From an uncultured SAR86 cluster bacterium (GTDB lineage: Bacteria > Pseudomonadota > Gammaproteobacteria > Magnimaribacterales > D2472): a stretch of 64,000 bases of DNA. Each line of letters starts with the position of its first letter. Position 1 is the stretch's first letter. The position numbers and the translations under genes are program-made. Positions 1 to 64,000 of this stretch are shown piece by piece. The stretch spans positions 62,001 to 126,000 of the forward strand of contig CACOWI010000002.1 of assembly GCA_902630885.1 (NCBI GenBank), read 5' to 3'. The notes under the pieces were generated by a model that was not told the origin of the DNA, ran no database searches, and was given only the letters and a program-made list of their open reading frames with translations.

Positions 1-1178
1 ATTTTTAAAAATTTTCTTTTTCCAACTTGGTAAATATTTTCAGTTCCTTTTTCAATTTCTAATTTTGGATCCGAAACTTTTTCTGAATTAATTTTTATAC
101 CACCTTGATTAATTAATCTGTTTCCTTCGGAAATGCTAGAAATCATTCCTGCGTCTTTTAAAAGATTTACTAATAAAATAGAGTCTTCTTTAATATTTAC
201 TTTTTTTAATTCGATTTCATCAGGCATATTGCCTTTTTGGAATCTATTTAAAAATATTTCCTTGCATTTTTTGCCATCTCCTTTTTTATGAAATCTATCA
301 ACAAGTTCTTCAGCAAGAATAAATTTAATATCTCTTGGATTTTTTCCTTTTTTCATTTCATCTTTAAGGTCTGATATATCTTCCTCTGGGATAAAGCTTA
401 GTAAATCAAACCAGCGCCACATCAGATCGTCAGAGATAGACATAATTTTTCCAAACATCTCATTCGGTTCTTCATCAATGGCAATATAATTCTCTAAGGA
501 TTTTGACATTTTATTTACTCCGTCAAGACCCTCTAATATTGGAACAGTTATAACAACTTGAGGCTCTTGATCATAATCTCTTTGCAATTCTCTTCCTACC
601 AGAAGATTAAACTTTTGATCAGTTCCTCCACATTCTACGTCTGCCTTTAGGGCAACAGAATCATATCCTTGAACTAGTGGATATAGAAACTCATGTATCG
701 CAATGCTTTTATTTGAAGTAAATCGTTTATTGAAATCATCTCTTTCGAGCATTCTGGCAACATTATATTTTGAGGCAAGTTTTATCAAACCATCTGCTCC
801 TAAATCATCACACCACTCTGAATTAAACTTAACCTCCGTAAGTTCTTTTTTTAATATTTTAAATACTTGTTTTTCATATGTTTTTGCATTCTTAACAAGA
901 TCTTCTGAATTCAGAATTGGTCTAGTCTTATTTGTACCTGATGGATCACCAATTCTTCCAGTAAAATCACCTATTAAAAATATAACTTTATGTCCCAAGT
1001 CTTGAAAATGTCTAAGCTTGTTAAGTAAGACCGTATGCCCAAAATGGAGATCTGGTGCTGTTGGATCAAATCCAGCTTTTACAATGAGCTGTTTACCTGA
1101 TTCGAACTTTTTTTGAAGGTCTTCTTCTGTGAGTATTTCGTCGGAGCCTCTTTTAATAAGCTTTAGTTCTTCATTCAT
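1..1178 (-). CDS. tyrS: Tyrosyl-tRNA synthetase (partial, C-terminal end cut by the window)
   Basis: Charges tRNA-Tyr with tyrosine in the cytoplasm. The reading frame runs leftward from ATG at 1178 and is open to base 1, giving about 392 residues. The class I signature HFGH lies at residues 45-48, [12 protein letters not shown] follows, and KMSKS is at about residues 223-227. The last visible residues (QVGKRKF) look like the end of an S4 RNA-binding domain, so only a few residues should be missing. The sequence fits the TyrRS type with the short C-terminal half rather than the E. coli type. It is divergent from putA with 78 bases between. Identification is firm; the exact stop is outside the window. 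Confidence 0.95.
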
Positions 1179-1221
1179 ACCACTATCATAGTATTTTTGG
1201 AAGATTATTAGAATCACAAAG

Positions 1222-1249
1222 TTGCTACTTAGTTCTTAAACATTAAAAT
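1222..1249 (+). promoter_or_regulatory. Likely putA promoter, leaderless-type
   Basis: A -35-like TTGCTA (1222-1227), a 16-base spacer and a -10-like TAAAAT (1244-1249) lie before putA. Only 7 bases separate the -10 box from the ATG at 1257, so transcription would begin at or next to the start codon. No Shine-Dalgarno sequence is visible. This is inference from sequence; AT-rich DNA makes chance matches common. Confidence 0.4.
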
Positions 1250-1256
1250 AGTTTCT

Positions 1257-4200
1257 ATGCTAGAAGCAAAAAATAAATTTATTTGTGAAGAAAAACTTTT
1301 ATCAAGTTTGTCTGATGAAACTAAGTTCTTAGAAAATGAAGACATATCTAAAAATGCAAAAAAAATAATAGACCTTTGTAGAAAAAACAAAGTCGATAGG
1401 ACCAAGCTCGATGCGTTTTTAAATGAATATGGTCTTGATAATAAAGAAGGTGTTGCTTTAATGTGTCTAGCTGAATCAGTCTTGAGAATTCCTGATAAAA
1501 AAACTAGAGACCTTATTATTTCAGAGAAACTATCAGAAGGAAGATGGATAGATCATTTAAATCAAGCTGATAGCATATTTGTAAATGCCTCTACGTGGGG
1601 ACTTTTGCTTGCTGGAAAAGTTGTAAATACTCCATCAAATTGGTCAGAAAATCCTAATAATTTTCTATCAGAACTTATATCAAAATCTGGTGAGATGCCA
1701 ATTAGGAATGCTGTACTTGCTGCAATGCAAATACTCAGCCAAGAATTTGTTATTGGTAGAAATTTTACAGACATAAATAAAATGTCAGGCTTAGAGAAGG
1801 AAATTTTTTCTTTTGACATGCTTGGTGAGGCTGCAAGAACTCCTCAACAAGCAAATAATTATTTTGAATCATATCAAAATGCTATAGAGGAAGTTGGAAA
1901 GATAAATTCATCAAAAAATTTATCGAATGGAGTTTCAATAAAAATTTCTGCACTTCATCCAAGATATGAAATGAGAAAAATAGATCAAATAGAATCTGAA
2001 TTATTACCAAAATTAAGTGAATTAGTTAACTATGCTTATTCTAAAAATGTTGAAGTAACTATTGATGCTGAAGAACAAGACAGGCTCTCCTTAAGTCTGC
2101 ATATTATTGAAAAACTTGCCTATGAAAAAAATATCAAAGATTGGTCAGGATTTGGAATTGCGCTTCAAGCATATGGGAAAAGATCATTTGACGTCATTAA
2201 TTGGTTAAATGAAGTTTTAAATAAAAGAGAGCTTATGCACCTTAGATTAGTGAAAGGCGCATACTGGGATTATGAAATAAAACATGCTCAGGTTTCAGGA
2301 TATGAAGGATATCCAGTATTTTCAAAAAAATCGCTAACAGATATCGCATATCTTGCTTGCGCAAAAGAGATATTAAAAAATAAAAAAATATTTCCAAGAT
2401 TTGCTACACACAATGCTCATACGATTTCTTCAATACATCATATTGGTAATGGTTGTGATTATGAGTTTCAAAGATTGTATGGAATGGGTGAACTTTTATA
2501 TAAAAGTGCATCTGAAGTTCTAGGAATTAATAAGAGCCCTTCAGTTTATGCTCCAATTGGTAGCTATAAAGATTTATTGCCCTATTTAGTTAGAAGATTA
2601 CTTGAAAATGGAGCAAATAGTTCTTTCATTAACAGGTTGCTAGACCCTGAGACTGACTCAGAGTGGTTAGCAGAAAATCCATATATACGAGTTAAAAATG
2701 AAAAAAAAGAAATTCCGTTGCCAAATCAAATATTCGCTAATAGACAAAACTCATCTGGCTTAGACATATCGGAGATTGAAAACTTAGAAAATCTGAAAGA
2801 AAGACTTATGAATTTTGATGGAAAATCAATTGAAGCTATGTCAATTTATGAGGGAAGAAAGGAAAATGATAAAAATATTGAAAAGGTATTATCGATTTCA
2901 TCGAAAAGAGAAATTGGAACAGTAATCTTTGATGATCCAGAAAAGATCAAACAATCGCTAACCAAAAAATCAAAAACACAATGGTCTAGTACTAAACCTG
3001 GCGAGCGATCAATGATTCTAAATAAGATTGCAGACGAGCTTGAAACAAATCCATATGAGTTGATTTACTATCTCATAAATGAAGCTGGGAAGACAATTCA
3101 GAATGCAATTGATGAAATTAGAGAAGCTGTAGACTTTCTAAGGTATTACTCTAATCAAATTCTAGAGATATCAGCTAGAAATAATCTTGAAGGGCCAACT
3201 GGTGAAGAAAATATAATTACATACACACCAAAAGGAAGATTTTTATGCATAAGTCCATGGAACTTTCCTGTTGCTATTCTAATAGGCCAAATTTCTGCCG
3301 CACTTGCATGTGGAAATAAAGTTATTGTTAAGCCATCTGAACACACCTCAATGCTTGGTTATCTAGTCGTAAAAAAATTTCATGAACTCGGTATCCCAAA
3401 AGATGCTCTGGAATTAATTCTAGGTGATGGTAATTATGGTGAGATTTTGACAAAAATTACTCCTCTTCATGGAGTAGCCTTTACAGGTTCTTTGAAAACT
3501 GCAAAAAAAATTCAAACTAATCTTCTAGAAAATCAAAAGCAAATAGTGCCCTTGATTGCTGAGACTGGGGGTATTAATGCAATGATTGTCGATTCAAGTG
3601 CTTTGTTAGAACAAGTTACTGATGATGTTATAAGGTCTGCATTTGATAGTGCAGGACAAAGGTGCTCAGCGTTGAGAGTTCTTTGCATTCAGGAAGAAAT
3701 TTATGAGGAACTAATATCAATGATTAAAGGAAATATTTCTACTCAAAGCATTGGAGATCCAAATGATTTTGATACAGACATAGGACCAATAATTAATAGT
3801 AATGCTTTAAAAGATTTGAATAATTACATAACAAAGTGCGAAGAAAAGGGAATGGAAGTATTTAAGCTTAAAACTAATAAATCAAAAACTCATATCAGCC
3901 CTACTTTAATTAATATTAAAAATATTTCAGATATTAAAGGTGAGCAATTTGGACCAATTCTTCATATTCTCAAATATAGGTCTAATCAAATCGATGAGCT
4001 AATAGGACAAATAAATGATAGTGGTTATGGATTAACCATGGGTATTCATACAAGGATAGAGACAAGAGCTGATTACTTTGGCTCAATGTCAAATGTTGGT
4101 AATGTATATATTAATAGAGATATGGTTGGAGCTGTTGTAGGCTCACAACCTTTTGGAGGAGTCGGACTTTCTGGAAGTGGTTTTAAAGCTGGCGGTCCAA

Positions 4201-4298
4201 ACTATCTTTTACAGTTCCTAAATGAAAAAGTGGTTTCAAAAAATTCTGTTGCCTTTGGTGGAAATGCTGAGCTTTTAAATCTTCAAGAAGATATATGA
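1257..4298 (+). CDS. putA: Bifunctional proline dehydrogenase / glutamate semialdehyde dehydrogenase
   Basis: Oxidises proline to glutamate in two steps, passing electrons to quinone through FAD and then reducing NAD. The 1013 residues contain the proline dehydrogenase barrel (about 130-480; motifs SALHPRYE, DAEEQDR, LVKGAYWDYE, FATHNAHT, RLYGMGE) and the aldehyde dehydrogenase domain (about 550-1000; SPWNFP, catalytic E769 in LIAETGG, catalytic C803 in GQRCSALR). The N-terminus has no ribbon-helix-helix DNA-binding domain, so it should be the short, non-repressor form of PutA. It sits between tyrS and the M23 peptidase, which are direct neighbours in pseudomonads. Its stop overlaps the next ATG by 4 bases. 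Confidence 0.96.
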   Translation: MLEAKNKFICEEKLLSSLSDETKFLENEDISKNAKKIIDLCRKNKVDRTKLDAFLNEYGLDNKEGVALMCLAESVLRIPDKKTRDLIISEKLSEGRWIDHLNQADSIFVNASTWGLLLAGKVVNTPSNWSENPNNFLSELISKSGEMPIRNAVLAAMQILSQEFVIGRNFTDINKMSGLEKEIFSFDMLGEAARTPQQANNYFESYQNAIEEVGKINSSKNLSNGVSIKISALHPRYEMRKIDQIESELLPKLSELVNYAYSKNVEVTIDAEEQDRLSLSLHIIEKLAYEKNIKDWSGFGIALQAYGKRSFDVINWLNEVLNKRELMHLRLVKGAYWDYEIKHAQVSGYEGYPVFSKKSLTDIAYLACAKEILKNKKIFPRFATHNAHTISSIHHIGNGCDYEFQRLYGMGELLYKSASEVLGINKSPSVYAPIGSYKDLLPYLVRRLLENGANSSFINRLLDPETDSEWLAENPYIRVKNEKKEIPLPNQIFANRQNSSGLDISEIENLENLKERLMNFDGKSIEAMSIYEGRKENDKNIEKVLSISSKREIGTVIFDDPEKIKQSLTKKSKTQWSSTKPGERSMILNKIADELETNPYELIYYLINEAGKTIQNAIDEIREAVDFLRYYSNQILEISARNNLEGPTGEENIITYTPKGRFLCISPWNFPVAILIGQISAALACGNKVIVKPSEHTSMLGYLVVKKFHELGIPKDALELILGDGNYGEILTKITPLHGVAFTGSLKTAKKIQTNLLENQKQIVPLIAETGGINAMIVDSSALLEQVTDDVIRSAFDSAGQRCSALRVLCIQEEIYEELISMIKGNISTQSIGDPNDFDTDIGPIINSNALKDLNNYITKCEEKGMEVFKLKTNKSKTHISPTLINIKNISDIKGEQFGPILHILKYRSNQIDELIGQINDSGYGLTMGIHTRIETRADYFGSMSNVGNVYINRDMVGAVVGSQPFGGVGLSGSGFKAGGPNYLLQFLNEKVVSKNSVAFGGNAELLNLQEDI

Positions 4299-5539
4299 TT
4301 GGGTTTAAAAAAACTCCGGTTAGACTTGTATTAACAATATTTTTAATATCAGTAGTCTCAATATTACTTATTTATGTTGACTATTTTAGTAATAAGCCAA
4401 TACCAATTGAAAAAATTACAATTTCAAAAAACTTAGACGAAGGCCTTGCACCTATAAAGAGTAAGCAAATTCATTCAGTAAAAAAAGGGGACAGTCTTTC
4501 TGTAATTTTTGAAGAAAAAAAAGTCCCATTAAATACAGCATACAAAATTTTTGATTTTGACCAAAACAGTCTGTTATCGAACATAGTCCCTGGGGATATT
4601 ATGGAATTTAATTACATGGGTAATGATTTATTGAGCATAGAAATCATTAAAGATGAAATTAATTCAATTCTAATTAAAACCGATACTGAAATATCAATTA
4701 AGAAAATAAAAAAAGAAATACAAACTATTACGTCCTTTAGTTTTGGAGAAATAAAAGATTCTTTCTATAAAAGTGCTAAAGATGTTGGGATCCCTGATAG
4801 CATAATTATGGATTTTGCTTTTATTTTTGGTTGGGACATAGACTTTATTTTTGATGTGAGACAGGGTGATAAATTTTCAGTTATATTTGAAACTGATTAT
4901 TCTGAGGGCGAAAGAATTTCTAGTGGAGATATTGTCCTTGCAGAGTTTATAAATAAAGACAAAAAATTTATAGCTCAAAGATTTTTTGATGATATACAAG
5001 GCAAGCAATATTTTAATGAAAAAGGGGAAAACGTTAAGAAAGCTTTTCTAAGAGCGCCTCTTGATTTTGCTTATATTAGCTCTCACTTTAATCCTAATAG
5101 AATGCATCCAATACTTCATAGGATAAAGGCTCATAATGGTGTCGACTATGCTGCAAAAAGAAATACTCCAGTAAAAGCATCAGGAGATGGTGTTATTTCT
5201 TTCATTGGAAGACAAAGCGGATACGGAAGAACGGTTGAGATAAAACATGGTGGTAATATAAAAACCTTATACGCCCATCTAGAAAAATTTAATACAAAAT
5301 TAAAAGTAGGAAGCAAAGTGAAACAAGGTGAAATAATTGCTTATGTTGGTGATTCTGGTCAAGCGACTGGACCACACCTTCACTTTGAGTTTTGGCAAGG
5401 AGAGATAAGAACTGATCCTGTTAAAGTAAAGCTTCCATCTGCAAAACCAGTAAATAATTCTCAAAAAAATGAATTTAATAATTTATTAGCTTCAAATTTA
5501 AATAAGCTGAGTGAGTATAATTCACTAAAATATGAATAA
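4295..5539 (+). CDS. mepM: M23 family murein endopeptidase (MepM-like)
   Basis: Probably cleaves peptidoglycan cross-links in the periplasm while tethered to the inner membrane. One hydrophobic segment at about residues 10-30 acts as a signal anchor. A LysM/OapA-like stretch follows (about 65-95, starting HSVKKGDSLS), then the C-terminal LytM domain. Zinc ligands are H280 and D284 in HNGVDY and H363 in HLHFE, with H361 as the likely catalytic histidine. At 414 residues it is close to the family length. It overlaps putA by 4 bases and anmK by 8. Pairing with anmK agrees with a role in wall turnover and recycling. Substrate specificity is inferred from the family. Confidence 0.9.
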   Translation: MIGFKKTPVRLVLTIFLISVVSILLIYVDYFSNKPIPIEKITISKNLDEGLAPIKSKQIHSVKKGDSLSVIFEEKKVPLNTAYKIFDFDQNSLLSNIVPGDIMEFNYMGNDLLSIEIIKDEINSILIKTDTEISIKKIKKEIQTITSFSFGEIKDSFYKSAKDVGIPDSIIMDFAFIFGWDIDFIFDVRQGDKFSVIFETDYSEGERISSGDIVLAEFINKDKKFIAQRFFDDIQGKQYFNEKGENVKKAFLRAPLDFAYISSHFNPNRMHPILHRIKAHNGVDYAAKRNTPVKASGDGVISFIGRQSGYGRTVEIKHGGNIKTLYAHLEKFNTKLKVGSKVKQGEIIAYVGDSGQATGPHLHFEFWQGEIRTDPVKVKLPSAKPVNNSQKNEFNNLLASNLNKLSEYNSLKYE

Positions 5540-6551
5540 TTATTATATTGGAATAATGACTGGAACAAGTGCTGATGCGCTTGATGGATGTCTTGTTTCT
5601 TTTGAAAAAGGTTTTGAATTTATCGAGTCTGCATCGATACAATTAGAGAACAGTTACAAAAAAAATTATGAGGCATGCATAAAAGCTGGTTATAAAAAAA
5701 CAAGTGAATCAAAAATACTTATTGAACTTGAGAAGACTCTGAATAAACAAACCGTTGAATTAATAAAAAATTTAATAGATAAATCAAATATAGATATTTC
5801 TGAAATTAATTTAATTGCGTTTTCAGGCCAAACAGTTTTTCATACTAATGAAAAAAGTTATCAAATCGGTGATCCAGAAGTGATAGCAAAAGAAACTAAA
5901 ATTAATGTTTGCTCAGATTTTAGAAACTTTGATATAAAGAATGGTGGGATTGGTGCGCCTTTAATTCCAGCATTTCATAGCTATCTTTTTTCTGAAGATA
6001 ACAAAAGTAAAATTGTGTTAAATATTGGTGGAATTGCAAATGGCACATTTTTAAAAGATGGCGAAATTGTTTTGGCTTCTGATGTTGGGCCAGGAAATTG
6101 TTTGATTGATTTTGTTATGGCTGAAAGATTTGATAAACCTTTTGATGATAAAGGCGAAGAAGCTTCAATAGGTATAATCAATCAAGAATTGTTAAATGAG
6201 TTAAGGAACTCATGCAGTAACATGCAATATCCAAGAGCTGATGATAAGCAAAGTTATTACGAATTAATTAATAATTCATTTTATGAAATACAACCAAACT
6301 CAGTTCTTAGAACTTTGACTGAATTTACTTCAGAGAAAATTAAAGAATTTTATGATTTTTGCGGTAAACCTGATGAGGTAATTATTCATGGTGGTGGAAC
6401 AAACAATGAATATTTGATGGGTCTTATTAAAAAGAACATTTCTGGAACTATGAAAACTACTGAAGACAAAGTGCCATCAAAATTTGTTGAAGCTGCAGGT
6501 TTTGCTTACCTTGCTTATTTAAATAAAGGTGAGATATTCTTTTCTAAATAG
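5532..6551 (+). CDS. anmK: Anhydro-N-acetylmuramic acid kinase
   Basis: Phosphorylates and hydrolyses 1,6-anhydro-N-acetylmuramic acid recovered from cell-wall turnover, giving MurNAc-6-phosphate. The sequence opens with MTGTSADALDGCL, the family's nucleotide-binding start, and has SGQTVFH, FRNFDIKNGGIGAPL, LNIGGIAN and SDVGPGNCLID in the expected order. At 339 residues it is shorter than the common length of about 370, with the loss apparently spread over loops. It starts inside the M23 gene (8-base overlap) and ends convergent with erpA (8-base overlap). The M23-anmK-erpA order matches pseudomonads. Confidence 0.95.
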   Translation: MNNYYIGIMTGTSADALDGCLVSFEKGFEFIESASIQLENSYKKNYEACIKAGYKKTSESKILIELEKTLNKQTVELIKNLIDKSNIDISEINLIAFSGQTVFHTNEKSYQIGDPEVIAKETKINVCSDFRNFDIKNGGIGAPLIPAFHSYLFSEDNKSKIVLNIGGIANGTFLKDGEIVLASDVGPGNCLIDFVMAERFDKPFDDKGEEASIGIINQELLNELRNSCSNMQYPRADDKQSYYELINNSFYEIQPNSVLRTLTEFTSEKIKEFYDFCGKPDEVIIHGGGTNNEYLMGLIKKNISGTMKTTEDKVPSKFVEAAGFAYLAYLNKGEIFFSK

Positions 6552-6888
6552 TAAATGACTCGCCACAACCACATGTTGTTTTTGCATTTGGATTATTAAT
6601 AACAAACTTTGAGCCAGATAAATCTTCTACAAAATCTAGTGTTGAACCAAACAAATATGGATATGACATAGAATCTAGTAAGACTGAAAAATTTTCAAAT
6701 TCAATAACGTCGTCATCAAAAGCAACATCAGAATCGAATTTAAAGCCATATTGAAATCCAGAGCAACCTCCTCCAGTAACATAAACTCTAAATCTTGAAC
6801 CTAAATCTTCATTAGCGCACATAACATTGTTAATCCTTTTTAATGCACTTTCAGTAAGAGTAATAGATGTGTTTTCAGTTTTTTGCAT
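6544..6888 (-). CDS. erpA: A-type iron-sulfur cluster carrier, ErpA-like
   Basis: Carries iron-sulfur clusters to target apoproteins in the cytoplasm. The 114-residue protein has the three cluster cysteines of the A-type family: C42 in GGGCSGFQ and C106 and C108 in CGCGES near the C-terminus. Position beside anmK favours ErpA over IscA or SufA. A -10-like TATACT on the minus strand lies about 30 bases upstream of the start. Its 3' end overlaps anmK by 8 bases on the opposite strand, so the two messages are antisense at their tails. Confidence 0.92.
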   Translation of the reverse strand: MQKTENTSITLTESALKRINNVMCANEDLGSRFRVYVTGGGCSGFQYGFKFDSDVAFDDDVIEFENFSVLLDSMSYPYLFGSTLDFVEDLSGSKFVINNPNAKTTCGCGESFTI

Positions 6889-6961
6889 AACAATTAATTA
6901 AAAATTGAATATCAGTATAGAATATAATTGTGCTTAAATACTTTTTTTTCAAGGTATTCAA

Positions 6962-6967
6962 TATAAT
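6962..6967 (+). promoter_or_regulatory. -10 box just before hemG
   Basis: A perfect TATAAT ends 7 bases before the hemG ATG, with no Shine-Dalgarno sequence between. A second TATAAT lies at 6923-6928. The nearer box would give a leaderless hemG-hemL message. No convincing -35 box is seen for either. Confidence 0.4.
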
Positions 6968-6974
6968 TTAATTA

Positions 6975-7487
6975 ATGAAAAAGTCTCTAATTACCTATTC
7001 GACTGTTGATGGTCAAACTAAAGAGATTTGTAAAAGAATCTCAAATTTATCTAATAATACTTTTGTGGAAGTTCTCCCAATATGTGAGGTAAAAAATATA
7101 GATCAATACGAAACAATAGTAATAGGAGCAAGTATCAGGTATGGCAAATATAGAAAAGAAGTCTTTAAATTTATAGACAACAATATCAAGCAAATAGAAA
7201 ACAAAGATAATGCTTTTTTCTCTGTAAACGTTGTTGCAAGAAAAGAAGAAAAAAGCTCTCCAGAAACAAACCCATATGTAATTAAATTTTTAAATAAAAT
7301 TAATTGGGTACCAAAAAAAATTGGAGTATTTGCAGGTAAAATAGATTACCCTAGTTATAAATTTTTTGATAAATATGCAATAAAATTTATTATGTGGATC
7401 ACAAATGGTCCAACAGACACATCTAAAACCTTCGAATTCACTGATTGGAAAAAAGTTGAAGAGTTTACTAAAGATTTAAATTTATGA
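6975..7487 (+). CDS. hemG: Menaquinone/quinone-dependent protoporphyrinogen IX dehydrogenase
   Basis: Flavodoxin-like enzyme that oxidises protoporphyrinogen IX to protoporphyrin IX and feeds electrons to quinone at the membrane face. The 170 residues begin with the FMN-binding YSTVDGQT and show the HemG-specific stretch IGASIRYGKY followed by SVNVVARKEEK, closely matching the E. coli enzyme from end to end. The stop overlaps the start of hemL by 4 bases, so two haem-synthesis steps are co-transcribed. This pairing is not the usual E. coli arrangement. Confidence 0.92.
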   Translation: MKKSLITYSTVDGQTKEICKRISNLSNNTFVEVLPICEVKNIDQYETIVIGASIRYGKYRKEVFKFIDNNIKQIENKDNAFFSVNVVARKEEKSSPETNPYVIKFLNKINWVPKKIGVFAGKIDYPSYKFFDKYAIKFIMWITNGPTDTSKTFEFTDWKKVEEFTKDLNL

Positions 7488-8773
7488 GCAAAATAAATAA
7501 ATCCATTGAGCTATATAAAGAGGCAAAGCTTCACATGCCGGGTGGCGTAAATTCTCCTGTAAGAGCTTTTAAAAATATTAATGGAAATCCTATTTTTTTT
7601 AAAAAAGCAAAAGGTCCATATCTTACTGATGCTGATAATAATAAATATATTGACTATATTGGTTCATGGGGTCCAATGATTTTAGGTCACTCAAATCCAA
7701 AAATTATAAAAGCTATTTCAAAGCAATTAGAACTTGGAACTAGTTACGGTGCTCCCACAAGTATTGAATCTGATACAGCTAAGCTCATTAAAAAATGCTT
7801 CCCTTCCATTCAAAAGATTCGAATGGTGAACTCAGGTACTGAAGCAACAATGAGTGCTGTTAGGCTAGCAAGAGGATATACAAACAGAAATAAAATCATT
7901 AAATTTGATGGTTGCTATCATGGCCATGTTGATTCACTTTTAATTAAAGCAGGTTCAGGCGTGAGTACATTTGGTTTGCCTGATTCACCTGGTATTCCAA
8001 ATGAATTAGCAAAAAAAACTCTAAGCTGCGAATTTAATAATAAAGATGATTTTTTAAAAATATTTAATAAAGTAAAAGGCGATCTTGCTGCAGTTATTGT
8101 TGAGCCAATAGCAGGAAATATGGGCTTTGTACCTGGCGATAAGTCATTTTTAAAATTATTAAGAAAAAAGACTTCTGAAAATAACTCATTATTAATTTTT
8201 GATGAAGTTATGACAGGTTTTAGAGTTTCTCTTGGTGGAGCTCAAGAATTATATGGAATTAAGCCTGACTTAACTACTTTAGGAAAAGTTATTGGAGGTG
8301 GGCTTCCTGTTGGAGCTTTTGGGGGTAAAAAGAATGTAATGGACTGCCTTGCGCCAAATGGCCCAGTTTATCAGGCAGGCACTTTATCAGGGAATCCTTT
8401 AGCAATGGCAGCAGGATCGACTTTAATTAAGTTATTAATAGAAACAAATCCCTATCAACAGTTAGAAAATAAGGCAAAAAATCTCTTAAGCAGTATGAAA
8501 AAACTTTTTGAAAGTCACGATATTCCTTTTTCTACGAATCAAATTGGTGGAATGTTTGGCTTCTTTTTTTCTGAAACGTTACCAAGCAATCTTGTAGATG
8601 TAGAAAATACAAATGACAAACAATTTAAAAAATTTCTTAATAAATGTATTGATAATGGAATTTACTTTGCTCCATCAAAATTTGAGGCAGGTTTTATATC
8701 AACAAAACATACTAAAACTGAAATTAGTAATACAATAAAAATTGTAGAAAAAATTTTAAAAGAAGGAATATAA
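7484..8773 (+). CDS. hemL: Glutamate-1-semialdehyde 2,1-aminomutase
   Basis: PLP enzyme that converts glutamate-1-semialdehyde to 5-aminolevulinate, the first committed tetrapyrrole precursor of the C5 pathway. The 429 residues carry the early motif PGGVNSPVRAF, the RMVNSGTEATMSA region, the PLP aspartate in FDEVMTGFR, and the Schiff-base lysine K268 in TTLGKVIGGG. Full family length. It overlaps hemG by 4 bases and ends one base before the next ATG, so hemG, hemL and the sugar kinase form one unit. Confidence 0.97.
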   Translation: MSKINKSIELYKEAKLHMPGGVNSPVRAFKNINGNPIFFKKAKGPYLTDADNNKYIDYIGSWGPMILGHSNPKIIKAISKQLELGTSYGAPTSIESDTAKLIKKCFPSIQKIRMVNSGTEATMSAVRLARGYTNRNKIIKFDGCYHGHVDSLLIKAGSGVSTFGLPDSPGIPNELAKKTLSCEFNNKDDFLKIFNKVKGDLAAVIVEPIAGNMGFVPGDKSFLKLLRKKTSENNSLLIFDEVMTGFRVSLGGAQELYGIKPDLTTLGKVIGGGLPVGAFGGKKNVMDCLAPNGPVYQAGTLSGNPLAMAAGSTLIKLLIETNPYQQLENKAKNLLSSMKKLFESHDIPFSTNQIGGMFGFFFSETLPSNLVDVENTNDKQFKKFLNKCIDNGIYFAPSKFEAGFISTKHTKTEISNTIKIVEKILKEGI

Positions 8774-8774
8774 A

Positions 8775-9776
8775 ATGAAATATGACATTAGTGCTCTTGG
8801 AAATGCTCTTGTAGACACTCAGTATATGGTTGATCATGAATTCTTGGATGAAATAGGTCTTGAGGCAGATTCAATGACACTTGCATCTGCTGAGGAGCAT
8901 GGTCCTATAATCCAAAAACTAGAATCTATGGGTGTGGAATCTGTATCAGACTGTGGCGGTTCAGCAACAAATTCTTTGGTAGCAGCTTCATATTATGGTT
9001 CCAAATGCCATCACGTTTGCAGAGTTGCAAATGATGAAGACGGAAAAAAATATCTTGAGAGTCTTCAAAAGGCTGGAGTAAAGCATATCGGTTTTAGTAA
9101 AGAGGCCTCAGAAATGCCGACTGGAAAATGTTTAATATTCGTGACGCCAGACGCCAAGAGAACTATGAGTAGTATGTTGGGTATAAGTGCTTACCTTGGC
9201 TCTAAAGATATTGATTATGATGCGGTTCATAATTCTAAAATCTTTTATATCGAGGGTTATATGGTAACAAGTGATGAAAATTTTAGTGCTGTCACGTCCG
9301 TGCTAAATCACGTGCAAAATGAAAACACCAAAAAAGCACTGTCACTATCAGATGCTGGCATTGTTATGGGGTTTAGAGATAAATTTGCTGAAATAGAATC
9401 GTATGGAATTGACATGATATTTTGTAATGATGACGAAGCAACTGCATTTGCTGGGACAGAAACTTTAGACGATGCAATAAATTTTTTTAAAGAACAGTCA
9501 TATATGATTGCTATTACTAAGGGAGCTGAGGGGAGCATAGTTATTAATAACGGTCAGGAAATATTCTCACCAGCAGTGCCTATTTCACCTGTCGATACTA
9601 ATGGAGCTGGAGATATGTACGCCGGTTCTTTTATGCATGCTTATTTAAATGGCCTTAATTTGTCTGAATGTGCTGAGTTCTCTAACTTTGCATCTTCTAA
9701 AATAGTTGAAACATTTGGCCCAAGACTTACTCCGGAAGGATATAAAGAAGTTTTAAATAAATTAAAAAAAAGCTAG
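8775..9776 (+). CDS. PfkB-family kinase, adenosine kinase-like
   Basis: Ribokinase-fold kinase that should phosphorylate a nucleoside or sugar at a hydroxymethyl group. The 333 residues begin ISALGNALVDTQ, contain the substrate-side CGGSATNSL motif, and end with the PfkB signature DTNGAGDMYAG, with D280 as the predicted catalytic base. Overall layout resembles the adenosine kinase branch often annotated in marine gammaproteobacteria. The substrate (adenosine, inosine or a sugar) cannot be decided here. An AAGGA ribosome binding site overlaps the end of hemL. Confidence 0.85.
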   Translation: MKYDISALGNALVDTQYMVDHEFLDEIGLEADSMTLASAEEHGPIIQKLESMGVESVSDCGGSATNSLVAASYYGSKCHHVCRVANDEDGKKYLESLQKAGVKHIGFSKEASEMPTGKCLIFVTPDAKRTMSSMLGISAYLGSKDIDYDAVHNSKIFYIEGYMVTSDENFSAVTSVLNHVQNENTKKALSLSDAGIVMGFRDKFAEIESYGIDMIFCNDDEATAFAGTETLDDAINFFKEQSYMIAITKGAEGSIVINNGQEIFSPAVPISPVDTNGAGDMYAGSFMHAYLNGLNLSECAEFSNFASSKIVETFGPRLTPEGYKEVLNKLKKS

Positions 9777-9830
9777 CATATTTAGCCTGTATCTGATATT
9801 TTCACCACCTTAAAAATTTTTCATAAATCT

Positions 9831-10400
9831 ATGGTAGTAAAAAAAGTAACTAAATCTAAAAAAAAGCCAGCAAAAAAAGTAGCTGCCAAATCTAGTGCAA
9901 AGAAAGTCGCATCAAAAAAAGTCTCAAAAATTAAAAAAACAACTCATTCAAAAGTAGCGAAAACTAGAATTACAGGAACTGTTGCTAACAATAAATCAAA
10001 AATTGCGCCATACAAGGCAAAGAAAAATGAAAAATACATGAGCGCTGCCATGAAAAGGCACTTTGTTGCTGTTCTACTTTTATGGAAAGAACATTTAAAA
10101 GAAGAAATGCAAAAAACTTTTGATCACCTAAAAACTAAGGGTGAAACATATGCTGATCCTGTAGATAGGGCCTCACAAGAGGAAGAATTTGCATTCGAAC
10201 TACGGACAAGGGATAGAGAGAGAAAGTTAACTAATAAAATTGCCATATCCATTGAGAAGATTAAACAAGATGATTATGGATGGTGTGAGTCTTGTGGTGA
10301 TGAGATTGGTATAAAAAGACTTGAAGCAAGGCCTACAGCTACTCATTGTATTCATTGTAAAACCTTAGATGAAATTAAAGAGAAACAACTCAGCGGGTAA
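9831..10400 (+). CDS. dksA: RNA polymerase-binding transcription factor DksA with a lysine-rich N-terminal tail
   Basis: Binds the RNA polymerase secondary channel and, with ppGpp, controls rRNA and amino-acid promoters. Residues from about 70 onward match DksA: the coiled-coil tip DPVDRAS keeps D109, D112 and A114 (the equivalents of E. coli D71, D74 and A76), and the zinc finger has CESCG and HCIHC. At 189 residues it is about 38 longer than E. coli DksA. The extra N-terminus (about residues 1-60) is almost all Lys, Ala, Ser and Thr, like a histone H1 tail. It stands before pcnB as in many gammaproteobacteria. No Shine-Dalgarno sequence is evident. Confidence 0.94.
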   Translation: MVVKKVTKSKKKPAKKVAAKSSAKKVASKKVSKIKKTTHSKVAKTRITGTVANNKSKIAPYKAKKNEKYMSAAMKRHFVAVLLLWKEHLKEEMQKTFDHLKTKGETYADPVDRASQEEEFAFELRTRDRERKLTNKIAISIEKIKQDDYGWCESCGDEIGIKRLEARPTATHCIHCKTLDEIKEKQLSG

Positions 10401-10427
10401 CGATAAAGCTATTATCAAAAATCTAGT

Positions 10428-11660
10428 TTGATAAATAATAAAAAAATAAGTAAATTTGCCATTTCCATTATTGAGGACCTTCAAAAGAATAAATTTCAAG
10501 GTTATCTAGTAGGCGGTTGTGTCAGAGATCTTTTGTGCGGCCTTAATCCAAAGGATTTTGATATAGCTACAGATGCAACACCAGAACAGGTTAGAAAAAT
10601 ATTCAAAGCTTCCAGAATAATTGGAAGAAGATTCAAATTAGTTCATGTATTTAATAGGTCAGAGCTTATTGAGGTAGCTACCTTTAGGTCTGGTGAAATA
10701 AGTAGCAATGACGGAGAGTTAGTCAAAGATCAATCTGGAAAAATAATTAGAGATAATATTTGGGGTAACCTTGATCAAGATACCTATAGACGAGATTTTA
10801 CAGTTAATGCTCTTTACTATTGTCCGAAAACTAAGAAGATCATCGGTCATAAAGATGGTATGCGAGATATTCATAAAAAAATTATTGTTTCAATAGGAGA
10901 CCCTAGGAAAAGATTTTCAGAAGATCCAGTAAGAAGTTTAAGAGCCATAAGATTTAGTAACAAACTTAAATTTAAAATAGACACAAAAATTAAAGATGCT
11001 ATTTATGAAAAAGGTCATCTTTTATCAAGTATTTCTAACGCAAGGATCTTTGATGAATTTTGCAAAATGTTTTTAAGTGGTATGGCAGAGAAAAACTTTA
11101 ATAAACTTAATTCATTTGGACTGAGTAAGTTTTTAATAACAACAGAGCCAGAACAAAATGAATTCACAAGGAAGTTGTTAACTGAATCATTAAGAAATAC
11201 AGACAAAAGACTAACAAATAATCAATCTGTAACTCCAGGATTCCTCTTAGCAGCGTTTTTGTGGCCACAGCTTATTGAAAAATGCTCTATGAAGGGAGAT
11301 ATTAATCTTAGAAAATTCTTTAGATCGATGGATCCAATATTAAGAAGTCAACAAAGAATTACTGCGATTCCAAGAAAATTTCATTCGTACATTAAAGATA
11401 TATGGGTTTTACAACTAAAGCTTCACAGTAGAATTGGTAAACAACCATATAAGACTCTCAAACATCCTAGATTTAGAGCAGCTTACGATTTTATGCTTAT
11501 AAGAGAAAAATCTTCAGGTGAAACAAAGAGTCTTGGAAAATGGTGGACTGATTTTCAAAAAAATGATGAAAACTTAAAAAAATCTCTGATCAGTTCACTT
11601 AAAGAAAAAAGCCAACACGAATCATTTAAAACATTTGGTTTCTCACAAGAGTTAAGATAA
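10428..11660 (+). CDS. pcnB: Poly(A) polymerase I
   Basis: Adds poly(A) tails to RNA 3' ends, marking them for decay. The 410 residues show the class II nucleotidyltransferase motif GGCVRDLL followed by DFD (D43 and D45 as metal ligands) and the tRNA-nucleotidyltransferase-like RRDFTVNALYY. PcnB-type features and position after dksA favour poly(A) polymerase over CCA-adding enzyme. The start is a TTG at 10428, the only one that keeps the full head domain. The E. coli protein is longer (about 465), with the difference at the basic C-terminus. folK, panB and panC, which often follow, are absent. Confidence 0.9.
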   Translation: MINNKKISKFAISIIEDLQKNKFQGYLVGGCVRDLLCGLNPKDFDIATDATPEQVRKIFKASRIIGRRFKLVHVFNRSELIEVATFRSGEISSNDGELVKDQSGKIIRDNIWGNLDQDTYRRDFTVNALYYCPKTKKIIGHKDGMRDIHKKIIVSIGDPRKRFSEDPVRSLRAIRFSNKLKFKIDTKIKDAIYEKGHLLSSISNARIFDEFCKMFLSGMAEKNFNKLNSFGLSKFLITTEPEQNEFTRKLLTESLRNTDKRLTNNQSVTPGFLLAAFLWPQLIEKCSMKGDINLRKFFRSMDPILRSQQRITAIPRKFHSYIKDIWVLQLKLHSRIGKQPYKTLKHPRFRAAYDFMLIREKSSGETKSLGKWWTDFQKNDENLKKSLISSLKEKSQHESFKTFGFSQELR

Positions 11661-11687
11661 TCTATATATTAAAAGATTATTAATTAG

Positions 11688-12353
11688 ATGAAGCCAGCTT
11701 TAGACGAAATACCTTTACCAAAATATATTGCTATAGAAGGGCCCATTGGTGTTGGTAAAACCACATTAGCAAATAAAATTGCAGAAACATTCAATTACGA
11801 TGCGTTTTTAGAACAACCTGCAGAAAATCCATTTCTTAAAAACTTTTACAGGAACCCAAGTCAATCAGCATTAGCCACTCAACTATTCTTTCTTTTTCAG
11901 AGGATGCAGCAAATTCAAGATTTAAAACAAAGAAGCTTATTTGAAAATGTTCGTGTTGCAGATTTTTTAATTGAAAAAGATAGATTGTTTGCGGAAGTAA
12001 CACTATCAAATGAAGAGATGAATCTATATGACAAGGTATATGAGCACATAACACTTGATGCCCCTACTCCAGATTTGGTCATATATTTACAGGCACCGAT
12101 TGAAATCTTGAAAGAAAGAATTACAAAAAGAGGCAATATAAATGAACAATACCTAACATTAGATTATCTTGAGAGATTGAATGATGCATACTCACGATTT
12201 TTTCTAGACTATAAAGCAGCCCCTTTATTAATAATTAATGCATCAGATATCAATCTTGAATCTAATGAAAATGATTATGAGGCACTCATTACAATGATAA
12301 TGTCTAATCCTAAAGGAAAGAATTTTGTAAATCCTCAACCTTCTATAATTTAG
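11688..12353 (+). CDS. Deoxynucleoside kinase (dGK/dAK/dCK family)
   Basis: Phosphorylates a deoxynucleoside to its monophosphate in nucleotide salvage. The 221 residues open with the P-loop GPIGVGKTT (18-26), followed by [20 protein letters not shown] and the EKDRLFA stretch that corresponds to the family's DR(S/Y) motif. The lid sequence RITKRGN is present. Which base is preferred cannot be read from sequence. In several gammaproteobacteria this gene accompanies folK after pcnB; here folK is gone and the kinase directly follows pcnB. Confidence 0.88.
12344..12349 (+). promoter_or_regulatory. -10 box at the end of the deoxynucleoside kinase gene, before acs
   Basis: A perfect TATAAT spans the last codons of the upstream gene and ends 8 bases before the acs ATG, with no Shine-Dalgarno sequence. 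It could start a separate, almost leaderless acs message. Inference only. Confidence 0.3.
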
Positions 12354-12357
12354 ATTT

Positions 12358-14280
12358 ATGACAAAAAATTCAATTCAAGCAAAAGCGTCCAATCCTCATA
12401 TTAAAGATCTTGATGAATATAAAAAGTTATATGAAGAATCAATCAACAACCCAACAGATTTTTTTAAAAAGATGGCTTTTGAAAACCTATCTTGGGTAAA
12501 AGATTTTGACGAGGTTCATAATGGTGAATTTGCAAATACGGAATGGTTTAAAGCTGGAAAAATAAATGTAAGCGAAAACTGTCTCGATAGACATCTCAAA
12601 GAAAGATCTGAAAAAACTGCTTTAATTTGGGAGGGAGATGAGCCTGGAGACTCTAAATCATATTCTTTCAAGGAATTGCATGAGGAAGTTTGCAAATTTT
12701 CAAATGTTCTAAAAAATCTTCAAATCTCTAGAGGATCTAGAGTTTGTATATACATGCCAATGATCCCAGAGGCTGCATTTGCGATGTTAGCTTGCACTAG
12801 GATTGGAGCTATTCATTCTGTTGTTTTTGGCGGTTTTTCACCAGAATCTTTAAAAGATAGAATTTTAGATGCTGATTGCGAGTTAGTAATCACTGCTGAT
12901 GAAGGTGTGAGAGGTGGAAAGAAAATTCCTTTAAAAGCGAATGTTGATGAAGCTCTAGAGAAATGTCCAAATGTGAAAAATATAATAGTTATCAAAAGGA
13001 CAGGAAATCAAATAAATTGGGTTGAGCATAGAGATTTATGGTACGAGGAACTATCTAAAGGCGTTGACCTAACTTGTGAGCCTGAACCAATGAACGCAGA
13101 AGATCCACTATTTATTCTTTATACATCTGGATCTACAGGAAAACCAAAAGGAGTACTCCACACTACGGCTGGATATCTGCTAGGTGCACATATGAGTTTC
13201 AAATATTTATTCGGTATAGATGAATCTGACGTATATTGGTGCACTGCTGATGTTGGTTGGATAACCGGACATACTTATATTTTGTATGGTCCCCTATCAA
13301 ATGGAACAACGACGATTATGTTTGAAGGAGTACCTACCTATCCTAGTTCATCAAGATGTTGGGAAGTATGCGATAAATATAATGTCAATGTTTTTTATAC
13401 AGCACCAACAGCTATAAGAGCTTTAATGTCTCAAGGAGACGAGCCTGTTCTAAAAACTAAAAGGGAGTCACTAAGAGTTCTTGGCACTGTGGGTGAGCCA
13501 ATTAATCCAGAAGCATGGGATTGGTATTATAAAGTAGTAGGAAATGGATCATGTGATGTTATTGATACCTGGTGGCAAACAGAAACAGGTTCTGTTTTGA
13601 TATCTCCAATATCTGGTATCACACCAGTAAAGCCCGGATCGGCTACATTACCTTTTTTTGGTGTAAAGCCAGCAATTTATGATGAGGAAGGTCAAGCGTT
13701 AGAAGGTGCTACCTCAGGTAATTTAGTTATCGAGTCTTCATGGCCAAGTCAAATCAGAAGTGTCTATGGAGATCACAAGAGAATGATATCAACTTACTTT
13801 GAGATATACGAAAATATTTATTTTACAGGTGATGGAGCTAGACGTGATGAAGATGGTTATTTTTGGATAACTGGCAGAGTCGATGATGTTTTAAATGTTT
13901 CTGGTCATAGGCTTGGAACTGCAGAAATTGAAAGTGCTTTAGTTCTTCATGATTCTGTCGCTGAAGCAGCAGTTGTAGGATTTCAACATCCAATTAAAGG
14001 ACAAGGTATTTATGCGTTTGTTACCTTAATGAGGGGTGAAAATTTTAATGAGGATCTTGAGAAAGAGCTTGTTAATTTTGTTTCAAAAGAAATTGGTCCC
14101 ATTGCCAAACCTGATCTTATTCAAAATGCTCCAGGTCTTCCAAAAACTAGATCTGGAAAAATTATGAGGAGGATTTTAAGAAAAATTGCTGAGGGTGATT
14201 TCGACAATCTTGGAGATACAACCACTCTTGCTGAACCAGCCGTTGTTGAATCTTTACTCGAAAACAGTAAAAAACTATGA
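12358..14280 (+). CDS. acs: Acetyl-CoA synthetase
   Basis: Activates acetate to acetyl-CoA via acetyl-AMP. The 640 residues match the AMP-forming family along their length: the phosphate loop [19 protein letters not shown], the hinge [13 protein letters not shown], and the C-terminal [11 protein letters not shown], whose lysine (about K601) is the acetylation-controlled catalytic residue. Full length for the family. It follows the deoxynucleoside kinase by 4 bases and overlaps the next small lipoprotein gene by 4 bases. Confidence 0.97.
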
Positions 14281-14600
14281 AAAGACTAATTCCAATTCTA
14301 ATTTTGTTTGGTTGTAATACTAATCAGAATTATGACAAATCAATGCTACCCACTGCTGATCCCTCATTATTAAGTAAAGTTAACTCAAGAGGATTGGTAA
14401 CATGTATGCAACTACCTGTTCCTCATCCGCCTGTGCCTTTTAATAAAGATCATAAAGTTCCACAAACTGAGGTTTATGATTCAAATGATTGTATAGATAA
14501 TGAAATGGCTAAAGTAGATTCAAAAAAAATTAATAGTGAAAGAAAAGAAAAGAAGGAATTTAATCTTGAAATTGAAATAGATGATCAAGACAAAGAGTAA
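14277..14600 (+). CDS. Small predicted lipoprotein, unknown function
   Basis: I do not recognise this 107-residue protein. It begins with a short hydrophobic signal ending in a lipobox (ILFGC, cysteine at residue 13), so it is probably a lipoprotein. The middle carries a proline-rich stretch (LPVPHPPVP) and two further cysteines that could pair; the tail is strongly charged (Lys/Glu/Asp). Its ATG overlaps the acs stop by 4 bases, which suggests translational coupling. It ends 16 bases inside the convergent MBL-fold gene. Confidence 0.6.
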
Positions 14601-15385
14601 TTATTTTTATTTTTATTGAGATAGCCCTCGTCCTCAAGTTTAATTAAATGAGCTAACAAGCTCATCTTAGCAATAGGATGAAGCATTTCAGGCACATCAT
14701 CGTAAACTAACAATAATAATTCATCGATATTAGAGTTTTTTTTCTTTTCAACACATCTCATTACCTTAGATTCTCTTGATAGCCTATGTCTAATAATCGA
14801 TTGGATTGTCTTTAAAGGCTCCTCCATGAAGTTGCCATGTCCAGGAGCAAAATATTTAATATCATAATTTTCAAGTAACTTTAATGAGTCTATATACTCA
14901 GTCATGTTTCCATCTGGGGGAGCTATTACAACAGTAGATCCATCCATAATATGATCTCCAGTTAACAAACATTTGATATCTTTCATATAAAAACATAAAT
15001 GATTGGATGCATGTCCAGGCGTATGAATAGTTTCAAGCGAATACTCATTAGTTGAAATATTATCACCATGATTTAATACGGTATCAGGAATGAATGTTTC
15101 ATCTTCCCATTCAGAATCCCTATCAACCAATCTTCCAAACATTGGAATATTTAACTCTTTTGAAATTGGCAGTGCTGCTGGTGAGTGATCTTTATGAGTA
15201 TGTGTAACCAAAATTCTTTTAATCCTGTCTCCACCTGATAACAAAATTTTCTCTATATGCTCAGAATCATTTGGACCGGGGTCAATTAAGGTAATATCTT
15301 CATTCCCAATTAGATATGTATTAGTTCCATTTCCGGTGAAGACTCCCCCATTGTTTGCAGTAATTTTTTTTATAATCTTGTGCAT
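14585..15385 (-). CDS. MBL-fold metallohydrolase (LACTB2-like)
   Basis: Metallo-beta-lactamase-fold hydrolase of 266 residues. The metal motif THTHKDH (H62, H64, D66, H67) is followed by HTPGHASNHLCF, LLTGDH and APGHG, all in family order. A winged-helix-like C-terminal region (about 205-266) is typical of the LACTB2 branch. The stop codon of the upstream NUDIX gene shares a base with this start. Substrate unknown; a beta-lactamase role is unlikely. The pair with the NUDIX gene suggests a shared function on CoA-linked or nucleotide-linked compounds, but that is inference. Confidence 0.85.
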   Translation of the reverse strand: MHKIIKKITANNGGVFTGNGTNTYLIGNEDITLIDPGPNDSEHIEKILLSGGDRIKRILVTHTHKDHSPAALPISKELNIPMFGRLVDRDSEWEDETFIPDTVLNHGDNISTNEYSLETIHTPGHASNHLCFYMKDIKCLLTGDHIMDGSTVVIAPPDGNMTEYIDSLKLLENYDIKYFAPGHGNFMEEPLKTIQSIIRHRLSRESKVMRCVEKKKNSNIDELLLLVYDDVPEMLHPIAKMSLLAHLIKLEDEGYLNKNKNNYSLS

Positions 15386-16179
15386 TAGTGATTCTCGTAA
15401 CCTTCATCTCCCGGAAACAAAACATTCCATGTTCCATTTTCTTCTTTATAAAACTTGGGCAAAATAGGCTTAATATCATTTTTTGTAAGATTTTTTTGAT
15501 TCTCAAGCATGTCACTTGCCGAGTTAAAACCAGAACATAGTTTTAGATTTTCTGTTGTTGGTAAAATCATTTGCATATCGCCTTCCATTGCCTTTTTCAA
15601 AGCATCATTAGGATTTATCCATATGCTATCAGTTAACTCCATACCATCGTGCTGGACAATCTGGTTTTCTGGTAAATAAGCAATGAAAAATCTAGTATCA
15701 AAACGTTTTATTTCAAAGTCAGGAGTTATCCAGTGAGACAATGGAGCGATATTTTCAGTTGAAAGTATTAGCTCTTCCATCTTGCAAATCTCCATAAAAG
15801 ATATTTTTTTTTTAATTAGATCCCGTCTGTATTTGTGAAACTTTTTTTTGTCTTTACCTTCCAAATCAAGCATTTCGCCAGATTTCCTTTTTGCTAATAA
15901 TATCCCAACCTCTTCAAAGGTTTCTCGTATACATGCCACCCAATAACTTAACCCACTGTCATTTAAACCCAGAATTTCAGACGCACTAAGATCATTATGA
16001 CCATCACAATATGATTTCCAATCTTTACGGAGATCATCTTCATCAATTTTTCCACCAGGAAAAACATATAAATTTCCAAAAGGAGACTTTTTAGATCTTT
16101 TTACCATTAAGACTTCGATTCCCTCTTTTGAATCTTTCAAAATAAGAACAGTTGCAGCTGGAGTTAAATTTTTATTCAT
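15385..16179 (-). CDS. NUDIX hydrolase (NUDT19-like)
   Basis: Hydrolyses a nucleoside diphosphate linked to another group. The 264 residues contain a split NUDIX box: PGGKIDEDD near residue 42, then about 40 inserted residues before the catalytic helix CIRETFEEVGILLA. This interrupted form is characteristic of the NUDT19 branch, known in animals as CoA and acyl-CoA diphosphatases. It is the first gene of a two-gene unit with the MBL-fold hydrolase. A -10-like TATATC lies 8 bases upstream of its ATG on the minus strand. Confidence 0.85.
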   Translation of the reverse strand: MNKNLTPAATVLILKDSKEGIEVLMVKRSKKSPFGNLYVFPGGKIDEDDLRKDWKSYCDGHNDLSASEILGLNDSGLSYWVACIRETFEEVGILLAKRKSGEMLDLEGKDKKKFHKYRRDLIKKKISFMEICKMEELILSTENIAPLSHWITPDFEIKRFDTRFFIAYLPENQIVQHDGMELTDSIWINPNDALKKAMEGDMQMILPTTENLKLCSGFNSASDMLENQKNLTKNDIKPILPKFYKEENGTWNVLFPGDEGYENH

Positions 16180-16198
16180 ATATTCAATTGATATAGCT

Positions 16199-16204
16199 TA
16201 GAAT
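16199..16204 (+). promoter_or_regulatory. -10-like box before the alpha/beta hydrolase
   Basis: TAGAAT ends 7 bases upstream of the ATG at 16212, with no Shine-Dalgarno sequence. It fits the same near-leaderless spacing seen before putA, hemG and engB. Inference only. Confidence 0.3.
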
Positions 16205-16211
16205 ACTGCTT

Positions 16212-17102
16212 ATGAGAATAACTGACAATCTTATAAATGATATAGAAAATGCTCCTGATTGGTTTTTTGATGCTATTAATAAAGAGCCATCTGAATGTGT
16301 GATAGAAAATCAAAAAGGTGATCTATCTTATTCAAAGTGGAATTCTGATTCAGAAAATAAAAACCTTTTAATACTTATTCATGGAACAGGCGCACATAAA
16401 AGATGGTGGTATCCAATAGCTCCTCATTTTACTAAAAATGCTAATGTTATTGCTGTTGATCTTCCTGGTATGGGTGATTCTGGTTTTAGAGAAAAATACA
16501 GCATCAAAGATTTTGGTCAATGTATTATTTCAATTATTGAAAAAGAAAAATCAGATATGCTCATCGATAATGTCTTTATTGTTGGGCATTCACTTGGGGG
16601 TCAAGTTGCGGCATATGTTGCATCTGAGGAAAAAGAACTTGTTTCAAGCCTAATCATGATTGATACCTTTATAAGACCTCCTGACTGGGATCCTTCTCAA
16701 CATGAAGGTGGTCCATTAAGAATGATTAAATATTATCCGGATAAAAGTACTATATTAAAAAGATTTAGGCTTTTACCTGAACAAGAATGTCTCAACGATT
16801 GGTTTGTGAGATATATTTCAGAACACTCTGTTCGAAAAACTGAAGAGGGATGGCGATGGAAGTTTGATGATTCTATGTTTAATAGTCTTGAAAGATTATT
16901 CGGTTATCAATTTTCATTTGGATGTCCTGCTCTGTTTGTTCATGGTGCAAATAGTTTATTAATGTCAGGAAATATTCTTGGTAATATTAAAAAAATGTAT
17001 TCAGATATTATGGAATTTGAAGAAATTCCTGGTGCAGCTCATCATGTTCCACTAGATAAGCCCTTGGAAATCATTGATATAATTAAAAAACGTTTATTTT
17101 AA
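16212..17102 (+). CDS. Alpha/beta-hydrolase fold protein
   Basis: A 296-residue hydrolase or lyase of unknown substrate. The oxyanion region LIHGTGAHKRWW, the strand AVDLPGMGDS and the nucleophile elbow GHSLGG (serine in GHSLG) are clear, and the catalytic histidine is probably in GAAHHVPLDKP near the end. A lid region occupies about residues 150-230. No signal peptide is seen, so it is probably cytoplasmic. It precedes the membrane-propeller gene by 2 bases and may work with it. Confidence 0.82.
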   Translation: MRITDNLINDIENAPDWFFDAINKEPSECVIENQKGDLSYSKWNSDSENKNLLILIHGTGAHKRWWYPIAPHFTKNANVIAVDLPGMGDSGFREKYSIKDFGQCIISIIEKEKSDMLIDNVFIVGHSLGGQVAAYVASEEKELVSSLIMIDTFIRPPDWDPSQHEGGPLRMIKYYPDKSTILKRFRLLPEQECLNDWFVRYISEHSVRKTEEGWRWKFDDSMFNSLERLFGYQFSFGCPALFVHGANSLLMSGNILGNIKKMYSDIMEFEEIPGAAHHVPLDKPLEIIDIIKKRLF

Positions 17103-17104
17103 AT

Positions 17105-18478
17105 ATGAACTATTTTTATTTCTTCTTTTTTATTTTTTTAAGTATTTTGGTTTGGATTAAGCCATTTGCTGAATTTCTTAAAGATAAAATTATTTCAAGC
17201 AATAACATTTCTATTATTGCAGGCATAACAATAATAATTGGCTTGATCTGCATTTATATTCCATTAACTGATCAATATTGGTATGAAAGAATATGGAAAA
17301 TTGTAACTTTTTCTCTGGGGATAATACTTATCATAAGAGGTTTTGTTGCCTTACTCTTTTTTAATCAATTAAAAAAAGCGCTACCTTTTGTCTTTCGGCA
17401 TTATTTTAAATTTATGAGCGTTATTTCAATAATGTTTTTTGTATTAGCATTTTATACTGTTTCCTCTGACTATGTTGGACCTCAAAAAGATATAAGTAAT
17501 TGTAGTTCTGATAACAAATTGGAAGTGATCTGTAATTTTAAAAATCCTGAGGATATAGTGATAACGCCTGATAAAAAATTTCTGTTAATGTCAGAATTTG
17601 GAGGCATTAGTCCATATGAAGAACAAAAGTCAGGTTACTTTGCTTTACTAGATTTAAAAACAAAAACTAAAATCATTCCAAATATAACAATTGAAGAAAA
17701 TATTTGGGGTGATCCTAAATGTTCAAGAACAATTAATAAAAAGCATGGTCCTCATGGGATCGATTTAATTAAAAGAAATGATGGGCGCTATCAACTTGGT
17801 GTCATAAACCATTATCCAGATGAAACTATAGAAATGTTTGAAATGATAAAAAAGAAAGGTTCATGGGATATGGTTTGGAGAGGATGCATAGATGTTCCTT
17901 ATGAACTTTATTTTAATGATATAAGTTTGAGAAGAGATGGAAGCTTCTATGCTTCTCACATGTACGATAGGGATATAACTCTAAATAGATGGCTTTTTGT
18001 CTCAATAATAAAAACAAATACAGGATTTCTGGTTGAGTGGGCAGAAAACAAATTTAAAAAAGTTGAAGGTTCTGATGGAAGCGGCCCAAATGGCATCGCT
18101 TTGGATGAAGACTCAAATATTATTTATATTAACTATAACCAAGGTGATTCAATTACAAAATTCGATCTGTTATCTAATAAGAAGTTAAATAAAAAATTTA
18201 TTGAAGCGCCTGATAATCCATTTATAGATGGAGATGATATATGGGTAACCTCATTAGACTTTCAGCCTAATGATTTTGGTGAATGCGAATTTAAAGTAAG
18301 TTGTTCTCTGCCCTTTTCTATTTATAAGTTAGATAAAAATAATTTGGAAATAAAAGATAAATACTCATTTTCAAAAACTGTCTTTGGTCTTCCAACAGTT
18401 GCTGTTCCAATAAAGAATGAAGTATTTTTAGGATCATTTCATTCTGATAGATTAGGAATAATAAAAAAAATTAAATGA
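17105..18478 (+). CDS. Membrane protein with a C-terminal beta-propeller-like (SMP-30/arylesterase-type) domain
   Basis: I do not recognise an exact family. About residues 1-125 hold four hydrophobic segments, so the N-terminus is an inner-membrane domain. The remaining 330 residues look like a periplasmic propeller: the motifs KHGPHGIDLI and GPNGIALDEDSNIIYI resemble the metal-binding blades of SMP-30, gluconolactonase and paraoxonase families, and FGGISPYEEQ and LGSFHSDRLG resemble their blade ends. Five or so cysteines could form disulfides. It lies between the alpha/beta hydrolase (2-base gap) and the NAD(P)HX dehydratase (4-base overlap). Lactonase or arylesterase activity is a guess. 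Confidence 0.6.
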   Translation: MNYFYFFFFIFLSILVWIKPFAEFLKDKIISSNNISIIAGITIIIGLICIYIPLTDQYWYERIWKIVTFSLGIILIIRGFVALLFFNQLKKALPFVFRHYFKFMSVISIMFFVLAFYTVSSDYVGPQKDISNCSSDNKLEVICNFKNPEDIVITPDKKFLLMSEFGGISPYEEQKSGYFALLDLKTKTKIIPNITIEENIWGDPKCSRTINKKHGPHGIDLIKRNDGRYQLGVINHYPDETIEMFEMIKKKGSWDMVWRGCIDVPYELYFNDISLRRDGSFYASHMYDRDITLNRWLFVSIIKTNTGFLVEWAENKFKKVEGSDGSGPNGIALDEDSNIIYINYNQGDSITKFDLLSNKKLNKKFIEAPDNPFIDGDDIWVTSLDFQPNDFGECEFKVSCSLPFSIYKLDKNNLEIKDKYSFSKTVFGLPTVAVPIKNEVFLGSFHSDRLGIIKKIK

Positions 18479-19299
18479 TTAAAGAATTCGATTTTGATTC
18501 AATTGAAAAAAAGATTCCTAAAAGATCTAGAACTTCGCACAAGGGTGACTTTGGAAGAGTATTGGTTGTTGGTGGTTCTGAGGGGATGGGAGGCGCAGCA
18601 ATATTGTCATCTGAGGCAAGTTTATTTTGCGGTTCTGGATTAGTTCATCTAAAAACACATCCAATTAATGTTGAAGCAAGCCTAAAAAGAAATCCAGAGG
18701 TGATGGCTATTGGCACTGATATAGATTTTTCTATGCCTTCAAGCATTGACGTTTTGTTATGCGGTCCTGGATTAAAAAGTGATGAGTGGTCTGAGAATAT
18801 TTTTAATGCAGTTTTATTGGCAAAAGATGTTAAGACAATGATATTTGACGCAGGCGCGCTGCATCATATGAGTGAAACCAATTTTGAAATAAATGCAGAT
18901 GTGGTTCTTACTCCACACCCAGGTGAAGCTGCAAAGCTATTAGGCATTTCAAATAATGAAGTTCAAGAAGACAGAATTAATGCTGCGAAATCAATCTCAA
19001 ATAAATTCTCAGCTTATGTAATTCTTAAAGGCAAAGAGACGATTATTTGTTCTAATGATGATAAGGAATTATTTATATGTTCTGAAGGTGGGCCGGAGTT
19101 ATCTTCTGGAGGTACGGGTGATGTTCTTGCTGGAGTTCTATCGGCCTTAATAGCACAAAAAGTTGATATTATTGATGCATGCAAACTTTCTGTTGCTGTT
19201 CATGCAAGAGCAGGCGAAGTATTTAAAAATAAAATAGGTGAGATTGGTTTAAATGCGTCTTCATTAATACCAATCATCAGAGATTTAATTAATAAATGA
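18475..19299 (+). CDS. nnrD: ADP/ATP-dependent NAD(P)H-hydrate dehydratase (dehydratase domain only)
   Basis: Repairs hydrated NAD(P)H by dehydrating the S epimer. The 274 residues match only the C-terminal, ribokinase-like half of E. coli Nnr: GDFGRVLVVGGSEGMGGA at the start, LTPHPGEAAKLLG in the middle and the nucleotide motif GGTGDVLAGVL near the end. The epimerase (YjeF_N) domain that is normally fused in gammaproteobacteria is absent, so the epimerase must be elsewhere or missing. tsaE follows with a 4-base overlap, as in the E. coli nnr-tsaE-amiB order. Confidence 0.9.
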   Translation: MIKEFDFDSIEKKIPKRSRTSHKGDFGRVLVVGGSEGMGGAAILSSEASLFCGSGLVHLKTHPINVEASLKRNPEVMAIGTDIDFSMPSSIDVLLCGPGLKSDEWSENIFNAVLLAKDVKTMIFDAGALHHMSETNFEINADVVLTPHPGEAAKLLGISNNEVQEDRINAAKSISNKFSAYVILKGKETIICSNDDKELFICSEGGPELSSGGTGDVLAGVLSALIAQKVDIIDACKLSVAVHARAGEVFKNKIGEIGLNASSLIPIIRDLINK

Positions 19300-19757
19300 A
19301 TAAAATTTACTTAGAAAATGACGAGTCAACCAATAAGCTTGGATCACTAATATCAGATCAACTGGAAAAAATTGATAAATCTTTAATTGAAATTCATCTT
19401 GAAGGTGATCTCGGGGTTGGAAAGACATTTTTAACCAGATCGATATTATCTAACTCGGGTTGGAATGGTTTGGTAAAAAGTCCTACTTATACTTTATGTG
19501 AAGAATATGATCTTGGAGACGTAATTTTCTTACATATTGACTTGTATAGAACCGATGAGCCAGAAGACATTCATATTTTTGATTTAGATAGAAAAACTCA
19601 CATAAAAAAAATTATAATTATTGAATGGCCTCAAAAGCTTGTCATAAAAAGGAACTTTGACCTAAAAATATCTTTTGAGCATTTTGAGGGTGGAAGAAAA
19701 GTATTAATTAATGATAGTGGTGAATTATTTTCAAATTTAATTAAACATTATGAATAA
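19296..19757 (+). CDS. tsaE: tRNA threonylcarbamoyladenosine biosynthesis ATPase TsaE
   Basis: Small ATPase that helps TsaB and TsaD make t6A37 on tRNAs. The 153 residues have the Walker A motif GDLGVGKT (37-44), the family's SPTYTLCEEY, and HIDLYRTDEPED, where the aspartate serves as Walker B. Full family length. It overlaps both neighbours by 4 and 8 bases. Confidence 0.94.
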   Translation: MNKIYLENDESTNKLGSLISDQLEKIDKSLIEIHLEGDLGVGKTFLTRSILSNSGWNGLVKSPTYTLCEEYDLGDVIFLHIDLYRTDEPEDIHIFDLDRKTHIKKIIIIEWPQKLVIKRNFDLKISFEHFEGGRKVLINDSGELFSNLIKHYE

Positions 19758-21003
19758 ACTTTTGACTTTTTTATTGCTTCTTTCTTCACTTGTGCACTCA
19801 AATGAAATTTCATTTTATGAAATAAAAGATTCTGATGATCAGTCTTCTGAAATATCCTTTCTTTTAGACAAGGTATCTTTTATAAAATCTTATTCTCTTG
19901 TAGATCCCTCAAGAATTGTAATAGACGTATACCAAAGTGATTTAAAGTCAGATGTTGAGGAAAAATATAACTACCCTATTAAGCTAGTAAGGGCCTCGTC
20001 AAAAGAGGACTTAACAAGAATAGTTATTGATTTATATGAATATGTTAATTGGAGTAAACCAACTCAAGAGAAAACAGATGAAGGAATTTTATTAAAGATT
20101 AATGTCAAAAAAAATAAGAAGCTAAAAAATAATATAAGAGATATTGTTGTAGCAATTGATGCTGGCCATGGTGGAAAAGATCCTGGAGCTGTAAGTAGTA
20201 ATAATGTTTTAGAAAAAGATATTACTTTATTAATAGCAAAGGAGTTACAGAGGACCCTCAGAGATACAGAAGGATATCAAGCAGTGCTAATTAGAAATGA
20301 TGATAGTACTGTAAGCCTCAATGATAGATATCAAAATGCTAGAAAGTTTGGTGCCGATGCATTTATTTCAATCCATGCAGACGGTTTTAGACTGGCATCT
20401 GTCAAAGGTGCATCAGTTTTCATATGGTCGGAAGAATCTTCAAGCAGTGTTGCTAGAAATCTTTCAGAAAAAGAGCGTAAGAGGATTCAAGCTCAAATAA
20501 AAAATATAAAGTCTTACGATTTCAATGAAGATGCTGCAAGGGATCTTTATCCAAATACCTATAAGAAAAAGGTCGATCAAAGTAAAGAATTGGGTACAAA
20601 GATTCTAGATCAATTAAAAAGAGATCCATTCACTAAAATTCATAAACAAAATGTTGAATATGCTGATTTTAGAGTACTCAAATCAGTTGATATACCTTCT
20701 GTCTTGGTTGAGTCTGGATTTATAACTAATCCTGAAGACGCAAAAAGGCTTAAAACTAAGGCAGGAAGAAGAATGATTGCTAGATCGATTTTTCTTGGCA
20801 TTCACAATTATTTCAAAGATGAGCCAGTTTCAGGAACCCTTTTAGAAAATTACCAAAACTATCTTAATTATGAAATTCAAAAAGGTGACGTCTTGTCTGA
20901 GATTGCTATTAGATTTGGCGTAACAATTGATTCTATTAACATAACTAATAATCTAGAAAATAAACCCATATTTCCTGGTCAAATAATTAAAATAGAAATA
21001 TAG
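19750..21003 (+). CDS. amiB: N-acetylmuramoyl-L-alanine amidase with AMIN and LysM domains
   Basis: Cleaves the amide bond between MurNAc and the stem peptide during daughter-cell separation. The 417 residues show a signal peptide (1-18), an AMIN domain (about 20-115), the Amidase_3 catalytic domain with zinc ligands in AIDAGHGGKDPGA and SIHADGF and the catalytic glutamate in VESGFITNPED, and one C-terminal LysM (about 372-417). The LysM and the position after tsaE point to AmiB rather than AmiA or AmiC. mutL, the usual next gene, is not here; priA lies convergent 4 bases away. Confidence 0.92.
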   Translation: MNKLLTFLLLLSSLVHSNEISFYEIKDSDDQSSEISFLLDKVSFIKSYSLVDPSRIVIDVYQSDLKSDVEEKYNYPIKLVRASSKEDLTRIVIDLYEYVNWSKPTQEKTDEGILLKINVKKNKKLKNNIRDIVVAIDAGHGGKDPGAVSSNNVLEKDITLLIAKELQRTLRDTEGYQAVLIRNDDSTVSLNDRYQNARKFGADAFISIHADGFRLASVKGASVFIWSEESSSSVARNLSEKERKRIQAQIKNIKSYDFNEDAARDLYPNTYKKKVDQSKELGTKILDQLKRDPFTKIHKQNVEYADFRVLKSVDIPSVLVESGFITNPEDAKRLKTKAGRRMIARSIFLGIHNYFKDEPVSGTLLENYQNYLNYEIQKGDVLSEIAIRFGVTIDSINITNNLENKPIFPGQIIKIEI

Positions 21004-21007
21004 ACAC

Positions 21008-22987
21008 CTAAGACATGTCATATGGATCGATATCATAAGTCCATTTAACTTTCTTTGTTTCGGGCCAAGTTTGAATTTCGTTAGTAAGATACTTGAGCAC
21101 TCTATTTAAATAAGTTCTCGTGTTTGATTTAATAATCAGATGATTTCTTGTATTCCCCTTTATCTTTAAGGGTATCGATGGAAGTGGCCCAATAACAGAA
21201 ACATTTTTCTTATCATTTAAGAGATTGTTCGCCTTATCTAAAAATTTGAAGCAGCTTTCTGGACTGGGCGAAGTCGCTCTTAATATTGCAACTGTTGAGT
21301 ATGGAGGCATATTCAAAGACTTATTCGTTTTAAGGCATTGCTCAGAAACCAACCTATAGTCTCCAGTTTTAATTTGTTTTAGATTTTCATCATTAGGATA
21401 TCTGGTCTGAATAATTACTTTTGCAAGATTATTATTTCTACCTGCTCTACCAGAAACCTGAATTAATTGTTGTGAAATTTTTTCAATTGCATTTATTTCT
21501 GGGCTTAATAAACCTCCATCAGCATTAAGAATTACGCATAGCGTTACTTTAGGAAAGTCATGACCTTTAGATAGCATTTGTGTTCCCACCAATATTGCCT
21601 CTTTACTTTTATTAGCCTTTTTATAAATTGCTTCAATTGATCCCTTCAGTCTTGTTGAGTCATAATCCATTCTAATAATAGGTACTTTTTTAAATGTGCT
21701 TCTAAGTACCTCTTCAACTCTTTCAGTACCCGCTCCAAGAGTGTTTATTTCATTTGATTGGCAGTCTGGGCATGTTTTATTTACCCCGTAAACGGATTCA
21801 CATTTATGACAAATTAATCTTTTCTTTGACTTATGAAAGACTAAATTTGATTCACATGATGAACATTTTGCAACCCAGCCACAATTATCGCATTCATACA
21901 ATGGAGCAAAACCTCTTCTATTAAGAAAAATCAATACTTGCTCTTTTTTATTAATTGCTGCTTCAATGATGCTCATAGTTTGAATAGCAATTCCTCCAAG
22001 TAGAGGAGAGTCGCTAATATCCAATGGAATTAATTTCGGCGGTTTTTTACCATCTACTCTTCTCAATAAATCAAACTTTTTAAACTTTTTCTCTTTTACA
22101 AGTTTGAGTGTTTGCAGGGACGGTGTAGCAGATCCTAAAAAAACCGGTATATTTTCAATCTGTGCTCTTTTTATAGCCAAGTCTCTTCCTGAAAACTTAA
22201 AACCTTCAGCTTGCTTGTATGACTGATCATGCTCCTCATCAATAATAATTGCTCCTAAATTTTTTAACGGCATCAAAACTGATGATCTTGTTCCAATAAC
22301 AATTCTTATCCCGCCAAATTTAGATCGTAGCCAAACCTTCAACCTTTGGTTTGGAGTCTGTCTCGAATGATATACGCCAATATCACCATTAAAACGGTCC
22401 TTAAATCTTTTTTCTAATTGTGGTATCAAATTAATTTCTGGTACTAGAATCAAAATTGATTTATTTTGAAGAATGAATTTTTCAGCTAACTGAAGATAAA
22501 TTTCTGTTTTACCAGACCCTGTAACTCCATATATTAATGAAGGACTAAATTTTTCAACTTTATTAAGTTTAGATAGATTAATTTTTTGTTCTTTTGTTAA
22601 TTTTAACTTCTTATCTTCTTCGTTTAACTTATATTCAGCATTATTATCAGGATCCATAATAATTTTATCGTTTTGTTTTCTTAAGAGAGTTGGCATAAAA
22701 GAAAAGAATACCTCTCCAATTGGATGATGATAGTAATCTGAAGCCCACGTGATTGTTTCAAATATTGATCCGTTAAAGCAAGAATGTTCATCGGCTATTG
22801 AGATTATTTCTTTTAAGCCTTTAAGTGACTTGGGTTTAGCTATTTTCTTTACAACTATTCCAACAATTGACTTGCTTCCAAAGGGAACTATTACCCTTTT
22901 ACCTTTTGTGATTACGTCTTTTGATTTATAAGTAAAACATTGTCTTAATGGCAATCCAACAGCAATATCATAGTAAAAAATATTCAT
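21008..22987 (-). CDS. priA: Primosomal protein N', replication restart helicase
   Basis: Loads the replicative helicase at stalled forks. The 659 residues contain Walker A GVTGSGKTE, Walker B IIDEEHD, the GSATPSLQ motif, eight cysteines of the paired zinc-binding region (CDNCGWVAKCSSC and CHKCESVYGVNKTCPDC), and QVSGRAGR as motif VI. It is shorter than E. coli PriA (732), mainly in the N-terminal DNA-binding part. Divergent from rpmE, as in E. coli. A TACAAT lies 6 bases before the ATG on the minus strand. Confidence 0.95.
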   Translation of the reverse strand: MNIFYYDIAVGLPLRQCFTYKSKDVITKGKRVIVPFGSKSIVGIVVKKIAKPKSLKGLKEIISIADEHSCFNGSIFETITWASDYYHHPIGEVFFSFMPTLLRKQNDKIIMDPDNNAEYKLNEEDKKLKLTKEQKINLSKLNKVEKFSPSLIYGVTGSGKTEIYLQLAEKFILQNKSILILVPEINLIPQLEKRFKDRFNGDIGVYHSRQTPNQRLKVWLRSKFGGIRIVIGTRSSVLMPLKNLGAIIIDEEHDQSYKQAEGFKFSGRDLAIKRAQIENIPVFLGSATPSLQTLKLVKEKKFKKFDLLRRVDGKKPPKLIPLDISDSPLLGGIAIQTMSIIEAAINKKEQVLIFLNRRGFAPLYECDNCGWVAKCSSCESNLVFHKSKKRLICHKCESVYGVNKTCPDCQSNEINTLGAGTERVEEVLRSTFKKVPIIRMDYDSTRLKGSIEAIYKKANKSKEAILVGTQMLSKGHDFPKVTLCVILNADGGLLSPEINAIEKISQQLIQVSGRAGRNNNLAKVIIQTRYPNDENLKQIKTGDYRLVSEQCLKTNKSLNMPPYSTVAILRATSPSPESCFKFLDKANNLLNDKKNVSVIGPLPSIPLKIKGNTRNHLIIKSNTRTYLNRVLKYLTNEIQTWPETKKVKWTYDIDPYDMS

Positions 22988-23045
22988 TTTTTAATTGTAA
23001 TGGATTTAATTTTTGATATAGTTCTCATCCTAAATATATTTTATT

Positions 23046-23291
23046 ATGAAAAAAGATATACATCCTGAATACCGCGAAGTTCTATTCCATGATATCAGTG
23101 TGGATGAATATTTTTTACTTCGTTCAACTCTGAAGACAGATAAAACCAAGGAATGGGAAGGAAAAGAGTACCCATACTATACTGTTGAAGTTTCTTCTGC
23201 CTCACATCCTTTTTATACTGGTAAACAAAAAATTATTGATACTGGTGGTAGAGTTCAAAAATTCGAAGAAAGATTTGGCAAGAAAAAATAA
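23046..23291 (+). CDS. rpmE2: 50S ribosomal protein L31, type B
   Basis: Ribosomal protein of the large subunit that bridges to the 30S head. The 81 residues begin [16 protein letters not shown] and carry [14 protein letters not shown]. There are no cysteines at all, so this is the zinc-independent type B form. Many bacteria use that form as a zinc-starvation backup, but here it occupies the usual rpmE place beside priA. Whether a zinc-binding copy exists elsewhere cannot be seen. Confidence 0.94.
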
Positions 23292-23293
23292 AC

Positions 23294-23749
23294 CTAACCT
23301 ATACCAGAACTCCCAAACCCTTTAGTTCCTCTTTCAGATTTTTCAAAATCCTCAACTATTTCAAAATTTGCTTGAACTATTGGCACTATTATCATTTGAG
23401 CAATACGATCACCAGAATTAATTACAAATTCCTGATCTGATCTATTCCATGCAGGAACCATTAATTCACCTTGATAATCAGAGTCTATCAATCCAACCAA
23501 ATTTCCAAGCACTACCCCATGTTTGGAGCCAAGTCCTGATCTTGGTATAACCAAAGCTGCCAAACTCTTATCCTCAAGATGCATAGCAAATCCCATTGGG
23601 ATCATTTCGGTTTTTCCTGGTTCCAGTATTAATTTATCTTTAATGCAAGCTCTAAGATCTAGACCTGCAGATCCTTTCGTCTCATATTTTGGGATGGGTA
23701 TTTTATTTCCCATAAGAGAATTTAATATTTTTAATTTAACTTTTTTCAA
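23294..23749 (-). CDS. dut: Deoxyuridine 5'-triphosphate nucleotidohydrolase
   Basis: Hydrolyses dUTP to dUMP, keeping uracil out of DNA and supplying dTMP synthesis. All five trimeric dUTPase motifs are visible in the 151 residues: [38 protein letters not shown] and the C-terminal [10 protein letters not shown] arm. It overlaps sixA by 4 bases and is convergent with rpmE at 2 bases. The usual partner coaBC is not adjacent. Confidence 0.96.
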
Positions 23750-24240
23750 TTATTTAATTCCTTAGGTTTAATCAATGATTTTAAACTACATTGTTGAGAT
23801 TTTAGTGAAATCCATTCACCATCAAATGAAATTATTGCTAAATTGCATGTTGTGAATCTGTCTATCTTTGTTTCTGTCAATAATTCTATTAAATAGTGAA
23901 GCGTTGGATTATGTCCAACTATTAAAACATTTTTAAAGATCTCTTCTAACTTTCTCAAATCATTAATAATATTTGATGTATCGCCAAAATATAATGCGTC
24001 AGTATATGTTGCTTTATCAATTTCAAAATTAAAACCATCAGCAGTTAAGTCAAAGGTTTCTTTTGCTCTAATAGCTTGTGAACAAAAAACCCTATCTAAC
24101 TTTAGATCCATATCTTTAAGAAATTTACACATCTTTTTTGCATCCCTGATACCTCTATCTGCAAGAGGTCTTTCGAAATCGGTAAGATTTGAATTGTCCC
24201 ATGATGATTTAGCATGCCTGAGCACATATATTTGTTTCAT
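23746..24240 (-). CDS. sixA: SixA-type histidine phosphatase
   Basis: Phosphohistidine phosphatase of the histidine acid phosphatase fold. The 164 residues begin [13 protein letters not shown], where RHA replaces the more common RHG of the superfamily and is typical of Six[11 protein letters not shown] and the second catalytic histidine in VGHNPTLH follow. In E. coli SixA acts on phospho-HPt domains; its target here is unknown. It is transcribed with dut. A TATAAT (24250-24255) ends 9 bases before the ATG. Confidence 0.86.
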
Positions 24241-24296
24241 ATTTAATTCATTATAGTATTGATATGTCGGCTACTGTTCTATAAAATCGCGATTCT

Positions 24297-24533
24297 ATGA
24301 GTAAAAAATGCCAAGTTACAGGAAAGATTCCTCAAACAGGAAACAACGTTTCCCACGCTAATAATAGAACTAAGAGAAAGTTTTTTCCTAATCTTCATAC
24401 GCATAAATTCTGGGTTGAGTCTGAAAATAGATTTGTAAACCTTAAAGTATCTGCAAAAGGAATGCGTATTATTGACAAAAAAGGCATAAGCCAAGTTCTT
24501 AAAGAAATAAGAGCTCGTGGCGAAAAAGTTTAA
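24297..24533 (+). CDS. rpmB: 50S ribosomal protein L28
   Basis: Large-subunit ribosomal protein. The 78 residues begin [20 protein letters not shown] and contain [13 protein letters not shown], diagnostic for L28. In most gammaproteobacteria rpmG (L33) follows immediately; here the next gene is a convergent binding protein 5 bases away, so rpmG has moved or is lost. TATAAA/TAAAAT boxes (24280-24287) lie 9-11 bases before the ATG, with no Shine-Dalgarno sequence. Confidence 0.96.
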
Positions 24534-24538
24534 TTAGA

Positions 24539-25537
24539 TCATTTATATCCAGCTTCTTGAGCTAATAATACTGCTTGTTTCTGCAAAGATCCCAATTTAC
24601 TAACATTTATATCATCTTCATCAAAGTCTCCCCATGCCTGAATAGACTCATGCGGTTTAGCACTCATTAAAACTGGGAATTCTTTATTTGCTAAGGCATA
24701 AAGATTTTGAGCTGTTTCAGATGACAGATACTCTAGGAGCAAAATAGCATTTTCTTTATTCTTTGAGCTTTTAACAATACCTGCACCAGATATATTTACA
24801 TGCACTCCTCTATCATCCTGATTAGCCCAAAATAAACTCAAATTATCGTACTGAGGATCATCTAATAATCTTGCTAAATAATATGTATTAACTATAGTCA
24901 TTCCACACTGCCCACTTGATACAGCTTTTAGTGCGTTTGTATCATTTGAAAAAACTTCTGTCGCTAAATTCGAAATCCAACCAGATACAACTTCTTTTGT
25001 TTGATCAAAACCATATTCATCGATCATGCTTGCTATTAAAGACCTGTTATATACCTTCTTTGATGTTCTTAAACAAAGTTTTCCTTTCCACTTAGGATCA
25101 GCCAAATCCTCATAGGTAGAAAAATCATCTGATGTGAATTGATCGCTTGAGAATACAATTGTTCTTGCTCTTTTTGAAAGTCCAAACCATTTATTTTCAG
25201 GATCTTTTAAATACGAAGGTATATTTTTTTCCAATGTTTCTGATTCAACTTCAGAGAAAATATCTCTATCAGCTGCTTGCCATAATACGCCTGCATCTAC
25301 TGTCATGAAAATGTCTGCCATTGAGTCATTTCCTTCGATATCTATTCTTTCCATAAGCTCTTGAGCATTCCCTGATAACAAATTTACCTTAATGCCAGTA
25401 TCTTCAAAGAATTCTTCAATGATAGGTTCTAAAAGTTGTGGTTGTCTGGACGTGTATATTGTGAGTTCTTCTATTTCATTTTCACTAGCACATGAAATAA
25501 GTAAAAGCACAGAAAGTAATATCGAAATTTTCTTCAT
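24539..25537 (-). CDS. Iron-type ABC transporter substrate-binding lipoprotein (FbpA/FutA-like), orphan
   Basis: Periplasmic binding protein of about 332 residues, probably for ferric iron. The signal ends in a lipobox (LISC). The mature start LTIYTSRQPQLLEPI and the late paired tyrosines in NTYYLARL, which bind Fe3+ in FbpA/FutA proteins, support this. The second of two in-frame ATGs is chosen because GAGG precedes it by 6 bases; the first would add four residues. No permease or ATPase gene is adjacent: the upstream gene on this strand is the UbiH-like hydroxylase, 46 bases away. Iron specificity is inferred. Confidence 0.82.
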   Translation of the reverse strand: MKKISILLSVLLLISCASENEIEELTIYTSRQPQLLEPIIEEFFEDTGIKVNLLSGNAQELMERIDIEGNDSMADIFMTVDAGVLWQAADRDIFSEVESETLEKNIPSYLKDPENKWFGLSKRARTIVFSSDQFTSDDFSTYEDLADPKWKGKLCLRTSKKVYNRSLIASMIDEYGFDQTKEVVSGWISNLATEVFSNDTNALKAVSSGQCGMTIVNTYYLARLLDDPQYDNLSLFWANQDDRGVHVNISGAGIVKSSKNKENAILLLEYLSSETAQNLYALANKEFPVLMSAKPHESIQAWGDFDEDDINVSKLGSLQKQAVLLAQEAGYK

Positions 25538-25583
25538 TTTATACCTCATTTGATTTGAGTTACTTTTCGGTGTGCTTGTCTAA

Positions 25584-26741
25584 TTATATCTTATTCTTTC
25601 CAGCGGCATGGTTAATAAAAAACTTTTTTAAAAACTCTGTTTTATTGACTCCAGTCAATCCGAGATTTCTTAGAAGCTTCACATACAAATTTTTTGAGCC
25701 AAATAAATTTACAAAAAAATCCATAGACTTAAGCATAAGGAGATTCATATTTTTCCTTCGAATTTCGTACCTTTTTAATGTCAGAGTCTGATCAATGTGC
25801 ATAGATTTTTCATATGAGCTAATAATTTCTTCACATAAAGCATCTGCATCTGCAAATCCTAAATTTATACCTTGTCCTGCTAGTGGATGTATAGAATGAG
25901 CTGCATCTCCAACCAGAACCACATTTCCCGAAATATAGTTCTCAAAATGATGGCTAAAAAGCTCAAAGGAAAGAATTGCTGAATCAATTTTTATTAATGT
26001 TGAGAGTTTTTGTTCAAAATAAGCAATATTGTCACTAACATAATCTTCAATGCTAGTATCAAGAAGGTTGTTATTCTCAACAGACCACACAATAGTATGA
26101 GTAGATTTTTTATCGTTTTGGGGTAAAGGCATAATTGCAAATATACCTTTATCAGAGAATATTTGATGAGCTAAATAAGCATCTTTTGTTTCGCAGCTTG
26201 CAGTAAATGTAATCGCTGTTTGATTATAGCTAGATTTTTTTTCATTTAATTCTGCAATCTTAGCAACATTTGAATTTCTCCCGTCGCAACCTGCAACAAA
26301 TTTTGTTTTGATAGTGTCTTTACTTGAAAGTTTTATTTCTGAATAATTTTTTTCGTTATCTTGAATGATGTCTTCGATTTGATTTTCAAAAAAAGTTTGA
26401 TGCTCATCTTGATCTTGAAGCTTTTGTTGAAGGTCATTAAAAAAAACTACGTATGAAAGATTCTCCTCATTTATTTCTTTTGATGAGAAATGAATACTTC
26501 CAGAACCATCGCCATCAAATACACTTATTTCTTTTATTGGTGCAAAGGGAATTTTTATGCCTATATCATCAAGAAGTTTTTTCGAAAAAGAATTTAGTGT
26601 TAATGTCCTGATATTTTCTCTTGATAGATTTTGATTTTTTGATTTCTCAACTATTACTGATTCGATATTATTTTTTTTAAGCCTTGACGAAATATAATTT
26701 CCAATTATCCCGCCACCTGATATTGTAACTATCGGGTTCAC
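25584..26741 (-). CDS. ubiH: UbiH/UbiF/UbiI-type FAD monooxygenase
   Basis: Ring hydroxylase of ubiquinone synthesis. The 385 residues show the FAD dinucleotide-binding start SGGGIIGNY, the family's second motif AGCDGRNSNV, and the ribityl-binding GDAAHSIHPLAGQG. It follows pepP by 4 bases, the position of ubiH in pseudomonads and E. coli. The ubiI gene that usually comes next is missing, so this enzyme could serve more than one hydroxylation; regioselectivity cannot be read from sequence. Confidence 0.87.
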   Translation of the reverse strand: MNPIVTISGGGIIGNYISSRLKKNNIESVIVEKSKNQNLSRENIRTLTLNSFSKKLLDDIGIKIPFAPIKEISVFDGDGSGSIHFSSKEINEENLSYVVFFNDLQQKLQDQDEHQTFFENQIEDIIQDNEKNYSEIKLSSKDTIKTKFVAGCDGRNSNVAKIAELNEKKSSYNQTAITFTASCETKDAYLAHQIFSDKGIFAIMPLPQNDKKSTHTIVWSVENNNLLDTSIEDYVSDNIAYFEQKLSTLIKIDSAILSFELFSHHFENYISGNVVLVGDAAHSIHPLAGQGINLGFADADALCEEIISSYEKSMHIDQTLTLKRYEIRRKNMNLLMLKSMDFFVNLFGSKNLYVKLLRNLGLTGVNKTEFLKKFFINHAAGKNKI

Positions 26742-26745
26742 AGTA

Positions 26746-28041
26746 TTAAGTCATTAAAGATTCAATCTCAGCAGGATCAGATGGAACTTTTTTTGTAAGA
26801 TTTTCGTTTCCGTCTTTTGTTACCAAAATATCATCCTCTATTCTGACTCCTATACCCTTCCATTTATCATCCACATCCATAGCATTGCTTATATAAATAC
26901 CAGGCTCGATTGTGGTGATCATTCCTGGCTTAAACTCCATAAAATTATCTCCTTCCATGTAGTCTCCAGCATCATGAACATCAAGACCTAGCCAGTGGCC
27001 AATTTTATGCATATAGAAGTCTTTATAGGCTCCTTTTTGATGTAATTCTTCAGGATCACCCTGCAGTAAACCAAGTTTTACTAAACCATTTGTTATTATC
27101 TTTTCAGAAATTTCTTGGGGCTCCATTATGTTGTTTCCAACTTTTACTTTATCAATTGCTGCATTCATTGCCTCTAGAACAATGTTGTATATTTCAAGCT
27201 GTTCCTTAGAAAATTTCCCACCAATTGGATAAGTTCTTGTAATGTCAGAAGCATACATCTCATACTCGCAACCTGCATCAACTAAAAGAAGATCTTTTTT
27301 ATTTAGCTTTTTATTGTTTTCTATGTAATGAAGTACGCAAGCATTTTCACCGCTAGCAACAATTGGAGTATAAGCAGTGAATCTGCCTCCTCTTTTTGAA
27401 AATTCGTGAACATACATGCTCTCAATGGCTTGTTCAGACTCTTCATCTTTTACATTTTTCATTGCTTCTATGTGAGCTTCAGCTGAAATATCGCAAGCTT
27501 TCTTAATAAGACTGATCTCATGATCATCTTTTATTAAACGGGCATTTCCAATTATTGATGAAGCATCCAAAATATTTATAGATTTACTATGCCTATCCTT
27601 ATTGCCTGCTTCAGTAGTCCAATCTATTACCTTTTGATCAAAACCATTTTTTTTACCAATAGGGTACAAAACTTGATCACATCCAAAAAGAATTTCTGGC
27701 AACATCTTATCAATTTCAGAATTGTCGTATGCTTTATCAAATAAATAATCTTGTACAGCCCCTTCCGGTCCTGCTCTATAACCATCCCAAATTTCTTTTA
27801 ATTTATCTTTTGGAGGAACAAAAATTAGTGAATTTATTCCATCATTATTGTTAACAATAACCATCAAAGAGTCAGGTTCACAAAATCCGGATAAATAATA
27901 AAAATTACTATCCTGCCTAAAAGCATACGCTGAGTCAGCATTTCTATACTGAGTATCTGCTCCAGGAATTAATAAAACAGAATTATTTGGTAACTCTTCT
28001 GTTAGATTAACTCTTCTGCTTTTGTAAATTGTGTTATCCAT
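26746..28041 (-). CDS. pepP: Xaa-Pro aminopeptidase
   Basis: Removes N-terminal residues that precede proline. The 431 residues have an AMP_N domain (about 1-135) and a pita-bread M24 domain with the metal ligands visible in VDAGCEYEMYASDITRT, HKIGHWLGLDVHD, TIEPGIYI and GIGVRIEDD. Full family length. First gene of a pepP-ubiH unit that is divergent from the zapA operon. TAAAAT (28048-28053, minus) lies 6 bases before the ATG. Confidence 0.95.
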   Translation of the reverse strand: MDNTIYKSRRVNLTEELPNNSVLLIPGADTQYRNADSAYAFRQDSNFYYLSGFCEPDSLMVIVNNNDGINSLIFVPPKDKLKEIWDGYRAGPEGAVQDYLFDKAYDNSEIDKMLPEILFGCDQVLYPIGKKNGFDQKVIDWTTEAGNKDRHSKSINILDASSIIGNARLIKDDHEISLIKKACDISAEAHIEAMKNVKDEESEQAIESMYVHEFSKRGGRFTAYTPIVASGENACVLHYIENNKKLNKKDLLLVDAGCEYEMYASDITRTYPIGGKFSKEQLEIYNIVLEAMNAAIDKVKVGNNIMEPQEISEKIITNGLVKLGLLQGDPEELHQKGAYKDFYMHKIGHWLGLDVHDAGDYMEGDNFMEFKPGMITTIEPGIYISNAMDVDDKWKGIGVRIEDDILVTKDGNENLTKKVPSDPAEIESLMT

Positions 28042-28103
28042 GTGTGTATTTTACTTATTTAAAGTAACTTTCCAATTCATTAAAGTAGAATTAAACTATA
28101 AAA

Positions 28104-28298
28104 ATGCCGAAAAACAATGAGTTAAGTTCAAAAGATTTAGAAAAGAAGATTGATCTTCTAATAAAAAGGTTTGAAGAACAAAAAGGAATTATCGATTCAT
28201 ATGTCAAAAGAGAAAGAGGTTGGAAAAAAGATAAAGTACTTCACAGAAAAGAAATATCTCGTCTTGAAAAAGACTTGAAGAAGGCTACAAATGAGTAA
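28104..28298 (+). CDS. Small coiled-coil protein upstream of zapA (TIGR02449-like)
   Basis: A 64-residue, highly charged protein predicted to be one long helix with heptad spacing (KKIDLLIKRFEEQ, then EISRLEKDLKK). Small coiled-coil proteins of this size sit just before zapA in many gammaproteobacteria and are described as TIGR02449; position and size match, though sequence similarity is loose. Its stop overlaps the zapA ATG by 8 bases. A link to ZapA and the division ring is plausible but unproven. Confidence 0.65.
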   Translation: MPKNNELSSKDLEKKIDLLIKRFEEQKGIIDSYVKRERGWKKDKVLHRKEISRLEKDLKKATNE

Positions 28299-28557
28299 AG
28301 TTGAAACTGTATCTCTAAGAATATTTGGAAGAGACTTAACAATAGCATGCCCACCTAAAGAAAAAAATAATTTAATTAAAGCAGCTGCGTTACTGAATGA
28401 AGAGCTGGATAATATTAGTGATAAAAATAATGCACTTATAATTGCAGGATTAACCCTGTCTAATAAGCTTCTAACTAGTGGCCCGAAGTCTAACGAAAAA
28501 GAGAGTGTTGATTATTCAAAACTTATTAAAAAAATAGAAAAAGTACTTCAAAAATAA
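28291..28557 (+). CDS. zapA: Cell division protein ZapA
   Basis: Cross-links FtsZ filaments at the division ring. The 88 residues include the characteristic start VETVSLRIFGRDLTIACP and the helical ALIIAGLTLSNKLL region that forms the dimer coiled coil. Shorter than E. coli ZapA (109) at the C-terminus. The 6S RNA gene follows directly, the standard gammaproteobacterial order. Confidence 0.9.
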   Translation: MSKVETVSLRIFGRDLTIACPPKEKNNLIKAAALLNEELDNISDKNNALIIAGLTLSNKLLTSGPKSNEKESVDYSKLIKKIEKVLQK

Positions 28558-28560
28558 TCT

Positions 28561-28588
28561 TTAACTTAAATACTATCTAAACTATACT
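28561..28588 (+). promoter_or_regulatory. 6S RNA promoter
   Basis: TTAACT (28561-28566), a 16-base spacer and TATACT (28583-28588) place a transcription start near 28595, which coincides with the 5' end expected from the 6S RNA structure. Confidence 0.55.
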
Positions 28589-28594
28589 CTTATT

Positions 28595-28775
28595 ACATTC
28601 TGGTTCATTGGCCAATGTGTTAATAAATTTGAACCGATACTATTAAATAGGTGATTTTCCACTGTCATTGTTGAGCATTACCATTTAGGGAAGCCTGATT
28701 TGACAAGATGTTCACCACCTGAACTTTCGGTTCAGGTATAGCACATAGCGGTGATCTGGTTTGCTAGCCTCTGCA
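28595..28775 (+). ncRNA. ssrS: 6S RNA
   Basis: Regulatory RNA that mimics an open promoter and sequesters sigma-70 RNA polymerase. It lies between zapA and the 5-formyl-THF cyclo-ligase gene, its conserved location. Matches to the E. coli RNA include GAACCGATA (28631-28639), TTGAGCAT, GAAGCCT, GTTCACC, and a perfect 8-bp hairpin ACCTGAAC/GTTCAGGT (28717-28724 with 28730-28737). ATGTGTT near the 5' end can pair with AGCACAT near the 3' end to close the molecule. The ends are estimates; the 3' boundary is uncertain by about 10 bases and may reach the next start codon. Confidence 0.88.
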
Positions 28776-28781
28776 ATTACT

Positions 28782-29351
28782 ATGGTGAAAAATAAAATAA
28801 GAAAATCACTACTTAAGCAGGGGCAACTTTTTTCTAGAGATGATATTGAAGAATTAAATTCTAGGATTCAAAGAAATGCTATAGAAGAAATTGATATTAA
28901 ATCATCTAAGAATACACTCCTTTATTTTCCATATAAAAATGAAATATCTATAAATCAAATTATTGATGAGTTATTAAAGCATTCAAATAATATATACATG
29001 CCAAAAATAGTTTCTGAAAAAAAATTGAAATTTAATATGTATAACAAAGGCGAATCTCTTAAAAAAAATAAATATGGCATAGATGAAGTCCTCAATAAAA
29101 ATTATATTGATCCCGAAATGTTAAATATTATGTTCATACCTTTTGTTGGCATAGATAAAAACGGTTTCAGATTAGGATACGGTGGGGGTTTTTTTGATAG
29201 AACATTAGAAAAATTAAAATCAAAGAAAAATAGACCCCTCTTTGTTGGATTAGGATATGACTATCAAATCTTGGATAAACACTTCGGTGAAAATCATGAT
29301 ATTAAATATGATCTAGTTATTACCGAATCACGTGTACTTTCATATAACTGA
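28782..29351 (+). CDS. ygfA: 5-formyltetrahydrofolate cyclo-ligase
   Basis: Converts 5-formyl-THF to 5,10-methenyl-THF with ATP. The signature YGGGFFDR and the upstream FIPFVGIDKNGFRLG are diagnostic. I start it at ATG 28782 (189 residues), because the alternative TTG at 28761 lies inside the 6S RNA. Cotranscription with 6S RNA is known in E. coli and likely here. The N-terminal KNKIRKSLLKQ helix is typical of the family. Confidence 0.9.
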   Translation: MVKNKIRKSLLKQGQLFSRDDIEELNSRIQRNAIEEIDIKSSKNTLLYFPYKNEISINQIIDELLKHSNNIYMPKIVSEKKLKFNMYNKGESLKKNKYGIDEVLNKNYIDPEMLNIMFIPFVGIDKNGFRLGYGGGFFDRTLEKLKSKKNRPLFVGLGYDYQILDKHFGENHDIKYDLVITESRVLSYN

Positions 29352-29373
29352 GCTATAAAATACCCGCCAAGTC

Positions 29374-31656
29374 ATGCAAAGAATCATTAAATATATTTTA
29401 TTGTTGTGGATTCCACTTATATCTAGTGAAACTATTATTATTGATGGAAATCTAGATGAAAAAGAATGGAATAGTGCTTTCGTCATAAATGATTATTATG
29501 AAGTCGTTCCTTACACACTAAATCCAGCGGAAGTAAAAACAACTGCAAAAATTTTTTCGAATGAAGACGGAATATATGTAGGCTTTATTAATTATCAAGA
29601 AAATTCCTCGATGATTTCAAATAAATCATTACGCGATGCTTGGGATGTTAATGCTGAACAAAATGGCGTGGCAATTGATTTTGATAGCGATGGTGCTAAG
29701 GCTTATATGTTTATGATCAGTCTCGCAAATGTTCAAAGAGACGGGGTAAGGCAATTAGGAAGCTTTCCTGAGTTTGATTGGGATGGAGACTGGGAAGCAA
29801 AAACAAAAAAACATGATGGATATTGGATCTCAGAGTTTTTAATACCATGGGATATAGTTTTAATGAAACCTGAGGCAGATATTAAAAGAAAAATTAATGT
29901 TACAACCTACAGGTATCTTGCAAATGAAAAGGTCTGGTTAAATGATACAAAAACAAGCGGATTTAGAACGAATTTTCTCTCTAATTTAAGAACAGTAGAA
30001 ATAAATAGTTTTTCCAAAAGAAAAATAAATTTTTTTCCTTTTATTGCTTATACATCTAACTCCGTTACAAGCTTAAATGATAATAAACTCGGAGCAGAAG
30101 TATTTTTAAATACCGGAACTGGTAAACAAATTAACCTTACAATTAATCCTGACTTTGGACAGGCAGAGAGCGATGAAGTTATTGTTAATTTTTCTGCTCA
30201 AGAAACCTTCTATTCTGAAAAGCGAGCTTTTTTTAATGAAAATCAAACTTTATTTGATTTAAATCATTACGATAGATACAGAATTATTAATACAAGAAGG
30301 ATTGGTGCAAAAAGTAGTTATTTATGCTCCTCATCAGTTAACGAAGATGACTGTATTGATTCAAGAAAAAATTATACCGACATTGACTACGCACTAAGAT
30401 ATACACAGAAAAATGATAGTTTAGATTTTGGAGTTTTTGTTGCAAAAGAGTCTGACGAAAGATATACAAATGGAAAAGATTTCTATGCAATAAGATCGAA
30501 AAAGAAAATTAATAATAGAACTGTTGGTTATTTTTTAACACATGTTGAAAATAATTTTTTAAATGAAAGTGCTACAGTTAATGTCATAGATTTTGCGAAT
30601 GTGAAATCAAACAAGCTGACTATATATAATGATTTAATTTCATCTGAAAGAGAGGGTGAAACTGGATTTGGCTATAGATCTCAGTTTAATTATCAACCAA
30701 CACCATCATCAAGAAGATCTGGGAGTCTTCTTTATTTTGACGACAGTCTGCTACTAAATGATTTTGGCTATCTTAAAAAAAATGATTGGTTTCATATTGG
30801 TATAGGTTCTGATATTACATTGATAGATCTTAAAAAACTTAAGAGAGTGAAGGAGCTTGAGTTAGGAATAGATTTTAACTATGATTCAGACACATCTGGG
30901 AATTCAAATCCAATTACAATTGGCCAAAAAAATGAGTTCACATTACTTAATGCATCTAAATTTCAATTCACTTGGGATTTAAAAACATCTGGGAAAGATA
31001 CGACCATTACAAGAAAAAATATTAATTTTCCCTATGTAAAAAATAAGGGTAGTTTCAGCTTTAATTTAGATTATGAGTCTCCTAGTTTTGGGATCTGGGA
31101 ATATGATTGGAGAGTTGGATATGAAGATGCTGATAAATATGAATCATTTGATTCAAATGGGTATAAAAGAAGATATGCAAAGATAGGAGGATCTTTCTAT
31201 CCAGTAGATTTCTTTAAAGTAGGATTCTCAGCAAGAGTAAGGAATGAAAAAGAGTGGTTAAATTGGATAGAGAATAATGATCTTGCTATTTATGATCTCT
31301 CTCAAAAAACAATCTCTATTAATATGAATTGGTATAGAGGTATAAAGCATGAAATAAGGCTAAAAAGTCAGTTTGTTGCGTTAGAAGCAAAAAATCCTAG
31401 AAGCTTAACTGTTAACGAAAATGGCTATCTTTTAAATAATAATAAAGAAATAAATTCTTTTTCTGAGGGAATTACATCATTTCAAATTAGGTATAAATAC
31501 GAGATAGCTCCTTTATCCTATATATATTTGGTTTATACAAAAGGCGGAAGTATTTTTGAAGATAATACGTCTAGAGAAACATCAGAAATTTTTAAAGATC
31601 CTTGGAATAATCCTGATAATGAGATATTTTCAATTAAGTTTAGGCTGAAATACTAA
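29374..31656 (+). CDS. DUF5916-type outer-membrane protein with an N-terminal CBM9-like domain
   Basis: A 760-residue exported protein. A signal peptide (1-18, ending LISSE) is followed by a carbohydrate-binding-module-9-like sandwich opening IIDGNLDEKEWNSA. After about residue 215 the sequence fits DUF5916: NINPDFGQAE-like (here INPDFGQAESDEV) and FYSEKRAFFNENQ. The C-terminal half alternates aromatic and polar residues, as in beta strands, and ends with FRLKY, a likely outer-membrane barrel signal. Function of the family is unknown; surface glycan binding or transport is a guess. Convergent with ilvA at 2 bases. Confidence 0.78.
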   Translation: MQRIIKYILLLWIPLISSETIIIDGNLDEKEWNSAFVINDYYEVVPYTLNPAEVKTTAKIFSNEDGIYVGFINYQENSSMISNKSLRDAWDVNAEQNGVAIDFDSDGAKAYMFMISLANVQRDGVRQLGSFPEFDWDGDWEAKTKKHDGYWISEFLIPWDIVLMKPEADIKRKINVTTYRYLANEKVWLNDTKTSGFRTNFLSNLRTVEINSFSKRKINFFPFIAYTSNSVTSLNDNKLGAEVFLNTGTGKQINLTINPDFGQAESDEVIVNFSAQETFYSEKRAFFNENQTLFDLNHYDRYRIINTRRIGAKSSYLCSSSVNEDDCIDSRKNYTDIDYALRYTQKNDSLDFGVFVAKESDERYTNGKDFYAIRSKKKINNRTVGYFLTHVENNFLNESATVNVIDFANVKSNKLTIYNDLISSEREGETGFGYRSQFNYQPTPSSRRSGSLLYFDDSLLLNDFGYLKKNDWFHIGIGSDITLIDLKKLKRVKELELGIDFNYDSDTSGNSNPITIGQKNEFTLLNASKFQFTWDLKTSGKDTTITRKNINFPYVKNKGSFSFNLDYESPSFGIWEYDWRVGYEDADKYESFDSNGYKRRYAKIGGSFYPVDFFKVGFSARVRNEKEWLNWIENNDLAIYDLSQKTISINMNWYRGIKHEIRLKSQFVALEAKNPRSLTVNENGYLLNNNKEINSFSEGITSFQIRYKYEIAPLSYIYLVYTKGGSIFEDNTSRETSEIFKDPWNNPDNEIFSIKFRLKY

Positions 31657-31658
31657 AT

Positions 31659-33209
31659 TTACTTTAAAAAATCTAAATAAGCCTTGTTGTTGCTCTCCTC
31701 TTTAAAGGCTGTTCCACATTTGTCTAAATGTTTCAAAAGTGCTGACTTATTTTTATGTGTATCCTCAATTCCTATGAGGATATTTCCATAAGCAGATCCA
31801 ATATTCCTATAGTGAAACAATGAGATATTCCATTTATTTCCGAAATTTTCTAGGAACTCTAACAGTGCTCCTGGCTTTTCAGGAAATTCACCATTAAAAA
31901 TTCTTTCATTCTTTTCAGATATGTCTGATTGACCTCCTCTGCCACCAACCATATGCCTTAAGTGATCATTTGAAATTTCATTGGAGGTATAGTCGCTAAA
32001 CTTGTATTTAAGTTTTTTAAGTTTTGTTTTTAGTTTTTCAAAGCTATCTTCTGATTGAGTTCTTATTCCAACCAAAATGTATGCGTCGTTATTGTCCGAC
32101 TTTCTATAATTAAATTCCGTTACAGGTAATTTGCCAATGGCCTTTGCAAGCTTCAAAAAGCTTCCTGGTTCTTCAGGAATCTTTATGCTGAGAATTTTTT
32201 CTCGATTTTCACCAATTTCAGATCTTTCAACAATAAATCCAAGTTTTTGAAAGTTAACATTTGCACCTGAACTTACTGCAAGTAAATTTTTATTTTTCAT
32301 TCTTCTTGAATAACTTTTTAGTCCTGCTAAGGCGACAGCGCCTGATGGCTCGGATAATACTCTGGTGTCCTCAAAAATATCCTTTACTGCAGCACAGACC
32401 TCGTCGATATTAACTGTCATTACTTCATCTACACACTCTTTTATTACATCTAGATTATTCTTACCAACTTGAGATACGGCAACTCCGTCAGCGAATAATC
32501 CAACTTTTTTTAGATAGACTCTCTTATTCTGTATTAATGCTTCTGTAAGGCATGCAGAATCATTAACTTCAACACCGATTATTTTAATTTTCTTTTTATT
32601 CTGTCTTATCCATGCAGATATACCGGCTAAAAGTCCTCCCCCTCCGACTGGAACGAAAACAGCATCATAATCAATCTCGTCCTCAAGTATTTCCCTGCCT
32701 ACGGTACCCTGTCCTGCGATAGTAAAAGGATCATCAAAGGGGTGAACAAAAGTATATTTATGTTTCTTATTTATTTTGTCAGCGTGTGAAAGAGCATCCC
32801 CTAAATTTTCACCATGCAATATTATTTTTGCTCCAAGTCTTTTAACTGCATTTAATTTATTTTCTGGTGCCGTAACTGGCATTACAATTACGCATTTAAT
32901 CTTGAGCTTTTTGCAAGCCAATGCAACTCCTTGAGCATGATTTCCTGCAGATGCTGCAATTATCCCACGCGATTTTTTTTCATCAGATAAATTGAAAATT
33001 TTGTTAAAAGCTCCCCTATTTTTAAAAGAAAAAATAGGCTGCAAGTCTTCTCGTTTCAAATATATTTCGTTGCCCTCTTTCATCGACAAATTTGCGGCAT
33101 AGGTTGTAGGCGAATTAATTGAAACATCATAGACTGATGCTTCATTAATCATCTTAAGATACTTTTTAGAGTTCCTATAATTTCCTGTTTTTTTAATTTT
33201 AAGTCTCAA
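31659..33209 (-). CDS. ilvA: Threonine ammonia-lyase (biosynthetic)
   Basis: PLP enzyme that makes 2-oxobutanoate from threonine, the first step to isoleucine. The PLP lysine is in FSFKNRGAF, the phosphate loop in VGGGGLLAG, with AGNHAQG between. Two ACT-like regulatory domains fill about residues 345-516, so isoleucine feedback control is expected. Starting at TTG 33209 gives 516 residues, close to E. coli (514), and keeps the KYLKMINEASVYD helix that aligns with E. coli. An internal ATG at about 33152 is the alternative. Confidence 0.94.
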   Translation of the reverse strand: MRLKIKKTGNYRNSKKYLKMINEASVYDVSINSPTTYAANLSMKEGNEIYLKREDLQPIFSFKNRGAFNKIFNLSDEKKSRGIIAASAGNHAQGVALACKKLKIKCVIVMPVTAPENKLNAVKRLGAKIILHGENLGDALSHADKINKKHKYTFVHPFDDPFTIAGQGTVGREILEDEIDYDAVFVPVGGGGLLAGISAWIRQNKKKIKIIGVEVNDSACLTEALIQNKRVYLKKVGLFADGVAVSQVGKNNLDVIKECVDEVMTVNIDEVCAAVKDIFEDTRVLSEPSGAVALAGLKSYSRRMKNKNLLAVSSGANVNFQKLGFIVERSEIGENREKILSIKIPEEPGSFLKLAKAIGKLPVTEFNYRKSDNNDAYILVGIRTQSEDSFEKLKTKLKKLKYKFSDYTSNEISNDHLRHMVGGRGGQSDISEKNERIFNGEFPEKPGALLEFLENFGNKWNISLFHYRNIGSAYGNILIGIEDTHKNKSALLKHLDKCGTAFKEESNNKAYLDFLK

Positions 33210-33248
33210 TTTAAATCACGTTTTAAAATTTTCTTGTATTATAACTGT

Positions 33249-33887
33249 ATGAGCGCCGCAAAGATAAGTGTTGCTAAAAAAGCAATTGATTATATCGAAA
33301 AAAAACTTTCAAAAGAAACTATTTTAGGTATTGGAACTGGATCGACAGTAAACTTCTTCATTGAGGAATTAGACCCATACAAAAATCTTTTTCGAGGGGC
33401 TGTATCAAGCTCAGATGCTTCTTCGGAAATTCTCAAGGAAAAAAATATCGAAGTTTTTAGTTTAAATGATGTTAATCAAATAGATTTTTATATTGATGGT
33501 GCAGATGAAGTATCGCCAAGTAACTTTCTAATCAAAGGTGGTGGCGGAGCTCATACTAGAGAGAAGATAGTAGCAGCAGCTTCACAAGAGTTTGTATGTA
33601 TTGTTGATAAAACTAAGTTGGTTGAAAGACTTGGTGCCTTCCCTCTTCCGATTGAAGTTATACCAGAGGCAAGAAGTTCTGTAGCAAGAAAAATCGTTGC
33701 TCTTGGTGGTAAGCCAATTTATAGAGATGGTTTTATCACTGATCAGGGAAATCACATTATTGATGTGAAGGAAATGGATATCAGTGAACCTGAAGCTTTA
33801 GAAATACTATTAAATAATATACCGGGTGTGGTTGATAACGGAATTTTTGCTTTTAACAAGCCAAATGTCGTTCTTGTATCTGATTAA
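33249..33887 (+). CDS. rpiA: Ribose-5-phosphate isomerase A
   Basis: Interconverts ribose 5-phosphate and ribulose 5-phosphate. The ATG at 33249 (212 residues) is chosen over an upstream TTG because the family begins just before the AKKAIDYI helix. Motifs GIGTGSTV, the catalytic DGADEV and KGGGGAHTREK are present, as is FVCIVDKTK. TATTAT ends about 7 bases before the ATG, another near-leaderless layout. Divergent from ilvA, as in E. coli relatives, with only 39 bases between. Confidence 0.95.
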   Translation: MSAAKISVAKKAIDYIEKKLSKETILGIGTGSTVNFFIEELDPYKNLFRGAVSSSDASSEILKEKNIEVFSLNDVNQIDFYIDGADEVSPSNFLIKGGGGAHTREKIVAAASQEFVCIVDKTKLVERLGAFPLPIEVIPEARSSVARKIVALGGKPIYRDGFITDQGNHIIDVKEMDISEPEALEILLNNIPGVVDNGIFAFNKPNVVLVSD

Positions 33888-33890
33888 AAA

Positions 33891-34415
33891 TTATAGAAGT
33901 TCTTCTATTTTAGATATTAGTTCTGGGGAATCGGGCTTTACCCTTGATCCAAATGTAGAAATGACCTTACCTTCTCTAGATACTAGATATTTATTAAAGT
34001 TCCAAGAAGGTGAGACTCCACTTTGTGCTATTAATTTTTTGTATAGAGGATTTGCTTTGTTGCCTCTAACTTTTGAAGTTGCGAACATAGGAAAATCTAC
34101 TCCGTATTCAGTAGAACAAAACTCAGCAACATCACCTTCATCAGAATATTCTTGCATAAAATCTCTTGAAGGTACTCCGAGTACAACAAATCCGTTATCT
34201 TTGTAGTCTTCATAAAGTTTTTGAAGAGAAGAATATTGATATGTGTAGCCACATCTACTGGCAACGTTTACAACCAGAACAACTTGATCGGAGTACTGGC
34301 AAAGATTAACTTTTTCACTTGAATCTAATACTCTCATTTCTGTATTGAGTAGATCTGAGCAAGCCTCTGTATAAAAGGACATAAGTAACAGTAAAAGAGG
34401 TGCAATCTTTTTCAT
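33891..34415 (-). CDS. Exported glutathione peroxidase-like protein
   Basis: Thiol peroxidase of the glutathione peroxidase fold, 174 residues, with an N-terminal signal ending near EACS, so probably periplasmic or a lipoprotein. The peroxidatic cysteine is C55 in NVASRCGYT, and WNFNKYL supplies the conserved Trp-Asn. The glutamine of the usual active-site NQF is replaced: the stretch reads PSRDFMQE, with D85 at that place. Like most bacterial forms it probably uses thioredoxin rather than glutathione. It lies 14 bases downstream of a tiny membrane peptide gene and a structured leader, and is convergent with rpiA. Confidence 0.85.
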   Translation of the reverse strand: MKKIAPLLLLLMSFYTEACSDLLNTEMRVLDSSEKVNLCQYSDQVVLVVNVASRCGYTYQYSSLQKLYEDYKDNGFVVLGVPSRDFMQEYSDEGDVAEFCSTEYGVDFPMFATSKVRGNKANPLYKKLIAQSGVSPSWNFNKYLVSREGKVISTFGSRVKPDSPELISKIEELL

Positions 34416-34429
34416 TAGTATATTTTAAC

Positions 34430-34516
34430 CTATGTTATTGGAGTTATTGCAGAAAGAGAAGAAATGAAAATGGTGACTAAAAATATAATTTCTATGTTAT
34501 CTCTAAATTTGTTCAT
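34430..34516 (-). CDS. Possible 28-residue membrane peptide in the peroxidase leader
   Basis: On the minus strand an ATG at 34516 opens a 28-codon frame: a short polar start (MNKFRDN) and then an uninterrupted hydrophobic segment (IEIIFLVTIFISSLSAI). AAGG lies about 7 bases upstream of the ATG as a possible ribosome binding site. The stop is 14 bases before the peroxidase ATG. It could be a real membrane peptide, a leader peptide that couples translation, or chance. I do not recognise a family. Confidence 0.4.
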   Translation of the reverse strand: MNKFRDNIEIIFLVTIFISSLSAITPIT

Positions 34517-34531
34517 AAACTTCAACCTTTT

Positions 34532-34561
34532 TAAAAGAGATGGAGGGACTGAGCCCTCCAT
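34532..34561 (-). terminator. Terminator-like hairpin in the peroxidase leader
   Basis: An 8-bp perfect stem (ATGGAGGG, 34540-34547, with CCCTCCAT, 34554-34561) and a 6-base loop are followed, reading leftward, by CTCTTTT. This resembles an intrinsic terminator or attenuator placed before the small peptide and the peroxidase gene. The T tract is short, so it may act as a conditional attenuator rather than a full stop. Confidence 0.5.
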
Positions 34562-34571
34562 GATTCCAGAG

Positions 34572-34608
34572 TGTCAGCAAAATATAATAGGGGAGAGGAG
34601 TGCTGACA
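34572..34608 (-). promoter_or_regulatory. Hairpin at the 5' end of the peroxidase leader
   Basis: TGTCAGCA (34572-34579) and TGCTGACA (34601-34608) form a perfect 8-bp inverted repeat around a 21-base purine- or pyrimidine-rich loop. Read on the minus strand it would be the first structure of the transcript from the promoter at 34615-34642. Eleven bases separate it from the terminator-like hairpin. Confidence 0.45.
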
Positions 34609-34614
34609 TGTATT

Positions 34615-34642
34615 ATTATAACTATTTATAATTAATTATCAA
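34615..34642 (-). promoter_or_regulatory. Strong predicted promoter for the peroxidase leader transcript
   Basis: Reading leftward, TTGATA (34642-34637), a 16-base spacer and a perfect TATAAT (34620-34615) form the best promoter match in the window. The predicted start, near 34608, falls exactly at the base of the TGTCAGCA hairpin. Confidence 0.55.
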
Positions 34643-34676
34643 TATTATTTATAAAATATATTATGTTTTTTTTATG

Positions 34677-34704
34677 TATAATGATTTTTTATAATTTTTA
34701 GGAG
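34677..34704 (+). promoter_or_regulatory. fadJ-type gene -10 box and ribosome binding site
   Basis: TATAAT (34677-34682) and AGGAG (34700-34704) precede the TTG start at 34712. The strong AGGAG, 7 bases before the TTG, decides the start. No convincing -35 box is seen. The 296 bases between the peroxidase and this gene also hold the minus-strand leader elements described separately. Confidence 0.5.
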
Positions 34705-34711
34705 AAATATC

Positions 34712-36865
34712 TTGAAAGGTACAGTTATATATGAAGTAAAAGATGGTGTTGCCCTACTCACTGTAGATAATCCCCCTGTTAATCCTTTGAGCGATGGTGT
34801 TAGAACAGGCTTGCATGATTCACTCATTAAAGCAGAAGAGGACGATTCTGTTGTAGGGGTTGTTTTAACAGGAAATGGCAGAGCTTTTATAGCTGGAGCT
34901 GATATATCTGAATTTGGCGGAAACGTTGAGGGTGTAAGCCTAAATGAGGTATTTCAAAAACTAGAACATTGCAGTAAGCCGGTTGTCGCTGCCATAAATG
35001 GTATAGCTCTCGGTGGAGGCCTTGAAACAGCTTTATGTTGTAATTACAGAATTGCTGATAAAAATGCCTTTGTTGGACTTCCAGAGGTTAATTTAGGCCT
35101 TTTACCTGGTGGAGGGGGTACTCAAAGACTTCCAAGGCTAGCTGGCCCTTCTGAAGCACTAAAAATGATGCTTACTGGTACTCATGTACCTGCAAAGAAG
35201 GCGCTGGATATGGGAATAATTGATGGTATTTCTGAAGATGTTGTAGCTGAATCAATAGAATTTGTTAAAGAAAAAGCTAACAGTTCTGAAAATCATCCAA
35301 AAGTAAGAGATCTAAACTCAAAAATGATAGAGGCTCGTGGTGATGATAAAGTCCTTCTTGAAGCACAAGCAATGGCATCAAAGGGGAGAAAAGGTCAATT
35401 TGCACCCGGACAAATTATAAAGTGCGTTGAAGCAGCAATTAATATTGATGATTTTGATGAGGGCCTAAAGAAAGAAGGAGAATACTTTCTTGAATGTTTG
35501 ATGCATCCACAAAGAGAAGCAATGATTCATATTTTCTTTGGAGAGAGAGCAGCTTCCAAAATTTCTGATGTTCCAAAAGACACTAAAGTTATGGATATCA
35601 AAAAAGCTGGCATTATTGGCTCCGGAACAATGGGCGGTGGAATTGCTATGTGCTTTGCAAATGCTGGCATACCAGTTCATATAATCGATCAGGATGAAGA
35701 AAATCTTAAAAGAGGTGTGTCTGTAATTGAAAAAAATTATGATTTTATGGTTAATAAAGGTCGTCTCTCATCTGAACAAAAGGATGCGGTATTTGGTTTA
35801 GTTTCATCTAGTTTAGATTACAAAGATGTTGCTGACTGCGATATTGTAATTGAAGCAGTTTATGAAAATCTAGAACTAAAACACGAGATTTTTAAGTTAT
35901 TAGATGAACATGTTAAAGATGGAGCTATTCTAGCTAGTAATACTTCTGGTTTAGATATAGACTCGATAGCATCAGTTACTAAAAGGCCTGAATTAGTAGT
36001 AGGTACTCACTTTTTTAGTCCAGCTAATATAATGAGGCTACTTGAAGTTGTTCGTGGAGAACAAACTTCAGATGAAACATTAGCAACTATTATGGCAGTT
36101 GGTAAGAAACTAAAAAAGGCAGCAGTTGTATCATTAAATGCGCCTGGCTTTATTGGAAACAGAATGCTATTTGGTTATACCGCTCAAGCGAACATGTTGC
36201 TTCTTGAGGGAGCATTGCCTCATCAGATAGATCAAGCACTGGAATCGTTTGGTCTCAATATGGGTCCATTTAGAATGATGGATCTTGTTGGATTAGATCT
36301 TGGTTGGAGAGCTAGGAAGTTGGGTGGCAAAGAATCCCCTCTTCATGCAAAAATTGGTGATGAATTATGTGAGCAAGATAGATATGGTCAAAAAAGCGGA
36401 GCTGGTTACTATAATTATTCAGAAGGTTCTCGCGCACCAAATCCCGCTCCAGAAAACGAAGTAACTTATGAAAAAATTTCAACAGAAAATGGATTCACTA
36501 GAAGAGATATTTCTGATGAAGAGATTGTTGATAGATGCATATTAGCTCTTATTAACGAAGGTGCGGATATTTTATCTGAAGGTGTCGCTCAAAGAGCAGC
36601 AGACATAGATGTCGTTTATATAAACGGTTATGGATTTCCAATTTGGCGCGGTGGTCCTATGCACCATGCAAATGCAATGGGTCTAGATACTGTAATAGAA
36701 AAACTTGAAAAATATAGAGAAATTACAGGTAATGATGTCTATAAACCTAGTGAGATGTTAGTTAAACTTGCACAGGAAGGCGGAAGACTTGGCGAGGCTC
36801 CACAAAAAGATGATAGAAAAGAGAAATTAGGTTTTGAGATGTCCTCTGTTGCAAATAACTTTTAA
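34712..36865 (+). CDS. Bifunctional enoyl-CoA hydratase / 3-hydroxyacyl-CoA dehydrogenase (FadJ/peroxisomal-type)
   Basis: Catalyses two consecutive beta-oxidation steps. Residues about 1-190 are the crotonase domain (GRAFIAGADI, oxyanion-hole GIALGGGLE, LPEVNLGLLPGGGGTQR with catalytic glutamates). From about residue 290 comes the NAD-binding domain (KAGIIGSGTMGGGIA), then HFFSPANIMRLLEVV and the C-terminal dehydrogenase domains (about 480-700). At 717 residues it fits this fused family. No thiolase partner gene is adjacent, unlike fadBA or fadJI. TTG start with AGGAG. Confidence 0.92.
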   Translation: MKGTVIYEVKDGVALLTVDNPPVNPLSDGVRTGLHDSLIKAEEDDSVVGVVLTGNGRAFIAGADISEFGGNVEGVSLNEVFQKLEHCSKPVVAAINGIALGGGLETALCCNYRIADKNAFVGLPEVNLGLLPGGGGTQRLPRLAGPSEALKMMLTGTHVPAKKALDMGIIDGISEDVVAESIEFVKEKANSSENHPKVRDLNSKMIEARGDDKVLLEAQAMASKGRKGQFAPGQIIKCVEAAINIDDFDEGLKKEGEYFLECLMHPQREAMIHIFFGERAASKISDVPKDTKVMDIKKAGIIGSGTMGGGIAMCFANAGIPVHIIDQDEENLKRGVSVIEKNYDFMVNKGRLSSEQKDAVFGLVSSSLDYKDVADCDIVIEAVYENLELKHEIFKLLDEHVKDGAILASNTSGLDIDSIASVTKRPELVVGTHFFSPANIMRLLEVVRGEQTSDETLATIMAVGKKLKKAAVVSLNAPGFIGNRMLFGYTAQANMLLLEGALPHQIDQALESFGLNMGPFRMMDLVGLDLGWRARKLGGKESPLHAKIGDELCEQDRYGQKSGAGYYNYSEGSRAPNPAPENEVTYEKISTENGFTRRDISDEEIVDRCILALINEGADILSEGVAQRAADIDVVYINGYGFPIWRGGPMHHANAMGLDTVIEKLEKYREITGNDVYKPSEMLVKLAQEGGRLGEAPQKDDRKEKLGFEMSSVANNF

Positions 36866-36899
36866 CGTTAACGACTAAAATCCTATGTAATAAGGCGTT

Positions 36900-37460
36900 T
36901 TATGCCCTAATATAGACTTTTGTCCCTTCTTTTACTATCTCAAAGAGTTCTATAACATCGTTGTTGAACATTCTAATGCATCCATGTGAGGCTTTTTGAC
37001 CGATTAAGCCCTCTTCATGTGTGCCATGTATATAGATATATCTATTGTAAGAATCAACTCCAGGACCTCTATTTATGCCCTCCTCAAGCCCATCTAGCCA
37101 AAGAATTCTGGATGTAACAAAGTCATCATCGGTATTATCTGGATCTTTTTGAATTTTCGCCTTCTTTTGTGTATTAACTCTTGCAGTAAATATTGTATTT
37201 ATTGGAGCATTATGGCCTATTTTTTCTTTTATTTCATGATAACCAAGGGGTGTTTTATATGAGTTTTCTATCTGACCTTCACCGAATTTTGAAGTAGAAA
37301 CAGGGAAACTTTGAATTAGATTATTATCATTCATCAAATAAAGTCTTTGCTCAGATACATCTACTATAATTGAATTACTAAGGGCATCTTTGCTTGATAA
37401 ATCTACAGATACAAAAATGAAATAAAATAAATAAGCTAAGATTTTAAAATTTTTTTCCAT
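36900..37460 (-). CDS. L,D-transpeptidase (YkuD family)
   Basis: Forms 3-3 peptidoglycan cross-links or attaches lipoproteins to the wall. The 186 residues start with a hydrophobic signal or anchor (about 5-20) and then one YkuD domain beginning SIIVDVSEQRLYLM. The catalytic motif SHGCIRM carries the active cysteine, with IHGTHEE before it. No LysM domain. Its start overlaps the end of lnt by 25 bases, so it is the last gene of the miaB-to-lnt operon. Confidence 0.9.
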   Translation of the reverse strand: MEKNFKILAYLFYFIFVSVDLSSKDALSNSIIVDVSEQRLYLMNDNNLIQSFPVSTSKFGEGQIENSYKTPLGYHEIKEKIGHNAPINTIFTARVNTQKKAKIQKDPDNTDDDFVTSRILWLDGLEEGINRGPGVDSYNRYIYIHGTHEEGLIGQKASHGCIRMFNNDVIELFEIVKEGTKVYIRA

Positions 37461-38899
37461 AGAATCTTTAAAAAAGGTATTAAGACAATTATAAACGATA
37501 AAGATATAAAAAATAGATACCCTATTCTGGAGTAGAAAGTCCTTTTTGAAATAAATTTGACATTACCTTCAAGTATTCCAGATTTGCCTTTTTCAATTAA
37601 AGAGACAATAGTCCCATTATTTGTAATAATTGCAGATATTCCATCATTTGTAGATCTAATTGTATATCTATTATTTTCTATAGCTCTGACCCTAGCTATG
37701 CTCAAGTGATGATATGGACCAATGGAATTGCCAAACCACGTATCATTTGAAACGTTAACCATTAAAAGTGAACTTATATTCATTTTTCTAACAGTGTTCG
37801 GGAATGCAACATCAAAACAAATTGGTGTTGAAATCTTAATGTTATTCAATACCCTAATATTGTCTTGATTTCTGTTTCCTTGAGAGACATTAGACATAGG
37901 TAAGTCAAAAAAACCAATAATTCCTCTTAAGCCCTCTATGAATGGAATATACTCGCCAAAAGGAACTAAATGTATCTTTTTATATGATTCATCATATTTT
38001 GGACTATATATTGAATTATATAATTCAGATTCTTCGTATTTCCATGATCCAAGAATAATTTTCTCAGATAATCCAGTACCTTTTAAAAACTCCGTAAACC
38101 TTTTGCTTTTCTGAGCATATGGTAATTCGGCTTCGGGTAATACTATTAGCTGACTTTCATCAGAGGTCTGATTTAAAAGCTCATAAAGATTGTTTTCTAT
38201 TTTTAGGAAATAATTATCTTCGTATTTTAAGAATGGATTTGATGCAGGCTGAATAATTGATACTTGTAAATCATTTGGAATGTCTTCTTTAGGATTATAT
38301 GGAAATAAAGAAATAAGAATGGTTATTATTGATAAATAAGATATTTTTTTGCCGAAGAAGACAACAATGCAAGAGCATACAAAATAAATTAAAAAAGAAG
38401 CTGAAGTTACGCCAAACAATGGATAAATGTTTTGTGTAATCGTGTTTAGAAATATGTTGCCTGGTATAAGCCAAGGAACTCCGTTTAATAAAAAATATCT
38501 GCTAAATTCACTGATAATAAATATCGAAGAAATAAAAGTAACTTTAAAAAAATTACTACTTACTTTAGAAACTTTTAAACTATGTTTAAGTATCAAAAGG
38601 GGAGCTGTAAATACTAAAGTCAGTATGATTGTAAGCAATATGTAAATTATAGAAGATATTGCTATTGTTGTTTCTCCATAATAGTAAACACTTACTATTA
38701 TCCATGACATACCAAAACCCCAATGACCTAATCCCCAGCATAAAACTTTCCAAAAGATTGCGCTATCATTTGATATTAGTAATCGAATAAGATATCCATA
38801 TGATATAAAAATTAAGAATTTAATTGAAAAGGGTGCAAAGGCAAGGATTCCAATTGAACCAAATAAAGTTGGGACAACATAATTTATTATTTTCATCAA
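37436..38899 (-). CDS. lnt: Apolipoprotein N-acyltransferase
   Basis: Adds the third acyl chain to lipoproteins in the inner membrane. The N-terminal 190 residues hold about six hydrophobic segments and the rest is a nitrilase-like domain with the catalytic triad visible: glutamate in VLPEAELPY, lysine in KKIHLVPFGEYIPF, cysteine in TPICFDVAF. A last hydrophobic helix anchors the C-terminus. 487 residues, a little below E. coli (512). Overlaps corC by 4 bases, in the usual order. Confidence 0.94.
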   Translation of the reverse strand: MMKIINYVVPTLFGSIGILAFAPFSIKFLIFISYGYLIRLLISNDSAIFWKVLCWGLGHWGFGMSWIIVSVYYYGETTIAISSIIYILLTIILTLVFTAPLLILKHSLKVSKVSSNFFKVTFISSIFIISEFSRYFLLNGVPWLIPGNIFLNTITQNIYPLFGVTSASFLIYFVCSCIVVFFGKKISYLSIITILISLFPYNPKEDIPNDLQVSIIQPASNPFLKYEDNYFLKIENNLYELLNQTSDESQLIVLPEAELPYAQKSKRFTEFLKGTGLSEKIILGSWKYEESELYNSIYSPKYDESYKKIHLVPFGEYIPFIEGLRGIIGFFDLPMSNVSQGNRNQDNIRVLNNIKISTPICFDVAFPNTVRKMNISSLLMVNVSNDTWFGNSIGPYHHLSIARVRAIENNRYTIRSTNDGISAIITNNGTIVSLIEKGKSGILEGNVKFISKRTFYSRIGYLFFISLSFIIVLIPFLKILWKKILKS

Positions 38900-39750
38900 G
38901 TTATGGAAACAATAAACTTTTTAATTCTTCTATTATCGGTATCAGAAACTTTGATTGAAATGTTTTCTAATTGAATTTTATCTCCAACTTTTGGCAATAC
39001 ACCAAATTCTGAAATAAATAGGCCACCCAAAGTTTCTGCATCAATAGATAGCGGATCTAATTCAAGTTCAAAGAAACTTATAAACTCTTCTATTTCAATT
39101 TTTGCATCTACGTTATATTTATTTGTTGAAACTTCTATGATTTCCTGCTCATCAATGTCATGCTCATCCTCTATCTCACCAACTAATTCTTCCAATATGT
39201 CTTCAATTGTTATAAGCCCACATATTTCTCCATATTCATCAATAACTATGGCCAAATGAGATCTGTCTTGTTTAAATTCTTCAAGCAATGAATCTGCTTT
39301 TTTGGATTCAGGCACAATATTAGGATCTCGTAACATTTCATTTATGTCAAAATCAGAAGATCCTTTGAATAATTTGGGTAGAATATCCTTAGCTAATAAG
39401 ATTCCTGCAACATCATTCCTCTCTTCACCTAAAACGGGGTATCTTGAGTGGCCAGATTCTATAATCCTTCTTATTATTTCATCAGTATTGTCTTTAACTT
39501 GTATTGTTACCATATCAACTTTTGGAATCATGATTTCTTTAACAGTTATATCTCCCAAACGAATTGCTTTACTTGCAATTGATTCTGCTTCCTTATCAAT
39601 AATTTTTTGATCAACAGCATCTTTTAAGAAATCTGTTACTTCAGAAACACTTTGAGTCTTTATGAAAAAAGGATTTCTAAAGTATTTCTTTAATTTTTCT
39701 ATGATGCCCGACGGAGGCTTATTTTCTTCTTGATTAAGTTTCTCGTTCAT
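38896..39750 (-). CDS. corC: HlyC/CorC family CBS-domain protein
   Basis: A 284-residue cytoplasmic protein with a CBS pair (about 65-185; IMIPKVDMVTI and GLITIEDILEELVGE) and a C-terminal transporter-associated CorC_HlyC domain (about 200-284). No membrane domain, so it is the soluble CorC type. In E. coli it is tied to Mg2+/Co2+ efflux; the precise role is unsettled. Shares one base with ybeY and overlaps lnt by 4. Confidence 0.93.
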   Translation of the reverse strand: MNEKLNQEENKPPSGIIEKLKKYFRNPFFIKTQSVSEVTDFLKDAVDQKIIDKEAESIASKAIRLGDITVKEIMIPKVDMVTIQVKDNTDEIIRRIIESGHSRYPVLGEERNDVAGILLAKDILPKLFKGSSDFDINEMLRDPNIVPESKKADSLLEEFKQDRSHLAIVIDEYGEICGLITIEDILEELVGEIEDEHDIDEQEIIEVSTNKYNVDAKIEIEEFISFFELELDPLSIDAETLGGLFISEFGVLPKVGDKIQLENISIKVSDTDNRRIKKFIVSIT

Positions 39751-40196
39751 TAATATGGATTATTGATGTTAATTTTTCTTAGTAATTGTATTTCTTTATT
39801 TTCCATTAATTCGGCCATTTCATCATTTTCATGATCAAACCCTAATATATGATATACGCCATGAATTAACATGTGAATTAAATGATCATCAAATTTTTTA
39901 CCTTGTTCATTAGATTCTTCTTCAACATACTCATAACTAATTGCTATATCTCCTAAATCTCCTGTAATTGATTTTGAAATATCTTCGTTTGCAAATGATA
40001 GAACGTTTGTAGGTAAATCCTTATCTCTATATCTATTATTTAGATGTTGCATTTCTTTGTTATCTAAGATTTTTAAATTAACTGAACAATTAGACAATTT
40101 CTCTTCCTTACAAATTAATGAAAAGACTTCATTAAGTTTTGTTTCAAGTTTAGTTGAAATCGAAAAATTTTTTGATGACGAAATATGAATGCTCAC
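39750..40196 (-). CDS. ybeY: Endoribonuclease YbeY
   Basis: Zinc-dependent RNase for 16S rRNA 3' maturation and ribosome quality control. The 148 residues contain the signature HGVYHILGFDH with three zinc histidines, and the substrate-side arginine in NNRYRDKDLPTNVLSF. Full family length. Lies between ybeZ and corC with no gap. Confidence 0.95.
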   Translation of the reverse strand: MSIHISSSKNFSISTKLETKLNEVFSLICKEEKLSNCSVNLKILDNKEMQHLNNRYRDKDLPTNVLSFANEDISKSITGDLGDIAISYEYVEEESNEQGKKFDDHLIHMLIHGVYHILGFDHENDEMAELMENKEIQLLRKININNPY

Positions 40197-41153
40197 CTAC
40201 AAACCTAACTTATCCTCGAAATATTTATATGCATCAATAATTTTTTTAACTAAAGGATGTCTTATCACGTCTGATGATGAAAAATTAGTGAAGCCAATAC
40301 CATCAGTGTCTTTTAGAATCTCTATTGCATCTGACAATCCAGACTTAATATTTTTTGGTAAATCTATTTGAGTTAGATCACCATTAATTACAAGATAAGA
40401 GCCGAAGCCCATTCTAGTTAATACCATCTTCATTTGTTCTTTAGTTGTATTTTGACTTTCATCAACGATGATAAAAGAATTATTTAGAGTTCTACCCCTC
40501 ATATATGCTAAAGGAGCTATTTCAACAATACCTCTTTCAAGAAGCTTTTCAGTTTTTTCGACTCCAAGCATTTCATATAAAGCATCGTAAAGAGGGCGTA
40601 AGTATGGATCAACCTTTTGTGAAAGATCTCCAGGAAGAAAACCAAGTTTTTCACCAGCTTCTACTGCAGGTCTTATAAGAATAATTCTCTCAACTTTTTC
40701 ATTCAAAAGATAATCAACTGCTGTGGCAACAGCTAAGTATGTTTTTCCTGTTCCTGCAGGACCAATGCCAAAATTTATTTCGTTGTTTAAAATATTTTCA
40801 ATATATTTTTTTTGATTTTTTCCCCTTGGCATTACACTTTTTTTAGGAGTTTTAATCTTAATAACATTATTCATGCTTTTGTCTGACTCCTGAATACACA
40901 AATTAAGTGTTTCACTGTTAATCTCAATTCCTTTACCTGCCGCTTCATATAACTTTTTCAAGGCATCAGCAGACAAATCCACATCTTTCTTGTTTCCTTG
41001 AATTTTAAGATTATTACCGTTTTGAAAAATTTTTACGTTAAAAGTTTTTTCTACGAATTTTAGATTTTCGTTAAGTTCGCCAACAAATCTAACCATAACG
41101 TTTGCGTCGGAAGGTTGAAGTTCTAAGCTAGTTAAAGACGAATCAGTTGACAT
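40197..41153 (-). CDS. ybeZ: PhoH-like ATPase YbeZ
   Basis: ATPase of the PhoH family that works with YbeY on RNA. The 318 residues contain Walker A GPAGTGKTYLA, Walker B IIVDESQN and RPAVEAGEKLGFLPG, with a KH-like N-terminal segment (about 15-75). It abuts ybeY and shares a base with miaB. Confidence 0.94.
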   Translation of the reverse strand: MSTDSSLTSLELQPSDANVMVRFVGELNENLKFVEKTFNVKIFQNGNNLKIQGNKKDVDLSADALKKLYEAAGKGIEINSETLNLCIQESDKSMNNVIKIKTPKKSVMPRGKNQKKYIENILNNEINFGIGPAGTGKTYLAVATAVDYLLNEKVERIILIRPAVEAGEKLGFLPGDLSQKVDPYLRPLYDALYEMLGVEKTEKLLERGIVEIAPLAYMRGRTLNNSFIIVDESQNTTKEQMKMVLTRMGFGSYLVINGDLTQIDLPKNIKSGLSDAIEILKDTDGIGFTNFSSSDVIRHPLVKKIIDAYKYFEDKLGL

Positions 41154-42478
41154 TAATTTTGTAAATTACCTCTTAAACAGTTAGGTAGTGCTTCATTAAT
41201 CTGAATATTAATCAATTGTCCAACTAAATCAATATCATTTGAAGGGAAATTAACTATTCGATTACATATTGTTCTTCCTTGGAGTTGTCCTGGATCTCTT
41301 TTTGACTGTCCGTAAACTAAGCAATTTTGTAATGTGCCAACTTTCTTTCTACTAAATCCAAACGAGAGTTGATTTAGTCTGTCTTGGAGAATATTTAATC
41401 TTTCTTTTTTTTCTTCTTGAGTAACATTATCTTCCATATCTGACGCAGTTGTGTTCGGTCTTGGACTATATATAAAACTAAATGACTCATCGAACCTTAC
41501 CTCATTAATAACATCCATTGTTCCTCTAAAATCATCGTTTGTTTCACCAGGGAAACCAATAATAAAATCTGAAGAAAAGCTCATCTCAGGTCGGACATTA
41601 CGAATTCGTTCAACCAGATTAAGATATTTTTCAACGTTATACCTTCTCCTCATTAGTTTTAATATCCTGTCTGAGCCGCTTTGGACTGGAAGATGAACAT
41701 GACTTACGAGCTCTGGTACCTTGTCATAGATCTCTACAAGATCGTCTTTAAATTCATGTGGATGACTTGTTGTATATCTAATTCTTTCAATATTTTCTAT
41801 TTTTGCAGTTAACTCTATAAGTTTAGCTAGAGAAGACTTTTCGCCTTTATAAGTTCCTTTAAAATTATTTACGTTTTGACCCAATAAGTGGATCTCTCTT
41901 GTGCCTTTTTCTGCAAGAGCAGATATCTCATTCAAGATATCTTCAATTGTTCTTGATACTTCATGACCTCTTGTCTTTGGTACAACACAAAACGAGCAAT
42001 ACTTATTACAACCTTCGATGATGGATACAAATGCAGAAGGTTCTCCTGTTCCGTGAACAGGAATATGATTAAATTTTTCTAATTTTGGAAATGAGATATC
42101 AACCTGATTAATATTTGTATTATTTTTGTTTTCATATAATTCAGGTAATTTATGAAGAGTCTGAGGTCCAAAGACTATATCTACCGCAGGTGCTCTTTTT
42201 ATAATATTTTCACCCTCTTGTGATGCAACACATCCTCCAATTGCTATTTTTAAATCAGGATTTTTGTCTTTAATTTTTCGCCATCTGCCAATCTGGTGAA
42301 ATACCTTTTCTTGAGCTTTTTCTCTAATAGAGCAAGTATTAAGTATCAGAAGATCTGCTTCATCTTCACTTTCAGCTAATTCAAAATTTTCTTTCTCTTC
42401 TAAAAGATCAAACATTTTGGCAGAATCATACTCATTCATCTGACAGCCGTGAGTTTTAATAAATAATTTTTTTGTCAT
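41153..42478 (-). CDS. miaB: tRNA-2-methylthio-N6-dimethylallyladenosine synthase
   Basis: Radical SAM methylthiotransferase that modifies A37 of tRNAs. The 441 residues have the N-terminal UPF0004 domain with cluster cysteines ([26 protein letters not shown]), the radical [11 protein letters not shown], and a C-terminal TRAM domain. Full family length and usual position as first gene of the ybeZ-ybeY-corC-lnt operon. Confidence 0.96.
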
Positions 42479-42523
42479 ATTTAATTAACTTTCTATAGCT
42501 TTAATTATCAAATATTATTCCCA

Positions 42524-42529
42524 TATAAT
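42524..42529 (+). promoter_or_regulatory. -10 box before the DUF1820 gene
   Basis: A perfect TATAAT ends 8 bases upstream of the ATG at 42538; TTAATT lies 17 bases before the box. No Shine-Dalgarno sequence. Again consistent with a near-leaderless message. Confidence 0.35.
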
Positions 42530-42537
42530 TAAGTATT

Positions 42538-42864
42538 ATGAAAACAAAAAATGTTTACAAGATAATTTTCATTCAACTTGGTGAAATTTATGAAGTTTTT
42601 GCTAAACAAATATACCAAAGTGATATGTACGGTTTTATCGAGGTGGAAGAGTATATCTTCAATAAAGATAAACAGCTAGTAGTTGATCCATCTTCAGAAA
42701 AGCTAAAAAATGAGTTTTCTATGGTTGAAAGGAGTTATATTCCCATTAATTCTATTATCAGGATTGATGAGGTAAATGAGACTGGTGAAGCAAAAATTAA
42801 AGAAAACAAAGGGCAAGTAAGTCCTTTTCCTCTCAATATACAACCATCAAATAAAAAAGAGTAA
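42538..42864 (+). CDS. DUF1820 family protein
   Basis: A 108-residue protein of unknown function, conserved in gammaproteobacteria. The core VYKIIFIQLGEIYEVFAKQI, followed by GFIEVEEYIF and IIRIDEVNE, matches DUF1820. It has no signal or membrane segment. The gene sits between miaB (divergent) and orn (convergent, 1-base gap), so it is its own transcription unit. Confidence 0.88.
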   Translation: MKTKNVYKIIFIQLGEIYEVFAKQIYQSDMYGFIEVEEYIFNKDKQLVVDPSSEKLKNEFSMVERSYIPINSIIRIDEVNETGEAKIKENKGQVSPFPLNIQPSNKKE

Positions 42865-42865
42865 A

Positions 42866-43414
42866 TTATTCAGGCATAAATAACTTTTTATAAAATTTTA
42901 ACTCTTCTACAGATTCTTTGATGTCACCAAGCGCTCTATGAGAGCCTTTTTTTTCATATATTTGAGCTTCGTTCATCCACCTCACAGCCACCTCCTTAAA
43001 AGAGGAAACATCGATATGCCTATAATTGAAATATGCCTCCAGTCTAGGCATATATTTTGATAAAAAACGTCTGTCATGAGAAACAGTATTTCCACACATC
43101 GGCGAAATTTTTTCACCTACGTATTTTGATATAAAATCCAAAGTTTCTATTTCAGCGACTTGTTCAGTTATATTGCTTTTGATAACCTCATCAATAAGTC
43201 CAGATGACCCATGCTGATTTTGATTCCACTCATCCATAGAATCAAGAATTTCTTTAGATTGAGAAATGATCAAATTCGGACCCTCTGCAATGATATTAAG
43301 GTTTGAATCGGTTACAAGAGTGGCTATTTCAATAATTTTTTCTTTATCGGGATCCAATCCAGTCATTTCTAGATCAATCCAGATCAAGTTATCTCTTGAT
43401 TGTGAAGTCTTCAT
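42866..43414 (-). CDS. orn: Oligoribonuclease
   Basis: 3'-5' exonuclease that clears 2-5-nucleotide RNAs, including pGpG from c-di-GMP turnover. The 182 residues show the DEDDh set: WIDLEMTGLDP, then NTVSHDRRFL and HRALGDIKES. Full family length. Divergent from rsgA, as in E. coli and Pseudomonas. Confidence 0.96.
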   Translation of the reverse strand: MKTSQSRDNLIWIDLEMTGLDPDKEKIIEIATLVTDSNLNIIAEGPNLIISQSKEILDSMDEWNQNQHGSSGLIDEVIKSNITEQVAEIETLDFISKYVGEKISPMCGNTVSHDRRFLSKYMPRLEAYFNYRHIDVSSFKEVAVRWMNEAQIYEKKGSHRALGDIKESVEELKFYKKLFMPE

Positions 43415-43455
43415 GTCTTTTTATAATCGCCTCTTTAGTGTATTTTGTTCCTATT

Positions 43456-44316
43456 ATGAAAAAAGTTCAAACTGGGCAGATAATAGAATTTTATTCAAAC
43501 AGCTGTTTAGTTAGAACAAAACTTGGTGAATTTTCATGCTTAGCAATAAAAAACGTTGTTGTTGGTGATATTGTCGAGCTTGAGATTATCCAAGATAGCA
43601 AAAAGCTAAATGGAAAAATTCTTAGTATCAAGAAAAGAAAGACCAAGCTTTATAAATCAGAGGGCAATAAAACGAAGCTATTTGCAGCAAATATAAGTCA
43701 TGTAGGGATTATAGTTACGCCAAAACCCAAAACCTCTTCGGAATTTATAGATAAGTGGATTCTAAAGTCGAAACTTTCAAACATAGCGCCTTTTATTATT
43801 AATAATAAGATTGATATTGAATCTGATCAAAGTTATAAAATTAAACTTGATACCTATAAAAATTTAGATATCAATATTATAAGTTGCTCTGCAAAACATG
43901 ATGAGAATCTAAAAGAACTTATAGATTTTTTAGCACAAAAGTCTGTTCTTTTCGTCGGTAACTCCGGTGCAGGTAAGTCAACACTTTCTTCAAAACTGAT
44001 TGGCAAAGAGCTCAAGACAAGTTCCTTATCTAATGAGCAAGGAGTGCACACGACTTCAATATCCTCTTTATATGAATTACAAAATAATACAAAAATAATA
44101 GATTCACCCGGAATGCGAGATATTGAAATAAAAAATTATTGTAAAGATCAAATTATCCAAGGGTTTGATGAAATTCTCAAAGCGTCTTTAGATTGTAAAT
44201 TTACAAATTGTAACCATATTAACAACAAGGGATGCTGTGTGATTGAAAGTTTGGCTAATGGTCAAATTAGTCAAAGCAGATACAATAACTTCATTAAATT
44301 TAGAGATAATGAGTGA
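43456..44316 (+). CDS. rsgA: Small ribosomal subunit biogenesis GTPase RsgA
   Basis: Checks 30S subunit maturation. The ATG at 43456 (286 residues) is chosen because the longer frame would add residues lacking family similarity and would run into the orn promoter region. An OB fold (about 1-65), a circularly permuted GTPase (NNKID before GNSGAGKST, then DSPGMRDI) and a zinc knuckle (CKFTNCNHINNKGCC) are visible. Shorter than E. coli (350), mainly at the ends. Overlaps ubiE by 8 bases. Confidence 0.92.
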   Translation: MKKVQTGQIIEFYSNSCLVRTKLGEFSCLAIKNVVVGDIVELEIIQDSKKLNGKILSIKKRKTKLYKSEGNKTKLFAANISHVGIIVTPKPKTSSEFIDKWILKSKLSNIAPFIINNKIDIESDQSYKIKLDTYKNLDINIISCSAKHDENLKELIDFLAQKSVLFVGNSGAGKSTLSSKLIGKELKTSSLSNEQGVHTTSISSLYELQNNTKIIDSPGMRDIEIKNYCKDQIIQGFDEILKASLDCKFTNCNHINNKGCCVIESLANGQISQSRYNNFIKFRDNE

Positions 44317-45058
44317 CATAAACAAAAAAACACATTTTGGCTATCAAGAAGTTAACAAAATTGATAAGAGTAAGTATGTCGGAGAGGTTTTTACCTCAGT
44401 TGCTAAAAATTACGACATAATGAATGACGCAATGTCTCTTGGCATGCATAGATTATGGAAGAAAATCCTGGTTGAGCTAGCTGCTATTGGTGAAAAAGAT
44501 ACCATTTTGGATATAGCAAGTGGTACTGGGGATATTTCTAAATTGATATCAAAAGAATATCCAAAAACAAAAATTTTTATGAGTGATATTAATTATGAGA
44601 TGCTAAATGAGGGCAGAAATAGAGCTATTGATGAAAGCTTTGATTCAAATTGTTCTTTTTGCCAACTTAGTGGTGAAAGTTTGCCTTTTAAAGACTCTAC
44701 ATTTGATCTTATAACGGTTGGTTTTGGTTTAAGAAACTTCACGGACAAAGAAAAGGGTCTATCTGAAATGAAAAGATGTTTATCAAAAAATGGTAGGCTT
44801 TTGGTTTTAGAATTTTCAAAACCAGTTAATCCTTTGTTTTCAAGGTTATATGATTGGTATTCTTTTAATATTCTTCCTAAGCTTGGATCGATTCTTGCTA
44901 ATGATTCTGAAAGCTACAAATATCTTGCTGAATCGATAAGAATGCATCCTGATCAAGAATCCCTAAAAAAAATGATCATAAAAAATGGTTTTAAAGAATG
45001 TAAGTTTTTCAATATTTTAAATGGGGTTGTAGCTATACATATTGCTTACAATGATTGA
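44309..45058 (+). CDS. ubiE: Ubiquinone/menaquinone biosynthesis C-methyltransferase
   Basis: SAM-dependent methylation of the quinone ring. The start at 44309 gives 249 residues beginning MSDINKKTHFGYQEV, the family's usual N-terminus; the longer frame lies inside rsgA. KYVGEVFTSVAKNYDIMND, the SAM motif DIASGTGD and GFGLRNFTD identify UbiE. Overlaps rsgA and ubiJ by 8 bases each. Confidence 0.96.
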   Translation: MSDINKKTHFGYQEVNKIDKSKYVGEVFTSVAKNYDIMNDAMSLGMHRLWKKILVELAAIGEKDTILDIASGTGDISKLISKEYPKTKIFMSDINYEMLNEGRNRAIDESFDSNCSFCQLSGESLPFKDSTFDLITVGFGLRNFTDKEKGLSEMKRCLSKNGRLLVLEFSKPVNPLFSRLYDWYSFNILPKLGSILANDSESYKYLAESIRMHPDQESLKKMIIKNGFKECKFFNILNGVVAIHIAYND

Positions 45059-45548
45059 TGTAAATAAATTGCTTATAAAACTTCTTGCAGATCTTGAGGA
45101 GTCGTCTCCTAATTTTAGAAAATCTGTTAAAGAAATTTCACCACTAGAATTTTGTATAAACATAAAAGGACATAAAAATATCTATATTAAAATTGATGAT
45201 AAAAATTCTGAAATGTCTTTTTTAAGAAATAATCCTCAATTTGAAATTAGAGGATCTTTAATTGAATTATTAAATACACTAGTATCCAAAAAATTGAATA
45301 AAAATCTAGTTTTTGGAAACTCAGAGCTGGCTATTGTTTTTGTAAATATCATTCTTAAATCAAATATTGATATTATTTATTTGATTGATAAATACTTTGG
45401 AAATACATCAGCTGTTTTTGCATATGGTATTTTGAAACTTTTTAAATCTGCTGATGATGATTCAGATGTGGAATATGAAAATATCCGCAGGCGGCTAAGA
45501 GAAATTTCTATTAAACTTGATAGGTTAGAAGCCATTAAAGGAATATGA
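45051..45548 (+). CDS. ubiJ: Ubiquinone biosynthesis accessory factor UbiJ
   Basis: SCP2-domain lipid-binding scaffold of the soluble Ubi complex. The 165-residue protein is weakly conserved but has the SCP2-like beginning (about 10-105) and a C-terminal coiled coil (ENIRRRLREISIKLDRLE). Its location between ubiE and ubiB, with 8- and 4-base overlaps, makes the assignment firm. The ATG at 45051 is preferred over an upstream TTG. Confidence 0.88.
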   Translation: MIDVNKLLIKLLADLEESSPNFRKSVKEISPLEFCINIKGHKNIYIKIDDKNSEMSFLRNNPQFEIRGSLIELLNTLVSKKLNKNLVFGNSELAIVFVNIILKSNIDIIYLIDKYFGNTSAVFAYGILKLFKSADDDSDVEYENIRRRLREISIKLDRLEAIKGI

Positions 45549-47026
45549 ATCTTGTTATCGTAATATATGAATTGTTTAGAATGTTATTTTTTGGCATTCA
45601 AAAAGGAATATTCTATAAGCCCAATGGATTAAAGCTAGCTAACTACTTAGAATCACTAGGACCAATATTTACAAAATTCGGTCAACTGTTATCTACAAGA
45701 ACAGATATTCTTGATGCTGAGACTGCAAAGGATTTAGAGAATCTAACTGATAGTTGTAAGCCATTTGATGTTGAGACATTAAAGAAAATTGTCGAGTCTG
45801 AGTTAGGAGATTCTATAGATAATATTTTTGAATCATTTGATGAAAAGCCTTTGGCAGCAGCATCACTGGCACAAGTACACTCTGCAACACTAAGCAATGG
45901 TAGTCATGTTGTAGTAAAAGTCCTTAGGCCAAACATACATAAGAAAGTAAAAAGAAATCTGAGACTACTCAAATCGGCGGCAAAAATATTTTCTTATATC
46001 TATAGTGAAAGTTATAGATTAAAGCCAAATGAGGTCGTGCAAGACTATGAGTCTACGATATTAAAAGAATTGGATTTAAAACTTGAAGCTTCTAACACAA
46101 ATTTAACTAGAAAAAATTTTTTAAACTCAAATGAATTATACATACCAGAGGTTTATTGGGATCTTACAACTTCAAATGTAATGGTCTTAGAAAAAATTGA
46201 TGGCATTCCATGTACTGACATAGAGCAAATTGAAAAATATGGAATAGATAAAAAAATACTTGCTGAAAATGGAGTCATGATATTTCTTAATCAAGTTTTT
46301 AGAGATAACTTCTTTCATGCAGATATGCATCCAGGCAATATATTTGTTTCAAAAAAGAATGTTGAAAATCCTGGATATATTGCAGTTGATTGCGCGATAA
46401 CTGGTTCATTATCAAATGAGGAAAGATATATTTTAGCTAGAATGCTGCAATCTGTTCTTAAACAAAACTATAAAACACTTGCTAATTTATTTATTAGCTC
46501 TGGTTGGGTTAACGCAGATACAAATAATATTGAATTGGAAAATACACTCAGAGCTTGTTGTGAACCCATATTTGAAAAACCATTGTCAGAAATAGAGTTT
46601 GGTAAGTTACTTTTATATCTTTTTCAAAGTACTAGGCAGTATGGTCTATCTCTTCAGACCTCATTAGTCTTGCTTCAAAAAACTTTAATCCATATTGAAG
46701 GCATGGGAAGACAAATATATCCAGAGCTTGATTTCTGGGGTATTGCGGAACCATACCTAGATAATTGGCTTAATGAGCAGTTTAGTCCATTAAAGTTAAA
46801 AGATTATATAATTGAAAACAAAGAAGATATTTTGCTTAAGGCATCAGAGATTCCAGCGATAATTTTTGAAACGCTCGATGAAATTAGAAGTTTTTCTAAT
46901 AATAAAAATGCAGATGCTGTAAAAGTAAATGAATTAGAAATTCAATTATCAAAACAAAAAAACATTAATAGAGTATTCGGTATTGGTATAATTGTGATTA
47001 CAGCTATTATGTTGATAGTTAATTAG
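45545..47026 (+). CDS. ubiB: Ubiquinone biosynthesis protein kinase-like UbiB
   Basis: Atypical kinase/ATPase of the ADCK family needed for ubiquinone synthesis. The 493 residues have the KxGQ motif ([14 protein letters not shown]), the alanine-rich loop [11 protein letters not shown], the ATP lysine in VVVKVLRP, and [11 protein letters not shown]. One hydrophobic segment at the C-terminus anchors it (E. coli has two). Slightly shorter than E. coli (546). Confidence 0.95.
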
Positions 47027-47029
47027 GAG
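47025..47029 (+). promoter_or_regulatory. Ribosome binding site of tatA
   Basis: AGGAG sits 5 bases before the tatA ATG, directly after the ubiB stop. It is one of the few strong Shine-Dalgarno sequences in the window and fixes the start of this very short gene. Confidence 0.7.
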
Positions 47030-47034
47030 AATTT

Positions 47035-47202
47035 ATGGGTTTTGGCGGAATAAGCATATGGCAATTATTAATTATTTTACTTGTCGTGCTTCTTATATTT
47101 GGTAGTGGAAAACTTAAATCACTTGGTTCAGATTTAGGCTCCAGCATAAAAGGTTTTAAGAAGGCAGTAAAAGACGAAGAATCTGAAGAAAAAGAAGATT
47201 AA
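47035..47202 (+). CDS. tatA: Sec-independent translocase protein TatA
   Basis: Forms the pore-like oligomer of the twin-arginine pathway. This 55-residue frame begins [18 protein letters not shown], with the transmembrane helix, then the [14 protein letters not shown] hinge and amphipathic helix, and a charged tail. All standard TatA features are present; E. coli TatA is 89 residues, so the tail is very short. Confidence 0.93.
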
Positions 47203-47204
47203 AA

Positions 47205-47450
47205 TTGTTTCAAATAGGCTTTCTAGAAATTCTAATAATTCTAATATTGGGTTTGATAATAATTGGCCCCAAAAGACTTCCTGTTGTTGTAAAAACAACA
47301 CTAAAATTTTATAAAAAAATAGAAAATAAATTTAATCTCTTTAAAAAAGATATTGAAGCAGATATTGGTGCTGACGAAATCAAAAAAGATGTTTTTAATG
47401 AGTTGAGAATGGAAGAATTGGATAGAAATAAAGAGCTTGATAATGACTAG
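47205..47450 (+). CDS. tatB: Sec-independent translocase protein TatB
   Basis: Part of the substrate receptor with TatC. The 81 residues begin MFQIGFLEILIILILGLIII, with the key glutamate in the helix (FLEIL), then GPKRLPVVV and a charged helical tail. Start is TTG at 47205, two bases after the tatA stop. Half the usual length (E. coli 171), since the long C-terminal tail is missing. Overlaps tatC. Confidence 0.9.
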   Translation: MFQIGFLEILIILILGLIIIGPKRLPVVVKTTLKFYKKIENKFNLFKKDIEADIGADEIKKDVFNELRMEELDRNKELDND

Positions 47451-48144
47451 AGATTCAATTTCAAATCATCTCCTAGAATTAAGATCAAGATTATTAAAAG
47501 TAATTCTTTTATTTGCTGCATTATCAATATTAGGGATTCCATTCGCTGCTGAAATTTATAACATCGTTGCTGCACCACTTATTGCAACATTGCCCGACGG
47601 AAGCTCAATGATAGCTACTGAGGTTGCATCGCCCTTTATGGCACCTATAAAGCTTGTCATGTATGTTGCTTTGCTATTTTCAATGCCTTGGCTATTTTTT
47701 CAATTATGGATGTTTATTGCGCCTGGATTATATGAAAGTGAAAGGAGATTTACTGCGCCTCTTATGATTTCAACAATCCTTTTATTTTTTTGCGGAGTTA
47801 GTTTTGCTTTTTTTGTTGTATGCCCAATAATATTTAAGTTTTTTGTTGGGATGGCTCCTGACTCAATACAGATAATGACAGATATCAATCAGTATCTGAG
47901 TTTTATATTTAAACTTGTTTTTGCTTTTGGTATAGCATTTGAAATTCCTGTTGCAACAGTTCTTTTAGTTAATAGTGGGATCGTAACGAAATCATCTTTA
48001 ATTTCAGCTAGACCATTCTTAATAATATTATTTCTTGTTATAGGTATGTTACTTACTCCACCTGATGTTTTTTCACAGTTATTCTTAGCAGTCCCAATGT
48101 GGATTTTATTTGAAATAGGTGTATTGCTATCTAAAAATAAATAA
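47443..48144 (+). CDS. tatC: Sec-independent translocase protein TatC
   Basis: Six-helix membrane core of the Tat receptor. I take the ATG at 47443, giving 233 residues beginning MTRDSISNHLLELRSRLL. FIAPGLYESERRF carries the conserved glutamate, and LTPPDVFSQ is the family's late motif. Its stop is one base before the convergent membrane-protein gene ends. Confidence 0.95.
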   Translation: MTRDSISNHLLELRSRLLKVILLFAALSILGIPFAAEIYNIVAAPLIATLPDGSSMIATEVASPFMAPIKLVMYVALLFSMPWLFFQLWMFIAPGLYESERRFTAPLMISTILLFFCGVSFAFFVVCPIIFKFFVGMAPDSIQIMTDINQYLSFIFKLVFAFGIAFEIPVATVLLVNSGIVTKSSLISARPFLIILFLVIGMLLTPPDVFSQLFLAVPMWILFEIGVLLSKNK

Positions 48145-48735
48145 CTACCTATTTAAATTTATAAGCGTTCTATAAAAAAACCATGGCAATAATATCCATG
48201 GCATTTGAGACTGCAGCATTATTGTTCTTTCATTAAATTCAAAAAGAATTGGATTAATGTATGGACCAAGCGGTGATAAGGGAGCCCAAGATAGAGCCTT
48301 TCCTTCAGCCAGTTGATCATGATACAAAAACATTTCTACTAAAATATTTTGACCGATACACCATAATAATAAGACGGCAAAAGCACTCCATTTCCATTTC
48401 ATAAATATGCTTGTATCTTTTCCATGAGAGATCCACATTAACCAAATGCCACCTAAAAGCACTGCTCCAGCATCACCCATTGAATTCATAAGCCAGTTAA
48501 TATTTTTTGGTAACCACATATTAAGATTTTCAGATCTTCTTATATCAACAGGATCTCCATCAACCCATCCAAAGGTAAACCAAAGCTCCCATCCTAATGC
48601 GCAAACTATAAAAGCAATCAAATATAATGTTGGAATCCATCTAGGTAAACTGGATTTGTTTTTAAAATATATGAAGAAAGGCAGAAATACAGCTATGTAT
48701 ACTACTGCAATTACTCTAGCCTCCTCAAAAGACAT
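48145..48735 (-). CDS. Membrane protein of unknown function
   Basis: A 196-residue protein I cannot assign. It has about five hydrophobic segments and many tryptophans (for example GWELWFTFGW, PWILLPWFF), with a conserved-looking NSMGDAGAVLLGG. No signal peptide. It is the last gene of the tkt-to-LOG operon, 3 bases after the LOG gene. Nothing in it suggests a substrate. Confidence 0.7.
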   Translation of the reverse strand: MSFEEARVIAVVYIAVFLPFFIYFKNKSSLPRWIPTLYLIAFIVCALGWELWFTFGWVDGDPVDIRRSENLNMWLPKNINWLMNSMGDAGAVLLGGIWLMWISHGKDTSIFMKWKWSAFAVLLLWCIGQNILVEMFLYHDQLAEGKALSWAPLSPLGPYINPILFEFNERTIMLQSQMPWILLPWFFYRTLINLNR

Positions 48736-48738
48736 TTA

Positions 48739-49320
48739 TTAGAGACCCAGTCTTTCAGTCCAATTATCATCAGATGGTCTCTTGTGGTTAACAATCAACT
48801 CTACCAATTCTTGAGGATCTTCTGAGACTAACAGCTCTTTAAGGTTTGCTGAAGAAATGAATCCTTCTTCAACAGCTTTATCAAACCATTTGAGTAAATG
48901 ATCATAATATCCTTCAGTATTTAAAATGCCTACAGGTTTATTAATTATTCCAAGCTGATTGCTTGCCATTATCTCGGCTAGCTCGTCAAGCGAGCCTACA
49001 CCTCCTGGAAGAACAACAAACGCATCTGATCTAGACATAAATTCATCTTTGCGATCGAGCAGTGTCTCTGTTACTACTATTTCACTAAGTCTTGGATTAG
49101 CTAACTCTAATGCGTGAAGAGATTTTAAAGATATGCCAAGTACTTCAACACCATTATCAAGAGCTGTGTCTGAAATTATCTTCATCAGACCAACATTTCC
49201 TCCACCAAAGACAACATTGATACCTTTCTTTGCTATTGTCTCAGAAACAATCTTTGCTGATTGCGCATATTTAGGATTGTTGCCTTCATGGGCGCCACAA
49301 AAAATTGAAATACTCTTCAT
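48739..49320 (-). CDS. LOG family protein (TIGR00730)
   Basis: Likely a nucleoside 5'-monophosphate phosphoribohydrolase of the LONELY GUY family. The 193 residues start SISIFCGAHEGNNP and have FGGGNVGLM and the catalytic region DRKDEFMSRSDAFVVLPGGVG, where the family's GGxGTxxE reads GGVGSLDE. Natural substrates in bacteria are usually not cytokinins; a nucleotide salvage or damage-control role is possible. Confidence 0.88.
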   Translation of the reverse strand: MKSISIFCGAHEGNNPKYAQSAKIVSETIAKKGINVVFGGGNVGLMKIISDTALDNGVEVLGISLKSLHALELANPRLSEIVVTETLLDRKDEFMSRSDAFVVLPGGVGSLDELAEIMASNQLGIINKPVGILNTEGYYDHLLKWFDKAVEEGFISSANLKELLVSEDPQELVELIVNHKRPSDDNWTERLGL

Positions 49321-49325
49321 ATTAT

Positions 49326-49763
49326 CTAAGCTTTAAAATTAAAAGTTACTGGTCCTTTATTTGTCAAAGATATTTCCATAAAAGCTCCAAATTTTCCCTC
49401 TTTAACATCAGGAAATAATTGTTTAAATTCGCTTACAAATTCATCATACATTAATTTAGCATTTTCTGGCTTTGCAGCTTTATGAAAGCTTGGTTTGTTA
49501 CCCTTGTTTGTAATAGCAGCCAGTGTGAATTGACTAACTATCAAGACTTCTTTGCCAGAATTATTTAAAGGTAATGAGGTTATTCCATTTGGGCCATCAA
49601 GCATACGAAAATTAATTAGCTTATTCGCCATATCCTTTATGTTCTGAGTCAAATCATCTTCCTCAACACATACAAAAATTAAGCATCCATCGTTTATAGA
49701 TGAGTAAATTTCACCATCAATAAATACTTCTGCGCTGGAAACTCTTTGAACAGTTGCTAACAA
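49326..49763 (-). CDS. dtd: D-aminoacyl-tRNA deacylase
   Basis: Removes D-amino acids wrongly attached to tRNA. The 145 residues have VQRVSSAEV near the start, SQFTLAA with its catalytic-site threonine, and the gly-cis-pro motif in TNKGPVTF. Full family length. Sits between fba and the LOG gene with 3- and 5-base gaps. Confidence 0.95.
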   Translation of the reverse strand: MLATVQRVSSAEVFIDGEIYSSINDGCLIFVCVEEDDLTQNIKDMANKLINFRMLDGPNGITSLPLNNSGKEVLIVSQFTLAAITNKGNKPSFHKAAKPENAKLMYDEFVSEFKQLFPDVKEGKFGAFMEISLTNKGPVTFNFKA

Positions 49764-49766
49764 ATC

Positions 49767-50783
49767 TTATCTTTCTTCAAGTTCTTCTTCCCATTCGCCA
49801 AGAGAGGCAAGTTTGTTCATTTCTGCTCTATGGGATAATTCATCTTGAGAAATAAAAACATTTTCTGGCTTACCTCCCCAAGCTTGCAGTGCAGCAGCTT
49901 GAAGAGCTCTTCCGTAAGAGAAGCTTAATTTCCAAGTAAAGCCACCAATCTTGTTCATTGCATCTAGGTGAGCTGTAGCCAAAACATCGGATTGACCTCC
50001 GGATAAGAATGCAATCCCAGGAAGTTCTGAAGGAACATTCTCAATCAAGCATTCTAAAGTTCTTTTTGCAACCTCGTCTATGCTGGCTTGAACATCAGAG
50101 TCTTTGCCTGAAGTAATCATATTTGGTTTAAGAATAGTTCCCTTAATATTTACTCCTTTTTTATCAAGATGTGAAAACAAAGATTTTAAAGAGCGATCAG
50201 TTGCATCATAGCAATCATCAATAGAGTGTTTACCATCCATAAGCACTTCTGGCTCCACTATTGGGACCATTCCATTATCTTGAGCACATTTTGCATAATC
50301 AGCTAGAGCCTGCATGTTCGCATCGATACATTTATCAGTTGGAATTCCGTCGCCAATGTTGATAACAGCCCTCCATTTAGTAAATTTAGCTCCCATAGAA
50401 GAATACTCTTTTAATCTTTCGTCCAGTCCCTCCAATCCAACTGTCACGGTTTCACCAGGACAATCATCAATAGGCTCAAGGCCTTTATCGACCTTAATTC
50501 CAGGTAGAGCATCTTGACTAGTTATTAAATCTCTTAACAAAGTTCCATCTTCAGCTGATTGTCTTATAGTCTCATCAAATAATATTACTCCACCAATATT
50601 GCCTTTCATTCCTTTGGACCTAAAAAGCATTTCTCTGTAATTTCTTCTATTCTCTTCGGTGGACTCGACACCAATGGAATCAAATCTTTTCCCACAAGTT
50701 GGATTGCTTTCATCAGCAGCTAAGATACCTTTGCCACCTGCGACAATATAAGCTGCTATATCTTCAATATTTTTTAGTGACAT
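49767..50783 (-). CDS. fba: Class I fructose-bisphosphate aldolase
   Basis: Cleaves or forms fructose 1,6-bisphosphate by a Schiff-base mechanism. The 338 residues match the animal and plant-type class I family: GILAADESNPTCGKRF, FTKWRAVI, the Schiff-base lysine in GTILKPNMI, and FSYGRALQ. Many gammaproteobacteria have the unrelated zinc-dependent class II enzyme beside pgk; here a class I gene occupies that place. Confidence 0.95.
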   Translation of the reverse strand: MSLKNIEDIAAYIVAGGKGILAADESNPTCGKRFDSIGVESTEENRRNYREMLFRSKGMKGNIGGVILFDETIRQSAEDGTLLRDLITSQDALPGIKVDKGLEPIDDCPGETVTVGLEGLDERLKEYSSMGAKFTKWRAVINIGDGIPTDKCIDANMQALADYAKCAQDNGMVPIVEPEVLMDGKHSIDDCYDATDRSLKSLFSHLDKKGVNIKGTILKPNMITSGKDSDVQASIDEVAKRTLECLIENVPSELPGIAFLSGGQSDVLATAHLDAMNKIGGFTWKLSFSYGRALQAAALQAWGGKPENVFISQDELSHRAEMNKLASLGEWEEELEER

Positions 50784-50794
50784 AAATTAACTCC

Positions 50795-51940
50795 CTATTT
50801 TTTTGAATTTAGAGCTTCAATAGAGGGTAAAGTTTTACCCTCCATGAATTCTAAAAAGGCGCCTCCGCCTGTAGAACAATATGATACATCATCTGGTTTA
50901 ATATATTTATTTATTGCCGACAATGTTTCGCCACCTCCAGCAAGAGAAAAAGCATTAGACTCAGCAATTTCTTCAGAAAGTTCTTTTGTACCATTTTCAA
51001 ATAAAGGATTTTCAAATACGCCCATGGGTCCATTCCAAAGAATAGTCTTAGCATTATTAATCAAAGTCTTTGTCTCCTGCTCTAGGTATAAGTCTAAAAT
51101 CATTTCATCATTACCAATATCGCTGATTGAAGTTTCTTTTATATCTTCTCCTTCAAAAGTCTTAGATGTTAATACTCTATTAGGTAGTATGATTTTGCCT
51201 TTATCCAAGATACTCTTTGCTATTTCTAGCATTGATTCTTCAGTTAGTGAGTTTCCAATATTTAAACCTGAAGACTTTATAAAAGTATTTGCAATACCTC
51301 CACCTACCACAATATGATCTGCGACTTCATTAATATGCTTTATGAGCTCAAGTTTCGTAGAAACTTTTGCGCCACCAATGATGGCTAGATAAGGTCTTTC
51401 ATATTTTCTAAGTGCTTGCGACAAAAAATTCTCTTCTTTTTCTAGCAATAGTCCTGAACAAGCTATTGGAGCATTTATTATTGCTGCATGAGTCGATGCC
51501 TGTTCTCTGTGTGCAGTCCCAAAAGCATCAAAAACGTATATATCTCCAAGAGATCCTAATTTCTTACCTAACTCTTGAGAGTTCTCTTTTTCTCCTTTAA
51601 AGAATCTTATATTTTCTAAAACTTGAATATTTGATGATGAATTAAAAATTTCACTAGATTCTAATGTATCAATAAGTTCAACATCCATGTTTATGATTTT
51701 GCTTAGTTCATTTGCAACAGGTTTAAGTGAAAACTCTTCTTCAAAATTTCCTTCAATGGGCCTACCCAAGTGACTTATTAAAAGAACTTTTGCATTATTT
51801 TTAAGTGCGTGTTCAATAGTTGATAAACATGCCTTAATTCTTGTTGAATCAAGAACATCTCCGTTTTTAATTGGAACATTCATATCGACTCTAATGACTA
51901 AGTTTTTATTATTAAGATCTAATGAAGATAGATTAATCAT
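50795..51940 (-). CDS. pgk: Phosphoglycerate kinase
   Basis: Interconverts 1,3-bisphosphoglycerate and 3-phosphoglycerate with ATP. The 381 residues open with VIRVDMNVPIKNG, and show SHLGRP, the hinge region AIIGGAKVSTKLE, and the nucleotide-binding GGGETLSAI with the C-terminal CSTGGGAFLE. Overlaps tkt by 8 bases. The gap/epd gene that often lies between tkt and pgk is missing. Confidence 0.97.
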   Translation of the reverse strand: MINLSSLDLNNKNLVIRVDMNVPIKNGDVLDSTRIKACLSTIEHALKNNAKVLLISHLGRPIEGNFEEEFSLKPVANELSKIINMDVELIDTLESSEIFNSSSNIQVLENIRFFKGEKENSQELGKKLGSLGDIYVFDAFGTAHREQASTHAAIINAPIACSGLLLEKEENFLSQALRKYERPYLAIIGGAKVSTKLELIKHINEVADHIVVGGGIANTFIKSSGLNIGNSLTEESMLEIAKSILDKGKIILPNRVLTSKTFEGEDIKETSISDIGNDEMILDLYLEQETKTLINNAKTILWNGPMGVFENPLFENGTKELSEEIAESNAFSLAGGGETLSAINKYIKPDDVSYCSTGGGAFLEFMEGKTLPSIEALNSKK

Positions 51941-53921
51941 TTAGTAATGATTTAGCTGAATTAACAACATTTTCAGTATTAAATCCAAAATGCTCAAGTA
52001 ATTCACTGCCAGGAGCAGATTCTCCAAAACTCTCTATTCCAATTACTTTATCTTTTCTGTCTAAAATCCTGTACCAAGAGTTGGGATGACTACACTCAAC
52101 AACAAGTATTGGTTTATCAGGATTTATTATTGAAGTCTGGAATTTTTCTGATTGCTGTAAAAATACATCTAGAGAGGGCATTGATACAACATTCGCACAA
52201 ATAGAGTTATTTTTTAATTCTTTTGCAGCATCTATGACCAATTGAACCTCGCTTCCTGATGCAATGAGCGTAATATCAGGGTTATCACTTTCATCAATAA
52301 GATAGCCTCCCTTGTTAATCAACGACAATTGATCTTCAGTCCTTGATATTGCAGAAGTTCCTTGTCTGCTGAAAATTAAACAGGTTGGTGTTTTTTTTGA
52401 TTTTACTGCCTCTTTCCATGCTACTGCAGTTTCTACAAGATCTGCTGGTCTCCAGCTGTTTAAATTTGGAGTTGATCTCAGAGTAACCATATGTTCTATT
52501 GGTTGATGGGTTGGCCCATCTTCGCCCAATGCTACAGAGTCATGTGTATATACAAAAATACTTGGTATCCCCATTAGGGCTGATAATCTTACTGCATTTC
52601 TGGCATAGTCTGTAAAAACCAAGAAGGTGGCGCCATATGGTTTTATACCTCCATGAAGAACCATTCCATTCATGATTGCAGACATTCCAAATTCTCTAAC
52701 ACCATAGTTAATATGATTGCCTGAGGGATTTTCGTTTGAAAAAGCAGAGCTGGATGACGAAAAAGTATTGTTTGATGGAGTTAAATCAGCAGATCCGCCA
52801 ACTAGTTCTGGTAATTCTTTTACAAAAAAATCAAGACATGCTTTTGAGCACTTTCTTGTAGCCATTGAAGTATTATTTCCGTCACATTCTGATAAAAAGG
52901 CTTTAAAACTATTCTCAAAATTATCAGGTAAGTCGCCTTTAATTCTTCTTTGAAGTTCAGATGATTTATCAGGATATTTCTTATCATAACTTTTAATTAA
53001 ATTATCCCAATCCGAATTCAAGGCAGAGCCTTTTTTTGTTGAATCCCAAAAATCATATACTTCTTTGGGAATTTCAAATGCATCATAATCCCAGTTTAAA
53101 GCTTCTCGTGTTTTTATAACTTCTTCCTCTCCTAGTGCTGCTCCATGAACATTAGCAGTTCCTGACTTATTAGGAGAGCCAAAACCAATTGTTGTTTTAC
53201 AAAAAATCATCGTCGGTTTATTTGTTTCACTTTTTGCATCAATAATAGCTTTATCAATTTCTTCAATATTGTGACCGTCAACACAAATAGTTTGCCAGCC
53301 ATAACTGTCAAACCTTTTCACAGAATCATCAGTGAACCAGTTTTCAATCTCACCATCGATTGAGATTCCATTTTGATCGTAAAAACAAATTAATTTTCCT
53401 AAATTATGTGTACTAGCAAATGAACAGGCCTCATGTGAAATTCCTTCCATAAGACAGCCATCACCAAGAAAAACGTAAGTATTATGGTCAATAGGTTTTA
53501 TATCTTCTTCATTAAATTCAGCTGCCAATATTTTTTCTGAGATTGCCATTCCAATAGCATTAGCAATTCCTTGTCCTAAGGGTCCTGTAGTTGTTTCAAC
53601 ACCAATATCTATGTCGTATTCAGGGTGTCCTGGGGTTTTTGACTTTAACTGTCTAAAATCTTTCAAGTCATCAATTGTAAGTTTGTATCCCGTTAAATGA
53701 AGCAAACTATACAAAAGCATTGATCCATGTCCATTTGATAAAACGAATCTATCTCTATTAAACCAGTGAGGATTTGATGGATTGTGATTTAAATGTTTAC
53801 TCCATAATGCCGTAGCAATCTCTGCCATTCCCATTGGCATTCCTGGATGACCAGATTTAGCTTTCTCAACAGCATCAATGGACAGAAATCTTAAAGCGTT
53901 TGTAGGAACTGTATGCTGCAA
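51933..53921 (-). CDS. tkt: Transketolase
   Basis: Thiamine-diphosphate enzyme moving two-carbon units among sugar phosphates. I start it at TTG 53921, 662 residues: GGGGAG (53928-53933, minus) lies 6 bases before this codon, the length equals E. coli TktA, and the extra 43 codons of the longer frame lack family similarity. KSGHPGMPMGMA, the ThDP motif GDGCLMEG and HDSVALGEDGPTHQP are present. First gene of the tkt-pgk-fba-dtd-LOG operon. Confidence 0.95.
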   Translation of the reverse strand: MQHTVPTNALRFLSIDAVEKAKSGHPGMPMGMAEIATALWSKHLNHNPSNPHWFNRDRFVLSNGHGSMLLYSLLHLTGYKLTIDDLKDFRQLKSKTPGHPEYDIDIGVETTTGPLGQGIANAIGMAISEKILAAEFNEEDIKPIDHNTYVFLGDGCLMEGISHEACSFASTHNLGKLICFYDQNGISIDGEIENWFTDDSVKRFDSYGWQTICVDGHNIEEIDKAIIDAKSETNKPTMIFCKTTIGFGSPNKSGTANVHGAALGEEEVIKTREALNWDYDAFEIPKEVYDFWDSTKKGSALNSDWDNLIKSYDKKYPDKSSELQRRIKGDLPDNFENSFKAFLSECDGNNTSMATRKCSKACLDFFVKELPELVGGSADLTPSNNTFSSSSSAFSNENPSGNHINYGVREFGMSAIMNGMVLHGGIKPYGATFLVFTDYARNAVRLSALMGIPSIFVYTHDSVALGEDGPTHQPIEHMVTLRSTPNLNSWRPADLVETAVAWKEAVKSKKTPTCLIFSRQGTSAISRTEDQLSLINKGGYLIDESDNPDITLIASGSEVQLVIDAAKELKNNSICANVVSMPSLDVFLQQSEKFQTSIINPDKPILVVECSHPNSWYRILDRKDKVIGIESFGESAPGSELLEHFGFNTENVVNSAKSLLND

Positions 53922-54052
53922 ATGTATCTCCCCATTAGATAAAATGATAATAATATTTTTGTAATAAAAAGCATAGACATAATTTAAGTTTTTCATATTT
54001 TTTGATATAAAATACACATATTGTGATCTCAATTCTTTTTTAGTGCTCAATC

Positions 54053-54088
54053 TATAAAATAATTCTTCACAGTTATATTTCAGGGAGA
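54053..54088 (+). promoter_or_regulatory. metK promoter region and ribosome binding site
   Basis: TATAAA/TAAAAT (54053-54060) is a plausible -10 box, and AGGGAGA (54082-54088) is a strong Shine-Dalgarno sequence 6 bases before ATG 54095. The 173 bases between tkt and metK contain no other structure I can support; in particular I see no SAM riboswitch. Confidence 0.45.
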
Positions 54089-54094
54089 GAAAAC

Positions 54095-55249
54095 ATGAGT
54101 TATATATTTACTTCAGAATCTGTTTCGGCAGGACATCCAGATAAAGTCTGTGATCAGATTTCAGATGCCGTTTTGGATGCATACTTAGCAGAAGATCCAA
54201 ATAGCAGAGTTGCATGCGAAACTATGATTAAAAATAATATGGTTTTCATTGCCGGTGAAATAACTTCTACAGGGAGTCCTGATTTAGAGCCAGTAGTAAG
54301 AAAAACTATAAAAGATATTGGATACGATACCGATGAGTACGGTTTTAATGGAGACACTTGTGAGTTTACAAACCTAGTTTTTGAACAGTCTCCAGATATT
54401 TCTCAAGGAGTAACTGAAGGAGAGGGTGAGAATCTTGAACAAGGTGCTGGAGATCAAGGTCTCATGTTTGGATATGCATGCACAGAAACTGAATCGCTTA
54501 TGCCTCTTCCAATTGATTTGTCTCACAGATTAGTTCGACAACAAGCAGAAGTTATGAAAAGTAACGGTCTTTCATGGCTAAGACCTGATGCAAAAAGTCA
54601 GGTAAGTGTTATTTATTCAGATGATGGTAAAACAATAGAAGGTCTTTCTGCAATTGTACTTTCTACTCAACATGATGAAGATGTATCGCAAGATGAAATT
54701 AAAGAAGGCGTCATGGAAAATATTATTAAACCAATAGTTCCTCAAGAGTGGATACTGGATTCAACAAATATATACATTAATCCAACTGGTAAATTTGTAA
54801 TTGGTGGTCCAGTCGGTGATTGTGGTCTTACAGGTAGAAAAATTATTGTAGACACATACGGTGGAATGGCTAGGCATGGAGGTGGAGCATTTTCAGGAAA
54901 GGATCCATCAAAAGTCGACAGATCTGCGGCATATGCTTCAAGATATGTTGCTAAAAATATAGTTGCAGCTGGTTTAGCAGATTATTGCGAAATTCAAGTT
55001 TCCTATGCAATTGGAGTAGCTAAGCCTACATCTATTAATGTGAATACATTTGACAGCGAGAAAATATCAAAAGAAGCTATCGAAAAAATAGTTGAAGAAA
55101 CATTTGATCTTAGACCCAAAAGTCTTATAAACATGCTTGATCTTAAAAAGCCTATCTATCTTCCAACCGCGGCTTATGGTCATTTTGGAAGAACTGATAT
55201 AAATCTTTCGTGGGAAAATGTAGATAAAGCATCGGAAATTTCACAATAA
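54095..55249 (+). CDS. metK: S-adenosylmethionine synthase
   Basis: Makes SAM from methionine and ATP. The 384 residues start with [18 protein letters not shown] and contain the family motifs [12 protein letters not shown] and [16 protein letters not shown]. Full length. ahcY follows 17 bases later, so synthesis of SAM and removal of its product SAH are co-transcribed. Confidence 0.98.
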
Positions 55250-55266
55250 AAAATAAGGAAATTAAT

Positions 55267-56661
55267 ATGGAAAATGATTATAAAGTAGCTGATATTAAAC
55301 TTGCTGAGTTTGGAAGAAGAGAAATATCTCTTGCAGAAAATGAAATGCCAGCTTTAATGGCTTTAAGAGATAAATACAGAAACGAGCAACCTTTGGCAGG
55401 CGCCAAAATTATGGGGTGCATTCATATGACTATCCAAACTGCTGTATTAATGGAAACATTGCTTGATCTTGGAGCAGAGTTAAGATGGTCATCTTGTAAT
55501 ATATTCTCAACACAAGATCATGCTGCTGCGGCAATGGCTGCAAAAGGAGTTCCTGTGTTTGCGTGGAAAGGTGAAACTGAAGAAGAGTATGAATGGTGCA
55601 TAGAGCAAACCATATGCAAAGATGGTAAACCTTGGGATGCAAATATGATTCTCGATGATGGAAGTGACCTGACATCAATGGTTCATGCAAAGTTTCCTGA
55701 TATGTTAGAGACTATTCATGGTGTTTCTGAAGAGACAACAACAGGCGTGCATAGACTTAAAGAAATGCTTGAAAAAGGAGAGCTAAAAATTCCTGCGATT
55801 AATGTAAATGACTCTGTAACAAAGGCAAAAAATGATAATAAATATGGATGTAGGCATAGTCTCAATGACGCGCTTAAAAGAGGAACAGATATGTTGCTCT
55901 CAGGCAAAAAAGGACTAGTAATTGGTTATGGTGATGTTGGAAAAGGATCAGCAGCCAGTTTAGCTCAAGAAGGTATGATAGTGAGTGTTGTAGAGTCAGA
56001 TCCAATCTGTGCAATGCAAGCATGCATGGATGGATTCGCAGTCGTTTCGTGTTACAAAAATGGTGTTGTAACAAGAGATCCTAAAGATATAAATATGGAT
56101 GTTATGGGTGATACAGACTTAATTGTCACTACTACTGGTAATGTGAATGTATGTGATTCTGCAATGATAAGTACTCTTAAGAATACTGCAGTTGTTTGTA
56201 ATATCGGACATTTTGATAATGAAATAGATACTGCTTATATGAGAGAGAACTATTACTGGGATGAAATTAAACCTCAGGTTCATAGAGTATTTAGAGATAC
56301 AGCGCCTGATGGAACTCCAGATTTATCTAGCAAAAATTATATAATTTTGCTTGCTGAAGGTAGACTGGTAAATCTTGGAAATGCAACAGGTCATCCAAGC
56401 AGAATAATGGATGGATCTTTTGCTAACCAGGTTCTTGCTCAAATTCATTTATACAAGCAAGGTTTTGCAAATGTAAATGATGCTGATAAAAAAGCAGAAA
56501 TGTTAACTGTTGAAGTTTTACCAAAAAAACTTGATGAAGAGGTTGCCAGCCTCATGGTTGAAGGTTTTGGAGGAACAGTAACTCAACTTACTAAAGAACA
56601 AGCAGATTATATTAATGTTCCGCAAGAAGGGCCTTTTAAAGAGGAAACATATAAATACTAA
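55267..56661 (+). CDS. ahcY: Adenosylhomocysteinase
   Basis: Hydrolyses S-adenosylhomocysteine to adenosine and homocysteine, using bound NAD. The 464 residues start with [12 protein letters not shown] and include [35 protein letters not shown], the NAD-binding [12 protein letters not shown] and the C-terminal tyrosine tail. AAGGA precedes the ATG. No SAH riboswitch fits in the 17-base gap. Confidence 0.98.
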
Positions 56662-56707
56662 AAACCTTTTATATCAATTTAAATAATTTAAATTCATAAT
56701 ACTATTT

Positions 56708-56788
56708 ATGAATTTCAAAAAAATTTTTAGTTTAATTGTATTTTTACTTTTAACTGGATGCGGTGTAAAAGGTCCTCTAATCTTCTAA
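56708..56788 (+). CDS. lptM: LptM-like small lipoprotein
   Basis: A 26-residue frame that ends in LLLTGCGVKGPLIF: a lipoprotein signal and lipobox cysteine followed by the near-invariant GxKGPL of LptM (YifL), the small partner of the LptDE lipopolysaccharide translocon. It lies just upstream of dapF, its usual neighbourhood, but lysA, normally between them, is absent. The protein is tiny compared with E. coli (67 residues), keeping only the conserved N-terminus. Confidence 0.85.
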   Translation: MNFKKIFSLIVFLLLTGCGVKGPLIF

Positions 56789-56818
56789 AAATCATATTTT
56801 TAGTAAATGAGGTAAATC

Positions 56819-57598
56819 TTGAGTCTTAATTTTGAAAAATGGCATGGTAATGGAAATGATTTCATCATTGTTAATTCTATTGAAAATGAATTAAAAATTA
56901 CCAAAAATAAAATAATCAAAATATCTGACAGAAATACTGGAATAGGTTTTGATCAACTTATAAAAATTGATCTTCCAACAAAGTCTAATCAAAACTTTTA
57001 TATAAGATTTTTTAATGCTAATGGATCAGAGGCTGGCATGTGCCTTAATGGCATAAGGTGTGCTGCAAAATACATATGGAATAATAGTTTTGCACCAATA
57101 AGCCCATTAAGCATTCAAACAAAAACAAAAAACATTGTTTGTGAGCCTAAAAAGAAAGATACAGTTCAGGTTCGCGTAAGCGAACCAGATAAGCTAAATC
57201 ATAAAGATTTGCATAATAAGTTAAAAAATAAAGCGATAAATAATTTTTTCATATCTAATATCGGCAATAACCATCTTTGTATAGAAATGAAATCTATTAA
57301 AAAAATTAATCTCAATGAAATGTATGAAAATCTTGAGACAGTCATCAAGGACTTTGATATTAACTTATCGATATTCAAAAAGAGCATAGGCAGCATTGAC
57401 ATAAGAACATATGAAAATGGAGTTGGCGAAACCCTCTCATGTGGATCAGCGGCATTGTGCGTTGCTTCAAACTTTCTCAAGGATAAGTCTTTAAAAATAA
57501 AATCAATGGGTGGCGAATTAGTCTTTAAAAAAAATAAAGATGGTATATTAATGACTGGCCCAACAAGTTTTATATATAAAGGAAATATAAGTGAATAA
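56819..57598 (+). CDS. dapF: Diaminopimelate epimerase
   Basis: Interconverts LL- and meso-diaminopimelate for lysine and peptidoglycan. The 259 residues begin with FEKWHGNGNDFI; the two active cysteines are in MCLNGIRC and LSCGSAALC. The first motif is normally CGNG; here the glycine is replaced by leucine. TTG start at 56819 with GAGG before it. Overlaps the DUF484 gene by 8 bases. Confidence 0.93.
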   Translation: MSLNFEKWHGNGNDFIIVNSIENELKITKNKIIKISDRNTGIGFDQLIKIDLPTKSNQNFYIRFFNANGSEAGMCLNGIRCAAKYIWNNSFAPISPLSIQTKTKNIVCEPKKKDTVQVRVSEPDKLNHKDLHNKLKNKAINNFFISNIGNNHLCIEMKSIKKINLNEMYENLETVIKDFDINLSIFKKSIGSIDIRTYENGVGETLSCGSAALCVASNFLKDKSLKIKSMGGELVFKKNKDGILMTGPTSFIYKGNISE

Positions 57599-58211
57599 AA
57601 AATTAAACCCTAAAGATGTTGAACTATTTTTACTTGATAACCTAGATTTCTTCGAGAGCAGAGAGTCGCTGGTTGCAGAAATGAAATTTAAACATTCATC
57701 TAGTTCTGCCTCCTCAATTCTTGAGAGACAGATAATAAAACTAAGGGAAGAACATAAAAATCTAATAAATTTAATATCATCATTTGTCGAAACAGCATCC
57801 ATCAATGAAGATCTATTTAATAAATCTAAAAATCTTACTTTAAAGATTCTTGAATCTAGTTCAAAAAAAGAGCTCGTAAAAGTGGTGGAGAATACTTTTA
57901 AAGAAGATTTTAAAGTGGATAAACCGTTACTTAAATTTTATAAGAATGAAAAAATTGATGCCCTAGAAAAAGTAACCAATCTTTCATTCCATAAAGGCGC
58001 TATACACTGCGGATCATTCTCATCGGAAAAAATGTCAGAATTGTTCAAAGATAAAAAAGTTGAGTCTATGGTAGTGTCCGTGATAATTATTGACAGTGAA
58101 ATTGGTCTTTTAATGTTAGGTAGCTATGACAGAGCGAAATATCTAGGGGATGAAGATACAACTTTTATTGAATACATAAGAGATGTTTTAGAGAAAAAAT
58201 TATCAAATTAA
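57591..58211 (+). CDS. DUF484 family protein
   Basis: A 206-residue protein found between dapF and xerC in many gammaproteobacteria. An N-terminal helical region (LNPKDVELFLLDNLDFF) precedes a GAF-like domain (about 85-206; LLMLGSYDRAKY). GTG start at 57591, overlapping dapF. Role unknown; its place suggests a link to XerC or cell division. Confidence 0.88.
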   Translation: MNKKLNPKDVELFLLDNLDFFESRESLVAEMKFKHSSSSASSILERQIIKLREEHKNLINLISSFVETASINEDLFNKSKNLTLKILESSSKKELVKVVENTFKEDFKVDKPLLKFYKNEKIDALEKVTNLSFHKGAIHCGSFSSEKMSELFKDKKVESMVVSVIIIDSEIGLLMLGSYDRAKYLGDEDTTFIEYIRDVLEKKLSN

Positions 58212-58214
58212 TAT

Positions 58215-59111
58215 ATGAAGAATACTTCACCTATTCTTAATGACATAAAGGAATACCTCGTATTCGTATCACAAGTTAAAAATCTCTCTGAAAATACAAC
58301 TAAGTCATACGAAAGAGATCTAAAAAAACTATTACTATTTTTAGAAAAGTTAAACATAACAAAATACTCAGATATAAAAGAAGAAATTTGCTCAGCATGG
58401 ATAGGGGATCTTTATTCGCAAAATAATAAACCAAAAAGTATTCAAAGACATTTATCTTCAGCAAAAGGATTCTTTAGATTTTTGAAAAAAAATAATCTTA
58501 TAGGCTCATCGCCTTTTGAACTAGTGACTGCACCAAAATCTTCAAATACTTTGCCTGATGTGCTCTCGCCTGAAGATGTTGAACAATTATTAAATTTTAA
58601 ACCATCAAACACAATAGAGATTAGAGACATGGCTATTGTAGAACTTATGTATTCTTCGGGTTTAAGAGTTTCAGAAACTGTAAATATAAATATAGGTGAT
58701 TTTGAGGAAAATATGTCTTTTCTTCGTGTAATTGGAAAGGGCTCAAAAACAAGACTAGTACCAATGGGTAGATTTGCTATAAAAGCAATTAGTAATTGGC
58801 TTATTGAGAGAGAGAAAATCTTAAATAGTACAAATGCCCTTTTTTTAAATTCAAAAGGCACCAGACTTTCAGTAAGAAGTGTTCAACTTAGGCTCAAAAA
58901 AATGGCAACTAAACAAGGCCTTCCTCCAGTTCATCCACATATGTTAAGACATAGTTTTGCGACACATATGCTTGAATCCAGTGGTGACTTAAGAACCATA
59001 CAAGAGCTTCTTGGTCATAGCTCATTGTCAACTACTCAGATATATACAAAATTAGATTATCAACATCTAGCAAAGATTTATGATAAATCTCATCCACGAG
59101 CAAAAAAATGA
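58215..59111 (+). CDS. xerC: Tyrosine recombinase XerC
   Basis: Resolves chromosome dimers at dif with XerD. The 298 residues have the SAM-like N-terminal domain (about 1-95) and the catalytic set: arginine in SSGLRVSE, lysine in [23 protein letters not shown] and the nucleophile in IYTKLDY. Position after DUF484 favours XerC over XerD. Overlaps the HAD gene by 4 bases. Confidence 0.94.
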
Positions 59112-59815
59112 ATAAGAAAATAAAATTAATAACTTTTGATCTTGACGATACTTTGTGGGATAACCATCCTACTATAATCAAAGCCGAGGTAGACACAAGA
59201 AAATGGATTGAAGATCAAGTTGGCGAAGTTGAGTGGGGTGATTTGAATGATTTTTTGGTACTTAGAGAGGATTTAATAAAAGAAGATGAAAGCATTGCAT
59301 GGGATATTAGCAAACTCAGAAAAGAAATTTTTAGAATAAAACTTTCCCACGTAAATCCAATAGAATTAAGGGATGAAATTGTTAATAAAGCTTTCGAGAT
59401 TTTTATTTCGAAAAGACATGAAGTTACATTCTTTGATGGAGTTAGAAAATGTATTTCAGACTTATCAGAAAAATATTCTTTAGGAATTTTAACCAATGGT
59501 AATGCGGATATTTATAAATTTGATGTAGGTAAATATTTTAAATTTTCAATCAGCTCTCTTGAAGCAAAAAACAGCAAGCCAAATAGATCTCACTTTGATA
59601 TGGCATTATCAAAAGTTAAAGATATTGGTTTTGAAAATGTTCTTCACATTGGCGATCATCAAGTTAATGATATATTTGCGGCAACTGAACTTGGTATAGA
59701 TTGCTTATGGTTCAATAATAATAATGTTCAATGGGAGCAAAATTTTAAAAAGCCTGATGAATTCTCATCTTGGCATGATTTAACAAATATAATAAGTAAT
59801 AAGTATGAAAGATAA
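59108..59815 (+). CDS. yigB: HAD-family hydrolase, YigB-like
   Basis: A 235-residue phosphatase of the HAD family. Motif I is [10 protein letters not shown], motif [10 protein letters not shown], motif III K in SKPNRS, motif [11 protein letters not shown]. In E. coli YigB dephosphorylates FMN and follows xerC, the same place. Substrate here is inferred. Overlaps ubiK by 11 bases. Confidence 0.88.
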
Positions 59816-60035
59816 AGATCTAACTGAAGCGCTCAAAAATATTATTGAGAAAGAATTTAAGAATTTTAGTAAATTAATTCCTAAGGATGTTATTGAAAAT
59901 GTTAGCAATAATATTTCACCGCAAATTGAAAAATTTATAGAAAAAAGTGGTTATGTAAAAAAATCTAAGTATCAAAACTTAGAAAGAATATTAAATGATC
60001 TTGAAAAAAGAATAAAAGAATTAGAAAAAAAATGA
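59805..60035 (+). CDS. ubiK: Ubiquinone biosynthesis accessory factor UbiK
   Basis: A 76-residue BMFP-type protein that trimerises through a coiled coil and pairs with UbiJ. The C-terminal pattern SGYVKKSKYQNLERILNDLE aligns with the E. coli region around VSREEFD and ends with a leucine-zipper-like helix. It is placed after yigB rather than near ubiE. Assignment rests on size and pattern. Confidence 0.8.
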   Translation: MKDKDLTEALKNIIEKEFKNFSKLIPKDVIENVSNNISPQIEKFIEKSGYVKKSKYQNLERILNDLEKRIKELEKK

Positions 60036-60051
60036 CTATAATGAATACAAA

Positions 60052-61200
60052 ATGAATGATTATACAAAAAAAATTTTTAAAAAAGACGATGCGCTCGTAG
60101 CAAAAGAAAAGCAAGAGTCACAGCTTAGAAATGCCAACATCCTTGGTGCTGCAAATTTAGTTGTAAATGCAAAAACCCTTCAATCACTCCAAGAATTAAA
60201 TAAAACACAACAAGAGCTAGTTGCAGTGAATCAAGAGCTCTTGGCTATAAATCAAGGTGTTCTTGGCGAACTTACAAAACAGACAAATATTCTTGAAAAA
60301 CAAGAAATGGAAAGACAAATAGAAAAATATGATAAAGATGTTCAAAATCAACTTAAGGATGTCGTATTTAATGTTAATCAAGATGTTGAAAAAATTTTGA
60401 ATACATCATCCGGGATTGCTGAGTCTTATTTTAGATCAAGAGCACTTATATCAGCCTTAAATTCTTATAATGTATCCTCTTCATCATTTTCAGAAATTAA
60501 CGATAAAGTGTTTTGGTCTAATTTAGAAGATAAACTTAATAATATTACATCTGAAGCTAACAAAAGTGACGATAAAACTCTAAAAGAATTTATCACTGCG
60601 CTTGATAAACTTTATAAAATCGAAAACTTTGAATCAAATGATAGCGACTCGATTGTCAAAAGCATTGCTGAATGCGAGGAAGAAATTAACGGCATAAATG
60701 AATTTTTAGATATTTACAAAGATGATGTCAGCATAAGAAAGAGGTTAGCTGACTGCGTAAATGATGATGATTTCCATCCAAATGTGCAAAAAGAGATTGG
60801 AGATTTAATATGGCCTGATAATGCTCTGTATGGTTGGAGCAATATAAAACCATCATTAAATCAAGCTTTAGGGTTTGCACAAGGTGCTGCAGCACTTGCG
60901 CTCCTCGCAATTGGATTTGCTATAAGTGAATTCATAGGACTTGCCATTATTTTTGGAATTCCATGCCTTTGGTATGCCTCTTTAGCAGCTAATTGGTGGG
61001 AAGTTAATCGCTTCCCAGATGAGTGGAAATTAACATTTGAATCAAAACTAAAAAGTCTTCAAAACCAATTAGATAATCTAAAAGAAAAGTCATCTAAAGT
61101 AGAATTTGATCTTTTGGAATACAATAAAGATCTTAAAGAATCTACTAAAGAAGTTGCCAGCTTCTCAAAACACTATCCGTTTTTAAGCGAAATATTTTAA
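60052..61200 (+). CDS. Unrecognised coiled-coil protein with a central membrane hairpin
   Basis: I do not recognise this 382-residue protein. Residues about 10-110 are a glutamine-rich coiled coil (LQELNKTQQELVAVNQELL); about 110-260 is acidic and helical; residues about 283-325 hold two hydrophobic segments separated by a short turn (AAALALLAIGFAISEF and IGLAIIFGIPCLWYASLA); the last 55 form another coiled coil. No signal peptide. It follows ubiK by 16 bases and may share its transcript. Base composition is like its neighbours, so no sign of recent transfer. Confidence 0.65.
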   Translation: MNDYTKKIFKKDDALVAKEKQESQLRNANILGAANLVVNAKTLQSLQELNKTQQELVAVNQELLAINQGVLGELTKQTNILEKQEMERQIEKYDKDVQNQLKDVVFNVNQDVEKILNTSSGIAESYFRSRALISALNSYNVSSSSFSEINDKVFWSNLEDKLNNITSEANKSDDKTLKEFITALDKLYKIENFESNDSDSIVKSIAECEEEINGINEFLDIYKDDVSIRKRLADCVNDDDFHPNVQKEIGDLIWPDNALYGWSNIKPSLNQALGFAQGAAALALLAIGFAISEFIGLAIIFGIPCLWYASLAANWWEVNRFPDEWKLTFESKLKSLQNQLDNLKEKSSKVEFDLLEYNKDLKESTKEVASFSKHYPFLSEIF

Positions 61201-61203
61201 TTT

Positions 61204-61788
61204 TTATAGCTGGCTTAGATAAGTATCAATTCTTTCAGCATTCATTACAAAAGATGATTTAAGAGTATTTGTTGCTGCTTTAATATCATCCATATTAGTA
61301 GCCTCACCAACCTGAATTACTCCTATCATAGCCATCATTACATGAGGGTCACATTGATAAACATAAATCCCTTCAGTATCAAGAGTTACACTAATATCCA
61401 TATTCATCTGGCCAGTCCAAGGACTTGCTCCACTGGGAAGCATTCCATCGATACTTGCTGAGTTATGAGACATATCAACAGCTTTAAAATGAATAGTGTC
61501 TCCTTTGGAAACCTTTATAACAGCTGGTTCAAAAATCATTTGGCCCCCATCGCCGGAGTTAAGCATTTTTATGATATGTTCTGAACCTTCCGATAATTGA
61601 ACTTTCTCTACTGCTACAGTATCTGAAGCCATGGATTGGCTAGCTTGTGCAGCGCTTCCACAATTCTGTCCTTCTAAACATAATTTAACAGGAATTGATA
61701 ACCTATCAATAACAGCTTCCTCATATTTTTTTCCATTAAATATAAAAAGAAAAAATAGTGGTAGGATTAATAAAAATTTTTTTTTCAT
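61204..61788 (-). CDS. Cupredoxin (pseudoazurin-like blue copper protein)
   Basis: Periplasmic electron carrier of 194 residues. A signal peptide (1-17) and a linker of about 50 residues precede the cupredoxin domain. The type 1 copper ligands are visible: histidine in MSHNSAS, then cysteine, histidine and methionine in YQCDPHVMMAM. The layout matches pseudoazurin, including the C-terminal helices. It sits 7 bases downstream of dsbA, on the same strand as cytochrome c4. Its partner oxidase or reductase is not in the window. Confidence 0.87.
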   Translation of the reverse strand: MKKKFLLILPLFFLFIFNGKKYEEAVIDRLSIPVKLCLEGQNCGSAAQASQSMASDTVAVEKVQLSEGSEHIIKMLNSGDGGQMIFEPAVIKVSKGDTIHFKAVDMSHNSASIDGMLPSGASPWTGQMNMDISVTLDTEGIYVYQCDPHVMMAMIGVIQVGEATNMDDIKAATNTLKSSFVMNAERIDTYLSQL

Positions 61789-61795
61789 AGTATGT

Positions 61796-62425
61796 TTAAG
61801 AATTTGGTCTTTGAAGTTCTACAACATGATCTACAACTTTAAGTATTCTTTCGTATGAACCACTAGGGCTAATTACATACTTGCCATCTACAATCATGAC
61901 TGGAGTAGATGACACTTTAAGTTGTCTTCCATGTTTCATTGCTCTATTTACTTTCTGTTTTACTGTAAAAGAATTCAAATATTGTGAAGATATTTCAGGA
62001 GGTATACCGAAGCCTGAAAGAAAATTCTGAATATTTTTTGGATTTGATAAAAAGTTACCTTCTTTATGAATTGTTACAAATACTGCGGAATGAGCTGCGT
62101 TTAAACCTAGCGCCTCAATTGTATAAAACAAAGATGCATGAAGTTGATGAACTGGTCCCCATGTAACAGGAACTTTCGAAAACTTTATATCATCTCCTTG
62201 TTTTGAAGACCAATTATTTACGACAGGATCAAACTGGTAACAAGCACGGCAGCCATACCAAAATGTTTCAGTAACTTCTACTACACCATCTTTTTTTATT
62301 GGGAGCGGATCATTTACAAGTATGTAATCTCTTCCAAGTTTAAAATCATCTTCTTCAGAATTCGTAAACGAAACAAATAAGATAAGAGATAAGTAAGTTA
62401 AAGAGTATTTAATTAATTTTGTCAT
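61796..62425 (-). CDS. dsbA: Thiol:disulfide interchange protein DsbA
   Basis: Introduces disulfides in periplasmic proteins. The 209 residues have a signal peptide (about 1-23), the thioredoxin-fold active site C59-R-A-C62 in FWYGCRACYQFDP, and the cis-proline in SSTPVMIVDG. The dipeptide RA differs from E. coli's PH, so redox potential may differ. Overlaps cytochrome c4 by 4 bases; this order is known in Pseudomonas. Confidence 0.93.
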   Translation of the reverse strand: MTKLIKYSLTYLSLILFVSFTNSEEDDFKLGRDYILVNDPLPIKKDGVVEVTETFWYGCRACYQFDPVVNNWSSKQGDDIKFSKVPVTWGPVHQLHASLFYTIEALGLNAAHSAVFVTIHKEGNFLSNPKNIQNFLSGFGIPPEISSQYLNSFTVKQKVNRAMKHGRQLKVSSTPVMIVDGKYVISPSGSYERILKVVDHVVELQRPNS

Positions 62426-63087
62426 TGATATAACCCGTGCATATAATTTGCTAAAGCATCAATCTCATAGTCAGTTAGATTTGCAGCAACTGATTGCATA
62501 ACCAGTGAAGACTCTCCTGCATTTCTTTCTTTAGATCTATACGCTTTAAGTGTTGATGACAAATAGCCAACTTGTTGGCCTGCCACAGAAGGATATCCTG
62601 CTAAACTATTGCCTTGACCGTAAACAGCATGACATGAAGTGCATGCAGGAATTTGTTTTTTAATATTTCCAAATCTATATAACTGGGTGCCGAGCTCTAA
62701 AAGCTCTTGATCGTTTTTAGCTTGGCCAGTAGTACTGTTGTACTTTGAATAATATGCAGCTATATGTTTCAAATCTTCGTCATTAAGTGTTTGTAGATAT
62801 GGTGTTACAGACATCATTAAAGCGTTCATTCTTGCTCCATCTCTAAAATACTTTAACTGTTCATACAAATACTTTTGGTTTTGTCCTGAGAGTTTTGGCC
62901 AATCGCTACTTATGCTATTTCCATCAGCTCCATGACATGCAGCACAAGAGTCTACTAATTTAGCTCCTCTGTCGGCATCACCAGAAATAAATGTTTCTGG
63001 CATTTCAAATTTTTTAGATTTATCATCAGCTGCACCAATACTTACAGATAATGCTAACAAAATAAAATATAGTAATGAAAACTTCAT
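62422..63087 (-). CDS. Dihaem cytochrome c4
   Basis: Periplasmic dihaem electron carrier to terminal oxidases. After a signal peptide (about 1-19) the 221 residues hold two similar cytochrome domains, each with a CxxCH (CAACH near residue 47, CTSCH near 150) and a downstream methionine (ALMMSV, SLVMQSV). dsbA overlaps its stop; engB is divergent with 69 bases between. Confidence 0.95.
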   Translation of the reverse strand: MKFSLLYFILLALSVSIGAADDKSKKFEMPETFISGDADRGAKLVDSCAACHGADGNSISSDWPKLSGQNQKYLYEQLKYFRDGARMNALMMSVTPYLQTLNDEDLKHIAAYYSKYNSTTGQAKNDQELLELGTQLYRFGNIKKQIPACTSCHAVYGQGNSLAGYPSVAGQQVGYLSSTLKAYRSKERNAGESSLVMQSVAANLTDYEIDALANYMHGLYQ

Positions 63088-63143
63088 TGAAAAATATTAA
63101 TGTGTGTAATACAGGAATGTATTATAAACCCAGGTTGATATGA

Positions 63144-63149
63144 TATAAA
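63144..63149 (+). promoter_or_regulatory. -10-like box before engB
   Basis: TATAAA ends 7 bases before the engB ATG, with no Shine-Dalgarno sequence, matching the leaderless-type spacing elsewhere in the window. Confidence 0.3.
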
Positions 63150-63156
63150 CGATTAA

Positions 63157-63738
63157 ATGAAAAACCTTTTTAAAAATACTGAATTTGTTTTTGGAGTGAC
63201 AAGCTATAAAAATCTCCCAGAAGATATTGGCTGTGAAATTTTACTTGCAGGTAGGTCTAATGCAGGAAAATCTAGTGCATTAAATGCTCTTACTGATAAT
63301 TCTAAATTAGCAAGAATAAGCAAGACTCCAGGAAGAACTACGGAAATTAATTTTTTTAAAGTAAATGAAGATTTAATGCTTTTAGATTTACCAGGATATG
63401 GGTTTGCTAAATCTAGTAAGGCAAAAAAGAAAGATTGGGGACCATTATTAGGACAATACTTTCGACAACGAAAGGCGCTTGCTGCAGTTATTATATTTAT
63501 GGACATTCGTCATCCATTAAAAGAAAGCGATTGGGATATGATTCAATTATGTAGAGATTTTAATATCCCTTTTATACCAGTTCTTACTAAAAGCGATAAA
63601 TTATCAAATAATAAAATTTTAAATGTTATAAAAAAAATTCAAGACAAAATCCAAGAAGTAAATATTTTAGCTATTTCGTCCCAAAAAAGGACAGGTTTTG
63701 ACAAGCTTTCTGCAGAAATATTAAAATTTATTCGATAA
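63157..63738 (+). CDS. engB: Ribosome biogenesis GTPase EngB (YihA/YsxC)
   Basis: GTPase for 50S subunit assembly. The 193 residues have G1 AGRSNAGKSS, G2 PGRTTEINFF, G3 LDLPGYGFA and G4 LTKSDKL. Full length. Its stop and the next ATG share one base. Confidence 0.96.
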   Translation: MKNLFKNTEFVFGVTSYKNLPEDIGCEILLAGRSNAGKSSALNALTDNSKLARISKTPGRTTEINFFKVNEDLMLLDLPGYGFAKSSKAKKKDWGPLLGQYFRQRKALAAVIIFMDIRHPLKESDWDMIQLCRDFNIPFIPVLTKSDKLSNNKILNVIKKIQDKIQEVNILAISSQKRTGFDKLSAEILKFIR

Positions 63739-64000
63739 TGTTTGAATATCAAAATCAAAACTGTGGCCTCACTATGGAAAAAGCTCTAGAGTGTTACTAC
63801 AACTCTTTCCCTGAAACTAAAGAAATCTTACAAGATAATGAAGATTCTGGAACCCTTTTAAGAGATCACGACTGTACTCATGTTATTTTTGGGCTAGATA
63901 TATCTATTGAACAAGAGTCTATTCTTGATACTTGGGTATTATGGGGCAGTAAATGGGAGTTAAAATATTTATTAGGTTATCAAAAACTTCCTCAGATAAA
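63738..64000 (+). CDS. COQ4-like protein (partial, cut by the right edge)
   Basis: A frame that starts at 63738 on the last base of the engB stop and is open to the window end (87 residues). It contains H44-D-C-T-H48, and E60 follows exactly eleven residues later. This HDxxHx11E pattern is the metal motif of COQ4, a ubiquinone biosynthesis protein. The N-terminus is shorter than in classical COQ4. The match is to the motif and its surroundings (VIFGLD), not the whole protein, so the call is tentative. Confidence 0.55.
   Translation, partial: MFEYQNQNCGLTMEKALECYYNSFPETKEILQDNEDSGTLLRDHDCTHVIFGLDISIEQESILDTWVLWGSKWELKYLLGYQKLPQI

Follow-up and report, generated by a model that had tools for sequence, protein, structure and literature searches.

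The sRNA sX13 of Xanthomonas has apical C-rich loops and is Hfq-independent, with G-rich motifs located near the start codons of its targets (PMC3771888); altering only the G run of a target is reported to be able to abolish its translation. In Helicobacter pylori, RepG (HPnc5490) uses one C/U-rich loop to bind a run of G in the leader of an mRNA (PMC8295292). The SAR86 RNA analysed here resembles sX13 in its C-rich loop, in the G-rich target site near a start codon, in its probable independence of Hfq and in its gammaproteobacterial host. However, sX13 comprises three stem-loops with three C-rich loops and the SAR86 RNA one C-rich loop and a terminator; on this ground membership of the sX13 family by descent was rejected, and the Rfam search showed no sequence relation between the two. 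The SAR86 RNA also differs in that its loop flank, beyond the C run, pairs and covaries, and in its genomic setting. With RepG it shares a single loop that is complementary to consecutive Gs in the leader of an mRNA; the RepG loop is that of the terminator and its target is a G repeat of variable length, whereas the SAR86 loop belongs to the 5' hairpin and faces a fixed ribosome-binding site (RBS).

Two features of the C-rich-loop kind of sRNA were present, namely a stable stem with an unpaired C-rich loop (58/58 sequences) and a complementary G-rich site near the start of a target gene, here encoding a 72-aa protein, in ten genera. The SAR86 RNA probably works as sX13 and RepG do; homology to neither is claimed. 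In the surface ocean, SAR86 ranks with the most abundant of the uncultured bacteria, and its genomes are of about 1 Mb; the SAR86 genome G000 measures 1.06 Mb.

Layout of the locus and its RNA family

The locus lies on the minus strand of the window, the whole stretch of 64,000 nucleotides that was analysed. An earlier note on this DNA had described a promoter (TTGATA-16-TATAAT, 34642-34615), an 8-bp hairpin, a terminator-like hairpin with a CTCTTTT tail, a 28-codon frame and the start of a glutathione peroxidase gene, and each was found in its place:

34623..34642 (-), promoter box TTGATA-N6-TATAARTA, which includes the -35 element TTGATA (motif count and sharing among promoters)
34615..34620 (-), -10 element TATAAT, 7 nt ahead of the predicted start at 34608 (consensus scan and alignment conservation)
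34533..34608 (-), putative small RNA gene of ~76 nt, both ends predicted (covariance model R1 in 95/107 genomes; 58 distinct sequences aligned)
34601..34608 (-), stem 1, 5' arm TGTCAGCA (six core pairs standard in 58/58; 24 distinct arm pairs)
34572..34579 (-), stem 1, 3' arm TGCTGACA (same basis as the 5' arm)
34585..34597 (-), putative seed within the loop, CUCUCCCCUAUUA (pairs over 13 bp with the 72-aa gene's RBS; covaries between genera)
34540..34561 (-), terminator hairpin ATGGAGGG-CTCAGT-CCCTCCAT (terminator scan; two-sided changes at 2/6 pairs)
34539-34533 (-), weak U tract CTCTTTT, directly after the terminator hairpin
34430..34516 (-), 28-codon frame for the small membrane peptide MNKFRDNIEIIFLVTIFISSLSAITPIT (28-29-aa frame at 41/41 SAR86 loci; median dN/dS 0.30)
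33891..34415 (-), glutathione peroxidase, the downstream gene, with its ATG at 34415 (PF00255, E 4.5e-28)

On its own, the sequence of the locus stands out only slightly. The fold of the window locus had a z of -2.4, with 4/200 shuffles equally stable, and promoter-like and terminator-like sites were no more frequent than in shuffles; the weight lies in the comparison across genomes. In a named SAR86 genome, one contig carries a peroxidase 98% identical to that of the window. A near-consensus promoter-like site on the opposite strand (CTGACA-18-TATAAT, 34603-34632 (+)) overlaps the sRNA start and faces a divergent fadB/fadJ-like gene. Elsewhere in the window, 6S RNA was identified at 28594-28766 (+) (RF00013, 58.5 bits).

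A DNA search with 34525-34650 gave matches, some of the weak ones spanning the AT-rich promoter only, in 97/107 genomes of the same SAR86 family, and several of these genomes hold two or three good copies. R1, which is mostly sequence and has only the terminator pairs as structure, matched 95/107 family genomes, including 18 of the 19 that are at least 90% complete; most of the 12 genomes with no match are incomplete. There was no match in the other genomes of the order (0/96). Among 369 genomes drawn from the class, R1 returned the two that belong to the family and five hits outside it, which were taken as chance (E 0.004-0.01). No Rfam 15 family reached the gathering threshold at the window locus or at the other copies, and the matches at a lax threshold were at chance level only, in agreement with the view of the earlier note that no named RNA family matches. 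A search of the open-access literature found no report of an sRNA in SAR86. Judged by these searches, the locus belongs to a conserved, sometimes multicopy RNA family of one SAR86 family that is previously undescribed.

The copies share one layout: the promoter box, stem 1, the loop CUCCUCUCCCC(C)UAUUA, a linker and the terminator hairpin. The copy upstream of the peroxidase is present almost everywhere. In some genera, g9 among them, a second copy sits close to the pseudoazurin locus and is convergent with a gene for an exonuclease; a third is located elsewhere. A tRNA gene is present near the second copy in genome G093 (L118 2171-2246 (+)).

Comparison across the copies showed covariation of the stem. 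The 3' arm of stem 1 was misaligned by MAFFT, so that RNAalifold missed the stem; the arms were therefore anchored by script on the CARC motif, and R1 was built with the terminator pairs only. The six core pairs are standard in 58/58 distinct sequences, with 24 different arm pairs and two-sided changes (for example GTCAGCA/TGCTGAC, ACCAACA/TGTTGGT, TCCAGCA/TGCTGGA, AACAGCA/TGCTGTT and ATCGGCA/TGCCGAT), a count that leans towards pairing in that anchoring picks the best-fitting 3' arm. An alignment-free swap control, which is independent of the anchoring, gave a mean free pairing energy of -12.35 kcal/mol with the RNA's own 3' region versus -9.70 kcal/mol (sd 0.27) with swapped regions, the best of 1,000 swaps being -10.59. 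The terminator stem showed two-sided changes at 2/6 pairs, in a sequence set for which a terminator-like sequence had been required. The C-rich loop is unpaired in the predicted fold.

The small peptide, the peroxidase and attenuation

At 41/41 SAR86 peroxidase loci examined, a frame of 28-29 aa is present between the terminator and the peroxidase. The frames share a pattern ending in AI-x-P, with a median pairwise dN/dS of 0.30 at a dS near saturation. The 28-codon frame of the window is real, and its small membrane peptide is very likely translated.

Attenuators of amino-acid operons have a leader peptide frame and a terminator hairpin before an enzyme gene. The SAR86 locus likewise has a small frame and a terminator hairpin ahead of an enzyme gene; in contrast, its frame follows the terminator and encodes a conserved membrane peptide with no single-amino-acid run. 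As the frame starts 18-40 nt past the terminator stem at 41/41 loci, it is not a classical attenuator peptide, and the leader-peptide attenuator class was rejected.

A cis-acting attenuator, in which the hairpins would control termination before the peptide-peroxidase operon and the free short RNA would be a by-product, is unlikely. The order hairpin-terminator-peptide-peroxidase is tight and conserved at 41 loci and the weak U tract would permit readthrough, both of which such an attenuator would explain. It would not explain why copies with no downstream peroxidase retain both hairpins and the loop, nor why the conserved loop changes in step with an mRNA encoded elsewhere; furthermore, the position of the peptide makes classical translational control of the terminator impossible, and no alternative antiterminator fold is evident. 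The separate copies away from the peroxidase indicate that the RNA is not merely a peroxidase leader. Of the regulatory leader proposed in the earlier note, the structured, promoter-linked RNA and the conserved order from promoter to peroxidase hold; its being primarily a leader of the peroxidase does not, given the copies near pseudoazurin and the C-rich loop with its covarying target. Attenuation of the peroxidase operon would be at best an additional role.

Probable target gene, loop covariation and proposed mechanism

In G061, a genome of the window's genus (32.4% GC), pairing of the loop with 1,235 predicted translation-initiation regions was examined. The best of these belongs to a gene for a 72-aa membrane protein downstream of pnp (named from its sequence), in which CCUAAUAGGGGGGAGUUAUU ahead of the AUG pairs with the loop at 13 positions, including one G-U; the G-rich RBS is UAAUAGGGGGGAG. 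The protein is present in 92/107 genomes, among them every one of the 19 with a completeness of 90% or more. Downstream of pnp, small membrane proteins of 72 and 78 aa are encoded in tandem, an arrangement conserved across SAR86 (G061:C1:123195-123687 (-); G000:C1:31731-32208 (+)). No Pfam or NCBIfam match was found for the 72-aa protein or for its 78-aa neighbour.

The G-rich site is conserved over ten genera and differs in step with the loop, UAUUA being partnered by UAAUA, UAUG by CAUA and UAUUUAG by CUAAAUA. Across 45 genomes, the pairing energy averaged -20.33 kcal/mol for each genome's own loop and site, compared with -18.30 kcal/mol (sd 0.30) for swapped combinations, and 0.025% of permutations of the genus means were as good (p about 0.00025). 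The pairing is weak in genera g2 and g3 and in genome G077. When G061 was compared with G040 (genus g5), the 72-aa gene was first of 790 orthologue pairs and well ahead; proteorhodopsin was second, near background. The peroxidase tree is compatible with a single origin of the UAUG class, and the UAUG/CAUA change may have arisen once; the independent joint changes of loop and site were therefore counted as at least two, not many. The G-rich RBS is, moreover, partly conserved for ribosome binding regardless of the sRNA. The comparative evidence for a specific target of the putative sRNA is good.

C-rich loops complement Shine-Dalgarno sites generally, and many initiation regions pair moderately with this loop, as would be seen if it acted generally (on ribosomes, on many Shine-Dalgarno sites or on an RNA-binding protein) and its match to the 72-aa gene were incidental. 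This is improbable, however, as UAUUA/UAUG/UAUUUAG, a part of the loop not included in the C run, changes together with the bases that precede the G run, and loops given random 3' flanks rarely do as well, matching the real pairing in a median of 0.6% of trials.

What is conserved and unpaired in the RNA is a C-rich loop, with which an mRNA target covaries, as suits an sRNA that acts in trans by base pairing. The RNA is probably such an sRNA, Hfq-independent, with a loop that blocks translation of the 72-aa gene, with readthrough to the peptide and peroxidase, and with pseudoazurin co-regulated. Transcription from a regulated promoter would begin at the foot of hairpin 1 and stop at hairpin 2, giving an RNA of ~76 nt. 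Hairpin 1 would display the single-stranded C-rich loop, which would pair with the G-rich RBS of the 72-aa membrane protein mRNA and block access of the ribosome, so that the effect would be repression rather than activation. The output of the promoter would be mostly the sRNA; leakage past the weak terminator, which is likely, would yield the 28-aa peptide and the peroxidase, and would thereby place all three under one promoter. Pseudoazurin, driven by the same box, would complete one small regulon.

The sRNA would act without Hfq or ProQ. The Hfq model had no match in 61 genomes of SAR86 family f1, 19 of them at least 90% complete, with a positive E. coli control. The ProQ model similarly had none in 61 family f1 genomes (19 at least 90% complete), with positive control genomes. 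SAR86 is thus without recognisable Hfq or ProQ, and the Hfq-dependent sRNA class was rejected. Helicobacter pylori, too, is not known to encode Hfq. On comparative grounds, the finding of the earlier note is real and understated: the RNA constitutes a new sRNA family of a known functional kind, that of base pairing through a C-rich loop.

The proteorhodopsin leaders contain G runs complementary to the loop ~40 nt before the AUG (GGGGGGGAG in G061, C1 ~296170 (+); CCAUAGGGGA in G040). The proteorhodopsin and TonB-receptor mRNAs are possible further targets.

The promoter box, the proposed regulon and Fur

The box TTGATA-N6-TATAARTA was present in 86/107 genomes, usually once or twice, and the reversed-pattern control was rare; the box is also rare in the sister family f2. 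Leaving aside a handful that look like chance hits, the sites examined precede the sRNA, its paralogue, pseudoazurin, or an operon encoding a ~60-aa membrane protein together with pseudoazurin. Conservation is seen in the arms of the box but not at its centre. A box match between DoxX and a TonB receptor in genome G066 was considered as a link to Fur and set aside as probably chance, a Fur-like site being located nearby.

RyhB and PrrF are iron-responsive sRNAs. NrrF is a further iron-responsive sRNA (PMC5586341). The SAR86 RNA is similar to these three in being a regulated, sometimes duplicated sRNA associated with metal or redox genes; unlike them, it has a promoter without a canonical Fur box, a clade without Hfq and a different pairing region, and assignment to their class was rejected. 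Fur-like boxes, AATGATAATNATTATCATT, occur in the same genomes before genes for a TonB receptor, an iron-binding ABC protein and a bacterioferritin-like protein (named by reading the sequences, not by family search). An iron-sparing sRNA under Fur control, like RyhB, PrrF and NrrF, is most improbable, for all that TGATAAT lies inside the window promoter, that pseudoazurin in the same regulon could substitute for an iron protein, that most genomes have one Fur-family protein and that the copies are duplicated as in PrrF, since those Fur-like boxes sit before other genes, the sRNA and pseudoazurin promoters match them no better than shuffles do, and the centre of the shared box is not conserved. 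The regulator of the box is probably not Fur at its usual site. A metal or redox signal is plausible, because the box is common to the copper protein pseudoazurin.

A wider role is speculative and on balance doubtful: an sRNA network free of Hfq and ProQ, in which the duplicated C-rich-loop sRNA, co-expressed with pseudoazurin, the micropeptide and the peroxidase, would respond to metal or redox state by tuning the 72-aa protein as well as TonB receptors and proteorhodopsin. The conserved sRNA and its covarying target would already show that streamlined cells with no recognisable Hfq or ProQ retain regulation by base pairing. The sRNA locus supplies a concrete target, a small candidate regulon (pseudoazurin, peroxidase and micropeptide) and testable predictions.

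Two further elements were observed near these promoters. A conserved stretch lies between the Fur-like box and the TonB receptor gene (L212 ~1545-1650, also L213, L219 and L228); it starts with GAAAGCTAC and ends with GTAGCTTTC, a long-range inverted repeat, with AUUCCCCUAAAAGUGUGCAG inside. No Rfam match was found for it, and it is possibly another structured leader. The conserved ~60-aa membrane protein (..NDYF..MKFDPLV..VVIPALIQ..), for which there was no Pfam match, is encoded upstream of pseudoazurin (L156, L158; L128 921-1103); in genus g6 its gene comes immediately after the promoter box.
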